From: Halomonas ventosae
GTDB taxonomy: Bacteria > Pseudomonadota > Gammaproteobacteria > Pseudomonadales > Halomonadaceae
NCBI RefSeq assembly: GCF_004361885.1
Contig: NZ_SNWH01000004.1
Location: 124,001 to 188,000, forward strand
Direction: 5' to 3'
Length of the DNA: 64,000 nucleotides
Below are positions 1 to 64,000 of the stretch, piece after piece. Position 1 is the stretch's first letter, and every line of letters begins with the position of its first letter. The translations under genes and the position numbers were made by a program. A model generated the notes under the pieces. It did not search any database and had not been told where the DNA came from. It saw only the letters and a list, made by a program, of their open reading frames with translations.

Positions 1-1
1 G

Positions 2-1678
2 CAGGCCTTCGCCCTGGCGATTCTCGGCTATGTCATCTATGCCGCCTCGAGCACCGCCCTGGCGGAGATGATGAAGCGGCTCATCGATGGCATTCAGAAC
101 CCCGATGCTGCCTTTCGCCTGTTTCTGCCGCTGTTCGTGGTGGGCATGTTCGCGGCCCGTGGTCTCGGTACCTTCCTTGGCACCTACTTCATGAGCAGCG
201 TAGCCCGCAATCTGGTGCATGTGCTGCGCTGTGATGTCTTCAACCACATGCTGCACCTGCCCGGGCGCTTCTTCGATGGCCACTCCACGGGCCAGCTGAT
301 CTCGCGGGTCACCTACCATGTCGAGCAGGTCACCGGGGCCGCCACCAAGGCGGTCACCATCCTGTTGCGCGAGGGGCTGTTCGTGATCGGCCTGGTGATC
401 TACCTGCTGTGGACCAACTGGATGCTGACCCTGCTGTTCCTGGCCGTGACGCCGCTGATCGGCGTGGTGGTCAATTATGCCAGCAAGCGCTTCCGTCTTA
501 TTTCGCGACGTATCCAACGCTCCATGGGCGACGTCACCCATGTGGCCTCAGAGGCGCTCTCCGGCTACCGGGTGGTGCGCACCCATGGCGCCGAGTCCTA
601 CGAGAAGGCGCGCTTCGCCGCGGCCAGCGAGGTCAACCGTCGACAGAGCATGAAGGAGGCCTTGACCAAGGCGACCAGTACCCCAGTGATCCAGCTGCTG
701 GTGGCGCTGTCGCTGGCGCTGCTGGTATGGCTGGCGATGTCGCCGACCCTGCTGAACGCCATGACCCCCGGTGAGTTCGTGGCCTTTGTCACCGCCGCCG
801 CACTGATGGCCAAGCCGGTGCGCCAGCTTACCGAGATCAACAGCGAGATCCAGAAGGGCATCGCTGCCGCCGGGGAACTCTTCGGCCTGCTCGAGGAGCC
901 ACCCGAGCGCGACGAGGGACGCCGTGATCCCGGTCGCCTTGTCGGCCGAGTGCGCTTCGAGGGGGTGCGCTTCGCCTACGGCGAGGACCAGCCCGAGGTG
1001 CTCAAGGGTATCGACCTGTCGGTAGCCCCCGGCGAGATGATTGCCATCGTCGGCCGCTCCGGTAGTGGCAAGTCGACCCTGGTGGGCCTGCTGCCGCGCT
1101 TCTATCAACCTACCGCGGGGCGTATCCTGATCGATGAGGTGCCGCTGGAGGCATTTCGTCTGCGACCGTTGCGCCGCCAGATCGCCCTGGTCTCCCAGCA
1201 GGTCACCCTGTTCAATGCCAGCATCGCCGACAACATCGCCTACGGGATTGATGCTCCCGATCGAGCAGCGATCGAGGCCGCGGCCCGGGCTGCCCACGCT
1301 CACGAGTTCATCGAGCGCATGCCGGAAGGCTACGACGCCGTGGTAGGCGAGAACGGCGTGATGCTCTCCGGCGGCCAGCGCCAGCGCCTGGCCATCGCGC
1401 GGGCGATCTTCAAGGATGCACCGCTGCTGGTGCTCGACGAGGCAACCTCCGCGCTGGATAGCGAGTCGGAGCGCCACATTCAGGCGGCCCTGGAGGAGGT
1501 CTGCCGGGGGCGCACCACCTTCGTCATCGCTCACCGCCTCTCGACCATCGAGCGCGCCGACCGCATCCTGGTGCTTGAGCAGGGCGAGGTGGTCGAACAG
1601 GGCAACCATGCCGAGCTGCTCGCCCTGAACGGCGCCTATGCGGCCCTGCATCGGCTGCAGTTCCAGGAGCCAGCCTGA
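2..1678 (+). CDS. msbA: Lipid A export ATP-binding/permease protein MsbA (5' truncated by window edge)
   Basis: The reading frame is already open at base 2, so only the N-terminal ~20 residues are missing. MsbA is an inner-membrane ABC half-transporter that flips lipid A-core across the membrane as a homodimer. The N-terminal half shows hydrophobic stretches typical of a type I exporter membrane domain. The ATPase domain carries Walker A (GRSGSGKST, near base 1051), Q-loop (VSQQ), signature LSGGQRQR (near 1365), Walker B (LLVLDEATSALD) and the H-loop (IAHRLST). The lpxK start follows the stop by 2 bases, the classic msbA-lpxK pair, which supports MsbA over another exporter. Confidence 0.95.
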   Translation, partial: QAFALAILGYVIYAASSTALAEMMKRLIDGIQNPDAAFRLFLPLFVVGMFAARGLGTFLGTYFMSSVARNLVHVLRCDVFNHMLHLPGRFFDGHSTGQLISRVTYHVEQVTGAATKAVTILLREGLFVIGLVIYLLWTNWMLTLLFLAVTPLIGVVVNYASKRFRLISRRIQRSMGDVTHVASEALSGYRVVRTHGAESYEKARFAAASEVNRRQSMKEALTKATSTPVIQLLVALSLALLVWLAMSPTLLNAMTPGEFVAFVTAAALMAKPVRQLTEINSEIQKGIAAAGELFGLLEEPPERDEGRRDPGRLVGRVRFEGVRFAYGEDQPEVLKGIDLSVAPGEMIAIVGRSGSGKSTLVGLLPRFYQPTAGRILIDEVPLEAFRLRPLRRQIALVSQQVTLFNASIADNIAYGIDAPDRAAIEAAARAAHAHEFIERMPEGYDAVVGENGVMLSGGQRQRLAIARAIFKDAPLLVLDEATSALDSESERHIQAALEEVCRGRTTFVIAHRLSTIERADRILVLEQGEVVEQGNHAELLALNGAYAALHRLQFQEPA

Positions 1679-1680
1679 GC

Positions 1681-2688
1681 ATGGCGGGCCGTTTCGGCGA
1701 TTGCTGGCTGGCCGCCGCCTATCGTGGCGATAGCTGGCTGGTGGCCCTGCGACCGCTCGAGGCTCTCTATCGCCTAGCCGTGCGGCGTCGCGCCGCGGCC
1801 TTTGCCGCGGGCAGGCGGTGCGTCTGGCAGGCCCCGGTGCCGGTCATCGTGGTGGGCAACATCACCCTGGGTGGCACCGGCAAGTCGCCGCTGGTCGCCT
1901 GGTTGGCACGCTTTCTTGTCGAGCGGGGCTGGTCGCCGGGTATTCTTTCGCGGGGCTATGGCGGGCGCAGTGAGCGCTACCCGCTGCTGCTTGACGCCGA
2001 GACACCGGTGGCAGCCTGCGGCGACGAGCCGCGCATGCTGGCCGACCAGACGGGCTTGCCGGTGGTGGTCGACCCCGACCGCCCCCGGGGCGCAAGGCGA
2101 CTGCTGGCGGCCGGGTGCGATATCCTGATCGGCGACGATGGCCTGCAGCACCTGGCGCTAGGGCGTGATCTGGAACTGGTGGTCGTGGATGGCCGGCGTG
2201 GCGTCGGCAACGGGCACTGCCTGCCGGCGGGGCCGCTGCGCGAGCCGCTGGCACGCCTCGAGAAGGTGGACGCCGTGGTGATCAACGGCGAGATGGCCTT
2301 CGAGGCGCCGAGCGGGGCGTATGGCATGCTGCTGGAACCGTCGGCCTGGCGTCGTCTCGCCGACGGTGCGCGAGTGCCGCCCTCGCCGCAACCCTTCGCC
2401 GGGCCGGTGCATGCCGTCGCCGGAATCGGTCACCCGGCGCGCTTCTTCGCTACCCTGGAGGCGCTGGGGGTGGAATCGATTCCTCACGCGTTCGCCGATC
2501 ACCATCGCTTCACGGCGGCCGACCTGGCCTTCGCCGACGGTCGCCCGGTAGTGATGACGGCCAAGGACGCGGTCAAGTGTCGCGAGCTGGCACCCGTCGA
2601 CAGCTGGGTCCTCGAGGTGGCGGCTCGCCCCGACGCCGCCTTCATCGACTGGCTGCAGGCGCGGCTAGTGTCACTCTCAACCCAATGA
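1681..2688 (+). CDS. lpxK: Tetraacyldisaccharide 4'-kinase LpxK
   Basis: LpxK phosphorylates the 4' position of the lipid A disaccharide precursor to give lipid IVA at the inner membrane. The 335-residue length is normal. A P-loop of the LpxK type (GNITLGGTGKSP, about residues 59-70) follows an amphipathic N-terminus, and SRGYGG follows the P-loop as usual in the family. The DDGLQH motif lies near residue 157. The ATG is 2 bases after the msbA stop, so the two are surely cotranscribed and probably translationally coupled. Confidence 0.95.
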   Translation: MAGRFGDCWLAAAYRGDSWLVALRPLEALYRLAVRRRAAAFAAGRRCVWQAPVPVIVVGNITLGGTGKSPLVAWLARFLVERGWSPGILSRGYGGRSERYPLLLDAETPVAACGDEPRMLADQTGLPVVVDPDRPRGARRLLAAGCDILIGDDGLQHLALGRDLELVVVDGRRGVGNGHCLPAGPLREPLARLEKVDAVVINGEMAFEAPSGAYGMLLEPSAWRRLADGARVPPSPQPFAGPVHAVAGIGHPARFFATLEALGVESIPHAFADHHRFTAADLAFADGRPVVMTAKDAVKCRELAPVDSWVLEVAARPDAAFIDWLQARLVSLSTQ

Positions 2689-2708
2689 AACCCATCCGAG
2701 GGGGAGTC

Positions 2709-2918
2709 ATGGATAAGGAACTGCTGGCGATGCTGATCTGCCCGCTGTGCAAGGGTAAGCTGAAGTACCACCGCGAGGCCGCTGAGCTGGCGTGTCGCTA
2801 CGATGGCCTCGCCTACCCGATTCGCGACGGCATCCCGGTGATGCTGCCCGAGGAGGCCCGGGTCATGGACGTCGACGAGAAGCTGCATGCCTCGCCCGGT
2901 CGCGTCGGCGACTCCTGA
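2709..2918 (+). CDS. Trm112/YcaR-family small protein
   Basis: A 69-residue protein of the Trm112-like (UPF0434/YcaR) family, found next to lpxK and kdsB in many gammaproteobacteria. It shows the CPLCKG knuckle at residues 11-16 and the YPIRDGIPVML motif at residues 37-47. One further Cys at position 29 could complete a metal site. The start is set by a strong GGGGGAG ribosome site just upstream. The stop is 9 bases before kdsB. The bacterial function is not established; the eukaryotic homologue is a methyltransferase activator. Confidence 0.9.
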   Translation: MDKELLAMLICPLCKGKLKYHREAAELACRYDGLAYPIRDGIPVMLPEEARVMDVDEKLHASPGRVGDS

Positions 2919-2927
2919 GGAGGTCCC

Positions 2928-3713
2928 ATGCAGGAGTTCATCGTTGTCATTCCGGCACGCTTCGCCTCTTCGCGGCTGCCCGGCAAGCCGCTGGCCGAGA
3001 TCGCCGGCGAGCCGATGGTGGCCCACGTCTGGCGGCGGGCACGGGAGAGCGCTGCCGCCCGGGTGCTGGTCGCTACCGACGACCGGCGCGTCGCCGAGGC
3101 GCTGGCGCCCTGTGGCGCCGAGGTGCTGCTGACCGCCGCCGATCATCCCTCGGGTACCGACCGGCTCGCCGAGGTGGCCGAGCGGCTGGCGCTGGCGGAC
3201 GATGCCGTGCTGGTCAATGTCCAGGGCGACGAGCCGCTGATCCCCCCGCGGCTCATCGACCAGGTGGCGGCGCGGCTCTTCGCCGATCCCGACGCCTCCA
3301 TCGCCACCCTGGCCGAACCGATCCGTGACATCGAGACACTCTTCAATCCCCATGCGGTCAAGGTGGTGCGTGCGCTTTCCGGTCGCGCCCTCTACTTCTC
3401 GCGGGCGCCTGTTCCCTGGAATAGAGAGGCCTGGGACAGGGAGGCCTTGGTACATCGCCCCAAACTGCTGGAGACCGATGCCTGGCTGCGCCACATCGGC
3501 CTCTACGCCTATCGGGCGAGCTTTCTCGCCGAATATCGCGACTGGCCCCCCTCGCCGCTGGAGCGCCTGGAGCAGCTCGAGCAGCTGCGTGCCCTGCACC
3601 ATGGCCATGCCATACAGGTAGCGCTGGCTCGAGTGCCGCATCCGGCGGGCGTGGATACCGCCGAGGACCTGGCACGGGTCCGCAAGCTGATGCCGCCGCC
3701 GGAAGGTCACTGA
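2928..3713 (+). CDS. kdsB: 3-deoxy-manno-octulosonate cytidylyltransferase (CMP-Kdo synthetase)
   Basis: KdsB activates Kdo as CMP-Kdo for transfer to lipid A in the cytoplasm. At 261 residues it matches the family length. The nucleotidyltransferase start [16 protein letters not shown] is at residues 7-22, and the NVQGDEPLI motif lies near residue 98. Its ribosome site GAGGAGG overlaps the stop of the preceding gene. The stop codon overlaps (TGATG) the ATG of a degenerate phosphatase stub. Confidence 0.96.
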
Positions 3714-3814
3714 TGCGCGTGCTTTGCGTCTCTCTCGGCCAGCTCTGTCGCTCGCCCACCGCCGAGGGCGTGTTCCATCGTCTACTCGAGGTGCGCCGGG
3801 AGCGACGGCCTTGA
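3713..3814 (+). pseudogene. Low-molecular-weight protein tyrosine phosphatase remnant
   Basis: A 33-codon frame begins at an ATG overlapping the kdsB stop and ends in a TGA overlapping the TTG start of murB. It opens like a low-molecular-weight phosphatase: MRVL, then SLGQLCRSPTAEGVF, matching the P-loop C-L-G-N-I-C-R-S-P-T-A-E-G. The catalytic first Cys of C-x5-R is Ser here (TCT for TGT), and the remaining ~120 residues are absent. The last residues (LLEVRRERRP) could be the original C-terminus joined by an internal deletion. An intact gene at this position between kdsB and murB is common in relatives (from memory). The peptide cannot be an active phosphatase; a retained role in coupling murB translation is possible. 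Confidence 0.75.
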
Positions 3815-4827
3815 GCCTGACGCTCCGGGCCCACCACGACCTCTCCCGGGCCAATACCCTGGGCCTGCCCTGCCGGGCCGAGCGCTTCTTTGAGCCGCTC
3901 GGCGTTGATGAGCTTCGCGTGGCGCTCGACCTGGTCCAGCGCGAGGGGATGCCGCTGACCCTGCTGGGCGGCGGCAGCAACCTGATCCTGCCGCCATGGC
4001 TACCGGGCCTGGTGATCCGACCCGCCATGCAGGCGTGGTGGCTGGAAGCGCGAGGCAGGGAGGTCCTGGTCCATGCCGAGGCCGCGGTGGTGTGGCATGA
4101 GCTGGTGATGCGGCTGGCCGCCCGGGGCCTGTGGGGCACCGAGAACCTGGCACTGATTCCCGGCTACTGCGGGGCCGCGCCGATCCAGAACATCGGCGCC
4201 TACGGCGTGGAACTCAGTGACATCGTCGAGTCGGTGCATCTGATCCATCTTGACACGGGCTGCGAGGAGGTACTCTCGCCGGCGGCGTGTGCCTTCGGCT
4301 ATCGCGACAGCGTCTTCAAGGGTTCCCTCGAGGGGCGCGTGGTGATTAGTCGGCTAGTGCTGCGCCTGTCGTGCGTGCCGAGACCCCGTCTCGGCTACGC
4401 TGACCTGGTGGGCCGGCTCGGTGCCGAGCCCACGGCCCTGGAGGTGGCCGAGGCGGTCTGCGCGATCCGCCGCGAGAAGCTGCCCGACCCGGCCGTGCTG
4501 GGCAATGCCGGAAGCTTCTTCAAGAATCCCGTGGTATCGGCCGACGTGGCCGGGCGGCTGCTGGACGAGTATCCGACGATGCCGCACTTCCCCCAGCCCG
4601 AGGGTCGCGTGAAGCTGGCGGCCGGCTGGCTGATCGACCATTGCGGCCTCAAGGGCTGGCGCCGGGGCCATTTCGGCGTGCATGAGCGCCAGGCGCTGGT
4701 GCTGGTGCATTTCGGTGGAGGCAATGCGGTGGAACTGCTCGACTTCGCCGCGCAGGTGGCCGATGCCGTGCGCGAGCGCTTCGGCGTGTCCCTGGAGCGC
4801 GAGCCGCGCCTGGCCGTGCCGGCCTGA
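3811..4827 (+). CDS. murB: UDP-N-acetylenolpyruvoylglucosamine reductase MurB
   Basis: MurB reduces UDP-GlcNAc-enolpyruvate to UDP-MurNAc with FAD and NADPH in the cytoplasm. I chose the TTG at 3811, which overlaps the stub's stop and gives 338 residues beginning SLTLRAHHDLS, a normal type I MurB length. An ATG at 3724 in the same frame would add 29 unlikely residues. FAD-binding LGGGSNL lies near residue 52, and the loop GAAPIQNIGAYG near residue 126. The catalytic Ser is in GNAGSFFKNP, about residue 235. The C-terminal LERE should supply the catalytic Glu. Confidence 0.93.
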   Translation: MSLTLRAHHDLSRANTLGLPCRAERFFEPLGVDELRVALDLVQREGMPLTLLGGGSNLILPPWLPGLVIRPAMQAWWLEARGREVLVHAEAAVVWHELVMRLAARGLWGTENLALIPGYCGAAPIQNIGAYGVELSDIVESVHLIHLDTGCEEVLSPAACAFGYRDSVFKGSLEGRVVISRLVLRLSCVPRPRLGYADLVGRLGAEPTALEVAEAVCAIRREKLPDPAVLGNAGSFFKNPVVSADVAGRLLDEYPTMPHFPQPEGRVKLAAGWLIDHCGLKGWRRGHFGVHERQALVLVHFGGGNAVELLDFAAQVADAVRERFGVSLEREPRLAVPA

Positions 4828-4856
4828 CCCTGCCCGCGTCTTTCCGTCCTCGATAC

Positions 4857-4890
4857 GACAGCGCCCACCGCCATGGCGGTGGGCGCTGTC
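4857..4890. terminator. Perfect 34-bp palindrome, bidirectional terminator candidate between murB and rne
   Basis: The two arms (4857-4873 and 4874-4890) are exact reverse complements centred on CCATGG. The stem GACAGCGCCCACCG is GC-rich. It sits between the convergent ends of murB and rne, where a shared terminator is expected. No T-run follows on either strand, so this is not a textbook intrinsic terminator. Confidence 0.6.
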
Positions 4891-4915
4891 AGTCGTGCCG
4901 GAGTGAAGCGGAGCC

Positions 4916-7900
4916 TCAGCCCTGCTTGCCCTCCTGGGCCTTGGCCTCCTGCTCGCGACGGCGGATCTCCCGCGGGTCGTTGTGAGCGCGGCGACGGCGG
5001 CTTGCGCGGCTCTCTGCCGCCTGCTCCTCGGCCTTCGCTTCCGGCTCGGCTTCGGCTTCCGGTTCGGGAGACGTGTGCTCGGATTTCGCTGCCTCGGCCT
5101 TGGCAGGTGTTTCGGGCGCTTTTTGCTGCACCGTCGCTGCGTCCGGCTGGGGCTCGGCCTCGGGCTTGGCCGGCTTGCGCTCGGCCTTGGGTACATCCGG
5201 CTGGGCCTCGGTCGACTTGTGCTCGGCCTTGGCTTGCGCGGGCTGCTGCTCCGCCTGGGGTTCGGCCTTGGCAGCCGGCTGGCCGCTTGGCTGCTTGGCT
5301 GACGCGGTGTTGGCCTTCGCTTCGGCGGGCTTATCTAACGGCTTGGCCTCCTGTTCGTCTGGTTGAGTGGGAGCCTCGGGCGCTGCCTTCGGCTCGACAG
5401 GCTGCTCGGTTGGCTTCTGCTCGGCTTCGGGCATCTCGGACCTGGCCTTGGCGTTTTCTTCGCTACCCTCGGAAGGTGTCTCGACCGGCTTCTGCTGAGT
5501 CTTTGCTGCCTCCGGCTTGGCCTCTGATTTAGGCTCGGCTTTTACTTCGGCGGGCTTGTGCTCCGCCTTCGCTGGCTCCGGCTTGGCGTCGGCTTTGGCT
5601 GCTTGACGGTTTGGTTGCTTGGCTGGCGCTGATTCGGCCTTCGCCTCGGCAGGCTGCTCGGTTGGCTTCTGCTCGCTCTTCGACGATGTCGGCTTGGCCT
5701 CGCCTTTTGCTTCCTGCTTGGCCTGGGTCGCCTGATCGCCTGGCTGCTTGGCCCCTTCCGGCTCGGCCTTGGCCGACTTGGCATCGGCGGTCACTTCGCT
5801 GGGCTGGGATTGCGCCTTGGCGGCCTCGGCCTGCAGGCGCTGCTGTTCGGCTTCGGCCTGGGGATTGATGGCATGCTTGCGGCTACGTTGGCGCGGGTTG
5901 TTGCGCGTGCGCTTGGGCTTGCCATCATCCACCGGCGCTTCGGCGGTTGTCGGCGTCTCGGCACGCTTCTCGACCGGCTTCTCGGCGGGCTTGTCGCTGC
6001 CTTTTTGGCGGCGGGCGTCGTCGCGGGGCTTCTGCTCGCGGCCCCTTTCATCGCGGCCCCTTTCATCGCGGCCCTTTTCATCGCGAGGCTTGTCGTCACG
6101 GGCCTTGTCGTCATGTGATATCGGCGTCTGTTGTGGGCGCGTCTGGCGGCTCTCGTCGGAGCGGGAGCCGCGTCCTCGCCCGCGGCGGCTGCCGCGGCCC
6201 TCGGTGCCGGCGGGCTTGCTGTCGTTGCGCTCGTCTTCCTGGCGGGAGGCACTGCGACGTTCATCGCTGCGCTGGCGGCCATCGCGACCGCCGCGCTCAT
6301 CGTTGCCTCGGGCGGGCTTGCGGCCACGCTGGTCGCCATGCGACTCGCCTGAGCGGGCGGATGGCTTCTGCCCGGTAGTGGTGGCAGGGGCTTCATCGCT
6401 GCCGAGCAGCTTGGCCAGTCCTTTGACCAGCCGGCCCAGCACGCCGGCCTGAGGCCCGGGGAGGGGAGGCGTCGGCGCTGCCCTGGCGTCGGTCCGGGGC
6501 GGCGTCACGACCGCCGCAGGCGCTTTTTCCTCCTGCTGGAGAGAGTCCGGCGCCGGCTCGTGATGGATCACCGTCTTCACCGCCGCCTCGGCACGCTGGA
6601 CCGGCTTGCCGAAGGCGGCCTCGGGTTCCTTGCCGACCTCGGTATCGGTGGAGAGTTCGAAGCTGGAGAGGGTAGCGGTGCCCTCCTCGTCGACATGGTC
6701 GTCGCGCAGGCGTTGGACGTCGTAGTGGGGCGTGTCCATCTCCGGGTTGGGCAGCATTACCACGCGTACGCCCTGGCGTCGCTCGATCTCGGCCAGCACG
6801 GCGCGCTTCTCGTTGAGCAGGTAGGTGGCCACTGGCACCGGCAGGATGGCGCGGATCTGGGCGCTGTGCTCCTTCATCGCCTCTTCCTCAATGAGGCGCA
6901 TGATGGAGAGCGAGATGGAACGCACGTCGCGGATGGTGCCCTGGCCGTCGCAGCGCGGGCAGACCACGCCGCTGGTCTCGCCCAGCGAAGGGCGCAGGCG
7001 CTGGCGGGACATCTCCATCAGGCCGAAGCGCGAGATGCGCCCGATCTGCACCCGGGCGCGGTCGAGCTTGAGGGCGTCGCGCATGCGGTTCTCGACCTCG
7101 CGCTGATTGCGCGCCGGGCTCATGTCGATGAAGTCGATCACCACCAGGCCGCCGATGTCGCGCAGGCGCAGCTGGCGGGCGATCTCGTCGGCCGCCTCAA
7201 GGTTAGTCTGCAGCGCCGTCTCCTCGATGTCGCTGCCGCGAGTGGCGCGCGCCGAGTTGATGTCGATGGAAACCAGCGCCTCGGTATGGTCGATGACGAT
7301 GGAGCCGCCTAACGGCAGCTTGACCTCACGCTCGTAGGCGGTTTCGATCTGCGACTCGATCTGGAAACGCGAGAAGAGCGGGACTTCGTCGACGTAGAGC
7401 TTGATCTTCTGTTGGTAGGAGGGCATCACCTGGCGGATGAAGGCCAGCGCCTCCTGGTGGACCTGTTCGCTGTCGATCAGCACCTCGCCGATGTCCTGGC
7501 GCAGGTAGTCGCGCATGGCGCGGATGATGACGTTGGATTCGCGATAGATCAGGAAGGGCGCCGGGTGCTTGCCAGCCTCTTCGGTGATCGACTCCCAGAC
7601 ATGCACCAGGTAGTCCAGATCCCACTGCAGCTCCTCGGGGGAGCGGCCGATACCAGCCGTGCGCACGATTAGGCCCATGTTGTCGGGGACGGTGAGCTGG
7701 TTCATGGCCTCCTTGAGCTGGCTGCGCTCCTCGCCCTCGATGCGCCGCGAGATGCCGCCGGCTCGGGGGTTGTTGGGCATCAGCACCAGAAAGCGTCCGG
7801 CGAGGCTGATGAAGGTGGTCAGGGCGGCGCCCTTGTTGCCGCGCTCCTCCTTGTCCACCTGGACGATGACTTCCTGACCCTCCTTGAGCACCTCCTTGAT

Positions 7901-8161
7901 GCTGGGGCGGCCGGAAGGCTCCTTCACGAAGTAGTCACGGGACACTTCCTTGAGGGGCAGGAAGCCGTGGCGGTCGGCACCGAAGTCGACGAAGGCGGCT
8001 TCGAGGGAGGGTTCTACCCGGGTAATCTTGCCGCGGTAGATGTTGGCTTTCTTTTGTTCGCGGGCACCGGACTCGATATCCAGGTCGTAGAGGCGTTGTC
8101 CATCGACCAGTGCGACGCGCAGCTCTTCGGGCTGGGTCGCATTGATGAGCATCCGTTTCAT
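4916..8161 (-). CDS. rne: Ribonuclease E
   Basis: RNase E is the membrane-associated endonuclease that starts mRNA decay and processes rRNA/tRNA precursors, and it scaffolds the degradosome. The 1081-residue protein starts at [10 protein letters not shown] (ATG at 8161); an in-frame TTG four codons upstream is less likely. The N-terminal half has the S1 domain (about 36-120), catalytic Asp motifs [13 protein letters not shown] and [10 protein letters not shown], and the Zn-link CPRCDGQG near residue 405. The C-terminal half (about 510-1081) is low-complexity: Arg-rich stretches ([12 protein letters not shown]), RDERG repeats, then long Lys/Pro/Glu/Ala repeats, then a basic end (RASRRRRA). It is read away from rluC with a long leader, as expected for an autoregulated rne. 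Confidence 0.97.
6038..6082 (-). repeat. 15-bp in-frame tandem repeat (x3) inside rne
   Basis: Three head-to-tail copies of a 15-bp unit (GCGGCCCCTTTCATC on the plus strand; the third copy differs by one base) encode repeated [10 protein letters not shown] blocks in the disordered RNase E tail. Unit length is a multiple of three, so the frame is kept. Confidence 0.85.
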
Positions 8162-8721
8162 GTCGTCTCGCAAGTAGGGACGCGCCGGACGGCGGTCTAC
8201 GACGGAGGCGAACCGCTGGTTGCTGCGTGCCTGTGCTCAGTGCATGTCGTGGATGCGGTAGTGCGCCCGGCCGCCCCGGGGCATCCTTGCACGATGGCTC
8301 CGACACGGCGTGATCATGTTGAGTACACGGCGGAGGCAGGACATGTCTCGGTGGGGCATCGCCCATCCGGCCCTGCGGTCACCGCCAACACCTGGCATTC
8401 ATCGATTCGCCAACGCCGGCCTCCGGCACGTTGTTGTACGTATCCCGTGAACTCCGGTCGTGCAGGGAGCGTGACCGAAGCGGGGCGTGGCGTTGTATCG
8501 CTTGCTTGTCGGCGGCGGGACCTCGGATTGGCGAGGATCATCGCGGCCTGATCTTTTCGCTGCGGCCTGCGTGTCTGTCGTGCAGGCGCTCTGGGGGTCT
8601 TGACAGCCCGTTGAAGCGAGCCGGCAATATACCAGTAAAGCGGGTGTCCAGCAATTGGCGCAGGATAGCCCGTACTGCGATAGAATGCGTCTTTCGAGCA
8701 GTTTTCCAGTGGAGTGGCGGC
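8162..8721. other. Divergent rne / rluC intergenic region with long rne leader
   Basis: This 560-bp stretch has no convincing gene. It should hold the rne 5' untranslated leader and the promoters for both directions. On the plus side, TTGACA at 8600-8605 and TAGAAT at 8681-8686 are possible rluC elements but are badly spaced for each other. The E. coli rne leader is about 361 nt and mediates autoregulation; a leader of similar length here fits that. Confidence 0.6.
8626..8654 (-). promoter_or_regulatory. Putative sigma70 promoter for rne, extended -10
   Basis: Reading the minus strand: TTGCTG (8654-8649), 17-bp spacer, TATATT (8631-8626). The spacer ends in TGG, giving an extended -10 TGn motif. 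The predicted transcript would start near 8619 and have a leader of about 458 nt before the rne ATG. Confidence 0.5.
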
Positions 8722-9669
8722 ATGGCCGAAGGGCGCGACGTGCAGTGGGTGGAGGTGACCGAGGGCCAGGTCGGCCAGCGGGTCGACAACTTCCTGTTGA
8801 CGCGCATGAAAGGGGCGCCCCGGGCTCTGGTCTATCGCATCGTGCGCAAGGGCGAAGTGCGGGTGAACAAGAAACGGGTCAAGGCCGATACGCGCCTGGC
8901 GCTGGGCGATCTCGTCCGCATCCCGCCGCTGCGCCTGACTCCCCGCGAGGCGGTCCGCGAGGTGAGCGACAACCTGCGTAACTTGCTCGCCGGCAGCGTG
9001 CTGCTGGAAGGCCGCGACTGGCTGGTGATCAATAAGCCCTCGGGGCTGGCCGTGCATGGGGGAAGCGGGGTGAAGATCGGCCTGATCGAGGCTCTGCGCC
9101 AGGTGCGTGAAGATCTCGATTTCCTGGAACTGGTCCACCGCCTGGATCGCGACACCTCTGGCTGCCTGCTGCTGGCTAAGTCGCGCCCGGCGCTGCTGGC
9201 CCTCAATGCCTCGCTCAAGGAGCGCCGGATGGATAAGCAGTACCTGGCGCTGGTGGCTGGACACTGGTCGGCGCGCCGCGACTTCGTCAGTGCTCGGCTC
9301 GAGCGCTTCGAGCTTCCCAACGGTGAGCGACGGGTGCGGGTCGAGGCGGGGGGCAAGGTGGCCCGGACCCGCTTCGCGGTCCGCGAGGCCTTCGAGAGGC
9401 TCACCCTGGTCGAGGCGGAGCCGGTTACCGGGCGCACCCACCAGATACGCGTGCATGCGGCCCATGCCGGCCATCCGTTGCTCGGCGATGACAAGTACGG
9501 CAGCCGCGAAAGCCAGCGTCTCTCCGCCACGCTGGGGCTGTCGCGGCTCTTCCTGCATGCCGCGGCCCTGACCTTTCCTGAACCTACCAGTGGCCGCCCC
9601 GTGCAGATCAAGGCCCCGCTGCCCGACGACCTCGAGGCGGTGCTTTGCCGGGCTCGCCAATCTCGCTGA
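8722..9669 (+). CDS. rluC: 23S rRNA pseudouridine synthase RluC
   Basis: RluC converts U955, U2504 and U2580 of 23S rRNA (E. coli numbering) to pseudouridine. The 315-residue protein has an N-terminal S4 domain (VGQRVDNFL...RIVRKGEVRVNKKRVK, residues ~10-50) and the RluA-family catalytic motif HRLDRDTSG at ~139-147, with the first Asp catalytic. RTHQIRVH follows near residue 240. The ATG at 8722 is chosen because GGAG precedes it and the S4 domain starts just after. Synteny with divergent rne favours RluC over RluD or RluA. Confidence 0.94.
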   Translation: MAEGRDVQWVEVTEGQVGQRVDNFLLTRMKGAPRALVYRIVRKGEVRVNKKRVKADTRLALGDLVRIPPLRLTPREAVREVSDNLRNLLAGSVLLEGRDWLVINKPSGLAVHGGSGVKIGLIEALRQVREDLDFLELVHRLDRDTSGCLLLAKSRPALLALNASLKERRMDKQYLALVAGHWSARRDFVSARLERFELPNGERRVRVEAGGKVARTRFAVREAFERLTLVEAEPVTGRTHQIRVHAAHAGHPLLGDDKYGSRESQRLSATLGLSRLFLHAAALTFPEPTSGRPVQIKAPLPDDLEAVLCRARQSR

Positions 9670-9680
9670 CAGGAGGCTTC

Positions 9681-10331
9681 ATGCGCTACCGCTTGGCCAT
9701 CTTCGACTGGGATGGCACCTTGATGGACTCCATCGCCCGGATCGTCGCCAGCATGCAGGTGGCCTCCCGGGAATCCGGCTGGGGCGAACTCGATGCCGAG
9801 GCGGTTCGCAATATCATCGGCCTGGGATTGCCCGAGGCCATTGCCACCCTCTGTCCCGGCATCGACGCCGAGCGTGCCGAACTGCTCAAGTCGCGCTATG
9901 CCTACCATTTTGTCAAGGGCGATACTGGCTCAATGCGCTTCTATCCCGGGGTCGAGGCCGGGCTGGCGCGACTGCGGAACAGGGCGGAGCAGCGCCTGGC
10001 CGTGGCCACTGGCAAGAGCCGCCGCGGTCTGGATCGCGTCTTTTGCGAGAGCGGCAGTCGCGGCTGGTTCCATGCCAGCCGAACGGCCGACGAGACGCGC
10101 TCAAAGCCCCACCCGCGGATGCTCGAAGAGCTTCTCGTCGAGCTCGATGTCCAGAGGGATGAGGCGGTGATGATCGGTGATACCGAATACGATCTCGAGA
10201 TGGCCCGGGCGTTGGGCATGGATCGGGTGGCGGTGAGCTGGGGGGTGCATTCGCCGGAGCGCCTCGCCGCCAGTCGGCCGACCTTCACCGCCGAAGCGGT
10301 ACCCGAGCTCTTCGACTGGCTGCACGACTAG
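9681..10331 (+). CDS. HAD-superfamily hydrolase (phosphoglycolate phosphatase-like)
   Basis: A 216-residue HAD phosphatase. Motif I DWDGTLMDS at residues 8-16 carries the nucleophilic Asp. Motif II is VATGKS (~110). The Lys of motif III is in SKPHP (~138), and motif IV is GDTEYDLEMA (~160). The cap between motifs I and II is of the small helical type. The start is fixed by AGGAGG 5 bases ahead of the ATG. Genes of this kind follow rluC in pseudomonads and Halomonas. The substrate is unknown; Gph-like specificity is only inferred. Confidence 0.88.
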   Translation: MRYRLAIFDWDGTLMDSIARIVASMQVASRESGWGELDAEAVRNIIGLGLPEAIATLCPGIDAERAELLKSRYAYHFVKGDTGSMRFYPGVEAGLARLRNRAEQRLAVATGKSRRGLDRVFCESGSRGWFHASRTADETRSKPHPRMLEELLVELDVQRDEAVMIGDTEYDLEMARALGMDRVAVSWGVHSPERLAASRPTFTAEAVPELFDWLHD

Positions 10332-10353
10332 CTGACCAAGGGACAGGACAAGC

Positions 10354-11439
10354 ATGAGCGACGATGACAAGCGTGACGACCGCTGGACGAGTGGCCCCGA
10401 GTTGACCCCGGAGCAGGCGCGCCGTGAGCGCGAGGCGCAGCGGGCCGATGCCGCCCCGCCTCCTGCCGAGGATGCCGAGACGCTGCGCGAGCGTCAGCGC
10501 CTGGCCCAGCTGGAGATGATGGGACGCTGGATCGACGGCGTGCTGGTGGAGCAGCGCCGCTCGAGGCGCTGGAAGCTGTTCTTTCGCTTCTTCTTTGTGC
10601 TGCTGATCCTGGCCTTGCTCGCGCTAAGCGCCTATGCAGTTCTGGGTGCCTCGGGAGGCAACGGGCTGGATCAGCCGCACCTTGGGGTGGTGGAGGTCAA
10701 GGGGGTGATCGACAGCGACTCGCCGGCCAGCGCCGAACGCGTCATCGAGGGGCTGGAGCGGGCCTGGCAGGCGAAGGAAACTAAGGCGGTGGTGCTGCAT
10801 ATCAACAGCCCCGGTGGCAGCCCTGTACAGTCGCAGCGTATCTTCGCGGCGATAATGCGGTTGCGCGAATCCGGCGACAAGCCAGTGCTGGCGGTGATCG
10901 AGGATATCGGCGCCAGTGGCGCCTACTATGTGGCTGCCGCGGCCGACGAGATTATCGCCGCCCCGGCCAGCCTGGTCGGCTCGATCGGCGTCATTCACGC
11001 CGGTTTCGGCTTGCAGGAGGCCATTAATCGTCTGGGTATCGAGCGGCGGCTGTTTACCGCCGGCGAGAACAAGGCATTTCTTGATCCCTTCTCGGAGATC
11101 ACCCCGGCACAGCGCGATTTCTGGCAGAAGGTGCTGGTCACCACCCACCAGCAATTCATCGACGACGTGCGCCAGGGACGCGGCGATCGTCTGGTTGATG
11201 ACGAGCGCCTCTTCAGCGGGCTCATCTGGAGCGGCGAGCAGGCCCTGGCGTTGGGTCTGGTGGATCGGCTCGACAGCCTCGACGGTGTGGCGCGAGCCCG
11301 GCTCGGCGAGGCGCGTCTACGCGACTATACGCCGAGCCTCGACCCCTTCGAACGGATCTCTCGTCAGTTCGGTCGGGTCGCCGCGGAGTGGTTGGGGGTG
11401 TCGCACGCCGACTCGCCGCTGCGCTACCAGCTGCCTTGA
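10354..11439 (+). CDS. sppA: S49-family signal peptide peptidase SppA
   Basis: A 361-residue membrane-anchored serine-lysine peptidase expected to degrade cleaved signal peptides. A charged cytoplasmic N-terminus of ~70 residues precedes one hydrophobic segment (about 74-98). The S49 domain has HINSPGGSPVQS, the nucleophile loop IGASGAYYVA (Ser about 188) and a candidate general-base Lys in GENKAF (about 240). The length fits the short single-domain SppA form rather than the 600-residue enterobacterial one. Confidence 0.9.
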   Translation: MSDDDKRDDRWTSGPELTPEQARREREAQRADAAPPPAEDAETLRERQRLAQLEMMGRWIDGVLVEQRRSRRWKLFFRFFFVLLILALLALSAYAVLGASGGNGLDQPHLGVVEVKGVIDSDSPASAERVIEGLERAWQAKETKAVVLHINSPGGSPVQSQRIFAAIMRLRESGDKPVLAVIEDIGASGAYYVAAAADEIIAAPASLVGSIGVIHAGFGLQEAINRLGIERRLFTAGENKAFLDPFSEITPAQRDFWQKVLVTTHQQFIDDVRQGRGDRLVDDERLFSGLIWSGEQALALGLVDRLDSLDGVARARLGEARLRDYTPSLDPFERISRQFGRVAAEWLGVSHADSPLRYQLP

Positions 11440-11495
11440 GAGCGCCCCGTGCCGAGCAGGCTGGCGAGCACTGCCATCGAGCGACCTCCGGCCTT

Positions 11496-11524
11496 TTGAC
11501 AGAGGTGGGGGGAGTGCCTATCAT
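11496..11524 (+). promoter_or_regulatory. Strong sigma70 promoter for yceD-rpmF-plsX-fab operon
   Basis: TTGACA (11496-11501), a 17-bp spacer and TATCAT (11519-11524) form a near-consensus promoter. The predicted start near 11531 is only about 3 bases before the yceD ATG (11534), so the message would be leaderless or almost so. Confidence 0.75.
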
Positions 11525-11533
11525 TGCGCGCCT

Positions 11534-12061
11534 ATGTTGACCTCAAGACTCCCTGGCAGGGTCGAGCCCTACAAGCTCGTGGCCCGTGCCGAACACCTGG
11601 AAGGCCTGGTGGCGCTCGCCGACATGGCGCGGCTGGCCGAGCAAGCCGGTGCCCAGTCTGGCGATGCCCGGGTATGGTTGGATTTCGGCATCGATGCTCA
11701 GGGGTGCCGGGAGATTTGCGGCCACCTCGAGGCCGAGCTTCAGCTGTCGTGCCGACGCTGCCTCGAACCCGTGGCGCAGCGAATCGACAGCGACTTCCGG
11801 CTGGGCATGGTCACCAGCGACGCCTTGGCCGCTGAGCTGCCTGGCACTCACGAGCCGGTGCTGGTGGAAAACGAACAGCTAAACCTGCTGGCTGTGCTCG
11901 AGGATGAACTCATCCTCAGCCTCCCCCAGGTGGTTTACCACGACGAGGCCGAGTGTCCGGTCTCGCGCGACCAGCTGCACAGTGGGGAGGCGAGCGATGC
12001 CTCGATCGACTCCCCGGTGAGCCCTTTCGATGTGCTGCGGCAGATCAAGGGAAAGCTCTGA
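11534..12061 (+). CDS. yceD: YceD (DUF177) family protein, 23S rRNA accumulation protein
   Basis: A 175-residue DUF177 protein, always encoded just before rpmF; loss of E. coli YceD lowers 23S rRNA levels. The N-terminus (MLTSRLPGRVEPYKL) aligns with known YceD starts, so ATG 11534 is the best start even though no ribosome site precedes it. The paired-Cys motif LSCRRCLEPV lies near residue 76. Acidic NEQLNLLAVLEDELILSLP is the conserved core near 115. A further Cys is in DEAECPVS. Confidence 0.92.
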   Translation: MLTSRLPGRVEPYKLVARAEHLEGLVALADMARLAEQAGAQSGDARVWLDFGIDAQGCREICGHLEAELQLSCRRCLEPVAQRIDSDFRLGMVTSDALAAELPGTHEPVLVENEQLNLLAVLEDELILSLPQVVYHDEAECPVSRDQLHSGEASDASIDSPVSPFDVLRQIKGKL

Positions 12062-12095
12062 TACATCCTTGTTTTTTACTCTGGAGTGACAACCC

Positions 12096-12266
12096 ATGGC
12101 AGTTCAACAGAACCGCAAGACCCGTTCCAAGCGCGGCATGCGTCGTAGCCACGACGCCCTCAGCTCAGCGGCCCTGTCCCAGGACAAGGAGACCGGTACC
12201 ACCCACCTGCGCCACCATGTGGCGCCGGATGGGTATTACCGTGGCCGCAAGGTCGTTGACGTTTGA
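12096..12266 (+). CDS. rpmF: 50S ribosomal protein L32
   Basis: A 56-residue basic protein beginning [20 protein letters not shown] and ending [11 protein letters not shown], typical for the Cys-free (zinc-independent) gammaproteobacterial L32. The ribosome site TGGAG lies ~10 bases ahead of the ATG. It follows yceD by 34 bases in the conserved yceD-rpmF pair. Confidence 0.98.
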
Positions 12267-12304
12267 CGCGACGCCAATCCGCAGGGTGTTGACCGGACCT
12301 TAAC

Positions 12305-13426
12305 GTGCGGATCGCCATCGATGCGATGGGCGGAGATCTCGGTCCCCGCCCTGCTGTCATGGGTGCCGCCGCCGTCGCTCATGCCAACCCCGATCTCGAG
12401 CTCTGCCTGTTCGGTCCCGCCGGCCTGCTGGCGGACGAGATAGCCCGTCTGCCGCGGCAGCTTGCCGCGGCAGCGGCGCGTCTGCGAGTCTTGAATGCAC
12501 CGACAGTCGTCCAGCAATGGCAACGACCCAGCGAGGTGCTGCGTCACGGAAGCGATACCAGTATGGCGCGGATGCTCGACTGCGTGGCCAGCGATGAGGC
12601 CACGGCGGGGGTCAGCGCCGGCAACACCGGGGCACTGATGGCGCTCGCGCGGCGTGCCTTGGGCACGGTGGCGGGGATTCCCCGGCCGGCCATCAGTACC
12701 GCCATTCCCACCCGTAACCTGGGTCGCTGCTATCTGCTCGATCTGGGCGCCAACGTGGAGGCCAGTGCCGCGCGGCTGGTCGATTTCGCTCTGATGGGCG
12801 AGGTGATGGCGCGCCATGTGGATGCTCTCGTGGCGCCGCGGGTGGCGCTGCTCAATGTCGGTGTCGAGGGTACCAAGGGCACGACCAGCGTTCGCGATGC
12901 CGATGCCTGGCTGCGCCGGTATCTCCCTATTGCCTATCTGGGGTATGTGGAGGGCGACGGGATCTTCAGTGGTGACGCCGACGTGGTGGTCTGCGACGGT
13001 TTCGTCGGCAATGCCGTGCTCAAGGCCAGCGAGGGCATGGCGAGGTTGTTGGTCGAGCGTGTCCAGGCGACCTTCGACGCCCACTGGAGCAGCCGGCTGG
13101 TGGGGCTGCTGGCGCGTCCGGCGCTACGGCGCCTCAAGGGTGAGCTTGATCCCGTGCGTTACAACGGTGCCAGCCTGCTGGGGCTGGCGGGGATCGTCAT
13201 CAAGAGCCACGGCAGCGCTGACGCCACGGGATTTCAACATGCAGTGCAACGCGCGGTGAATGAGGTCAAGCATGATCTACCGAGCCGGCTGGCTGCGGAA
13301 CTTGACCATGCTCGGTCCCCTGTCGACTCGACCGTTCGCGGCCAAGCCGAGAGTGGATCCAGGTCCAGCGGGCCGATCATGCCGGGGGCTCCCGGTATCG
13401 ACAACAGTCAACAAGCGCAAAGGTGA
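12305..13426 (+). CDS. plsX: Phosphate acyltransferase PlsX
   Basis: PlsX makes acyl-phosphate from acyl-ACP, feeding PlsY for phosphatidic acid synthesis. GTG start at 12305, giving MRIAIDAMGGDLGPR. Conserved blocks include SAGNTGALMA (~101), LDLGANVEA (~143) and VVCDGFVGNAVLK (~230). At 373 residues it is ~20-30 longer than E. coli PlsX, with a non-conserved tail after residue ~340. It is followed directly by fabD, without the fabH found in enterobacteria, as in pseudomonads. Confidence 0.95.
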   Translation: MRIAIDAMGGDLGPRPAVMGAAAVAHANPDLELCLFGPAGLLADEIARLPRQLAAAAARLRVLNAPTVVQQWQRPSEVLRHGSDTSMARMLDCVASDEATAGVSAGNTGALMALARRALGTVAGIPRPAISTAIPTRNLGRCYLLDLGANVEASAARLVDFALMGEVMARHVDALVAPRVALLNVGVEGTKGTTSVRDADAWLRRYLPIAYLGYVEGDGIFSGDADVVVCDGFVGNAVLKASEGMARLLVERVQATFDAHWSSRLVGLLARPALRRLKGELDPVRYNGASLLGLAGIVIKSHGSADATGFQHAVQRAVNEVKHDLPSRLAAELDHARSPVDSTVRGQAESGSRSSGPIMPGAPGIDNSQQAQR

Positions 13427-13431
13427 TCGAC

Positions 13432-14403
13432 ATGACCCAATCCCTTGCCCTTATCTTCCCCGGGCAGGGCTCTCAGCAGATCGGCATGCTGCGTGAGCTG
13501 GCTGAGCGCTACAGTGTGGTGCGCACGACCTTCGAGGAAGCGGCCGAGGCCCTGGGCTATGACCTCTGGCAGGTGGTGCAGGAAGGGCCTGCCGAGGCGC
13601 TCAATGATACCGCCTGCACCCAGCCGGCACTGCTCACCGCCAGCGTAGCGGTGTGGCGCGTGTGGCAGGAGCTCGAAGGGCCGCGTCCCGGGGCCATGGC
13701 CGGCCACAGCCTGGGCGAGTACAGCGCCCTAGTGTGTGCCGGGGCACTGCCCTTCGCCCAGGGCGTGCGGCTGGTGAAGCTGCGCGGCGAGGCGATGCAG
13801 GCCGCCGTCCCCGCCGGGGAAGGGGCCATGGCGGCGATTCTCGGCCTCGATGAGCAGGCGGTAGAGCAGGCCTGCGGACGGGCTGCTGACGGCGACGTGG
13901 TCGCCGCCGTCAACTACAATGCCCCGGGGCAGGTGGTGATCGCCGGTCGCAAGGCCGCCGTGGAACGGGCTATTGTTGCCTGCCAGGAAGCCGGGGCCAG
14001 GCGTGCGATGCCATTGCCGGTCTCGGTACCGTCGCATTGCGAGCTGATGCGTCCTGCGGCCGAGCGCCTGGCATCGGCCATGGAGGATGTCGAACTGCGC
14101 CCACCGCGCTACACGGTCTTCCAGAACGTCGATGCCCAGGCGCATGCCGACGTGGCGACCCTGCGCACTCGGCTGATTGAGCAGCTCTACCAGCCGGTGC
14201 GCTGGACTGCTTGCATCGAGGCGATGACCGCCAAGGGGGCCGAGGTGTTCATCGAGTGCGGTCCGGGCAAGGTGCTCACCGGGCTCAACAAACGTATCGC
14301 CCGAAGCAGCAAGGGGCTGGCGGTCAATGATCCAGACAGCCTCTCCGCGGCCCTCGAACTGGCCAGGGACGTCGCCGGCCAGTCGCCGACGGCCAATGGC
14401 TGA
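13432..14403 (+). CDS. fabD: Malonyl-CoA:ACP transacylase FabD
   Basis: FabD loads malonate from malonyl-CoA onto ACP. 323 residues from ATG 13432; a GTG three codons upstream is also in frame and overlaps the plsX stop. The start contains FPGQGSQQ (residues ~9-16). The nucleophile elbow GHSLGEYSAL puts the catalytic Ser near residue 93. The His loop is VSVPSHCELM, near residue 200. The C-terminal ECGPGKVL is as in family members. Confidence 0.96.
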   Translation: MTQSLALIFPGQGSQQIGMLRELAERYSVVRTTFEEAAEALGYDLWQVVQEGPAEALNDTACTQPALLTASVAVWRVWQELEGPRPGAMAGHSLGEYSALVCAGALPFAQGVRLVKLRGEAMQAAVPAGEGAMAAILGLDEQAVEQACGRAADGDVVAAVNYNAPGQVVIAGRKAAVERAIVACQEAGARRAMPLPVSVPSHCELMRPAAERLASAMEDVELRPPRYTVFQNVDAQAHADVATLRTRLIEQLYQPVRWTACIEAMTAKGAEVFIECGPGKVLTGLNKRIARSSKGLAVNDPDSLSAALELARDVAGQSPTANG

Positions 14404-14434
14404 TCCAACTCCCGGATGTGAACGGATAGAGACC

Positions 14435-15178
14435 ATGACAACCGAGCGTAGAGTCGCCCTGATCACCGGGGCCAGTCGCGGCATTGGTCGCGCCATCGCC
14501 CACGAACTAGGCCGCCAGGGGCGTATCGTGATCGGCACCGCCACCACCGATGCCGGTGCCGAGCGCATCGGCAAGGAGCTGACACGAGCGGGAATAGAGG
14601 GCGCCGGCCGCCAGCTGGACGTCACTGACCCGGCCAGCGTCAATGCACTGGTCAAGGCGGTCAGCGAGGCTTTCGGTGCCCCCACCATCCTGGTCAACAA
14701 TGCCGGCATCTCGCGCGATAATCTGCTAATGCGCATGAAGGAAGATGAGTGGGACGCGGTGATCGACACCAACCTCAAGTCGGTCTATCGCGTCAGCAAG
14801 GCCTGTCTGCGTGGCATGACCCGGGCGCGCTTCGGCCGCATCGTCTCGATCAGTTCGGTGGTGGCTACCATGGGCAACATTGGGCAGACCAACTATGCTG
14901 CCGCCAAGGCGGGCATGGAAGGCTTTACACGGGCCCTGGCGCGTGAGGTAGGCTCGCGTGCCATCACTGTTAATGCGGTGGCGCCTGGCTTGATTGCCAC
15001 CGACATGACTGAATCCTTGCCGGAGCAGCAGCACAAGGCGCTGCTCGGCCAGATTCCGCTGGCGCGACTCGGTAAGCCCGAGGAGATCGCTGCGGCGGTG
15101 GGCTTTTTGACCGGTGACATGGCAGGCTATATCTCCGGTGAGACCCTGCATGTCAACGGTGGCATGAACATGCGTTGA
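14435..15178 (+). CDS. fabG: 3-oxoacyl-ACP reductase FabG
   Basis: NADPH-dependent short-chain dehydrogenase that reduces beta-ketoacyl-ACP. 247 residues. The nucleotide motif is GASRGIG (13-19) and NNAG lies near 88. The catalytic Ser is in VSISSVV (~141), with Tyr 154 and Lys 158 in YAAAKAG. The C-terminus ends LHVNGGMNMR, as typical for FabG. It lies between fabD and acpP in the standard fab cluster. Confidence 0.97.
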   Translation: MTTERRVALITGASRGIGRAIAHELGRQGRIVIGTATTDAGAERIGKELTRAGIEGAGRQLDVTDPASVNALVKAVSEAFGAPTILVNNAGISRDNLLMRMKEDEWDAVIDTNLKSVYRVSKACLRGMTRARFGRIVSISSVVATMGNIGQTNYAAAKAGMEGFTRALAREVGSRAITVNAVAPGLIATDMTESLPEQQHKALLGQIPLARLGKPEEIAAAVGFLTGDMAGYISGETLHVNGGMNMR

Positions 15179-15197
15179 AGCCTCAACAGGCTGGCTG

Positions 15198-15224
15198 TTG
15201 CGCCGACCTGGGGGCGTCTATAAA
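15198..15224 (+). promoter_or_regulatory. Possible internal promoter upstream of acpP
   Basis: TTGCGC (15198-15203) and TATAAA (15219-15224) are separated by 15 bp, shorter than ideal. The 132-bp fabG-acpP gap has room for a separate promoter, and acpP is usually transcribed at a higher level than its neighbours. Confidence 0.35.
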
Positions 15225-15310
15225 CTACCCCGCAGCTTCCGGCTAACGGATCTGGATCTTTAACGGCTGATTCCACGAACGGCCAATGTGAACGACTGGA
15301 GTACGTCATA

Positions 15311-15544
15311 ATGAGCACCATCGAAGAGCGCGTGAAGAAGGTTGTGGCCGAGCGTCTGAACGTCAAGGAAGAAGACATCCAGAACTCCTCTTCCTTCACC
15401 GAGGATCTCGGCGCCGATTCCCTGGATACCGTCGAGCTGGTGATGGCGCTTGAAGAGGAGTTCGACACCGAAATTCCCGACGAAGAAGCCGAAAAGATCA
15501 CGACCGTTCAGGAAGCCATCGATTACGTCAACACCCATCAGTAA
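15311..15544 (+). CDS. acpP: Acyl carrier protein
   Basis: A 77-residue acidic protein that carries growing acyl chains on phosphopantetheine. The modification site is Ser 37 in [10 protein letters not shown]. The start [14 protein letters not shown] and the end [14 protein letters not shown] are textbook. The holo-ACP synthase gene acpS is also in this window (52422-52799). A hairpin terminator lies downstream. Confidence 0.99.
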
Positions 15545-15637
15545 TGCCCACCAGCACACCAGCAAGGTGACGGTCGATACCGCTTGCTGAGGCATTCTGT
15601 TACTGAGGCATCCTGGGTCAATGATGGGCCCACGGAG

Positions 15638-15670
15638 AGAGCCGCCCTGCCATGGTAGGGCGGCTCTTGT
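15638..15670 (+). terminator. Hairpin terminator after acpP
   Basis: An 11-bp perfect stem AGAGCCGCCCT / AGGGCGGCTCT (15638-15648, 15657-15667) with an 8-base loop, then TGT. The T-run is short, so termination may be partial. Confidence 0.7.
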
Positions 15671-15723
15671 ACTATGGGTGTGAACTTATGGTTATGAACT
15701 ATGGGTATGCACTATGGGTGACA
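15671..15723 (+). repeat. Degenerate ~13-bp tandem repeat in acpP-fabF spacer
   Basis: Four consecutive units of 13-14 bp begin with ACTATGGGT or ACTTATGGT (15671, 15684, 15698, 15711). They directly follow the acpP terminator. Two more short direct repeats lie in the same 314-bp spacer: CACCAGCA twice (15549-15564) and CTGAGGCAT twice (15587, 15603). Confidence 0.8.
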
Positions 15724-15793
15724 GCCAGTTGGCATGACAGGAACCTGCAACAACAGGGACTTGCCGTGTCCGCCGAGCTCATGGAGACTCGGG

Positions 15794-15799
15794 TATAAT
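15794..15799 (+). promoter_or_regulatory. -10 box for fabF
   Basis: A perfect TATAAT lies 60 bp ahead of the fabF ATG in the spacer after the acpP terminator. No good -35 element is visible at 16-18 bp, so an activator or weak promoter is possible. Confidence 0.4.
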
Positions 15800-15858
15800 G
15801 TGCGCAACGATGGCCCCGCGGCGGGGTCATGTCACCAAGGTTGTCGGGAGGAAGGCTG

Positions 15859-17097
15859 ATGGCGCGTAGAAGGGTTGTGGTGACCGGGCTTGGCCTGGTC
15901 ACGCCGGTGGGAAACACCGTAAGGGAGAGCTGGGCCAGCATCCTGGCCGGCAAGAGCGGTGTCGCACCCATCGAACACTTCGATGTCAGTGGCTTTAACA
16001 CGCGCTTCGGCGGATCGGTGAAGAACTTCGACATCAGCCCGTACCTCAATCCCAAGGAGGCCCGCAAGATGGACCTCTTCATCCAGTATGGGATGGCCGC
16101 CGGTGCCCAGGCCATTGAGGATGCCGGAATCGAGTGTCACGAGGGCAATGCCGATCGTATCGGCGTGGCCATCGGCTCGGGAATCGGCGGCCTGCCGATG
16201 ATCGAACACAACCACCATGCGTTGCTCAAGGGTGGGGCCAGGCGAATCTCGCCATTCTTCGTTCCGGGGTCGATCATCAACATGATCTCCGGCAACCTGG
16301 CGATCCAGCACGGCTTTCGCGGTCCTAACATCGCCATCAGTACGGCCTGCACCACCGGCACCCACAACATCGGCTACAGTGCCCGAACCATCGCCTATGG
16401 CGATGCCGATGTGATGGTCTGCGGCGGCGCCGAGATGGCGACCACGCCGCTGGGGCTGGGCGGCTTCTCGGCGGCGCGGGCGCTCTCTACCCGCAACGAC
16501 AACCCCACCGCGGCAAGTCGCCCCTGGGACCGTGACCGCGATGGCTTCGTGCTCTCCGATGGCGCCGGCGTGGTGGTGCTCGAGGAGTACGAGCAGGCCA
16601 AGGCCCGCGGGGCGACCCTCTATGCCGAGCTCACCGGTTTCGGAATGAGCGATGATGCCTACCACATGACCGCGCCACCGGAAGATGGCCACGGTGCTGC
16701 CCGTTCCATGCGCAATGCCATCCGCGATGCCGGCATCGCTCCCTCGGCTGTCGACTACATCAATGCCCACGGTACCTCGACCGCCCATGGCGACCTGGCC
16801 GAAAGCCGGGCCGTCGAGCAGGTGCTGGGGGAAGCCGCCAAGTCGGTGGCCGTCAGTTCCACCAAGTCGATGATCGGACACCTGTTGGGGGCTGCCGGCG
16901 CCGTGGAGGCGATCTTCAGTGTGCTGGCCATCCGCGACCAGGTGGCTCCACCGACCATCAACCTGGACAACCCTCAGCAAGGCTGCAACCTCGATTACGT
17001 GCCGCATGTCGCGCGCGAGATGCGGATCGACGTCAGCCTGTCGAACTCCTTCGGTTTCGGCGGCACTAACGGCACCCTGGTCTTCGCTAGGGTGTGA
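15859..17097 (+). CDS. fabF: 3-oxoacyl-ACP synthase II FabF
   Basis: Condensing enzyme that elongates acyl-ACP with malonyl-ACP. 412 residues from ATG 15859, preceded by GGGAGGAAGG. The active-site Cys is residue 164 in STACTTG. The two His are in [11 protein letters not shown] and [11 protein letters not shown]. The glycine-rich end [11 protein letters not shown] is present. It is followed at once by pabC, as in E. coli. Confidence 0.97.
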
Positions 17098-17123
17098 AGT
17101 CCGACGCGCGACAGGTACATACC

Positions 17124-17936
17124 ATGGCCTCTGCAGCGGGCTGGCCGCTGGATGAGCGTGGCGTTGCCTATGGGGATGGTCTGTTTGAGACCGTGCTGGT
17201 GCGTGAGGGGACTCCGCAGCTGTGGGAGGCCCACCTGGCACGCCTGGCCCGAGGCTGTAAGGTGCTGGATTTCCCCTTGCCGCCTCGCAGCGCCCTGGAG
17301 CATCCGCTGACCCAGGCTGGCCAGGAGCTCGCGGTGCTCAAGCTGATCCTGACCCGTGGTAGTGGTGGGCGCGGCTATGCCCCTCCCGCCTCGCCCACGC
17401 CACGGTTGCGCTGGCAACTATCGCCCTTCACCCCAGACGCCGCCCGTTGGCAGGCGGGCGTGCGCGTCCGTTACTGTCGCCTGCGGCTGGGGTTACAGCC
17501 AGTGCTCGCCGGGCTCAAGCACCTCAATCGCCTGGAGAACGTGCTGGCGCGGGGCGAATGGTCGGATGCCGACACCGCCGAGGGGCTGCTCTGCGACAGC
17601 GACGGCCGGCTGGTGGAGGCGAGCTGCATGAACCTCTTCTGGCAGCGCGAGGGGCGGCTCGAGACCCCACGCCTTGACCGCTGTGGGGTGGCCGGCACGC
17701 TGCGCTCAGTGCTGCTCGAGTGCCTGCCCATCGCCGAGGTCGATGCCGATCCCGATGTGCTGGCAAGTGCCGAGGCGGTCTGGCTGGGCAACTCGGTGCA
17801 GGGGGTCTGGCCGGTGGCCCGGCTGGACAGCCCCGACGGAGAGCCCCTGCACCATTGGACCATCGGCACGGAGCATCGCCGCCTGCAGGCGATAGCCCAT
17901 GACCTACTGGGCTATCCGACACGACTGGACGACTGA
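17124..17936 (+). CDS. pabC: Aminodeoxychorismate lyase PabC
   Basis: PLP fold-type IV enzyme that releases p-aminobenzoate from aminodeoxychorismate for folate. GDGLFETVLV near the start, LILTRGSGGRGY, and the PLP Lys in GLKHLNRLENVLARG (~residue 132) are the signature. The start is uncertain: ATG 17124 gives 270 residues, near the family norm, while GTG 17094 overlaps the fabF stop and would add ten residues. mltG begins 15 bp downstream. Confidence 0.92.
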   Translation: MASAAGWPLDERGVAYGDGLFETVLVREGTPQLWEAHLARLARGCKVLDFPLPPRSALEHPLTQAGQELAVLKLILTRGSGGRGYAPPASPTPRLRWQLSPFTPDAARWQAGVRVRYCRLRLGLQPVLAGLKHLNRLENVLARGEWSDADTAEGLLCDSDGRLVEASCMNLFWQREGRLETPRLDRCGVAGTLRSVLLECLPIAEVDADPDVLASAEAVWLGNSVQGVWPVARLDSPDGEPLHHWTIGTEHRRLQAIAHDLLGYPTRLDD

Positions 17937-17951
17937 ACGAGGACGACCCGC

Positions 17952-20790
<2,839 letters not shown>

Positions 20791-20819
20791 CCTCTTGTGC
20801 CCTTGACTGAGGCGTCTCC

Positions 20820-21155
20820 ATGGCCCCACAAAAAGCGCTCTCGCTGACGATCCACGATGTTCCGACCCTGCTCTCGGCCTATATGCCAGTGCTGGAGCGT
20901 GGCGGCATTTTCGTGCCCACTCGCGAGCGCTATGAATTGGGGCAGGAGGTCTTTGTGCTGCTGATGCTGCCGAGGGACGTCGATCGCGTCCCGGTCACCG
21001 GCCAGGTGGTCTGGGTCTCGCCCGAGGGGGTGGCCGGGCGTCGCATCCCGGGCATCGGTATCCATTTCAGTGCCGAGGACCAGGCCGTGCGGGATCGCAT
21101 CGAGACCCTGCTGGCCGGCCACCTCGACAAGGGTGTCCCGACCTATACGCTCTAA
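20820..21155 (+). CDS. pilZ: PilZ-domain protein (type IV pilus PilZ)
   Basis: A 111-residue single-domain protein at the position of pseudomonad pilZ, between holB and tatD. It shows the beta-barrel pattern (GGIFVPT, GQEVFVLLMLP, GQVVWVSP, PGIGIHF). It lacks the N-terminal RxxxR needed for c-di-GMP binding, like Pseudomonas aeruginosa PilZ itself, which instead acts with PilF/FimX in pilus biogenesis. Confidence 0.88.
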   Translation: MAPQKALSLTIHDVPTLLSAYMPVLERGGIFVPTRERYELGQEVFVLLMLPRDVDRVPVTGQVVWVSPEGVAGRRIPGIGIHFSAEDQAVRDRIETLLAGHLDKGVPTYTL

Positions 21156-21214
21156 GCAGCAAGGCCCTGATGACTCATCTCACCCCTTCCCTCACACCTG
21201 ACAACCGGTGCCCC

Positions 21215-22075
21215 ATGTTTGTCGATTCCCACTGCCATCTCGACCGCCTCGATCCGGCAACCCACGGCGGGGACCTGGCCGCCGTCCTCGATGCCGCTCG
21301 CGCCCGCAACGTGCGCCAGTTCCTGGCCATCGCCGTGACCCTGGAGGATCTGCCCGCCCTGGTCGAGCTTGCGCGGACCCATGACGACGTGGTGATCTCC
21401 GCCGGCATCCATCCGCTGCACCGCCTCGCCGAGGAGCCGAGCGTTGCAGCGATCAAGGAGGCGGCCGAACGCGTCGCTGCCGTGGCCATCGGCGAGTGCG
21501 GTCTGGACTACCACCACCTCGACAACCACCACCTCGACAAGGCAGCCGAGACGCCACCCTCCCGGGAGGTGCAGCGTGAGCGGTTCCGCCGCCAGCTGAT
21601 CGCCGCCCGCGAGCTCGGGCTGCCGGTGGTCATCCACACCCGCGAGGCCCGCGAGGACACTCTGGCGCTGATCCGCGAACATAGTGACCCGGCGGTGGGC
21701 GGGGTGCTGCACTGCTTCACCGGGGACCTGGACATGGCCCGCGAGGCGGTGCGCCATGGCTTGTATATCTCGCTGTCCGGCATCGTGACCTTCCGCAATG
21801 CCCAATCGCTGCGCGAGCTGGCTCGGCGGTTGCCGCTGGACCGGCTGCTGATCGAGACCGACAGCCCCTATCTGGCGCCGGTTCCGCATCGTGGCAAGCC
21901 CAACGAGCCGGCCTGGGTAGTCGAGGTCGCCGAATGTATCGCCGCCGAGCGCGGCATCAGTCTCGAGGAAGTCGCGGCCCAGACCACGGCCAACTTCTAC
22001 CGGCTGTTTCGTGCCGCGGCCCCCGACGCGCCCGCCGAAGTGCGCGAGGCGCTGCGCTCCGCCGGACTGGTCTAG
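21215..22075 (+). CDS. TatD-family metal-dependent DNase
   Basis: A 286-residue TIM-barrel hydrolase of the YcfH/TatD group. Metal ligands are in the start DSHCHLD, the Glu in GECGLDY, His in VVIHTR and HCFTG, and Asp in ETDSPYL. ATG 21215 (MFVDSHCH) matches family starts; an ATG at 21170 in frame has a better AAGG site and would add 15 residues. After GLDY, a 15-bp perfect tandem duplication adds HHLDN/HHLDK, making this loop longer than usual. Confidence 0.92.
   Translation: MFVDSHCHLDRLDPATHGGDLAAVLDAARARNVRQFLAIAVTLEDLPALVELARTHDDVVISAGIHPLHRLAEEPSVAAIKEAAERVAAVAIGECGLDYHHLDNHHLDKAAETPPSREVQRERFRRQLIAARELGLPVVIHTREAREDTLALIREHSDPAVGGVLHCFTGDLDMAREAVRHGLYISLSGIVTFRNAQSLRELARRLPLDRLLIETDSPYLAPVPHRGKPNEPAWVVEVAECIAAERGISLEEVAAQTTANFYRLFRAAAPDAPAEVREALRSAGLV
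21511..21540 (+). repeat. 15-bp perfect tandem duplication inside tatD-family gene
   Basis: CCACCACCTCGACAA occurs twice in a row. The reading frame is preserved and the repeat sits in a surface loop after the GLDY motif. Confidence 0.9.
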
Positions 22076-22121
22076 GCTATCGTCATCACCTTGTCATTCA
22101 TGGCCCGGGGGAGGGCGCACC

Positions 22122-22694
22122 ATGCAACTCGATCCATTGCTGGCCCAGATCGATCCCGACGGCGAAATTCCCCCCGTCGATCGCTGGCATCCCGAACATG
22201 GAGGTGAGATGGACCTCACCATTGCTGCCGATGGTCGCTGGATTCATGAAGGCACGCCCATCGCCCGACCGCGGCTGGTGCGCCTGCTTTCGACCATCCT
22301 GCGCCGCGAGCCCGACGGGAGCTACCTGCTGGTGACACCGGCCGAGTGGCAGCGGATCCGAGTCGAGGATCGACCCTTCCTGGTAGTGGATGCCGAGCAC
22401 GAGCAGGACGGCACCTGGTGGTTGACCACCAACGTCGGCGATCGCCTGGCACTTGGCGAGGAGCGTCGGCTGGAACTCAGCGAAACCCCGTCCGGCGAGA
22501 CGGTACCGGAGGTGGCGGTGCGTTTCGGCCTCAACGCCCGGCTGGGCCGCAACGTCTACTATCGTCTCGTAGAGCAGGCCGAAACGCGGGAGCTCGGTGA
22601 CGGCAGCCTCGAGCTGGGCCTGACCAGCCAGGGCAGCTGGCAGCCCCTGGGGAGGCTGGACGCCGAGGCGCGGCGTGACAGCGAGTCGACATGA
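22122..22694 (+). CDS. DUF1285 domain protein
   Basis: A 190-residue protein matching the DUF1285 pattern: PPVDRWHPEHGGEMDLTI near the start, DGRWIHEGTPIARPRLV, SYLLVTPAEWQRIRVED, and FGLNARLGRNVYYRLV. The start is set by GGGGGAGGG ten bases upstream of ATG 22122. The function is unknown. The stop overlaps the start of the following helicase (ATGA). Confidence 0.85.
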   Translation: MQLDPLLAQIDPDGEIPPVDRWHPEHGGEMDLTIAADGRWIHEGTPIARPRLVRLLSTILRREPDGSYLLVTPAEWQRIRVEDRPFLVVDAEHEQDGTWWLTTNVGDRLALGEERRLELSETPSGETVPEVAVRFGLNARLGRNVYYRLVEQAETRELGDGSLELGLTSQGSWQPLGRLDAEARRDSEST

Positions 22695-24916
22695 CACTGA
22701 TCCGCGAGCTGACCCCCGAGCAGCGCGCCGTGGTCACCCACGAACATGGCCATGCCCGGGTGACGGCGGTGGCCGGTGCCGGCAAGACCACGACCATGGT
22801 TGCCCGGGTGCTGCACCTGCTCGCGCAGGGGGTGCCCCCGGAGCGGATTCTAGTGCTGATGTTCAACCGCTCGGCCCGGGAGGACTTCCAGGCTCGTCTG
22901 GCGCAGATGGCCCCCCCTGGCCAGGCGCTGCCCGACGTGCGCACCTTCCACTCCCTTGGTCACCGGCTGACCGGTAGCCTGGCCCGCTGGGGGGCGCTCG
23001 CGCCGCGTCAGCTGCTCACCGCCGACTGGCAACTTGAGCGATTGCTGCGCCAGGCTACCCTGGCCGCCCTGAGCGAGGCCCCCGAGGCGCGCGAGACGGC
23101 CCTGGAGGCCGAGCGCCTCGAGGCGCTGGCCCACTTCTGCGGCCTGGTGAAGGCGGAGATGGCCTCGCCTGCCGAGCTGCACCGCCAGCTCGACTTTGGC
23201 GAGGAGACGGACCACTTCGTGGCCGCCTTCGAGCATGCCGAGTGGCTGCTGGCTGACCAGGGACTGATGACCTTTGCCGACCTGCTTTATCGGCCTCTGC
23301 GGGCGCTGGAGGCGAATGAGGGCCTGCGAGGCCGGGTCCAGGGGTTTCTCGACCACGTGGTTATCGACGAGTACCAGGACGTCAATACCGCCCAGCAGCG
23401 GCTGCTGGCGCTGCTGGTTGGCAACCAGGCCGAGGTCATGGCGGTAGGCGATGCCAACCAGTGCATCTACGAGTGGCGGGGGGCCCACCCCGACACCATG
23501 CTGGAGACCTTCACCGCCACCTTCGGGGCGGCCCGTGACTATCCGCTCTCGACCACCTTCCGCCACGGCCACGCCCTGGCGCTGACCGCCAATCATGCCA
23601 TCGCCGCCAATCGGCGGCGGCCCGACCAGCTCTGCCTGGCCGCGCCGGGCAACCCCGCCACTGGCCTGGCCGTGGGGCAGGGCAGCCCGGGGCTGCTGGC
23701 CGAGCTCACCGACTGGCGGCGCGGCGGGCGCGGGCTGGAGGAGGCCTGCCTGCTGGTGCGCAGCTGGGCGCTGTCGGTACCGCTGCAGCTGGCGCTGCTG
23801 CGCGAGGGCATCCCCTTCCGCCTGTCCCGCGAGGATCGCTTCGTCTTTCGCCTGCCGCTGGTCGAGGCGTTGGCCGGCTACCTGCGTCTGGCCATCGAGC
23901 CCCATCGGCTCCAGAACCCGGGCCACCTGGCGATGCTGCTGGCACAGCCCACCCCCTTCGTGGCCCGCGAGCGGCTGCTTGTCCTGGCCGGCCGGCTGGC
24001 CGAGACCCAACGCTGGCCGGAGCGCCACGATCCGCTGCTCGATGGGCTCAGGCCCCACCAGCGGCGCACCCTCAAGAAGCGCTGGGCACTGCTTTGCGAG
24101 CTGCCGCGTTTATCGGCCTGGCCGCCGGCGCGTCTGCTCGAGCATGTGGTGTCCGAGGTTGACGCCGAGAAGGTGCTCAAGCGTGCCGCCGCCCGGCGCG
24201 ACAAGGGCGAGGAGGACGTGCGTCTGCTCGACGTGCTGGTCGAACAGGCCGGCGAACTGGGCAACGACACCGAGGCCTTCATCGAGCTGCTCTCGCGACC
24301 GGTGGAGAACCGCGACGACGGGGTGCTGATCAGCACGGTACACGGGGCCAAGGGGCTGGAGTGGCCGCTGGTGCTGGTGGCCGGCGTCAACGAGGAGGAC
24401 TTTCCCCACTATACCCGCGACAATCCCCTGACGACGGGGCGCCTGGAGGAGGAGCGACGGCTCTTCTATGTGGCTATCACCCGCGCGCGCGAACGCCTGG
24501 TGCTGATTCACGACGGCGGTGACCACCGCCCCAGCCGCTTCATCGGCGAGTCCGCATGGGAGGATGGCCAGCAGGTGGCTCACCGGCTCGACGGCGCCCA
24601 GGCGGTAGAGGAGCAGCGTCCTCTGGCGGTGTCCGACCCCAGCCTGGTACAGCGTTACCTGGACGCGCTGGGCCACACGCTGCCGCTGGTGGCGGCACAA
24701 CCTGCTGCCGCGAAAGCGGGTGTCGCGGAGACGCCGTCAACCAGTTTCCGCGTCGGCCAGGCCCTGCGCCATGCGGTGTTCGGCGAGGGCCGGATCAGCG
24801 TGGTGGAGGGCGACCCGGACAACCCGGTGATCGAGGTACGCTTCCACCATGCCGGGCGGCGTCGCCTGATCGCCCGCCGGGCCCCCATCGAATTGCTTGA
24901 GGGAGTCAACGCATGA
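22691..24916 (+). CDS. UvrD/PcrA-like superfamily 1 DNA helicase
   Basis: A 741-residue SF1A helicase. Motifs in order are Walker A VAGAGKTTTM (~30-39), Ia FNRSAREDF, Walker B VVIDEYQDV (~225), III GDANQCIYEWRGA, V STVHGAKGLEW and VI EERRLFYVAITRARERL. The last ~50 residues (VGQALRHAVFGEGRISVVEG) look like the C-terminal Tudor-like module of UvrD/PcrA that contacts RNA polymerase. It is distinct from canonical UvrD or Rep in its linker and insertion regions. It starts in overlap with the DUF1285 gene, and its stop overlaps a sulfurtransferase stub. The physiological role is not known. Confidence 0.9.
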   Translation: MTLIRELTPEQRAVVTHEHGHARVTAVAGAGKTTTMVARVLHLLAQGVPPERILVLMFNRSAREDFQARLAQMAPPGQALPDVRTFHSLGHRLTGSLARWGALAPRQLLTADWQLERLLRQATLAALSEAPEARETALEAERLEALAHFCGLVKAEMASPAELHRQLDFGEETDHFVAAFEHAEWLLADQGLMTFADLLYRPLRALEANEGLRGRVQGFLDHVVIDEYQDVNTAQQRLLALLVGNQAEVMAVGDANQCIYEWRGAHPDTMLETFTATFGAARDYPLSTTFRHGHALALTANHAIAANRRRPDQLCLAAPGNPATGLAVGQGSPGLLAELTDWRRGGRGLEEACLLVRSWALSVPLQLALLREGIPFRLSREDRFVFRLPLVEALAGYLRLAIEPHRLQNPGHLAMLLAQPTPFVARERLLVLAGRLAETQRWPERHDPLLDGLRPHQRRTLKKRWALLCELPRLSAWPPARLLEHVVSEVDAEKVLKRAAARRDKGEEDVRLLDVLVEQAGELGNDTEAFIELLSRPVENRDDGVLISTVHGAKGLEWPLVLVAGVNEEDFPHYTRDNPLTTGRLEEERRLFYVAITRARERLVLIHDGGDHRPSRFIGESAWEDGQQVAHRLDGAQAVEEQRPLAVSDPSLVQRYLDALGHTLPLVAAQPAAAKAGVAETPSTSFRVGQALRHAVFGEGRISVVEGDPDNPVIEVRFHHAGRRRLIARRAPIELLEGVNA

Positions 24917-25038
24917 CCCACCCGCTGATATCGGCCAGCGCGCTGGCCGAGGCCGGCTAGCCCCTGCCGAGTCTCTACCCTGGCTCCTGGAGCGAGTGGA
25001 TTCGCGACCCGGCGAGGCCCATTGCCACCGGGGACTGA
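24913..25038 (+). pseudogene. Sulfurtransferase (rhodanese/3-mercaptopyruvate type) internally deleted remnant
   Basis: The ATG overlaps the helicase stop. The first 15 codons read MTHPLISASALAEAG, like the start of an SseA-type sulfurtransferase, then TAG. In the same frame the next 25 codons read on to LPSLYPGSWSEW and DPARPIATGD before TGA, matching the family's C-terminus. The ~240 codons between, including both rhodanese domains and the catalytic Cys, are gone. N- and C-terminal ends joined in one frame indicate a single internal deletion with a stop at the junction. It is non-functional as an enzyme. Confidence 0.8.
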
Positions 25039-25072
25039 GTACGGCTTACGCGTCGAGCTCGAGGTGCGACGC

Positions 25073-26740
25073 TCACATATTCGGATAATTTGGCCCGCCG
25101 CCGCCTTCCGGGGCCACCCAGGTGATGTTCTGGGCCGGGTCCTTGATGTCGCAGGTCTTGCAGTGCACACAGTTCTGGAAATTGATCTGGAATCTGGGCT
25201 GGCCTGCGTCATCCTCGATCACCTCATAGACCCCGGCCGGGCAGTAGCGCTGGGCCGGTTCGGCGTACTCGGGCAGGTTGTCGCGGATCGGCAATTCCGG
25301 ATCGTCGAGCTTCAGGTGGCAGGGCTGGTCCTCTTCGTGGTTGGTGTTCGACAGGAACACCGAGGAGGGCTTGTCGAAGGAGAGCTTGCCGTCCGGCCTG
25401 GGGTAATCGATCTTCTCGCACTCACTGGCCGGCTTGAGCGTGGCATGGTCGGGGGTGGTGTCATGGATATTGGGCAGCTTGCCGCCGAGCAGCTGGTCGG
25501 CGAAGTTGTAGGCGCCGCCCATCACGGTGCCGTACTTGTGGATCGCCGGACCGAAGCTGGCGCTCTTCTCGAGTTCTGCATGGCCCCAGCTCGCCTGCCA
25601 CTTCTCGGTGAACGAGGTGAGTTCGCTGCCGCCCTCGTCGCCCTTGGCCACCGCCTCGAACACCGCCTCGGCGGCCACCAGGCCGGACTTCATAGCGGTG
25701 TGCAGGCCCTTGATCTTGGCGAAATTCAGCGTGCCGGCGTCGCAGCCGATCAGCAAGCCGCCGGGGAAGGTCATCTTCGGCAGGCAGTTCAGCCCCCCCT
25801 TGGTGATGGCCCGGGCGCCATAGGCCACGCGCTGGCCACCTTCGAGATGTCGGGCGATCGTCGGGTGGTGCTTCATGCGCTGGAACTCGTCGAAGGGCGA
25901 CAGCCAGGGGTTCTGGTAGGAGAGGTCCATGATCAGGCCGACCATCACCTGCTGGTTATCGCCGTGATAGAGAAACCAGCCACCTTGGGTATGCTTGTCC
26001 AGCGGCCAGCCGGAGCCATGCAGCACCAGGCCGGGTTCATGCTGCTCGGCGGGAATATCCCACAGCTCCTTCAGGCCGATGCCGTAGTGCTGCGGATCCT
26101 TGCCCGCATCGAGGCTGAAGCGCTCGATCAGCCGCTTGCCCAGGTGCCCGCGGGAGCCCTCGGCAAACAAGGTATACTTGGCGCGCAACTCCATCCCCGG
26201 CGTGTAGCTGTCCTTGGGTTGGCCATCGGCGCCCACCCCCATGTCGCCGATCAGGATCCCCTTGACCACCTCCTCCTCGATGATCGCCTCCTGTGCCGCG
26301 AAGCCGGGGAAGATTTCCACGCCCAACGCCTCGGCCTGCTCGGCCAGCCAGCGACAAAGGTTGCCGGCACTGATCAGGTAGCGCGTCAAGTCGCCCCCGG
26401 TGTTGTGCATGGAGGGCGGCACCAGGGCGCCCGGCAGCTTCTGGGCCTTATCGGCATCCTTGAGCAGGTAGACCTCGTCGCGGGTCACCGGCGTGGTCAG
26501 CGGGGCGCCGCGCTCCTGCCAGTCGGGGAACAGCTCCCCCAGGGCCCGAGGCTCGAATATCGCCCCGGAGAGGATATGGGCGCCCACCTCGGAGCCCTTC
26601 TCTACCACGCAGACCGTGAGCTCCTGTTCCGCCTCGTTGGCCTGTTGCATCAAGCGGCATGCCGCGGCGAGGCCCGAGGGACCGGCGCCGACAATGACCA
26701 CATCGACATCCATGGAATCGCGTTCGATTTGTTCTTCCAC
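25073..26740 (-). CDS. Electron transfer flavoprotein-ubiquinone oxidoreductase
   Basis: Membrane-associated FAD and 4Fe-4S enzyme that passes electrons from ETF to ubiquinone, closing the chain from acyl-CoA dehydrogenases. The GTG start at 26740, with AGGAG eight bases upstream, gives 555 residues. The FAD-binding VIVGAGPSGLAAA is near residue 13. The C-terminal ferredoxin-like part has CPAGVY, then the NCVHCKTCDIKDP cluster ligands. It is transcribed away from etfB-etfA. From family knowledge it is often named etfD/etfQO. Confidence 0.96.
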   Translation of the reverse strand: MEEQIERDSMDVDVVIVGAGPSGLAAACRLMQQANEAEQELTVCVVEKGSEVGAHILSGAIFEPRALGELFPDWQERGAPLTTPVTRDEVYLLKDADKAQKLPGALVPPSMHNTGGDLTRYLISAGNLCRWLAEQAEALGVEIFPGFAAQEAIIEEEVVKGILIGDMGVGADGQPKDSYTPGMELRAKYTLFAEGSRGHLGKRLIERFSLDAGKDPQHYGIGLKELWDIPAEQHEPGLVLHGSGWPLDKHTQGGWFLYHGDNQQVMVGLIMDLSYQNPWLSPFDEFQRMKHHPTIARHLEGGQRVAYGARAITKGGLNCLPKMTFPGGLLIGCDAGTLNFAKIKGLHTAMKSGLVAAEAVFEAVAKGDEGGSELTSFTEKWQASWGHAELEKSASFGPAIHKYGTVMGGAYNFADQLLGGKLPNIHDTTPDHATLKPASECEKIDYPRPDGKLSFDKPSSVFLSNTNHEEDQPCHLKLDDPELPIRDNLPEYAEPAQRYCPAGVYEVIEDDAGQPRFQINFQNCVHCKTCDIKDPAQNITWVAPEGGGGPNYPNM

Positions 26741-27099
26741 CTGTTCGCTCCTAGCTGTCCCGGGAACGCGGCCGCAGGGCACGAGCCACGCCGGAAAGAT
26801 TTAAAACGGTCGTTTGCTTCTACTTGCGTCTCATGATAGACATAATATCGACAAAGGGTCACTCTTGCGATGGGAGGCTTGCTCCACCTGGGCAGCCCAT
26901 CGATTGTTGACCAGGATGCGGCTATGGCACAGTGAAAGGGTTTTGCGATGCCTCATCTATCAAACGCATGCATTAAACGCATGGCAATAGGCTGGCCGGT
27001 TTTCGCGCCCGCCTATCATGTTTCGTGTCATGCATCGAGCCGGGGCAGAGGTCATTTCTTCCACCATCAGGTTCGCTACGTGAACCAAGCGAGGACACT
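26741..27099. other. Divergent etfQO / etfBA control region
   Basis: A 359-bp AT-richer spacer with no gene. For etfQO, TATCAT on the minus strand (26838-26833) is a possible -10. It also holds the inverted AAAC-N4-GTTT site listed separately and a 13-bp direct duplication ending in AAACGCATG (26962-26970 and 26975-26983). Confidence 0.5.
26803..26816. promoter_or_regulatory. PsrA-like operator candidate upstream of etfQO
   Basis: The minus strand reads CAAAC-GACC-GTTTT, matching the [C/G]AAAC-N2-4-GTTT[G/C] pattern described for the fatty-acid-responsive repressor PsrA of Pseudomonas except at the last base. It lies ~63 bp ahead of the etfQO start and just downstream of a possible -10, where a repressor would act. 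Confidence 0.45.
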
Positions 27100-27849
27100 A
27101 TGAAGGTACTCGTCGCGGTCAAGCGCGTCATCGATTACAACGTCAAGATCCGCGTTAAGCCGGACCACAGCGATGTCGACCTCACCAACGTCAAGATGGC
27201 CATGAACCCCTTCTGCGAGATTGCCGTGGAAGAGGCGGTGCGCCTGAAGGAGCGCGGCGTGGCCAGTGAGATCGTCGCCGTCACCATCGGCCCCAAGGCC
27301 GCCCAGGAGCAGCTGCGCACCGCCTTGGCGTTGGGCGCCGACCGCGCCATTCACGTGCAGACCGACGAGCGCGTAGAGTCGCTGGGGGCCGCCAAGGCGC
27401 TGGCCAAGCTGGTCGAGGAGGAGCAGCCGGGCCTGGTGATCCTGGGTAAGCAGGCCATCGATACCGACAACAACCAGACCGGCCAGATGCTCGCTGCGCT
27501 GAGCGGGCTGCCCCAGGGCACCTTCGCCTCGGAGGTGGTGGTGGACGGTGAAAAGGTGCAGGTGACCCGCGAGATCGACGGCGGCCTGCAGACCGTGGAG
27601 CTCACCTTGCCGGCGGTCATCACCACCGACCTGCGCCTTAACGAGCCGCGTTACGCCAAGCTGCCCGACATCATGAAGGCCAAGAAGAAGCCGATGGACG
27701 TGAAGACCCCCGACGAGCTGGGTATCGACGTGGCCTCCAAGGTCAAGCGGCTCAAGGTCGAGCCGCCGGCCGAGCGCCAGGGTGGCGTCAAGGTGGACTC
27801 GGTGGATGAGCTGATCGACAAACTCAAGAACGAAGCCAAAGTACTTTGA
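27100..27849 (+). CDS. etfB: Electron transfer flavoprotein beta subunit
   Basis: A 249-residue ETF small subunit, binding [22 protein letters not shown] at the start is diagnostic. [16 protein letters not shown] (~residue 120) and [18 protein letters not shown] (~190) are conserved recognition-loop segments. The start is ATG 27100, after GAGGACACT. It forms a heterodimer with EtfA, encoded 53 bp downstream. The stop codon lies inside a tandem repeat. Confidence 0.97.
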
Positions 27850-27892
27850 ACACAGTACGTTGAACACAGCGCTTTGACAGTGCTTTGAAAGG
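27843..27892 (+). repeat. Tandem repeats spanning the etfB stop and etfB-etfA spacer
   Basis: Two 14-bp units (ACTTTGAACACAGT at 27843, ACGTTGAACACAGC at 27857) are followed by two 11-bp units beginning GCTTTGA (27871, 27882). Almost the whole intercistronic spacer is repeat. Each unit contains TGA, the first being the etfB stop. Confidence 0.85.
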
Positions 27893-27902
27893 AGCTGATT
27901 CC

Positions 27903-28841
27903 ATGAGTACCCTGGTTCTGGCCGAACATCATGATGGCGCCCTGGTCGGCGCCACCGCCCACGTGGTGGCCGCTGCCCAACAGATCGTCAAGGAGAGTGG
28001 CGGTGATATCGACGTGCTGGTGGCGGGCGAGGGCGTTTCCGCCATCGCCGAGGCCGCGGCCAAGCTCGACGGCGTCGCCAGGGTTCGGGTGGCCGATCAC
28101 GCCGCCTATGCCCATCTGCTCGCCGAGCCCACCGCGGCACTGATCGCAGAGCTTTCCGATGACTACAGCCACGTGCTGGCCTGTGCCTCCACCACCGGCA
28201 AGAACGTGTTGCCGCGCGTCGCCGCGATCAAGGACGTGGCACAGATCTCCGAGATCATCGCCGTGGAGAGTGCCGACACCTTCAAGCGGCCGATCTATGC
28301 CGGCAATGCCATCGCCACCGTGCAGAGTGAAGATGCGCTGAAGGTGATTACCGTGCGCGCCACCGGCTTTGATGCCGTCAGCGAAGACGGTAGTGCGTCC
28401 ATCGAGGCAGTCGATTTCGTCGCCGACAACAGTCAGTCCACCTTTATCAAGGAGGAGCTGGCGCAGTCCGACCGCCCCGAGCTGGGCGCAGCCAAGGTGG
28501 TGATCTCCGGCGGACGTGGCATGGGCAATGGTGACAACTTCAAATTGCTCGAGGGCATCGCCGATAAGCTGGGGGCGGCCATCGGCGCCTCCCGCGCTGC
28601 GGTGGACGCCGGCTTCGTGCCCAATGACATGCAGGTCGGTCAAACCGGCAAGATCGTCGCGCCAGAACTCTATATCGCTGTGGGTATCAGTGGCGCCATC
28701 CAGCACCTCGCGGGTATGAAGGACTCCAAGGTGATCGTCGCCATCAACAAGGACGAGGAGGCGCCGATCTTCCAGGTCGCTGACTATGGCCTCGTCGCGG
28801 ACCTCTTCGAGGCGCTGCCCGAGCTCGAGCAGAAGCTATAG
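27903..28841 (+). CDS. etfA: Electron transfer flavoprotein alpha subunit
   Basis: A 312-residue ETF large subunit that binds FAD. The C-terminal FAD domain has [43 protein letters not shown] split over conserved positions 195-265, and [22 protein letters not shown] begins the N-terminal domain. The ribosome site AAAGGAG lies 9 bases upstream. It works with EtfB and the divergently encoded ubiquinone oxidoreductase. Confidence 0.97.
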
Positions 28842-29030
28842 GTCAAAGCGCTATCCCCTCGGGCCTGCTGGTCGGCCGGGGGGCAGGCGGCTGGCCGGTG
28901 TGGAGATGTCAATTAACATCTTCTATACAAGGAATTAGCGCTGTTGTTGGCAACTCGGGCTACTCCCTGCCATCCTATGGGAGTGAACCGGGACACTATT
29001 CCCATCGGACATCAACAAGGAGGAACGATC

Positions 29031-29642
29031 ATGGCACACACGCTTCCAGAACTTCCCTACGCCTACGATGCCCTGGAACCGCATATCGATGCGATGACCA
29101 TGGAGATCCACCATTCCAAGCACCACCAGACCTATGTCAACAACCTGAACGGCGCCCTGGAAGGCACCGGTCTGGAGGATGTACCGGTCGACGAGCTGCT
29201 GGCTAACCTGGACCGCGTGCCCGAGGACAAGCGCCAGGCCGTGATCAACAACGGGGGTGGCCACTCGAATCACAGCATGTTCTGGCAGATGATGTCGCCC
29301 CAGGGAGGCGGTCAACCCCAGGGGCAGGTGGCTCAGGCCATCGACAATGAGCTCGGTGGTTATGAGGCCTTCCAGGATGCCCTGACCAAGGCCGGTTTGG
29401 GTCGTTTCGGCAGTGGTTGGGCCTGGCTCAGCGTCAAGCCGGATGGCAAGTTGGTGGTCGAGAACACCCTCAACCAGGATAGCCCGATCAGCCACGGCCA
29501 TACCCCGATTCTGGGTGTTGACGTCTGGGAACACGCTTACTACCTCAAGTACCAGAACAAGCGTCCGGACTACTTGAAGGCCTTCTTCAACGTGATCAAC
29601 TGGGAAGACGTCGAGCGTCGCTATCGCAACGCCACGACCTAA
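29031..29642 (+). CDS. sodA: Superoxide dismutase, Mn-type
   Basis: A 203-residue Fe/Mn superoxide dismutase. Metal ligands are in MEIHHSKHH (His ~27), NHSMFW (His ~82), and [10 protein letters not shown] (Asp and His). Gly-rich [10 protein letters not shown] and the Gln in NQDSP are features of Mn-type SodA rather than Fe-type SodB; metal use is still inferred. No signal peptide, so it is cytosolic. AAGGAGGAACG precedes the ATG. It is a single gene closed by a strong terminator. Confidence 0.93.
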
Positions 29643-29678
29643 GGGCTGATCCTTCTCGTGATTCTTCTTGAGAGACGG

Positions 29679-29705
29679 GCCGCACCCTCAGGGTGCGGCT
29701 TTTTT
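29679..29705 (+). terminator. Intrinsic terminator after sodA
   Basis: A 9-bp perfect stem GCCGCACCC / GGGTGCGGC with a TCA loop, followed by six T. It is the clearest intrinsic terminator in the window. Confidence 0.92.
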
Positions 29706-29754
29706 GTGCAGGGCAACTAATTTTGTGCAGGGCAACGACTTCGTGCAGGGCAAC
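29706..29754 (+). repeat. GTGCAGGGCAAC repeat, three copies
   Basis: The 12-mer occurs at 29706, 29725 and 29743 (spacing 19 and 18 bp), each copy preceded by a short T-rich stretch except partly the last. It directly abuts the sodA terminator. No coding sense is apparent. Confidence 0.9.
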
Positions 29755-29859
29755 CCACCTGCAGCCGTGGTTGCCGTCGCGAGGAGGAGCGTAGCCATTT
29801 TGATCATCGCCCTGTTGGTGGCATGGTGAGTCATCTGTCAGTGATCTCGACGGAGCAAG

Positions 29860-30678
29860 ATGGTGAGGATCTTTCGCTTGCGATTGCCGCTTGGCATAAC
29901 TCTGTGCCTGATGACGCTCACTCAACCCCAGGCTCAGCCGCCTCCGCTTGAGGCGACGAGTCAGGCCGAGCCGGGAGCCGAACTTCAGGCCCGCCTCGCT
30001 GCGGCCGACGACGCGACTCGGACGCGGCTGCGCGAGTTGCGCCGGCTGGAGGCCGAGACGCGACAACTGGAGACACGCAGCGACGCCCTGGCGCGCCGTC
30101 TGACATATCAGGGTGAGCGTCTGGCCAGCCGCGAGGCTGCGCTGGATTCGCTGGCCGAGAGCCGCGAGGCGCTGCCACGACTGGAGCAGGCACTGATCTC
30201 ACGCCTGTTGTCCTGGGTGGAGCGCGACCTGCCATTCCTGAAGCAAGAGCGCCTGGCGCGCGCCGAAGGCCTCGCGGTTGGCCTGCAGGATCCCGATGCC
30301 TCGATCGCCGAACGCCTGGACCGACTGCTTGCCGCCTGGCGTACCGAGCTCGACTATGGCCGTGAGCTGGACGCATGGCGCGGCATCCTGAACGAGGGGG
30401 GCGAAGGGAAAGACGAGGGCAGCGCCCGCCGCCGCGAGGTGGACTTCCTGCGCCTGGGGCGGGTCGGTCTCTATTATCTGACCCCCGACGGTCGCGAGGG
30501 TGGCGTGTGGCGCGCCGAGACAGATCACTGGGAGACACTGGATAAGGCCGAACGTGTCGAGCTGCGTCACGGCCTTCGTATCGCCCGTGATCAGCGGGCA
30601 GCGGAGCTGCTGACCCTGCCGATCTCCTTGCCGCTGGAGCGAATACCCCCTTCTATCGACACGGAGATGGGCCGGTGA
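29860..30678 (+). CDS. DUF3450 periplasmic coiled-coil protein of TonB2-type operon
   Basis: A 272-residue protein. A signal peptide (about 1-25, ending in QAQ) is followed by a long coiled coil (about 40-110, rich in Leu/Arg/Glu heptads). The DUF3450-like domain then has the segments WVERDLPF, RLDRLLAAWRTELDYGRELDAW and FLRLGRVGLYYLTPDG. This family opens TonB2-type operons in Vibrio and Pseudomonas relatives, where it is thought to assist the energizing complex. The stop overlaps the GTG start of the next gene. Confidence 0.85.
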   Translation: MVRIFRLRLPLGITLCLMTLTQPQAQPPPLEATSQAEPGAELQARLAAADDATRTRLRELRRLEAETRQLETRSDALARRLTYQGERLASREAALDSLAESREALPRLEQALISRLLSWVERDLPFLKQERLARAEGLAVGLQDPDASIAERLDRLLAAWRTELDYGRELDAWRGILNEGGEGKDEGSARRREVDFLRLGRVGLYYLTPDGREGGVWRAETDHWETLDKAERVELRHGLRIARDQRAAELLTLPISLPLERIPPSIDTEMGR

Positions 30679-32063
30679 GTCATGCCTGGATACAAGCCGT
30701 GCGTTGTGCTCTGGCTGGGCTGGTGATGGGAGGTCTGATGATCGCCGAGCTGCCCGTGTACGCTCAGGAGGCACTCCTGACGACCCTGAGTGACGGGCGC
30801 GAGGCGGCGAAGGCCCGCGATGCCACGCGGCTGGCCGAGCTCGTCGAGAACCGCGAGGCCCTGCAGATGGCCCTCGATGAGGCTCGCGAGGCCCATGCCG
30901 AGGCCCAGGCACGTTTCGCGGAATTGCAGGAACAACAGGCGCAGCAGCAAGCCCTGCGCGATACGCTTGATGAACGTCAGGCCGAGCAGGGTGAGGCGCT
31001 TACCGCGGTGCTGAACACCTTGACGCGTCACAGCCGCGAGCTGCGCGATGCGCTGGCCGACAGCTGGATCGCGGTGGGTGGCGCCGAGTTGCCGCCATCC
31101 TTGGATGACGCCGAGGTGCTGCGTAGCGCTCACCTGGAAGCACTGGGTGACGCGCTGATTTCGCTGACCGCCGAGACCGGACGGGCGGTTGCCTTCGAGG
31201 CACCGGTGGCCGATGGCAATGGCGAGATCGCGACCCGCGAGGTAGTGCGCCTGGGTGACCTGATGGCCTTCAACCAGGGAGCGTTGCTGGAGCGTGGTGC
31301 CGAGGAGGGCATGCTCTCCAGGATGTCTCGGACCCCGAAGAAGGTCAGCAAGCTGCTCGCTGATTTCCAGGCCGGGCAAAGCGAGCGCCTGGCGCTGGAT
31401 CCCACCCGCGGCGAGGTGTTCGACGCCCTTGCCCGGCGGCCGAGTCTTATGGAGCGCTTCCATCAGGGCGGCGCCGTGGGCTACGTCGTGGTGGGGCTGG
31501 GTGCCATTGGCCTGCTGGTGGCGCTGCTGCAGTACGGTTACCTGTTCAGGGTGAGTGTGGCAATGCGCCGCCAGCGGCGCGACCTCAACCGGCTGCGTCA
31601 GGACAACCCGCTGGGCCGCGTGCTGCTGCGTTTTTGGGCACTCGCTGACGACCCCATGCCCGAGGCCCTGGAAGCACGCCTCGACGAGGCAATACTGGCC
31701 GAACTGCCGCGCCTCGAGCGTGGCCAGTCGCTGGTCAAGCTGCTCGCCGGGTTGGCGCCCCTGCTGGGCCTGCTGGGTACGGTCACCGGCATGATCGTCA
31801 CCTTCCAGGCGATCACCGTGTTCGGCACCGGTGACCCGCAGCGGATGGCTGGCGGCATCAGCCAGGCGCTGGTGACCACTGTGCTGGGCCTGATCACCGC
31901 GGTGCCGTTACTGGTCGCCCATACCGCCCTGGTGGGGCATGGCCGGCACCTGGCCCGCGTGATGGAGGGCCAGGCCAGCGCGGCGCTCGCCGAGCGGCTC
32001 GAGCATCGCCCGGCTCCTTCGACATCTGCCGGGAGCGAGCGACATGCCAGCGCTCTGGCTTGA
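30675..32063 (+). CDS. Large ExbB-like (TtpC-type) MotA/TolQ/ExbB proton channel protein
   Basis: A 462-residue ExbB homologue with an added N-terminal part. A signal peptide (to about residue 33) is followed by a coiled coil (~40-115) and a periplasmic domain. The MotA/TolQ/ExbB core begins with membrane segment VGYVVVGLGAIGLLVALLQYG (~residues 266-286, one residue abbreviated). The core continues with LAGLAPLLGLLGTVTGMI (~355-372) and a third helix. TtpC of the Vibrio TonB2 system has this layout. It overlaps the next gene by 20 bp. Confidence 0.88.
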   Translation: MSHAWIQAVRCALAGLVMGGLMIAELPVYAQEALLTTLSDGREAAKARDATRLAELVENREALQMALDEAREAHAEAQARFAELQEQQAQQQALRDTLDERQAEQGEALTAVLNTLTRHSRELRDALADSWIAVGGAELPPSLDDAEVLRSAHLEALGDALISLTAETGRAVAFEAPVADGNGEIATREVVRLGDLMAFNQGALLERGAEEGMLSRMSRTPKKVSKLLADFQAGQSERLALDPTRGEVFDALARRPSLMERFHQGGAVGYVVVGLGAIGLLVALLQYGYLFRVSVAMRRQRRDLNRLRQDNPLGRVLLRFWALADDPMPEALEARLDEAILAELPRLERGQSLVKLLAGLAPLLGLLGTVTGMIVTFQAITVFGTGDPQRMAGGISQALVTTVLGLITAVPLLVAHTALVGHGRHLARVMEGQASAALAERLEHRPAPSTSAGSERHASALA

Positions 32064-32580
32064 GCCCCTGGCGCGGCTGGTCGATGCGGGCGGAATCGTC
32101 CTGGTCGGCATCGCCGGGGTGGCGGTGCTGCTGTTCAGCCTGGCGCTAGAGCGGATACTGTTCTTGCGTCTCACTTATCGTCATGCCCGCCGTGCCCTCA
32201 TCATGCGCTGGACGGCGCGCACCGACCACCACAGCTGGAGCGCACATACCCTGTGTGAAGCCTGGAGCGGTGAGCTGATCGCCCAGCTGCGTCGTCCTCT
32301 GCCCTGGTTGAAGCTGCTGGTGGCTCTCTGTCCGCTGCTCGGCCTGCTGGGCACCGTCACCGGCATGATTGCCGTGTTCGACAGCCTGGCGCTGGGCGAT
32401 GGCGGCCAGGCGCGAGGCATGGCCGACGGGGTGGCGCGCGCCACCCTGCCGACCCTGGCCGGCATGGCGGTGGCGGTGGTGGGGCTGCTGTTCGTCAATC
32501 GACTCGAACAGATCATCCGGCGCGAGGACCAGCGCCTGCATGACCGCCTGGCTCGCGCCGTGGAGGCGTCGCATGCGTAG
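32044..32580 (+). CDS. ExbB-like proton channel subunit (TonB2 type)
   Basis: A 178-residue short ExbB. The first membrane helix is at ~14-36. The conserved LLGLLGTVTGMIAVFD (~98-113) is followed by a third helix near 140-160. It should form the proton-conducting pentamer with the ExbD encoded next, harvesting proton motive force for TonB. Overlaps both neighbours, implying coupled translation. Confidence 0.92.
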   Translation: MPALWLEPLARLVDAGGIVLVGIAGVAVLLFSLALERILFLRLTYRHARRALIMRWTARTDHHSWSAHTLCEAWSGELIAQLRRPLPWLKLLVALCPLLGLLGTVTGMIAVFDSLALGDGGQARGMADGVARATLPTLAGMAVAVVGLLFVNRLEQIIRREDQRLHDRLARAVEASHA

Positions 32581-32983
32581 ACGCCGCCAGCGGATCGACG
32601 AGCCAGGCAATGCCGACGAGGTCAACCTGACGCCGATGCTCGACGTGGTCTTCATCATGCTGATCTTCTTCATCGTCACCACCAGCTTCGTCAAGGAGAG
32701 CGGCGTGGAGATCGAACGTCCCGCGTCCAGCGCCGCCAGCCCCCAGCCCGATGCTCGGCTGATGGTGGCAATCACCGCCAAGGGCGCCGTCTGGGTAGAT
32801 GGAGAGCCCGTCGATGCTCATCGTGTCGGGCAACGCGTCGCCGAGCGGCTCGGTGATGCGGGCGGGGTAGTGATCCAGGCCGACCGCACCGCTACCACCG
32901 GCATGCTGCTGGAGGTGATGGACCGGCTGCGTGCGGCAGGAGTCGAGGACTTGGCGGTAGCCGCTACCCAGAGCGGCTCATGA
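32573..32983 (+). CDS. exbD: ExbD-like biopolymer transport protein
   Basis: A 136-residue ExbD. The short basic cytoplasmic N-terminus (MRRRRQRIDE) is followed by a single membrane helix containing the essential Asp (residue 24 in NLTPMLDVVFIML). The periplasmic domain follows. ATG 32573 lies within the end of the ExbB gene. With ExbB and TonB it energizes outer-membrane receptors. Confidence 0.93.
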   Translation: MRRRRQRIDEPGNADEVNLTPMLDVVFIMLIFFIVTTSFVKESGVEIERPASSAASPQPDARLMVAITAKGAVWVDGEPVDAHRVGQRVAERLGDAGGVVIQADRTATTGMLLEVMDRLRAAGVEDLAVAATQSGS

Positions 32984-33723
32984 TTCGTTCCCTGCTCGCT
33001 GCGCTGGGCGGTGGCGCCATGGCGCTGGGACTCTTCTGGCTGCTGGCATTGCTGGTCGCGCCGCCGGAGCAGACGATTGAGCGGCCGGACGTCTCTGCGC
33101 CACTGCGGCTGGCCTCGCCGGCCCCGCAAGAGGCGCCGTCTCCCTCCCTCGCCGAGGCCGAGGCCGAGTCCTTGTCTGAGCGACCCGACGCGATCGCTCT
33201 GTCTGAGCCTGATCCGCAGCCCGAGCCGACCGCAGCGCCGGAGCCTGTCCCAGAACCGACTCCCGAACCGACGCCAGTCCCAGAACCGGAATCGATCCCT
33301 GATCCGGCACCTGCACCGCAGCCTGAGCCAGTATCTGCGGCGCCTTCAGAACCCTTGGCCCTCGCCGCCGAGGCAAGCAAGCCCGCCGATGCTGCGCTGG
33401 AGGCTGTCTCCACCGCCGAGCCGGCCAGTCAGGGGAGTCAGGCCAGTGACGTGCCCGTGGCAGTGGGTGAGGCCATTCCGGTCAATCGGGTGCCGCCAAA
33501 CTACCCGCGGCGAGCCCTGCGACGCGGGTTGGAAGGCTATGTGGAGCTGGAATTCCTGATTCAGCCGGACGGTCGCGTTGATCCTTCGAGCATTCGGGTG
33601 CTGGAGGCTCGGCCGCGCAGGGCCTTCGAGGCAGCCGCCGAGTCGGCGGTAGCGGAGTGGCGTTTCGAGTCAGATGGCCGTCTGCGTCGGGCGCGGCAGC
33701 GGCTGGAGTTCCAGCTCAGATAG
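32980..33723 (+). CDS. tonB: TonB energy-transducing protein
   Basis: A 247-residue TonB. The N-terminal membrane anchor (about 3-27) is followed by a Pro/Glu-rich spacer with PEP/PTP repeats (about 70-120). The C-terminal TonB domain has NYPRRALRRGLEGYVELEF (Tyr-Pro at 175-176) and ends AVAEWRFESDG...LEFQLR. It overlaps the exbD stop (ATGA). The TPR-protein gene that often ends TonB2-type operons is not present downstream. Confidence 0.93.
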   Translation: MIRSLLAALGGGAMALGLFWLLALLVAPPEQTIERPDVSAPLRLASPAPQEAPSPSLAEAEAESLSERPDAIALSEPDPQPEPTAAPEPVPEPTPEPTPVPEPESIPDPAPAPQPEPVSAAPSEPLALAAEASKPADAALEAVSTAEPASQGSQASDVPVAVGEAIPVNRVPPNYPRRALRRGLEGYVELEFLIQPDGRVDPSSIRVLEARPRRAFEAAAESAVAEWRFESDGRLRRARQRLEFQLR

Positions 33724-33840
33724 GCTGCGACAGGGAGCCCCCATGACCTGTCTTCGGGGTCACCACCGGCTGGCTGCTGATGGTGTCCATGCCGGCACCG
33801 GGCGCCTATATTGCCATTGCCGCGGACCAGCCGGGCCGGC

Positions 33841-34668
33841 TTACAGCGCGAGCTCGGTCCACACTGGCGCGTGATCGGAAGGCTTCTCCATGCCACGTAG
33901 GTCATAGTCGATGCCGGCCTCCGTTACCTTCTTGGCCAGCGGCGCGCTGACCAGGATATGGTCGATGCGCAGGCCGCGCTTCGGCTCGCGCTCGAAGCCG
34001 CGGGAGCGATAGTCGAACCAGCTGAAGCGGTCGTCGACCTCTGGATAGCGGATTCGATAGCTGTCGGTGAGCCCCCACGCCTTGATACCGGTGAGCCATT
34101 CGCGCTCCTCCGGCTGAAAGCTGGTCTTGCCCTCGCGTAGCCAGCGCTGGCGATTGGCCTCGCCGATGCCGATGTCGATGTCCTCGGGCGAGATGTTGAA
34201 GTCGCCCATCACCGCCAGGCACTCGTCGGGGCGGTGCCGGGTCTCGAGCAAGTGCCGCAGCTGGGCATAGAAGGCGCGCTTGTAAGGGAACTTGACCGGG
34301 TGCGCGACGTTCTCGCCCTGCGGAAAGTAGCCGTTCCACACCGTCAGCGGCTTGCCGCCGCCCGGGCGCAGGCGCACCCCGATCATGCGCCGCTGGGCGT
34401 CCTCGCCGTCATCGGGAAAACCGTGGAAGACCGCCTCCGGTTCGCCGCACTGCGCAGGGTCGACCAGCAGCGCTACACCGTAGTGGCCCTTCTGGCCATG
34501 GTAGAAGACACGATAGCCCAGCCCCTCCACCGCCGCCGAGGGAAACTCGCTGTCCTGGACCTTGGTTTCCTGCAGGCCGATAAGCGCCGGGCGATGCGTC
34601 TCGACCAGCGCGGCGAGCTGGTGCTGGCGAGCGCGTATACCATTGATGTTGAAGGAGACCAGGCGCAC
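33841..34668 (-). CDS. xthA: Exodeoxyribonuclease III (Xth family AP endonuclease)
   Basis: A 275-residue EEP-family nuclease for base-excision repair. It starts with [23 protein letters not shown] carries the metal-binding Glu, and [13 protein letters not shown] the catalytic Asp/Asn. RIDHILVS and the C-terminal PSDHAPV carry the final Asp-His. GTG 34668 is chosen as start, one base after the stop of the small upstream gene (34670), which suggests coupling. Confidence 0.93.
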
Positions 34669-34669
34669 T

Positions 34670-34921
34670 TCAAGCGTCCCCTCGTTGGAGGGTGTCGTCG
34701 CCGGTCTGCTGCGGATGGATGGCAATCGGTTGCCCCTGCTCCTGGCGGGCCATCTTGCGGGCGGCCTGCAACTTGCGCTGCTGGCGCTTCTTTTGGGTGA
34801 AGCGGGTCGACGAGGTGACCTGGTCGGGATTCTCGTGGCGCCACTTCTTGAAATCCTTGCGCTTGCCGGTGCGGATCTGCACCTTGTCGGCCAGCGAACG
34901 GGTCTTCTTTCGGCGTGTCAT
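34670..34921 (-). CDS. Small basic protein upstream of xth, unknown function
   Basis: An 83-residue Lys/Arg-rich protein beginning [19 protein letters not shown] with [18 protein letters not shown] following. No Cys, signal peptide or membrane segment. A GGAGTTG site precedes the ATG, and its stop is one base from the xth GTG, so the two are likely one transcript. The charge suggests nucleic-acid or ribosome binding, but I recognise no named family. Confidence 0.75.
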
Positions 34922-35090
34922 GAGACAACTCCTAGCATGAATGGCCACCATTCTACCAGTCGCGGCGGCCCGACCGACAGCGGCCAAGCTTCGCCAGGTG
35001 TCCAGAGCGCGCCCTTAGCGTCATAGACTGGTACAATAGCGATTTGCGTGATGCACCCCATCCACCGACACGGACAAGACAGCACAGCCT

Positions 35091-36365
<1,275 letters not shown>

Positions 36366-36371
36366 CAGCCC

Positions 36372-38513
36372 ATGCTTGAAGAAGCGCTGAAGGCCGAGAT
36401 CCAGGACGCCTATCGTCGCGTGCTGGAGGGTCTCAAGCTCACCCCGCGCTACGGCCAGCGGCTGATGATCGCCGAGATCGCCCGCACCCTGGCGGGCATC
36501 GAGGTCGACGAGGCCGGCAAGCGCGTCAGCGACGAGCACGTCTGCGTGCTCGAGGCCGGTACCGGCACCGGCAAGACCCTGGCCTACCTGCTGGCCGCGC
36601 TGCCGGTGGCCAAGGCCCGCGGCAAGCGGCTGGTCATCGCTACCGCCACCGTGGCGCTGCAGGAGCAGGTGCTCCATCAGGATCTGCCGGCGCTCAAGAC
36701 GCATAGTGGCATCGACTTCGACTATGCCCTGGCCAAGGGGCGCGGGCGCTATGTCTGCGTGGCGCGCCTCGACCAGGCGCTGGATGGCGGGGAGGAGAAT
36801 GCCACCCTGTCGCTGTTCGAGCAGTCCCTGGCCAGCGGCGGCGACGACTTTCAGTCGCTGGCCAAGGAGCTGGGTGAGGCCTACGGCAACGGCCGCTGGG
36901 AGGGCGACCGCGATAGCTGGCCCGAGGCCATCGAGGACGGCCACTGGCGTCGCCTCACCGTGGACCATCGCCAATGCACCAACCGCCGCTGCGGCCACTT
37001 CGGGGCCTGCGCCTTCTTCCGGGCCCGTCGCCATCTCGATAGCGCTGACATCATCGTCGCCAACCATGACCTGGTGCTGGCTGACCTGGCACTAGGCGGC
37101 GGCGTGGTGCTGCCTGCCCCGGGTGACTGCATCCACATCTTCGACGAAGGACATCACCTGCCCAACAAGGCCCTTCAGCACTTTACTCATCGCTTCGCTG
37201 TGGGCGGGGCGCTGCGCTGGCTGAAGACCCTGAAAAGCTCGCTGAGCGAGCTCAACCAAGCCCTGGCCATTCAGCCCACCCTGGCGCGGTTGCTGGCGGG
37301 GCTGCCCAAGGCGATCAATGCCCTCGAGCCCCGGCTCGGCGAGGCCTTCGCCCTGGGCCACCAGCTGGCGCGCTGCCCCCAAGGGCTGGCCGAGGGCGAG
37401 GAGAGCCGGCATCACCGTCTGGAGATGGGACGAGTCCCCGTGGCGCTGCGCGAACAGGCTGGTGCCCTGGTGGTGCCCTTCGCCGATCTCGCCCGCAGCT
37501 TGGAAGAGATGGCTGACATCCTGCGCGAGAGCCTCGACCCAGACAAGCATACCGGACTGCCGCGTGAGCAGGCCGAAGCCTGGCTGCCCTTAGTGGCCCT
37601 GCTCCACGGGCGTGCCCTGGAGGCAGATGCCTTGTGGCAGGCCTTCGCCGAGCCCGACCCGGACGGCGAGCCTCCGCATGCGCGCTGGCTGACTCTGGAA
37701 CGCTTGCATGGCGAGCCCGAGCTGAGCTTCTCGGCGAGCCCGGTCTCTGCCGCCCACACCCTCGCCAAGTCTCTGTGGGGCAGTACCTTCGGGGCTGTGG
37801 TGACCTCGGCGACGCTCACTGCCCTGGGGCGCTTCGAGCGGCTTCAGGAACGTGCCGGGCTGGCCAACCGCTATCGCTACCAGCGTCTGCCCAGTCCCTT
37901 CGACTACTCCCGGGCGGTGCTCAGCGTGCCTCGCGAGGCGGTCGACCCCGCCGACAGAGAGGGACACGAGCGGGCCATCGTCGACTTCGTCGAGGCGCTC
38001 GGTGAGCAGGAGACGGTGCTGATGCTGTTCTCGTCACGCGCCCAGCTGCGCGGCGTGGAGAAGGCGCTGTCGACAGGGCGTCGTGAGCGGGTGATGGCAC
38101 AGGACCGCCTGCCCAAGCGCGAACTGATCAGTCGCCACCGGGCGCGGGTGGACGCGGGGGAGGGCAGCATCATCTTCGGCCTGGCGAGCTTCGCCGAGGG
38201 TATCGACCTGCCCGGCGACTACCTCAACCATGTGGTGATCACGCGACTGCCCTTCGCGGTGCCGGACGACCCGGTGGGCGCGACGTTGGCCGAATGGATC
38301 GAGAGCCGGGGCGGCAATGCCTTCATGCGCATCAGCGTGCCGGACGCCTCGATCAAGCTGGTCCAGGCTTGTGGCAGGCTGATTCGCCAGGAGGCCGATA
38401 GTGGGCGCATTACCCTGCTCGATCGCCGGGTACTGACCCGCCGCTATGGCCAGGCGCTGCTGGATGCGCTGCCGCCCTTCGTGCGCGAGATCGACGGCGT
38501 GCGCAAGGTCTGA
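36372..38513 (+). CDS. dinG: ATP-dependent DNA helicase DinG
   Basis: A 713-residue SF2 XPD-like helicase acting on D-loops and R-loops. Walker A is EAGTGTGKTLAY (~63-74). Four Cys for the 4Fe-4S cluster lie in YVCVAR, RQCTNRRC and GACAFF (about 136-216). DEGH is the helicase box (~258). The C-terminal motifs are FGLASFAEGIDLPG and QACGRLIRQEAD. The length matches E. coli DinG (716). Co-oriented and adjacent to rhlB. Confidence 0.94.
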   Translation: MLEEALKAEIQDAYRRVLEGLKLTPRYGQRLMIAEIARTLAGIEVDEAGKRVSDEHVCVLEAGTGTGKTLAYLLAALPVAKARGKRLVIATATVALQEQVLHQDLPALKTHSGIDFDYALAKGRGRYVCVARLDQALDGGEENATLSLFEQSLASGGDDFQSLAKELGEAYGNGRWEGDRDSWPEAIEDGHWRRLTVDHRQCTNRRCGHFGACAFFRARRHLDSADIIVANHDLVLADLALGGGVVLPAPGDCIHIFDEGHHLPNKALQHFTHRFAVGGALRWLKTLKSSLSELNQALAIQPTLARLLAGLPKAINALEPRLGEAFALGHQLARCPQGLAEGEESRHHRLEMGRVPVALREQAGALVVPFADLARSLEEMADILRESLDPDKHTGLPREQAEAWLPLVALLHGRALEADALWQAFAEPDPDGEPPHARWLTLERLHGEPELSFSASPVSAAHTLAKSLWGSTFGAVVTSATLTALGRFERLQERAGLANRYRYQRLPSPFDYSRAVLSVPREAVDPADREGHERAIVDFVEALGEQETVLMLFSSRAQLRGVEKALSTGRRERVMAQDRLPKRELISRHRARVDAGEGSIIFGLASFAEGIDLPGDYLNHVVITRLPFAVPDDPVGATLAEWIESRGGNAFMRISVPDASIKLVQACGRLIRQEADSGRITLLDRRVLTRRYGQALLDALPPFVREIDGVRKV

Positions 38514-38576
38514 GCGGCAGACCTGGGACGAGGGAGGGCGAAGCCCGATCAGCGGCGCTGTTTGTTGCTCGCAACG

Positions 38577-38606
38577 CACTGGCCCGCCATGAGAGGCGGG
38601 CCAGTG
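38577..38606. terminator. Bidirectional hairpin between dinG and DAHP synthase genes
   Basis: A perfect 12-bp stem CACTGGCCCGCC / GGCGGGCCAGTG with loop ATGAGA lies between convergent genes. No T-run follows on either side, as with the murB/rne palindrome. Confidence 0.65.
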
Positions 38607-38628
38607 AGGGTGGGGATCGGCGACAGGG

Positions 38629-39708
38629 TCAAGCGGCCTGGCGTCGCTCGGCCAGCACCGGCGCAAGCTTCTCGTTCATGCGCTTGAAGGCTTCGACGGT
38701 GGTGTCCCAGTCGATGCAGGCATCGGTGATCGAGACGCCATAGGCGAGATCGGCGGGGTCGTCGGTCATCTTCTGGTTGCCCCAACCGATATTGGACTCG
38801 ACCATCAGGCCGATGATCGAGCGGTTGCCGTCGAGGATCTGGTTGGTGACGTTTTCCATTACCAGCGGCTGCAGGGCCGCATCCTTGTTGGAGTTGGCAT
38901 GGGAGCAGTCGATCATGATGTTGGGCTTGATGCCGGCCTTCTTGAGTGCTTGTTCGGCCAGCGCCACGCTGACGCTGTCGTAGTTGGGCTTGCCGTTGCC
39001 GCCGCGCAGTACCACATGGCCATAGGCGTTGCCGCGCGTGCGAATGATCGCCACCTGGCCGGCCTGGTCGATGCCCAGGAAGTTATGGGGGTGAGAGACC
39101 GACTGCAGGGCATTGACCGCGACATCCAGGCTGCCATCGGTGCCATTCTTGAAGCCCACCGGGCAGGAGAGGCCCGAGGACATCTCACGGTGGGTCTGGG
39201 ACTCGGTGGTACGCGCGCCGATGGCTGACCAGCTGATGCAGTCCTGGATGTACTGGGGCGAGATCGGGTCCAGTGCCTCGGTGGCTAGCGGCAGGCCCAT
39301 CTCGGCGAGTTCCACCAGCAGCCTGCGGGCGATATGCAGGCCCTCCTCGATCTCGAAGGAGCCGTTGAGATGAGGGTCGTTGATCAGGCCCTTCCAGCCC
39401 ACGGTGGTGCGCGGCTTCTCGAAATAGACGCGCATCACGATGTACAGGCTCTCCTTGACCTCATCGGCCAGCCGGCGCAGGCGCCGGGCGTAGTCGAGTG
39501 CCGCGTCCACGTCATGGATGGAGCAGGGACCCACCACCATCAGCAGGCGAGGGTCACGACCGTCCAGAATGGCCTGGATGGTCTCGCGGCCCTCGATCAC
39601 CGTGCGCTCGGCGGGCTGAGTAAGGGGGATCTCTCGCTTCAGGGCCTCGGGAGTGATCAGGACGTCCTGGGCAAGAACATTGAGGTTATTGACCTGCTGA
39701 TCTGACAT
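38629..39708 (-). CDS. 3-deoxy-7-phosphoheptulonate (DAHP) synthase, class I
   Basis: First enzyme of aromatic amino acid synthesis, condensing PEP and erythrose 4-phosphate. 359 residues from ATG 39708, with AGGAAG ahead. The signature has VVGPCSIHD (~66), KPRTTVGWKG, VGFKNGTDGS (~180), DCSHANSNKD (~265) and ESNIGWGNQ (~310). It belongs to the AroF/G/H type. Which amino acid controls it cannot be told from sequence alone. Confidence 0.95.
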   Translation of the reverse strand: MSDQQVNNLNVLAQDVLITPEALKREIPLTQPAERTVIEGRETIQAILDGRDPRLLMVVGPCSIHDVDAALDYARRLRRLADEVKESLYIVMRVYFEKPRTTVGWKGLINDPHLNGSFEIEEGLHIARRLLVELAEMGLPLATEALDPISPQYIQDCISWSAIGARTTESQTHREMSSGLSCPVGFKNGTDGSLDVAVNALQSVSHPHNFLGIDQAGQVAIIRTRGNAYGHVVLRGGNGKPNYDSVSVALAEQALKKAGIKPNIMIDCSHANSNKDAALQPLVMENVTNQILDGNRSIIGLMVESNIGWGNQKMTDDPADLAYGVSITDACIDWDTTVEAFKRMNEKLAPVLAERRQAA

Positions 39709-40014
39709 TGTGCTTCCTGTGTCGTGTCTGCGCGGATGGCGATGGCAAGTGGCGTCTACTATCGCGCGCGGGGAGCGCAAATTCAATTGCCACGAAAGCC
39801 TGTCGAGCCGCGCTTGCCTGGCTCTGCGGCATCAGGGCATGGCAAGTGGCTTGATGGACGTTCAAGAAACAGGAACACTTGACCCCCTCATGATTGATGA
39901 TCCTGATCCTTCAGCGGCTCCAAGACCCAGGTTGACACCATGCTAGCCATATCAGTTCCTTCACCATTCGCCATCGGGTCACCCCTCGCGTCGCTTTGTT
40001 CGGGGAGGGCCTGA
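39709..40014. other. Divergent DAHP synthase / algU spacer
   Basis: 306 bp with no gene. It holds a plausible promoter for the DAHP synthase (listed separately). On the plus side TTGACA at 39932 has no -10 at proper spacing. No clear AlgU-type GAACTT-N16-TCTGA is visible, so the algU promoter is not resolved. Confidence 0.5.
39758..39786 (-). promoter_or_regulatory. Putative promoter for DAHP synthase gene
   Basis: On the minus strand, TTGAAT (39786-39781), 17-bp spacer, GATAGT (39763-39758). The transcript would begin near 39751 with a ~43-nt leader. Confidence 0.4.
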
Positions 40015-40620
40015 ATGGGCAATCGGGAAACCGATCAGCAGCTCGTCGAGCGCGCCCAGCAGGGCGATACGCGAGCCTTCGATCTGCTGGTAAAGAAGTA
40101 TCAGCACAAGATCATTGGCCTGATCGGCCGCTATGTGCATGACCACGCCGAGGTGCAGGATGTCGCCCAGGAGGCCTTCATCAAGGCCTATCGTGCGCTG
40201 GGAAAGTTTCGAGCCGACAGTGCCTTCTACACCTGGATGTATCGCATTGCCATCAACACCGCGAAGAACCATCTGGTCTCCAAGGGCCGCCGCCCCCCGG
40301 GCAGCGACCTGGATATCGTCGATGCCGAGATCGTCGACCACAGTGGACGACTGGCCGATACCGAGACCCCCGAGGCGGCCATGGCCCGCGACCAGTTGGA
40401 GGCAGCGATCTTCGAGGCCATCGATAACCTGCCCGACGATCTGCGCACCGCGATCACCCTGCGTGAGCTCGATGGCCTCTCCTACGAGGACATCGCTGCC
40501 ATCATGCAGTGCCCGGTGGGTACCGTTCGCTCGCGGATATTTCGGGCCCGGGAGGCGGTGGATCAGCACATCCGCCCGCTGGTGACCACTTCGCGCAACC
40601 AGGAGTCAACGACGGAATGA
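40015..40620 (+). CDS. rpoE: RNA polymerase sigma factor RpoE/AlgU
   Basis: A 201-residue ECF sigma factor of the RpoE/AlgU type for envelope stress. Region 2 has FDLLVKKYQHKIIGL, VQDVAQEAFIKAYRAL and TWMYRIAINTAKNHL. Region 4 has LRTAITLRELDGLSYEDIA and GTVRSRIFRAREA. Preceded by GGGAGGG. Followed by its anti-sigma gene mucA and by mucB and mucD, the standard regulatory cluster. Confidence 0.96.
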   Translation: MGNRETDQQLVERAQQGDTRAFDLLVKKYQHKIIGLIGRYVHDHAEVQDVAQEAFIKAYRALGKFRADSAFYTWMYRIAINTAKNHLVSKGRRPPGSDLDIVDAEIVDHSGRLADTETPEAAMARDQLEAAIFEAIDNLPDDLRTAITLRELDGLSYEDIAAIMQCPVGTVRSRIFRAREAVDQHIRPLVTTSRNQESTTE

Positions 40621-40661
40621 GACACGTCGTGGCCAATCTTCATGCTTTTTGTCGATTTGCT

Positions 40662-40688
40662 GAACTGTCGGGCCGCCACGACGTCATA
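40662..40688 (+). promoter_or_regulatory. AlgU/SigmaE-like promoter candidate ahead of mucA
   Basis: GAACTG (40662-40667), 16 bp, TCATA (40684-40688) resembles the sigmaE consensus GAACTT-N16-TCTGA. It lies in the 199-bp rpoE-mucA gap, which also contains short inverted repeats (CCGATC-CGC-GATCGG and CCGACAT...ATGTCGG). Confidence 0.35.
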
Positions 40689-40819
40689 TGCGGTGAGCCG
40701 ATCCGCGATCGGCGGATAACAACATGCCGACATGGCCAAGGCGACAGTGCCGATGTCGGATCAATAGGCTGTCGAATGACCCGATTCGGGTCGCCTTGTC
40801 GAGTATGAGGGTGTGAAGA

Positions 40820-41533
40820 ATGAGTCACAACGCACGGGAATCGCTTTCTGCCCTGATGGATAACGAAGGGGATGAGCTTGAGCTGCGTCGAGTGCTTAAG
40901 TCCCTGGATGATGCTCCGGATGTGGCCGAGATCTGGCGCCGCTATCACTTGATGCGTAGTGTGCTGCGACGGGAACCTGGCATCGATGTCGCCAGCGACC
41001 TTTCGGCAGGCATCATGGCACGCCTGCAGGACGAGCCATTGCCGCGTCGTGGAGAAGGCGCTCTAGCGTCCGGTCGGCCGGTGTCCCTGGCACGCGGTGC
41101 CGGCATTGCGGCGGCGGTGACCCTCATGGTCATCAGCGGTGTGCAGTTCTATAATGGCAGTCTCGATTCGCAGCAGGCACCTTCCTCGGTGGCCTTGCAG
41201 GGCCCGTCGGCGGATGCGCGGCAGGCCGCCAGTCCTTCCGCATTCGGCGGCTCGGGGCTGGCAGCCTCGGGATTCGAGGGACGCTCCACCCTGCCGGAAC
41301 TGCCATTCTTGCAGACGCCCCCGGGTAACGCCCGCGGGGCCATGACGGTAGGGGCGGATTTCCGGTCACCGCCGTTCCTCTCCCCGCGCCAGTCGGCTCG
41401 GGACGACCTGCAGCAGGCACAGTTGCTGCAATCCTACCTGGACCGCCATGCACAGGGTGCGGCTTATCGCAGCGGTGATACCTGGTTGCCGTTGCTGCGT
41501 GCATCCGGCAGCGAGTCCCTGGGGCAACGCTGA
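40820..41533 (+). CDS. mucA: Anti-sigma factor RseA/MucA
   Basis: A 237-residue single-pass membrane protein that holds AlgU at the membrane until regulated proteolysis. The cytoplasmic anti-sigma domain (ESLSALMDNEGDELELRRVL, residues ~5-75) includes the WRRYHLMRSVLR helix. A membrane helix (AAAVTLMVISGVQF, ~96-110) precedes a periplasmic part of ~125 residues. Its stop overlaps the mucB ATG. The name mucA/rseA follows synteny. Confidence 0.92.
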   Translation: MSHNARESLSALMDNEGDELELRRVLKSLDDAPDVAEIWRRYHLMRSVLRREPGIDVASDLSAGIMARLQDEPLPRRGEGALASGRPVSLARGAGIAAAVTLMVISGVQFYNGSLDSQQAPSSVALQGPSADARQAASPSAFGGSGLAASGFEGRSTLPELPFLQTPPGNARGAMTVGADFRSPPFLSPRQSARDDLQQAQLLQSYLDRHAQGAAYRSGDTWLPLLRASGSESLGQR

Positions 41534-42549
41534 TGGGCCTGGGTCGACCGGCCCGCGCCTTCGTCGGGATGCTGGTCGCGGCCGTGTTGCCGCTCTCGGT
41601 GGCGGCTGTGGCTCAGTCGCAATCCGCTGCGGCTGAGCGGTTCGACTGCCAGGGCCTCGCAGAGCAAGGGCCACCGGAGAGCGCCCTGGGTTGGTTGGAG
41701 CGCAGCCTGTGGGCCAACCACTGTTATGAGTTCCGGGCGCGGGCGGTCCGCATCGGTGTCGACGGAGTACGGTCCGTGGCACTTTCCCACGACGTCATGG
41801 AGGGGGTCGAACGCGAGGTCGCTAAATTCCTGGATGGTTCCCCGGTAGTCTTCGAACGTCGCGGGCGTATCGGCCGCCTCAGTTGGGCCGAGGGTGATGC
41901 CCCGGTCCCCGCCTCACCGGCGGGCATCGCCGAACACCTTGATGGTCTCTATCGCCTGCAGTTGAGTGGTGAGGCGCGCCTGGCCAATCGCACAACCATC
42001 CGTCTCGATATCGAATCCCTGGATGGCTTGCGCTACGGCCATCGCTTCTGGCTTGATACCGCCACGGGGCTGCCGCTCAAGCAGGTTCTGCTGGACGAGC
42101 GGGGGCGTGTGGTGGAAACCTTCCAGATCACCGAACTGCACCAACCCCAGCTCTACCAGGGCGAGATCGGTCTCGACCGACGCCGTCCCCGACCGCATGA
42201 CCCCTGGCGACCCGCCTGGCTGCCTACCGGCTTCATCCCTCTACCGGTGGAGACTCACAGCGCTCGCCAGGGGGATGACATCACCCACCGCGTCTACAGT
42301 GACGGCCTGGCGACTCTCAGCCTGTTCGTGGAGCCCGTGGAGGGCGCCGATCAGCTGATCCCGGGCCTGCATCGTCTCGGCGCCTCCCATGCGGCGGTTC
42401 GTCACAGGGAGCTCGGCGGCCAGTTACGCCAGGTGATGGCGATGGGCGAGCTACCGCCCGGCGTTCTGCTGCGCGTGGCCGATACGGTGGAGTGGCAGGA
42501 TGGCAGAAAAAGCAGCGACGGCGCCGGCAGTGAAGGCGAGGTGCCGTGA
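41533..42549 (+). CDS. mucB: Sigma-E regulatory protein MucB/RseB
   Basis: A 338-residue periplasmic protein with a signal peptide (about 1-29). It binds the periplasmic part of MucA and senses lipid or LPS cues. Conserved blocks are ALGWLERSLWANHCYEFRA, ERRGRIGRLSW, DIESLDGLRYGHRFWLD and LPTGFIPLP. The C-terminal MucB/RseB domain ends with VEWQDG. It overlaps mucA by one base (TGATG). Confidence 0.93.
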   Translation: MGLGRPARAFVGMLVAAVLPLSVAAVAQSQSAAAERFDCQGLAEQGPPESALGWLERSLWANHCYEFRARAVRIGVDGVRSVALSHDVMEGVEREVAKFLDGSPVVFERRGRIGRLSWAEGDAPVPASPAGIAEHLDGLYRLQLSGEARLANRTTIRLDIESLDGLRYGHRFWLDTATGLPLKQVLLDERGRVVETFQITELHQPQLYQGEIGLDRRRPRPHDPWRPAWLPTGFIPLPVETHSARQGDDITHRVYSDGLATLSLFVEPVEGADQLIPGLHRLGASHAAVRHRELGGQLRQVMAMGELPPGVLLRVADTVEWQDGRKSSDGAGSEGEVP

Positions 42550-42625
42550 ACCTTTTGTCACCCAGGCGGTATCTAGGGGGCGCCCTAGCTTACCTTCCCA
42601 TTTTTTGTCGATGCAGGAGCCTTTC

Positions 42626-44047
42626 ATGAAGCGCATGACCCGACACTTTTCCCTCTGGATGCTGGTCGTCACGGCCTTGCTCAGCTGGCAGAGCGCCATG
42701 GCTCGTGAGCTGCCAGACTTCACTGAGCTGGTTGAGCAGGCTGCGCCCGGTGTGGTGAACATCTCCACCTCGCGGATAGTGGAGCGCCAAGCGTCGCCCT
42801 TTCATAACTTTGGGGGTCAGGAGATTCCCGAGATCTTTCGTCACTTCTTCGGTGACCGGATTCCGATGCCACCTGGCAATGGCCCGGGGCGTAGTGAGGA
42901 GCGTCAATCGCTGGGCTCGGGCTTCGTCATCGACGAGGATGGCTACATCATGACCAACGCCCACGTGGTGGACGGTGCGGACGAGATCTTGGTGCGCCTC
43001 AACGACCGGCGCGAGCTTCAGGCCGAGCTGATCGGGTCCGATGCCAAGACAGATATCGCTCTGCTCAAGGTGGACGCCAACAACCTGTCGACGCTCACCT
43101 TGGGCGACTCCGATAAGCTGCGTGTCGGCGAATGGGTCGCCGCGATCGGCTCGCCCTTCGGCTTCGATCACTCCGTGACGGCCGGCATCGTCAGTGCCAT
43201 CGATCGTACCCTGCCGCGCGACGCCTACGTGCCTTTCATCCAGACCGATGTGGCCATCAACCCCGGCAACTCCGGCGGTCCGCTGTTCAATCTGGACGGC
43301 GAAGTGGTCGGCATCAACTCCCAGATCTTCACCCGCAGCGGTGGCTTCATGGGGCTTTCCTTTGCAATCCCGATCAACGTGGCCATGGACGTGGCCGATC
43401 AGCTGCGCAGTGACGGCCAGGTGCGTCGTGGCTGGCTGGGGGTGATGATCCAGCCGGTATCGCGTGATCTGGCCGAATCCTTCGGCATGGACACTGCCGA
43501 GGGGGCGCTGATCGCCGACCTCGATCCCCAGGGGCCGGCCGCTCGCGCCGGGCTTCAGGCCGGGGACATCATTCTGGCGGTGAACGGTGAGGCGGTGGAG
43601 AGCTCCAGCACGCTGCCGCGTCTGATCGGTCGAGTCAGCCCGGGCAGCGAGGTGACCTTGACGCTGCTGCGCAATGGCGAGCGTCGCGAGCTGACCGTCA
43701 CCGTGGGTGACTGGCCCGACACGGCGGATGCTTCGGCGAACGCCCAGAACGCAGAACCCACGCCGGCACGGTTGGGCATCGCAGTGAGCCCCTTGTCGGA
43801 CGCCGAGCAGCGCAAGCTCGGTATCGAGGGTGGTGTTCGGGTACGCGAGATCGATCCCCGCGGTACGGCGGCAGAGGCCGGCATCCGGGCCGGGGATATC
43901 CTGGTCAGCATCGACCATCGTGCGGTAGAGGGCCCGGAGCATCTGGCCGAGCTGGTCGCCGAGCTGCCTGAGGACCGGGCGATTCCGGTGCGTCTCTACC
44001 GCGACGGCCACTCACTGTTCGTGGCGCTGCGCCTTTCCAGCGACTGA
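42626..44047 (+). CDS. mucD: Periplasmic serine protease DegP/MucD
   Basis: A 473-residue HtrA protease-chaperone. A signal peptide (~1-27) is cleaved near SAMA-RELPDF. The catalytic triad is His 113 (TNAHVV), Asp 143 (KTDIALL) and Ser 216 (GNSGGPLF). Two PDZ domains follow: RRGWLGVMIQPV and LGIAVSPLS. ATG 42626 is chosen for its signal peptide and the GCAGGAG site. The location after mucB makes it MucD. Confidence 0.95.
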   Translation: MKRMTRHFSLWMLVVTALLSWQSAMARELPDFTELVEQAAPGVVNISTSRIVERQASPFHNFGGQEIPEIFRHFFGDRIPMPPGNGPGRSEERQSLGSGFVIDEDGYIMTNAHVVDGADEILVRLNDRRELQAELIGSDAKTDIALLKVDANNLSTLTLGDSDKLRVGEWVAAIGSPFGFDHSVTAGIVSAIDRTLPRDAYVPFIQTDVAINPGNSGGPLFNLDGEVVGINSQIFTRSGGFMGLSFAIPINVAMDVADQLRSDGQVRRGWLGVMIQPVSRDLAESFGMDTAEGALIADLDPQGPAARAGLQAGDIILAVNGEAVESSSTLPRLIGRVSPGSEVTLTLLRNGERRELTVTVGDWPDTADASANAQNAEPTPARLGIAVSPLSDAEQRKLGIEGGVRVREIDPRGTAAEAGIRAGDILVSIDHRAVEGPEHLAELVAELPEDRAIPVRLYRDGHSLFVALRLSSD

Positions 44048-44087
44048 TTGCCTCGCAGCGCCAGGCGACTGTTAGTGCGCGTAGTGC

Positions 44088-44117
44088 GCGACCCAACGGC
44101 ACCTGCCGTCGGGTCGC
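44088..44117 (+). terminator. Inverted repeat after mucD, possible terminator
   Basis: GCGACCC-A-ACGGC / GCCGT-C-GGGTCGC: a 12-bp stem with one internal mismatch and an ACCT loop; no T-run follows. A perfect 9-bp tandem duplication TAGTGCGCG (44073-44090) overlaps its left edge. Confidence 0.5.
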
Positions 44118-44718
44118 TATATCTGGCAGTCGCATCCCGCTAGCATGGCGCCCATATCGACCATTGACCATCGACGACAGCCAGCCATAACCCGCCAAAA
44201 ATACCCTCCCGCACCATCTCTTCCTTCAGTTTTTCCCGCCCTGACAATTCAACTTATACCGCTTGAAACTTGGCTTCTTGCTGCATGAAGGATGGCGCGT
44301 CAGCTGTAACTGTTTGCTCCAGCCGAGCGGTGTTGACGGAGAGGCCGGCCTTTATGATGAGGGAATCGCCCGCCAGGTCGCTGGAAATATCCACCGCTTG
44401 CTGGCCGGTTATGCGCTCGTGAGTTGCGTGACCGAAGGCGTTGACAGAGTCTCTTTTAGAGCGTTTATTCTCCTTCTAGGATGTTACAGTTCATTCAAGG
44501 GTCCATGAAGCCAAGGGGATTGCACATGGAAGCAGCACGTTGCAACGGCGTCGAGTGGGCACACCTGCTACGGCGGCATGGAGCCTCATTGCTCGTGTCC
44601 GAGCCACGCCTGCTGGCGCCGCGCGGTCGATTGCCGAGGCGCGTGCGGTATCGGGTCATCGCCGCAAAGCCTTAAAAAATACCCACCTAAACAATACAAT
44701 ATATGTTAGGGAACGGTC
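44118..44718 (+). other. Long mucD-porin spacer
   Basis: About 600 bp with no convincing gene. TTGACA (44441-44446), 17 bp, TTTATT (44464-44469) is a possible distal promoter for the porin. A 49-codon frame from ATG 44526 has an AGGGG site but no recognisable protein features. The composition is more AT-rich than flanking genes, so a long leader or decayed sequence is possible. Confidence 0.4.
44672..44700 (+). promoter_or_regulatory. Proximal promoter candidate for porin gene
   Basis: TTAAAA (44672-44677), 17 bp, TACAAT (44695-44700), 18 bp ahead of the ATG. If used, the leader would be only ~12 nt, so the distal TTGACA element may be more relevant. Confidence 0.35.
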
Positions 44719-46110
44719 ATGAATGGGATCACCTTCAAGACACTGGCCATTGTGCTGGGTGTCTCCAGTACCGCCTTCACGGCACCTTACGTCTTCGCGG
44801 AGACCAGCAGCGAGCAGCAGCAGGTCATTCAGCAGTTGCGACAGCAGCTCAACGAGATACAAGCTCGCCTGCAGCGTCTGGAAAGTCAGCAGGGCAGTCA
44901 GCCGTTAACCAGCGGCAATGCCGGGGTAGTCGAGCAGGGGGAGACGACGTCTGGCAAGAGTACCGCCGGTGAGAAGGGCCGCGGGCCGGCCAGCGATGAG
45001 CAGAGCCTGGCGCAAGAGAACAGAACGATTCTCGAAAAGATGCAGCAGACCCAGATCAGCGGGACGCTTGAATTTGCGCACAACATCAACGATTGGGATG
45101 AGACCGACAAGGAGACCGGTGGTGACATAGAATTTGGCAAGTTGATTCTGGGCGCTGATGGTTCGGTCGACAATCTGATCTACTCGTTCCAGTATCGTTT
45201 CTATGATGGCTACCGCTTCCTGCATCATGGCTGGCTGGGTTACCAGCTCAACGATGCCAATACTCTCAAGCTGGGTCTGGTTCAGGCGCCATTCGGCAAC
45301 ATGGATTACGGCTATCTTGGCTGGTATGGTAACCTGCCCTATCTGGCGGGTTTCAATGACAACCAGAATGTGGGGCTCAAGTGGCACCACGATGCGGGTG
45401 CCTGGAACACTGACCTGGCATTTTTCAAGAATAACCAGCTGGGAAGCACCAATAATAGCTACGGTGCCAACCCGCCTGGCGGCACCGATTACGGTGAGCA
45501 GGGCAATAAGTCCGAAAATCAGCTCGCTGCGCGCATCGCTTACATTTTTGGTTACGACACCGATTACACCACCGAGATCAACTTCTCCGCCAGGGGTGGC
45601 CAGCTTTACAACGAACAGACCCATGACAGCGGCGATAACTGGGCCACGGCACTGGGCCTGAGTGGAAACTATGGCAACTGGAGCACCCTGCTGCAGGCCA
45701 CGGCATATGCATACCATGCACAGAACCCTGACGAATCCGAAACGGGTATCTCCAACAATGCCATCCAGGTCGGGGCGTTTGATTTTAACTACTTGATTCC
45801 AGCCAAGGGGCAGATGTATTCCGCCAGTCTGGCCTACAGCATGGATGTCGATTGGGGCCCGGTTAAGAACCTTTATCTCTACAACGATTACAGCTATATC
45901 AGCCCGGATGGCGACTATTCGCCCATCAACGGCGGATTTGGCGATATGGGTGATCCCCAGCTCAACGACTTGGGTTTCAAGCTGACGGCCGGGCCTTACT
46001 ATGCCTGGTTCGATATCGTGACCAACAAGAACGGTCTGAACTACTTCGGTTCACCGGTGGATAACGATTGGCATACCAGCTATATGACTCACTTCGGGAT
46101 CAACTTTTGA
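44719..46110 (+). CDS. Outer-membrane porin with N-terminal coiled coil
   Basis: A 463-residue protein. A signal peptide (about 1-28, ending VFA-ETSS) is followed by a coiled coil (EQQQVIQQLRQQLNEIQ..., ~30-58), a low-complexity linker to ~105, then a beta-rich region with alternating aromatic strands. It ends in a terminal Phe (THFGINF), the outer-membrane assembly signal. The layout resembles OprO/OprP or ScrY-type porins with a periplasmic coiled-coil extension. The substrate is not evident. Codon use looks less GC-rich than in neighbouring genes. Confidence 0.82.
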   Translation: MNGITFKTLAIVLGVSSTAFTAPYVFAETSSEQQQVIQQLRQQLNEIQARLQRLESQQGSQPLTSGNAGVVEQGETTSGKSTAGEKGRGPASDEQSLAQENRTILEKMQQTQISGTLEFAHNINDWDETDKETGGDIEFGKLILGADGSVDNLIYSFQYRFYDGYRFLHHGWLGYQLNDANTLKLGLVQAPFGNMDYGYLGWYGNLPYLAGFNDNQNVGLKWHHDAGAWNTDLAFFKNNQLGSTNNSYGANPPGGTDYGEQGNKSENQLAARIAYIFGYDTDYTTEINFSARGGQLYNEQTHDSGDNWATALGLSGNYGNWSTLLQATAYAYHAQNPDESETGISNNAIQVGAFDFNYLIPAKGQMYSASLAYSMDVDWGPVKNLYLYNDYSYISPDGDYSPINGGFGDMGDPQLNDLGFKLTAGPYYAWFDIVTNKNGLNYFGSPVDNDWHTSYMTHFGINF

Positions 46111-46493
46111 TCCGCCGAGAAATATCTTTAGCTGGGATTTGGCATGCTGCTGTCGCCAGCTGAAGACAGATCATATTCGTGCTCCATACCCGGTTCGGTT
46201 GCGTGACCGACACATCAGGCGGCAGCTAGGGATAGAGCTTGTGATCGGGGTGCGGCCGTCGGTCATCTGTCCTGGCGCCATGCCGGCAAGCCCATGCTGC
46301 GCATCAGCCGCTGCGCGCTTGCGGTCGACACTGCTTGGGTCAGCGGTTCTCTGACCGGTGGTCAGAATGGGCGTGGCCTTGTCTGACGACAACCCCGTCT
46401 CCTCGCTGTACAATGCCAACACTTTGATTTTCGCGCTCGCTCGGGTACCTGCCCAGCTGGTATATGGGTGCGTACATGAACCGGATTCCATGC
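46111..46493 (+). other. Porin-lepA spacer
   Basis: 383 bp without a supported gene. TACAAT (46409-46414) is a possible -10 for the lepA-lepB-rnc-era-recO-pdxJ-acpS run, but no good -35 is seen. No terminator hairpin was recognised after the porin. Confidence 0.4.
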
Positions 46494-48311
<1,818 letters not shown>

Positions 48312-48325
48312 GAACGGATAAACAC

Positions 48326-49129
48326 ATGGATTTTGCTCTGATGCTGGTGGCGGCGGTGGCCGTCTCCGGCTTGATCTGGCTGCTCGACCTGCTCTGGTGG
48401 CGTCCTGCCCGTCGACAGCGTCTGGCCACGGTCGAGGCCGGTACCACCGAGGGACTCAGTGAGCGGGCCCGCGAGAAGGCGCTGAAGGAGCCGTGGCCGG
48501 TGGACTATGCCCGTTCCTTCTTCCCGGTGCTGCTGGTGGTACTGGTACTGCGCAGCTTCGTGGTCGAACCCTTCCAGATTCCGTCCGGTTCGATGCGCCC
48601 CACCCTGGAGGTCGGCGATTTCATCCTGGTCAACAAGTTCGCCTATGGTCTGCGCCTGCCGGTGGTGCATACCCAGATCCTTGATCTGGGCGAGCCCGAA
48701 CGAGGCGACGTCATGGTATTTCGCTTTCCCGACGAGCCATCGGTGAACTTCATCAAACGGGTAGTGGGCCTGCCAGGCGACCGGATTCGCTATGAGGACA
48801 AGCAACTTTTCATCAACGGCGAGGCGGTGCCCAAGCGGTTGCTCGAAGCGGGCCCTATCAAGGCTCCCACTGAGCTTCTGCTATCCGAACAGCTGGGCGA
48901 CACGAAGCATGCTATCTACAATAATCCTTTGACCCCCGGTCCCCAGATGCCCGAGCTGGTGGTGCCGCAGGGACACTACTTCATGATGGGCGACAACCGT
49001 GACCACTCCAACGACAGCCGCTACTGGGGCTTTGTACCGGAGGCCAACATCGTCGGCCAAGCCTTCGCCGTCTGGATGCACTGGGATGGTGGATTGCCGA
49101 GCTTCACCAGTGTGCGCCTTATTCAATAG
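48326..49129 (+). CDS. lepB: Signal peptidase I
   Basis: A 267-residue inner-membrane protease that removes Sec and Tat signal peptides. Two membrane helices lie near residues 3-24 and 60-80. The catalytic Ser 89 is in PSGSMRPTL and Lys 144 in FIKRVVGLPGD. MMGDNRDHSNDSR is box E. It lies 14 bp after lepA. Confidence 0.96.
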   Translation: MDFALMLVAAVAVSGLIWLLDLLWWRPARRQRLATVEAGTTEGLSERAREKALKEPWPVDYARSFFPVLLVVLVLRSFVVEPFQIPSGSMRPTLEVGDFILVNKFAYGLRLPVVHTQILDLGEPERGDVMVFRFPDEPSVNFIKRVVGLPGDRIRYEDKQLFINGEAVPKRLLEAGPIKAPTELLLSEQLGDTKHAIYNNPLTPGPQMPELVVPQGHYFMMGDNRDHSNDSRYWGFVPEANIVGQAFAVWMHWDGGLPSFTSVRLIQ

Positions 49130-49222
49130 GGCGGTCAGGATCGTTTACAGCAGCCGGCGCAAATCGCCAGTTACTGGCTTGCCTGGCACCGCCACTCCCG
49201 TCACCCACCAGTCAGGAGCGTC

Positions 49223-49930
49223 GTGAGCAACTCTCTCAACGCCTTCAGTCGCCGCATCGGCCATACATTCGCCGACCCCGGTCTGCTCGAACTGGCCATG
49301 ACCCATCGCAGCTACGGCGGCCAGAACAACGAACGCCTCGAGTTCCTTGGCGATTCCATCGTCAACTTCATCATCGCCGAGGCACTTTTCCAGCGCTTTC
49401 CCCAGGCTCGTGAGGGGCAGCTGTCACGGCTGCGCGCGCGCCTGGTCAAGGGGCAGACGCTGGCCGAGCTGGCCCGTGAGATGGCCTTCGGCGAATGTCT
49501 GCGTCTGGGGTCGGGCGAGTTGAAGAGCGGTGGCCACCGGCGTGAATCGATTCTCGCCGATGCCGTCGAGGCCGTGCTTGGGGCCATCTACCTCGATGCC
49601 GGCATGGAAATTGCCCGGGCCCGAGTGCTCTCCTGGTATGCCGAACGGCTGGAGGCTATCAGCCTTAAGGATACCCAGAAGGACCCCAAGACCCGACTGC
49701 AGGAGTTCCTGCAGTCGCGTCAGGTGCCCCTGCCGCGCTACGAGGTGACCTCGGTGGAGGGCGAGGCCCATGCCCAGACCTTCACGGTCGAGTGCCATGT
49801 CGAGGTGCTCGAGGAGCACACCCTCGGCATCGGAGCGAGCCGACGCCATGCCGAGCAGCAGGCCGCCGCCCAGGCACTGGCGCGCCTCGAACCAGCCAAG
49901 CCAGACAACCGCCAAGGGACACGCCCATGA
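49223..49930 (+). CDS. rnc: Ribonuclease III
   Basis: A 235-residue double-stranded RNA endonuclease. The signature [12 protein letters not shown] is at ~32-43, and the catalytic Glu region [13 protein letters not shown] near 114. A dsRNA-binding domain ([12 protein letters not shown] to the C-terminus) follows. The GTG start is supported by AGGAG 5 bases upstream. The stop overlaps the era ATG (ATGA), the conserved rnc-era coupling. Confidence 0.96.
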
Positions 49931-50826
49931 CCTCCACCTGCGGTTTCGTAGCCATTGTCGGCCGTCCCAATGTCGGCAAGTCGACGCTGCTGAACCGGAT
50001 CCTCGGCCAGAAGGTCTCGATCACCTCACGACGACCCCAGACCACCCGCCACCAGGTGATGGGCATCAAGACCGAAGGAGAGGTCCAGTTCATCTACGTC
50101 GATACCCCCGGTATCCATATCCAGACCCGCGATCGCAACAAGGCGATCAACCACTTCATGAACCAGGCCGCCGTCCAGGCGCTGCGGGACGTGGACTGCG
50201 TGGTCTTTATCATCGACCGGACCCGCTGGAGCGACGAGGATCAGGTGGTGCTGCAGCGCCTTGAGCACGTCGCGGCGCCGGTGATCCTGGCCGTCAACAA
50301 GGTCGACCGCCTGCAGGACAAGGCCAGCCTGCTGCCCTGGCTGCAAGGACTCGGCGCGCGCCGTGACTTCGCCGCCATCGTGCCGATCTCCGCCAAGCAG
50401 GGCTCCAACGTGGCCGAGCTCGAGGCCGAGGTCGCCAAGCATCTGCCTGAGAGCGTTCACTTTTTCCCTGCCGATCAGATCACCGACAAGAGCCAGCGCT
50501 TCCTGACCGCTGAGCTGGTGCGCGAGAAGGTGACGCGTCAGCTCGGCGACGAGCTGCCCTACCAGATGACTGTGGAAATCGAGGAGTTCCGCGACGAGGG
50601 ACGCGTCGTGCATATCAGCGCGTTAATCCTCGTCGAACGGGACGGCCAGAAGAAGATCCTGATCGGCGAGAATGGTGAGCGCATCAAGAGCATCGGTCGT
50701 GAGGCACGCCTCGACATGGAGCGTGCCCTGGGCACCAAGGTGATGCTCAACCTCTGGGTCAAGGTCAAGCGTGGCTGGTCTGACGACGAGCGCGCACTGA
50801 AAAGTCTCGGCTACGACCTGGATTAG
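49927..50826 (+). CDS. era: GTPase Era
   Basis: A 299-residue essential GTPase in 16S rRNA maturation and 30S assembly. G1 GRPNVGKST (~11-19), G2 TTRHQ, G3 DTPGIH and G4 NKVD. The KH domain near the C-terminus contains [20 protein letters not shown]. The recO ATG follows its stop with no gap. Confidence 0.97.
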
Positions 50827-51528
50827 ATGCAACCTGAACCGGCCTTCCTGCTGCACAAGCGGCCCTACCGCGAAACCAGCGCCCTGGTGGAGCTGCTGAC
50901 GCTCCATTGCGGACGCGTCAGGGCCGTGGCCCAGGGCATCCAGCGTCCCGGGTCACGTTCGCGAGGCCGGCTGCAGCCCTTTGCCCCGCTGCATGTCACC
51001 TGGGTCGGCGAGGGCGAGCTAAAGCGCCTGCGCTTGATGGAGGGGCACGGCAGCGTGGCTCTGCTCGCCGGCGAGGGGTTGCTGTGCGGCCTCTATGCCA
51101 ACGAGTTGTTGACCCGCGTGCTGCCCATAGAGCTGCCGGTTGCCGAGGTCTTCGCCTTCTACACCACCATGCTCGAGGCATTGCCGCGGCCCGATGGGCG
51201 CAGCGGGGCGCTGCGTCGGCTCGAGGTGGCGGTGCTCGAGGCGCTGGATGGCGGGCCGCGGTTCACCGATCCCGAAGGGAGCGAGCTTGATCCCCAATGT
51301 CGCTATTTGCTCGATCCGGCCACGCGGGCCTTCGTGGCCGACGAGGGCGGCATCGACGGGCGAACCCTGCGGCTACTGGCCCACGGCGACTGGGCCGAAC
51401 CCGGGCTGGCCGGCCCCGCCAAGGCGGTCACCCGGGCAGCATTGGCCCCGCTGCTTGGCAGCCGTCCATTGCGCTCCCGCGAGCTGATGCGTCAGCTCGT
51501 CGAGGCCCGGCTTGGCCGGGAGCGGTAA
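50827..51528 (+). CDS. recO: DNA repair protein RecO
   Basis: A 233-residue RecFOR-pathway mediator. The N-terminal OB fold starts EPAFLLHKRPYRETSALVELLT, followed by GRVRAVAQGIQRPGSR and the helical C-terminal region. It follows era directly. The stop TAA sits in a duplicated heptamer GCGGTAA (51522-51535). Confidence 0.93.
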   Translation: MQPEPAFLLHKRPYRETSALVELLTLHCGRVRAVAQGIQRPGSRSRGRLQPFAPLHVTWVGEGELKRLRLMEGHGSVALLAGEGLLCGLYANELLTRVLPIELPVAEVFAFYTTMLEALPRPDGRSGALRRLEVAVLEALDGGPRFTDPEGSELDPQCRYLLDPATRAFVADEGGIDGRTLRLLAHGDWAEPGLAGPAKAVTRAALAPLLGSRPLRSRELMRQLVEARLGRER

Positions 51529-51574
51529 GCGGTAAGAAAAAATCCTTGCCATTAGTGATATGGGTGGCAGCATC

Positions 51575-51611
<37 letters not shown>

Positions 51612-51624
51612 CGAAGGAGGTCCC

Positions 51625-52425
51625 ATGCACCCCCCGCGTATCCTGCTCGGCGTCAACATCGACCATATTGCCACTCTGCGTCAGGCCCGTGGCACTCGCT
51701 ATCCAGACCCGGTTCAGGCGGCGCTGCTCGCCGAGGAGGCCGGCGCCGACGGCATCACCGTGCATCTGCGCGAGGACCGTCGCCACATCCAGGAGCGCGA
51801 TGTTCGCCTGCTGGCTGAGGTCCTCAATACCCGTATGAACCTCGAGATGGCGGTGATCGAGGAGATGCTTGTGCTTGCCGAGACGATCCGTCCGGCCCAT
51901 GTCTGCCTGGTGCCCGAGAAGCGCGAGGAGCTGACCACCGAGGGCGGGCTTGACGTGGTGGGGAGCTTTGCGGCCGTCGCCGCGGCATGCCGCCGGCTGA
52001 CCGCCGTGGCCTGCGAGGTGTCGCTGTTCATCGATCCTGAGCCTGTCCAGATCGAGGCGGCCGCCCGGGCTGGCGCCCCGGTGATCGAGTTGCACACGGG
52101 GGCTTACGCCGAGGCGACGGGCGAGGCCGCCCGCCGCGAGCATGCCCGGCTTGCCGCCGCCGTCGAAATGGCGCTTGAGCTGGGTCTTACCGTGAATGCC
52201 GGCCACGGCCTCCACTACCACAACGTCGAGGCGATCGCCGCGCTGCCCGGTCTTCACGAGCTCAACATCGGCCATGCGATCATCGCCCGGGCACTCTTCG
52301 TCGGCCTCAAGGAGGCCGTGGCCGAAATGAAGCGACTGGCGATCGCCGGACAGGAGGCGGGCTTTGTGGCCGCCCTCGAGGCCCATGACCACGAGCATGG
52401 CGACCCGGCCAGCTGCTGCCGATGA
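51625..52425 (+). CDS. pdxJ: Pyridoxine 5'-phosphate synthase
   Basis: A 266-residue TIM-barrel enzyme that makes pyridoxine 5'-phosphate. [18 protein letters not shown] is the diagnostic start. [38 protein letters not shown] and [10 protein letters not shown] are conserved. The ribosome site GGAGG is strong. The stop overlaps the acpS start (ATGA). Confidence 0.97.
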
Positions 52426-52799
52426 TCATTGGAATCGGCACCGATATCGCCCGGGTGGCCCGTTTCGAGCAAGGCATGGCACGCCATGGCGAGCGTTTCG
52501 CGCAGCGCCTGCTGGGTGAGCGGGAGCGCGAGCGGCTCCACGGCCATGTGCTGCCCGCGGCCTTTCTGGCCAAGCGCTTTGCCGCCAAGGAGGCCTTCGT
52601 CAAGGCGCTCGGCACCGGCCTGCGCCGGGGCATGCGCTGGACCGAGATCCAGGTCGTCAACGATGCCCTGGGACGTCCTGCCCTGGTCCTCTCCGGCAAG
52701 GCCCAGGAGCTGGCCGAGGCGGCCGGCGTCAGGTCGCTTCACCTGTCGCTCTCCGATGAGGCGGCCCTCGCGGTGGCCTTCGTGGTGCTCGAGGGCTGA
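52422..52799 (+). CDS. acpS: Holo-[acyl-carrier-protein] synthase
   Basis: A 125-residue phosphopantetheinyl transferase that activates Acp[18 protein letters not shown] has the metal-binding Asp, and [20 protein letters not shown] is the second signature. Standard pdxJ-acpS coupling. Its last 61 bp are overlapped on the opposite strand by the end of a sensor kinase gene. Confidence 0.95.
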
Positions 52800-55468
52800 G
52801 CGGCCTGCCAGTCACACAGTTCGCCCATGGCAGCATAGAGGTCGGGCAGCCATGCCACCACGGCGGAGAAGCCTCGTGAGCGCAGACGGGTCTCGAGAGT
52901 TTCTGCCAGCAGCCCCAGGCGGGGGGTGCCGCAATAGCGACAGGCCCCATTGAGGGCATGCAGGGCATCGAGCAGGACGACTTCGTCGTTATGCGCGACG
53001 GCGTCACGGATGGCTGCCTCGCTGCCGGGCAGGGAGTCGGCCAATGTTTCCAGCAGTTGGCGGGCGAGGGGCTCGCGTCCACCGGCCAGGCGAATACCCA
53101 GCTCCAGGTCGACCACGGGCAGTTCGGGATCCTGTGCTTGGGGAGCATCCTGCGTCGATGGCTCATCCTCCGTCGGCCGCGTTGGCAGCACGATGCCCAG
53201 GTGCTTCTCCAGCAGGTGGGCAAGGCGCTGGGGTTGCAGCGGCTTGATCAGCACGTCATCGAGTCCGTTCTCGCGCAGCCGCCGCTGCTGCTCTCCCTGA
53301 AGATGCGCGGTGACGGCGATGATGGGAACCCGATGCCAGACGCCTCCCAGTCGTCTCAGTGCACGGCTCGCCTCCATGCCATCCATGCCGGCCATGCGAA
53401 TGTCCATCAGTACCATATCGAACTCCCGCGTCTGCGCCAGCGCCAGGGCTTCCTCGCCACTTGCCGCCTGGGTCAACGTGAGTTTGGGCCCGGCCAGCAG
53501 CTCGCCTAGCAGCAACCGATTGGACGCCGTATCGTCGACGACCAGCAGCCGGGCCGGCAGTGAGATCGGTTGGCGCTGCGCAGCTGTCGGCAGGGCCCGC
53601 GGTGTTACGTGCAGCTGGCGGACCAGCGCATCGGCCAGCGCCGAGCGGGAGATCGGCTTGCCCAGCACCTCGCCACCATGCGGCAGCGGCAGCGGCGGCA
53701 GGTCGAGGGGGCTGGCATTGACCAGCAGCAGGGCAGGGCAGTTCAGCTTGTCCAGCCGGCGCTGCCATCGCGCAAGACTCGCCTCATCGAGGTCCTCGTG
53801 GCAGATTCCCGCCACGACCAGCGCGACAGGCTGCTCCTCGAGCCAGGCATTCGCCTGCGTCGTCACGCGGGCTCCCCAGCGGGTCATCAGATGCTTGAGG
53901 GCGCGACGCGTGGGCGAATGAGGTTCATCGATCGCGATGAGCTCTCCTCTCAGCACGAGTTCCGGGGCGCGCTCGGACGCCGCAGTGCCCCACAGCGGCA
54001 GCATGAAGAAGAAGGTCGAACCCTGGCCAGGCACGCTCTTGACATCGATCTCCCCGCCCATCTGCTCGACCAGCTGGCGACAGATGGCCAGCCCCAGGCC
54101 AGTGCCGCCGAACTCCCTGTGATGGCTGATGTCGGCCTGCTGGAAAGCCTGGAACAATCGTCGGCGGGCCTCCTCGCTCAAGCCCATGCCGGTGTCGCTG
54201 ACGCTGACTTGAAGCACCATCCGACCCGCCTCGGCCTCTTCCAGCATGACCCTTACGATCACCTCGCCCTGGTCGGTGAACTTGATGGCATTGTTGACCA
54301 GGTTGGTAAGCACCTGGCGGATGCGCATCGGGTCGCCCTGGAGGTTGGCCGGCACATCGTCGTAGACCAGGCCGAGCAGCTGCAGCCCCTTCTGCTGGCT
54401 CAGCGGGGCCTGCAGGCCGAGCACTTCATCGACCAGGGCGACCATGTCCAGCGGCAGGGTCTCGAGCTCCACCCGGCCGGCCTCCAGTTTGGAGAAGTCC
54501 AGCACATCGTTGACCAGCATCAGCAGGTTGTCGCAGGCCCGCTGCATCTGATCCAGCCATTCCCGCTGGCGCGGTTCCAGCTGCGAGCGTCCCAGCAGCC
54601 GACAGAAGCCGACGATACCGTTGAGGGGAGTGCGGATCTCGTGGCTCATGTTGGCCAAAAACTCCGACTTGACGCGGTTGGCCTCAAGGGCCCGGCGGTG
54701 GGCCAGGTCCAGCTCGATGTTCTGGACCTCAATGGTCTCCATGGATCTTTGGAGCTTGTTGGTGGCCTGCTCGATCTGGGCCTGCCTCTCCTGCCTGGCC
54801 GTCTCGATGTGATCGGCCAGCTCATTGATGCGCCGGGCCAGCGGGGCGAGCTCCTGGGCTGGGGGAATCGTCAGCCGTTCGGGTACCCTCCCGAGGGCCA
54901 GACGATCCAGGCAGCGATTGGCTTCCTCCAGCGGCTGGCATAGACGTCGCGTGGTGAGATAGGCAGCCAGGAACAGCAGCAGGCCGGCGAGCATTAGCAC
55001 CAGACCGCTACTGGCCAGCTGACGATAGCGGGTCATCAGCAGGGGCGTGGTGTCGATGACCAGCTCCAGCCAGACCGTTTCCTTTGCGTCATCGGTCAGC
55101 GGCGCCTGCAGCAGCCAGCGGCGGCCGTCTTCCCGCAAGCGTATCGTGCCGGGGGCGGTTGACGCCGGGAGGTCATGGATCATGCCCCGCTCAAGCAGGG
55201 GTGTGCCCCGGTCATTCCGCAGGCTCACCGCCTGAACATGCGGCAGCGCCAGCAAGCTGTCCACCAGACGTGACAATATCGGGCTATTTTCTCGCGCCAG
55301 GGCGTCGCTCAGGGACGGCGCGAGCCGCTCGACTTCTTGCGTCAGCTGGTCGCGAAGTGTCGCATGGCGCTGGTGATCCTCGAGGGTCAATGCCGTGCCG
55401 ACCAGCAGCGTCAGCAACAGCAGCGGCAGGCCGAGGATCATCAGCATCAGTCGGGTCTTGAGCGACAT
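52739..55468 (-). CDS. BarA/GacS-type hybrid sensor histidine kinase
   Basis: A 909-residue tripartite kinase that would signal to a GacA/UvrY-type regulator. ATG 55468 gives [19 protein letters not shown], the first membrane helix (~7-28). A periplasmic domain runs to ~150, then a second helix (~150-172) and HAMP. HisKA has His 276 ([11 protein letters not shown]), and HATPase_c has VNNAIKFTD and [16 protein letters not shown] degenerate receiver is followed by a receiver with Asp 689 ([11 protein letters not shown]), then an Hpt domain with His 837 (ALHALNG). Synteny next to acpS and relA-rlmD matches GacS/BarA loci. Confidence 0.92.
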
Positions 55469-55549
55469 CGGCGGGCTCGTCGGGCGGCGAAACGGTGTCC
55501 AGTATGCCACAGCAAGCTCGGATGCCTGTCCTGTGCGCAGCGGCAGAGA

Positions 55550-55555
55550 TATAAT
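55550..55555 (+). promoter_or_regulatory. -10 box for cysM
   Basis: A perfect TATAAT 30 bp ahead of the cysM ATG, in the divergent spacer with the kinase gene. The -35 at 17 bp (TGTCCT) is weak. Confidence 0.45.
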
Positions 55556-55585
55556 GCGAAAAGGCATTTCCATCAGGAAGATTAC

Positions 55586-56482
55586 ATGCATTTCCCCACT
55601 CTCGAGGAGACTGTCGGCCACACGCCGCTGGTCCGCCTCAAGCGCATCACCGCCGGACGCGGCAATACCCTGCTGGCCAAGCTGGAGGGCAACAATCCCG
55701 CCGGCTCGGTCAAGGATCGGCCAGCCCTCTGCATGCTCCAGGAGGCCGAAACCCGCGGCGAGATCTCACCCGGCGATACCCTGATCGAGGCGACCTCCGG
55801 CAACACCGGAATCGCCCTGGCCATGGTGGCGGCCATCATGGGCTATCGCATGGTGCTGATCATGCCGGAAAGCGCCTCCGCCGAGCGCAAGCAGGCCATG
55901 GCCGCCTTCGGTGCCGAACTGATCGAGGTGAGCAAGCAAGGCGGCATGGAAGAGGCCCGTGACCTCGCCGAGGCGATGATCGCCCGCGATGAGGGCAAGC
56001 CGCTGAACCAGTTCGCCAACCCGGACAACCCCCTGGCGCACTATCGCACTACCGGCCCGGAGCTCTGGGAGCAGACCGACGGCACCATCACCCACTTCAT
56101 TAGCTCGATGGGCACCACCGGTACCATCATGGGCGTGTCGCGCTATCTCAAGGAGCGTAACCCCGAGGTGCAGATCATCGGCCTGCAGCCCGAGGATGGC
56201 GCTAGCATCGCCGGCATCCGCCGCTGGCCGCCCGAATACCTGCCGAGCATCTTCGAGCCGAGCCGTGTTGACCGGGTGCTGGACATCGGCCAGCACGAGG
56301 CCGAGGAGCACATGCGTCGCCTGGCGCGCGAGGAGGGCATGCTGTCCGGCGTATCATCCGGCGGAGCGCTCGCCGGGGCACTGCGGATCGCCGCCGAGGT
56401 CGAGAACGCAGTGATCGCCTTCATCGTCTGCGACCGCGGCGACCGCTATCTCTCCACCGGGCTGTTCGCCCCGGAGCGCTGA
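55586..56482 (+). CDS. cysM: Cysteine synthase B
   Basis: A 298-residue PLP enzyme using O-acetylserine with sulfide or thiosulfate. The PLP Lys is in NNPAGSVKDRPA, the CysM (rather than CysK) form. SGNTGIALAM binds substrate, and SSMGTTGTIMG binds PLP phosphate. AGGAAG precedes ATG 55586. rlmD follows 2 bp after the stop. Confidence 0.94.
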   Translation: MHFPTLEETVGHTPLVRLKRITAGRGNTLLAKLEGNNPAGSVKDRPALCMLQEAETRGEISPGDTLIEATSGNTGIALAMVAAIMGYRMVLIMPESASAERKQAMAAFGAELIEVSKQGGMEEARDLAEAMIARDEGKPLNQFANPDNPLAHYRTTGPELWEQTDGTITHFISSMGTTGTIMGVSRYLKERNPEVQIIGLQPEDGASIAGIRRWPPEYLPSIFEPSRVDRVLDIGQHEAEEHMRRLAREEGMLSGVSSGGALAGALRIAAEVENAVIAFIVCDRGDRYLSTGLFAPER

Positions 56483-56484
56483 GC

Positions 56485-57924
56485 ATGACCATGCTGGGCA
56501 AGCGTCGCCCCGGGCGTGCTTCGTCAGATGTCTCGGGGCTTCATGGGCGTCAGGCAGAGCACCGCGAGGCTAGCGAGGAGCAGGACGCCCTGGAGATCCG
56601 GGGACTGGCCCATGACGGGCGGGGGGTGGCGCGCATCGCGCGGGGCAAGACGGTGTTCGTCGAGGGCGCGCTACCCGGCGAGCATGTCAGGGTCGCCGTC
56701 CATCGCACCCGCAAGCGCTTCGACGAGGCCCATGTGCGCGAGCTGCTGGTGGCCTCCCCCGAGCGCGTCGCGCCACCCTGTGCCCATGTCGGGCAGTGTG
56801 GTGGCTGCGACCTGCAGCACCTCGCCCTGGCGGCGCAGCGTCGTCACAAGCAGGCGGTGCTGGAAGCGTGGCTGGGGCGACAGGGTATCACCCTAGAGGC
56901 GGCGCCCGAGCTGCTCGCCGGGTCGGGAGAGAGCTACCGTCGACGTGCCCGCCTGGGTGTCAAGGTGGATGCCGAGGGTGGCGTCCATCTGGGCTTTCGC
57001 GCCCGCCATAGCCACCGTCTGGTCGACATTGACGCCTGCACCGTGCTGGTGCCAGCGCTGGACGCGCTGCTAGCGCCGCTGCATCGATTGTTGGCAGAGC
57101 TCGAGGCTCCGCGCCAGGTAGGGCATCTCGAACTGCTCGACAGTGACCAGGGCGCCCTGGTGGTCGTGCGCCAACTGCGTGACCACGCCGCGGACGCCTG
57201 GCGCTGGCAGGCCTTCTCCCGGGCTCGGGGTATCCACCTGGCGCGCTGGCTGGGCCGTGAGGCGCCCAAACTCGACTGGCTGACGCCCACGCCGGCACTG
57301 CGCTGTCGAGTGCCGGGGCCTGACGGTGAGCTCACCCTGGGTATCGCCCCCGGGGATTTCCTGCAGGCCAATGCCGAGGTCAACTCTTTGATGGTGACCA
57401 CGGCATTGGCCTGGCTGGCGCCGCTGGCCCGTGGCAGGCGGGTGCTGGACCTGTTCGCCGGGGTAGGTAACTTCAGCCTGCCGCTGGCCGCCGCCGGTGC
57501 CCGGGTGACGGCGGTGGAAGGCCGTGCGGCAATGGTCGCGCGGCTCGCCGACAACGCCCGCCGTAATGCACCTGGCCGGGAGTTGAGCGTGGCGGCGCGC
57601 CAGGCCGACCTTAACGATGAAGCCACCGTGGGCGAGTTGCTCCAGGAGGTTGGCCCCGAGGTGGTGGTGCTGGACCCGCCCCGGCAAGGGGCCGAGCCGG
57701 CTTGCCGCGTGCTGGGGCAGCGTCCGGTACCACGCCTGCTCTACATCTCCTGTGACCCGGCCACCCTGGCACGAGATGCGGCACTGCTGGTGCATGCTGG
57801 CTATCGCATTCGGCATGCGGCCGTGGCCGACATGTTCGTACACACCTCGCATGTGGAATCCATGCTGTTGTTCGAGTACCCCGGCGCGGCGCGGCAGGCC
57901 CAAGGAGGGTCAAGCGATGGTTAA
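56485..57924 (+). CDS. rlmD: 23S rRNA m5U1939 methyltransferase RlmD
   Basis: A 479-residue SAM-dependent methyltransferase. An N-terminal TRAM domain (EIRGLAHDGRGVARI..GALPGEHV) is followed by an Fe-S cluster Cys set (CAHVGQCGGCDLQHL, plus a later Cys). The Rossmann motif is LDLFAGVGNFSLPLA. DPPRQGAE and the nucleophile loop LLYISCDPATLARD are present. About 35 poorly conserved residues precede the TRAM domain. The relA ATG overlaps its stop. Confidence 0.93.
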   Translation: MTMLGKRRPGRASSDVSGLHGRQAEHREASEEQDALEIRGLAHDGRGVARIARGKTVFVEGALPGEHVRVAVHRTRKRFDEAHVRELLVASPERVAPPCAHVGQCGGCDLQHLALAAQRRHKQAVLEAWLGRQGITLEAAPELLAGSGESYRRRARLGVKVDAEGGVHLGFRARHSHRLVDIDACTVLVPALDALLAPLHRLLAELEAPRQVGHLELLDSDQGALVVVRQLRDHAADAWRWQAFSRARGIHLARWLGREAPKLDWLTPTPALRCRVPGPDGELTLGIAPGDFLQANAEVNSLMVTTALAWLAPLARGRRVLDLFAGVGNFSLPLAAAGARVTAVEGRAAMVARLADNARRNAPGRELSVAARQADLNDEATVGELLQEVGPEVVVLDPPRQGAEPACRVLGQRPVPRLLYISCDPATLARDAALLVHAGYRIRHAAVADMFVHTSHVESMLLFEYPGAARQAQGGSSDG

Positions 57925-60199
57925 AGTGCGCGAAGAGCAGCCGCTGACCCGGGAAGGGGAGGTCGATATCGACCAGTGGCTCACCCGCCTGCAGGGCGAC
58001 GTCAAGCTGCGCGACGCGCAGCAGATGCGGGATGTCTGCACGCTGGCCCAGCGGCTCGAACTGGCCTGCGAACGCCCCCATAAGGCCTGGCTCAAGGATG
58101 GCTCGAGTTTTCGCATGGGCCTGGAGATGGCCGATATCCTGGGCGAGCTCAAGCTCGACCAGACGGCGCTGGAGGCCGCGGTGCTCTATCGGGCCGTCCG
58201 CGAGAGGCTGATCGGTCTCGAGGAGGTCGACAAGCGCTTCGGTCATGAGGTTGCCGGGCTCATCGGCGGCGTGCTGCAGATGGCCGCCATCAGCACCTAC
58301 CAGGCACCCAGTCAGGGGCTGAGCCAGCATGACCAGCAGGATAACCTGCGCAAGATGCTCGTCAACCTGATCGACGACGTCCGTGTGGCGCTGATCAAGA
58401 TCGCCGAACGTACCTGCGCCCTGCGTCAGGTAAGCGACGCGCCACGCGAGAAACGCTTGCAGGTGGCCCGCGAGGTGTTCGACATCTATGCGCCGTTGGC
58501 CCACCGCCTGGGCATCGGCCATCTCAAGTGGGAACTCGAGGATCTCTCCTTTCGCTACCTGCACGAGGATGACTACAAGGCCATCGCGCGGCAACTGGCC
58601 GAGAAGCGCCAGGACCGCGATCGTTACATCAGCGAGGTGGTGGCGACCCTCAAGTCGCTGATGGCGGCCCAGGGGATCACTCACTATCAGGTCGACGGTC
58701 GCGCCAAGCACATCTACTCGATCTGGCGCAAGATGAAGCGCAAGCGCATCGACTTCTCCCAGGTCCACGACATCCGCGCGGTACGCATCCTGGTTCCCGA
58801 GGTGACCGACTGCTACACGGTACTGGGAATCGTCCATTCACGCTGGCATCACGTCCCCAACGAATTCGACGACTATATCGCTAACCCCAAGAAGAACGGC
58901 TACCAGTCGCTGCACACCGCGGTGCTAGGCCCGGAAAACAAGGTGCTCGAGATCCAGATTCGCACCTTTGCCATGCATGAGGAGGCCGAGCTGGGGGTCT
59001 GTGCGCACTGGCGCTACAAGGGTCACGATACCCGCGTGCGCAGTGCCAGCTACGAGGAGAAGATCGCCTGGCTGCGCCAGGTGCTGGAGTGGCACGAGGA
59101 GGTGGGCGACTTCAGCGACCTGAGCGAGGGGCTGACCAGCGACGTGGCCCCGGACCGCCTCTATGTTTTCACCCCCGATGGCCACGTGATCGACCTGCCC
59201 CAGGTCGCCACGCCGATCGACTTTGCCTACCGGGTGCATACCGAGGTGGGCCATCGCTGCCGAGGCGCCAAGGTCAATGGCCGCATTGTGCCGCTCACCT
59301 ATCGGCTCAAGACTGGCCAGCAGGTGGAGATCCTCACTGCCAGCAAGGGCGGACCGAGCCGCGACTGGCTCAACCCCAACCTGGGCTATGTGCGCACCTC
59401 GCGGGCACGGGCCAAGATCCAGTCCTGGTTCAAGCTGCAGGCTCGCGAGCGCAACCTCGAGGAGGGTCGGGCGCTGTTCGAGCGCGAGATGAAGCGGCTC
59501 GACATCGAGGACATGGATTTGCTCACCCTGGCCAACAAGGTCAACTATCCCACCCCGGACGACATGTTTGCGGCCCTGGGGGCGGGCGACCTGCGCATCG
59601 GCCAGGTGCTGCACCAGGCCCAGCAGCTGTTCGGCGAGCACGATGACCAGGACCAGCTCGACCGCCTTCTGGCCAAGCCACGCAAGGCCCCGGGCAAGGG
59701 TGGCGGCAGCGACATCAGCGTGCTCGGCGTGGGCAACCTCAAGACCAGCATGGCCAACTGCTGTCATCCGGTGCCCGGTGACGCCATTGTCGGCTTCATC
59801 ACCCAGGGGCGTGGCGTTACCGTGCATCGCCAGGATTGCCCGAATATCCTGCAGCTGCGCCTCGACGAGCCCCAGCGCATCATCGAGGTGGAGTGGGGCG
59901 AGCGGGCCCTTACCCAATATCCAGTAGACATCGAGATCCAGGCCTGGGACCGCTCGGGACTGCTGCGCGATGTCACCGGGGTGCTCGGCAATGAGCGCGT
60001 CAACGTGCTCTCGGTGAACACCCTCACCGACACCGAGGATGGCATCGCGCGCATCTCCATCACTGTCGAGGTCGATGGCCTGGAAACCCTGGGCCGCCTC
60101 TTCTCGCGCATCCAGCAGCTACCCAACATCATCGAGGTGCGACGGCTGCGCAGTGGCGGTGGGAAGGCCACGTCGTCCAAGCGCAGGAGGACAAGATGA
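57917..60199 (+). CDS. relA: GTP pyrophosphokinase RelA
   Basis: A 760-residue stringent-response (p)ppGpp synthetase. The pseudo-hydrolase domain lacks the HDxxED motif of SpoT (VLYRAVRERL here). The synthetase domain has RAKHIYSIWRKMKRKR, VHDIRAVRI and the Glu-Phe-Asp-Asp motif in NEFDDYIANPK (~316-320). TGS (RLYVFTPDGHVIDLP), the Cys cluster (NCCHPVPGD, QDCPN) and a C-terminal ACT domain follow. AAGGAGG precedes ATG 57917. Confidence 0.97.
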   Translation: MVKVREEQPLTREGEVDIDQWLTRLQGDVKLRDAQQMRDVCTLAQRLELACERPHKAWLKDGSSFRMGLEMADILGELKLDQTALEAAVLYRAVRERLIGLEEVDKRFGHEVAGLIGGVLQMAAISTYQAPSQGLSQHDQQDNLRKMLVNLIDDVRVALIKIAERTCALRQVSDAPREKRLQVAREVFDIYAPLAHRLGIGHLKWELEDLSFRYLHEDDYKAIARQLAEKRQDRDRYISEVVATLKSLMAAQGITHYQVDGRAKHIYSIWRKMKRKRIDFSQVHDIRAVRILVPEVTDCYTVLGIVHSRWHHVPNEFDDYIANPKKNGYQSLHTAVLGPENKVLEIQIRTFAMHEEAELGVCAHWRYKGHDTRVRSASYEEKIAWLRQVLEWHEEVGDFSDLSEGLTSDVAPDRLYVFTPDGHVIDLPQVATPIDFAYRVHTEVGHRCRGAKVNGRIVPLTYRLKTGQQVEILTASKGGPSRDWLNPNLGYVRTSRARAKIQSWFKLQARERNLEEGRALFEREMKRLDIEDMDLLTLANKVNYPTPDDMFAALGAGDLRIGQVLHQAQQLFGEHDDQDQLDRLLAKPRKAPGKGGGSDISVLGVGNLKTSMANCCHPVPGDAIVGFITQGRGVTVHRQDCPNILQLRLDEPQRIIEVEWGERALTQYPVDIEIQAWDRSGLLRDVTGVLGNERVNVLSVNTLTDTEDGIARISITVEVDGLETLGRLFSRIQQLPNIIEVRRLRSGGGKATSSKRRRTR

Positions 60200-61074
60200 G
60201 CGAGTCTCGCCACGACCTGGACGACCTGCTCGCGCTGATGGCCGTGCTGCGCGACCCCGAGCAGGGCTGCCCGTGGGACGTGAATCAGGATTGGGACAGC
60301 ATCGTGCCCCATACCCTGGAGGAAGCCTACGAGGTCGCCGACGCCATCGAGCGACGCGCCTGGAGCGAGTTGCCCGGCGAGCTCGGTGACCTGCTCTTCC
60401 AGGTGATCTACTACAGCCAGTTTGCGGCCGAGGAGGGGCGCTTCGACTTTCATGATGTGGTGCATACCCTTACTGCCAAGATGCTCTACCGCCATCCCCA
60501 AGTCTTCCCTGACGGCACCCTGGCCTCGCGACGCCAGGGCGTCAGCGCCGCCGAGGTAAAGGCGCAGCAGGTTCACTCCCGCTGGGAGTCGCTGAAGGCC
60601 GAGGAGCGTGCGGAGCGGGCCGGTCGCGAGCCCGACGCCCCTTCGGTGCTGGATGACGTGCCGCGCACCCTGCCGGCCCTCTCCCGGGCCGCCAAGCTCT
60701 CCAAGCGGGCCGCCCGGGTGGGCTTCGACTGGCCCGATGCCTGTGGGGTGCTGGCCAAGATCCGCGAGGAGCTCGACGAGGTGGAACAGGCTCTGGCAGA
60801 GGGCAAGCGGGTGCATGCCGCCGAGGAGGTGGGCGACCTGCTGTTCGCGGTGACCAACCTGGCGCGCACGCTCAAGGCCGATCCCGAGCAGTGCCTGCGC
60901 GCCACCAATGCCAAGTTCGAGCGGCGCTTCCGCTACGTGGAGGCGGCCCTGGTCACCGAGGGTGTGCCGCTGTCGGAGGCCGGCCTGGCGACCCTGGAGC
61001 GGCACTGGCAGGCCGCCAAGCACCTCGACACCCCCGTTCAGGAACCGTCGCAAGAAGGAGAGTCCCGGCCATGA
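60196..61074 (+). CDS. mazG: Nucleoside triphosphate pyrophosphohydrolase MazG
   Basis: A 292-residue tandem-domain MazG that hydrolyses NTPs and, in E. coli, moderates ppGpp response. Domain 1 has CPWDVNQDWDSIVPHTLEE and ELGDLLFQVIYY. Domain 2 has FDWPDACGVLAKIREELDE and EEVGDLLFAVTNLAR. The relA-mazG order is as in E. coli, with ATGA overlap at the relA end and again with ppc. Confidence 0.95.
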   Translation: MSESRHDLDDLLALMAVLRDPEQGCPWDVNQDWDSIVPHTLEEAYEVADAIERRAWSELPGELGDLLFQVIYYSQFAAEEGRFDFHDVVHTLTAKMLYRHPQVFPDGTLASRRQGVSAAEVKAQQVHSRWESLKAEERAERAGREPDAPSVLDDVPRTLPALSRAAKLSKRAARVGFDWPDACGVLAKIREELDEVEQALAEGKRVHAAEEVGDLLFAVTNLARTLKADPEQCLRATNAKFERRFRYVEAALVTEGVPLSEAGLATLERHWQAAKHLDTPVQEPSQEGESRP

Positions 61075-63719
61075 GCCATGACCTGCACGAATCGCTGCGT
61101 GACAATGTCCGTATCCTGGGCGACAGCCTGGGTCGCACCATCGCCGATGACCTGGGCCCGGGCTTCGTCGACCGCATCGAGACCATCCGCAGCTTCGCCA
61201 AGCGTGGCCGCCAGGGCGAGGAGGGCAGTCAGCGTGCGTTGATCGAGTACCTGCGCAAGCTGCCCGACCGTGACCTGCTGCCGGTGACTCGGGCCTTCAA
61301 CCAGTTCCTCAACCTGGCCAATATCGCCGAACAGCACTATCGCGCCCGCTTCCGCCGGGTCGAGGACTACAAGCCCGGCTCGCAGCCGGTGCTCTCCGAA
61401 CTGCTCGAACGGGCCCGGCGTGAGGGCCATTCGCCGCGCAAGCTGGTGGAGACCCTGGCCGGCATGCGCGTCGAGCTGGTACTCACCGCTCACCCCACCG
61501 AGGTCATCCGTCGCACCCTGATCCAGAAATACGACGCCATCGACGACTGCCTGACGGCCATCGAGTCCTCCGCGGACTACCCGGAGCGCGGGGTGCGCGC
61601 CCAGGGCCGGCTGGAAGAACTGATCAGCCAGGCCTGGCATACCGACGAGATTCGCCACGAGAGACCGACGCCGGTGGACGAGGCCAAGTGGGGCTTCGCG
61701 GTGATCGAGAACTCGCTGTGGCAGGCGGTACCCGACTTCCATCGCGACCTGGACAATCTGCTGCTGGAGACCGCCGGCGAGCGCCTGCCACTGGATGCCG
61801 CACCGCTCCGCTTCGCCTCCTGGATGGGCGGCGATCGCGACGGTAATCCCAATGTCACCGCCAAGGTGACCCGGGAGGTATTGCTGCTGGGCCGCTGGAT
61901 GGCGGCAGACCTCTATCTGCGGGACATGGGGCAGCTCAAGGCCGAGCTCTCCATGTGGAAGGCCAACAGCGCGCTCAAGGCCGAGGTGGGGGATGTCGCC
62001 GAGCCCTACCGCGAACTGCTCAAGCGCCTGGCCAGCCGCGTCGAGGCGACCCGCGACTGGGCCAAGGCCGAGCTCGACGGGCGCAGCTACGAGGGCGGTG
62101 CCATCATCGAGACCCGCGACCAGCTCTACGCCCCCTTGCTGACCTGCTATCGCTCGCTGTGCGACGTGGGACTCGATACCATCGCCAATGGCGTACTGCT
62201 CGATACTTTGCGCCGTGTGGCGGTGTTCGGCGTGACCCTGACCAAGCTCGACCTGCGCCAGGAGGCCAGCCGCCATGCTCAGGTGATGGAGGAGCTCACC
62301 CACGGCCTGGGACTCGGCCACTATCGTGACTGGAACGAGGCACAGCGCCAGGAGTTTCTGCTCACCGAGCTGGCCTCGCGGCGCCCCCTCATCCCGCGAC
62401 GCTGGGAGTGCTCCGCCGAGTCACGCGAGGTGATCGACACCTTTCGGGTGATCGCCTCCGAGCATCGCGAGGCGCTGGGAACCTATATCATCTCCATGGC
62501 CGGGCAACCCTCCGATGTACTCGCGGTGGCACTGCTGATGAAAGAGGTGGGAGGCGCGGTCAGCCTGCCCATCGCGCCACTGTTCGAGACCCTCGACGAC
62601 CTGGATCACGCCGGCGAGGTCATCGACCACCTGCTGGCGCTGCCGGGGTATCGTGCCCTGGCCGGCGACCGCCAGGAGGTGATGATCGGTTATTCGGACT
62701 CCGCCAAGGACGCCGGCCAGCTGGCCGCCGCCTGGGCGCAGTACCGCGCCCAGGAAACGCTGGTCGAGGTCTGTGATCGACATGGCGTCGACCTCACGCT
62801 CTTCCATGGTCGCGGCGGCACCGTGGGCCGCGGTGGCGGGCCCGCCCATGCGGCCATCCTCTCCCAGCCGCCGGGCTCGGTGAACGGCAGCTTGCGGGTG
62901 ACCGAACAGGGCGAGATGATTCGCTTCAAGTTCGGCCAGCCGGAGATCGCCCTGCGTTCTATGGAGATCTATGCCTGTGCCGTGCTCGAGGCGAGCTTGT
63001 TGCCGCCCCCGGCGCCTCAGCCGGAATGGCGCGAGGAGATGGACCGCCTGGCCAAGATCGCCCATGGCGCCTATGTAGGCGTGGTGCGCGAGGATCCCGA
63101 TTTCGTCCCCTATTTCCGTGCAGTGACCCCGGAGGGTGCGCTGGGTCGCCTGCCGCTGGGCTCGCGCCCCACCAAGCGGCGTCAGGAGGGCGGCGTGGAG
63201 ACCCTCAGGGCGATTCCCTGGATCTTCGCCTGGACCCAGATCCGCCTCATGCTGCCGGCCTGGTTGGGCAGTGGCGAAGCCTTCAGCCAACGACTGGAGG
63301 AGGAGGGCGGACTCGAGGTGCTGCGCGAGATGCGCGACCAGTGGCCCTTCTTCGGCACCTATCTGGACATGCTGGAGATGCTGCTGGCCAAGGCTGACGT
63401 GGGCATCGCCGCCTACTATGAGCACCGACTGGTCGACGAACCGGCCCTCAAGGCGCTCGGCGAGCGGCTGCGCAGCCGCTTCGCTCGCCTTCACGAGGCG
63501 CTGCTGGAGGTGCTCGACCAGCAGGAGCTACTGGAGAAGACGCCGCTGATCCGACAGGCCATCGAGGTGCGCAACCCCTACATCGATCCGCTGCACGGCC
63601 TGCAGGCGGAGCTCCTGCAGCGTAACCGCGATGCCGACGGGGCGATCAGCGCAGATCTTTCTCGCGCGCTGATGGTGACCATGGCAGGGATCGCCGCGGG
63701 GCTGCGCAACACCGGCTGA
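61071..63719 (+). CDS. ppc: Phosphoenolpyruvate carboxylase
   Basis: An 882-residue anaplerotic enzyme making oxaloacetate from PEP and bicarbonate. The catalytic His 141 is in VLTAHPTEVIRRT. FHGRGGTVGRGGGPAH, SWMGGDRDGNPNVT and the C-terminal GIAAGLRNTG are diagnostic. The ribosome site AAGGAG lies ahead of ATG 61071, which overlaps the mazG stop. Confidence 0.98.
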   Translation: MSHDLHESLRDNVRILGDSLGRTIADDLGPGFVDRIETIRSFAKRGRQGEEGSQRALIEYLRKLPDRDLLPVTRAFNQFLNLANIAEQHYRARFRRVEDYKPGSQPVLSELLERARREGHSPRKLVETLAGMRVELVLTAHPTEVIRRTLIQKYDAIDDCLTAIESSADYPERGVRAQGRLEELISQAWHTDEIRHERPTPVDEAKWGFAVIENSLWQAVPDFHRDLDNLLLETAGERLPLDAAPLRFASWMGGDRDGNPNVTAKVTREVLLLGRWMAADLYLRDMGQLKAELSMWKANSALKAEVGDVAEPYRELLKRLASRVEATRDWAKAELDGRSYEGGAIIETRDQLYAPLLTCYRSLCDVGLDTIANGVLLDTLRRVAVFGVTLTKLDLRQEASRHAQVMEELTHGLGLGHYRDWNEAQRQEFLLTELASRRPLIPRRWECSAESREVIDTFRVIASEHREALGTYIISMAGQPSDVLAVALLMKEVGGAVSLPIAPLFETLDDLDHAGEVIDHLLALPGYRALAGDRQEVMIGYSDSAKDAGQLAAAWAQYRAQETLVEVCDRHGVDLTLFHGRGGTVGRGGGPAHAAILSQPPGSVNGSLRVTEQGEMIRFKFGQPEIALRSMEIYACAVLEASLLPPPAPQPEWREEMDRLAKIAHGAYVGVVREDPDFVPYFRAVTPEGALGRLPLGSRPTKRRQEGGVETLRAIPWIFAWTQIRLMLPAWLGSGEAFSQRLEEEGGLEVLREMRDQWPFFGTYLDMLEMLLAKADVGIAAYYEHRLVDEPALKALGERLRSRFARLHEALLEVLDQQELLEKTPLIRQAIEVRNPYIDPLHGLQAELLQRNRDADGAISADLSRALMVTMAGIAAGLRNTG

Positions 63720-63727
63720 TCCCGGCA

Positions 63728-63748
63728 GCGCCTGGCTTTGCCAGGCGC
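63728..63748. terminator. Hairpin after ppc
   Basis: A 9-bp perfect stem GCGCCTGGC / GCCAGGCGC with a TTT loop, 8 bp after the ppc stop and between convergent coding. No T-run, like the other convergent-gene hairpins here. Confidence 0.6.
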
Positions 63749-63766
63749 GGTAAGACTGATACCCCT

Positions 63767-63832
63767 CTATGGTGTCGACGGGTGCTGGGACCGGGTCCAC
63801 TCGATCAGGTCGTGAAAGGACTCGATCTTCAT
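63767..63832 (-). pseudogene. Probable 5' stub of a short gene downstream of the copper ATPase
   Basis: A 21-residue frame starts at ATG 63832 behind an excellent AGAGGAG site and begins MKIESFHDLIEWTR before ending early at TAG. The start looks like a genuine conserved N-terminus, and the setting (after copA, before a hairpin) suggests a truncated small gene. I cannot name the family with confidence. A genuine short peptide is the alternative. Confidence 0.4.
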
Positions 63833-63900
63833 CCGATGTTCTCCTCTGATGGGCTACTTGCTCGGCCGTCGCTCCAGCCACTCCTTTTCATCATTCATGA

Positions 63901-64000
63901 TCAGATACGCACCCGGCGCAGGCGCAGTGAATTCATGACTACCGACAGCGAAGAGGCGCTCATCGCGAAGGCGGCGAACATCGGCGAGATGAGGATGCCG
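63901..64000 (-). CDS. copA: Copper-translocating P-type ATPase, C-terminal end
   Basis: Only the last 33 codons are in the window; the 5' part lies beyond base 64000. The helix ISPMFAAFAMSASSLSVVMN followed by SLRLRR matches the last membrane helix of CopA-type P1B ATPases, where a Met-Ser-Ser motif takes part in Cu(I) passage. The assignment rests on this short tail alone. Confidence 0.75.
   Translation of the reverse strand, partial: GILISPMFAAFAMSASSLSVVMNSLRLRRVRI

Follow-up and report, generated by a model that had tools for sequence, protein, structure and literature searches.

The locus lies in a 64,000-nucleotide stretch of Halomonas ventosae DNA (hereafter the window), where the two ends of a sulfurtransferase gene are enclosed between two genes. 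Upstream, at 22691..24916 on the forward strand, the list of open reading frames places an intact helicase gene of 741 amino acids, presumably UvrD/Rep-like, and a homologous helicase precedes the sulfurtransferase in relatives. Its TGA overlaps, within an ATGA, the ATG of the remnant at 24913. Downstream, a reverse-strand gene at 25073..26782 (start chosen mechanically), which we take to encode an electron-transfer flavoprotein-ubiquinone oxidoreductase and which is also found downstream in many relatives, converges on the remnant and ends 34 bases past it. A consensus scan of 24850-25200 revealed neither a terminator nor a promoter. Between the two genes one frame runs across 24913-25038 and is translated as MTHPLISASALAEAG, TAG, PLPSLYPGSWSEWIRDPARPIATGD and a normal stop, just as the original prediction had described it (15 codons, TAG and a C-terminal segment in a single frame).

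Alignment with full-length genes divided the remnant into two parts, both on the forward strand. Positions 24913..24954 correspond to the 5′ end of the gene, codons 1-14 (MTHPLISASALAEA), and positions 24955..25038 to its 3′ end, codons 250-276 plus the stop in the numbering of a 276-codon gene, with one codon replaced by TAG. The original prediction assigned the first 15 codons to the 5′ end; 14 of them do derive from it, while codon 15 (GGC) aligns with the C side. The 126 surviving bases align without further gaps and the two ends join within 4 bases. Identity to the C end of the gene was 79-88% over 86-88 bp in L010, L011, L013 and L014, and to its N end 85-90% over 41-42 bp in L010, L011 and L014, L013 giving no separate N-end match at the threshold used; such matches exceed what chance would be expected to produce. 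Two-domain rhodaneses have two domains and about 270-280 residues, and the remnant, with 14 codons from the 5′ end and 26 sense codons from the 3′ end, TAG lying among the latter, falls outside this class. The stretch CGSG[VI]TA, presumably the catalytic cysteine loop of two-domain rhodanese/3-mercaptopyruvate sulfurtransferase, is present in the proteins of relatives and falls within the part deleted from the window, so it is absent from the remnant.

Seven close Halomonas relatives (G077, G030, G054, G088, G029, G046 and G019) carry an intact rhodanese-type sulfurtransferase gene of 276 codons at the same place, directly after the helicase, which begins with the N end found in the window and finishes with its C end. 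In G030, for instance, the full-length gene reads MTHPLITASALADAL... on the N side and ...AVAGRPLPRLYPGSWSEWIRDPSRPVATGD on the C side, matching both ends of the remnant. More distant relatives have genes of 274-277 codons. The refuting observation named in the original prediction, the same short locus conserved as a peptide gene, was absent from the relatives compared, which have the full gene, and a conserved short peptide gene was ruled out on this ground. As expected of a deletion pseudogene, the remnant is truncated and collinear with the intact ortholog that close relatives carry in synteny.

Over most of its length the G030 protein matches three structures named 3-mercaptopyruvate sulfurtransferase (3olh, 4jgt and 1urh); with 3olh it shares the CGSG[VI]TACH stretch, none of which is kept by the remnant in the window. 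Against NCBIfam NF008557 (3-mercaptopyruvate sulfurtransferase equivalog) it scored 100.3 bits (E 9.8e-29), below the curated cut-off of 250 bits. The ortholog is therefore related to the equivalog without belonging to it, and the earlier label "SseA-like" is fair as a family name, not as a substrate assignment.

In each of the seven relatives, 705 bp (235 codons) absent from the window separate codon 14 from the codon that aligns with codon 15 of the remnant. The expectation that both ends would align to one full-length gene with a single gap of 650-800 bp was thereby borne out, in synteny and with intact copies in the nearest relatives. The junction was placed at 24951..24954 (forward strand), where the ends meet in GGCC, from the comparison with the seven relatives and from flush alignment blocks. 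The blocks were obtained with the intact helicase-linked genes of H. ventosae L041 and H. rhizosphaerae L042 (the same sequence as in G088 and G054), which occupy the same place and frame and are homologous to the window at both ends; relative to them, the window lacks 235 codons, the catalytic cysteine loop included, and has one more codon turned into TAG. From 20002 to the end of the stretch compared, the window is collinear with both loci in three blocks, which are set apart by a flush 705-bp jump within the sulfurtransferase gene and by the spacer that follows it, the only other clear difference. In window coordinates one block reaches 24953-24954 and the next starts at 24951-24953; on the side of the relative, the coordinates skip from 6260 to 6965 or from 6252 to 6954.

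A short direct repeat had been anticipated at the breakpoints. GCC does occur on both sides of the break in six of the seven relatives (the exception being L014), and the shared bases would be four, GGCC, if the ancestor had the GAG GCC of the window on the left; a repeat of three bases, or perhaps four, is too short to prove slippage. Since 3-4 shared bases are common by chance, slippage at the break is only plausible.

The in-frame TAG (24958..24960, forward strand) aligns with CGN (arginine) in all seven relatives, so that its origin requires at least two base changes and a story of one deletion alone is incomplete. It is a change separate from the deletion, which it may precede or follow. 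The claim of one clean deletion instead of gradual decay consequently stands for the flush 705-bp gap and does not extend to TAG. The shorter spacer likewise indicates that the deletion was not the sole local change.

We consider it very probable that the remnant is a recent deletion pseudogene derived from an intact helicase-linked two-domain sulfurtransferase, with 705 bp lost in one event. Homology, synteny, the size of the gap and the intact relatives are all directly observed, as is the lack of a match to the missing middle in the rest of the assembly, and a helicase tree of 24 rows, chosen from the loci at hand, places the window among relatives with intact genes. The ancestor would have carried an intact helicase-linked two-domain gene, as the nearest relatives still do, and a single event, probably replication slippage or end joining at a microhomology of 3-4 bases, would have removed 235 codons. 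TAG would have arisen two codons past the junction, before or after this event. The remainder would encode at most a 15-residue peptide, presumably without function, and the loss may have been tolerated thanks to other proteins of rhodanese type, nine rhodanese matches in seven open frames being still present in the genome.

An assembly error, in which 705 bp of an actually complete gene were dropped, has in its favor a draft assembly of 64 contigs, and we regard it as highly improbable. The junction lies deep inside a contig of 225,294 bases, the sequence shared at the break is just 3-4 bases long, and TAG beside the junction would demand a second error. A DNA search with the missing 700 bp gave no match in the source assembly (G000), whereas the same query matched G077, G088, G030 and G005 strongly, and G004 over 38 bases only. 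The better of two protein matches in the source genome (4.0e-14, 31% identity, contig C7) was considered as the lost copy and rejected, being a paralog with an open frame.

Retention of the shortened gene as a helicase-coupled product, a short leader or peptide that is translated, is still less probable. The ATGA overlap is indeed present, as originally claimed, the deletion is in frame, and in G004 pieces of this gene have independently been retained as an in-frame fusion of 48 codons. However, ATGA includes the stop of the helicase itself, so its survival is no sign of function of the stub or of selection on it, and of 12 relatives whose gene is intact, 11 share the overlap, the exception being L013 with ATGT. 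The peptides of G004 and the window are unlike in length and content, and none of the relatives examined has the stub as a conserved gene. Because the context of the start is preserved, translation nevertheless probably initiates at this coupled site and gives 15 residues. Both missing blocks of G004 are in frame as well, which counts against a simple deletion-pseudogene story. In 13 intact genes, however, repeats of at least 4 bp were in phase in 4906 of 11650 cases gene-wide (42%) and in 589 of 1508 between the two ends (39%), rather than 33%, and three in-frame gaps are therefore unremarkable. Selection for in-frame deletion was considered and not adopted, the three gaps in two genomes being suggestive and, given these proportions, weak evidence. 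Gradual decay by many small changes, to which TAG and the shorter spacer could be attributed, is scarcely credible for a remnant whose ends meet within 4 bases and whose 126 bases are free of gaps.

Under the deletion-pseudogene reading the loss looks recent. Comparison of the window with G077 over the 26 C-terminal codons, the stop among them, shows seven synonymous and one nonsynonymous codon differences; the other six relatives give 10:3, 9:2, 9:1, 8:4, 5:4 and 7:6 (synonymous:nonsynonymous), pairs of intact relatives ranging from 3:0 to 3:5. Across codons 1-14, nonsynonymous differences equal or exceed synonymous ones in most pairs, for the window and relatives alike. The gene thus seems to have remained under selection until a recent time.

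The ortholog is widespread in the genus. A protein search with the G030 sequence recovered it in 86 of the 90 genomes of the genus (E 1.5e-79 or better), a count based on similarity and not on synteny at each locus; a DNA query covering 24793-25160 gave some match in all 90, often just the conserved end of the convergent gene. The four genomes lacking the ortholog were the source genome (best match 4.0e-14), G004 (1.2e-9), G083 (9.1e-14, 77% complete) and G063 (no match, 72% complete). The helicase and the convergent gene of G083 are neighbors with no sulfurtransferase between them, and the G063 contig breaks off within the helicase. When only genomes with completeness of 90% or more and contamination of 5% or less are counted, 79 of 81 had the ortholog, and the two without it were the source genome and G004.

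At 80 named helicase loci, the gene adjoined the helicase in 49 (including L055, cut by a contig end), no match was present in the stretch examined in 29 (including L075, likewise cut), L051 had a remnant and L095 a split copy. By title, the 29 comprised 16 Vreelandella, 3 Chromohalobacter and 10 Halomonas; in 17 of them the sequence past the helicase was read (for three, the opening 200 bases of a longer interval), and nothing resembling the sulfurtransferase ends was recognised. Outside the genus, G091, G142, G150 and G155 also have no such gene after the helicase.

Independent loss or breakage of this gene has also occurred in some relatives. In G004, the locus of Halomonas sp. A11-A (L035/L051), the sequence after the helicase end reads MSPSLITASELAEALDSRLPPRLLDCRARLGDHLDLDRDPSRPLATGE and a stop, forming an open frame of 48 codons. 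Its close relative G005 (97% identity in the helicase end) keeps the intact gene, compared with which G004 lacks two blocks of 51 and 627 bp. Like that of the window, this remnant has internal deletions and both ends kept between the helicase and the convergent neighbor; unlike it, it has two missing blocks, other breakpoints, a 48-codon frame and a separate branch in the tree. There the window and G004 belong to separate, well supported groups with intact-gene neighbors, and the fewest state changes are two; the two losses are independent. In Modicisalibacter ilicicola (L095/L122), about 0.2-0.3 kb past the helicase end, the sulfurtransferase gene is divided between two frames close to seven consecutive G residues, reflecting either a fresh frameshift or a sequencing error.

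The source genome, at 3.24 Mb, is about 0.7-0.9 Mb smaller than those of G077, G030, G054 and G088 (3.9-4.1 Mb), and its branch in the helicase end is 0.094 long, compared with 0.027-0.042 for the same four; G004 and G005 have genomes of 3.3 and 3.6 Mb. The smaller genomes of the source strain and G004, two cases only, hint at lineages that may be losing genes by reductive evolution. A broader proposal, in which Halomonadaceae would repeatedly lose the helicase-linked sulfurtransferase in lineages with shrinking genomes, and in-frame loss keeping both ends would be favored as it spares the neighbors and shared signals, seems to us unlikely. Judged by titles and the beginnings of abstracts, no paper on such a gene (3-mercaptopyruvate sulfurtransferase) in Halomonas was found. 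Taken alone, the case is an ordinary gene loss of little importance; it is one of several in which an accessory sulfurtransferase was lost or broken in Halomonadaceae, and the stub should carry a pseudogene label in annotation.

Compared with L041 and L042, the window has about 70-85 bases fewer between the sulfurtransferase gene and the convergent gene. The length of this spacer differs among relatives, that of G046 being about as short as in the window, and the contig of G077 ends within it. In L010, L011 and L019 the spacer before the convergent gene contains short tandem repeats, e.g. GGCTCCT and CTTCCAG units, which vary between species.
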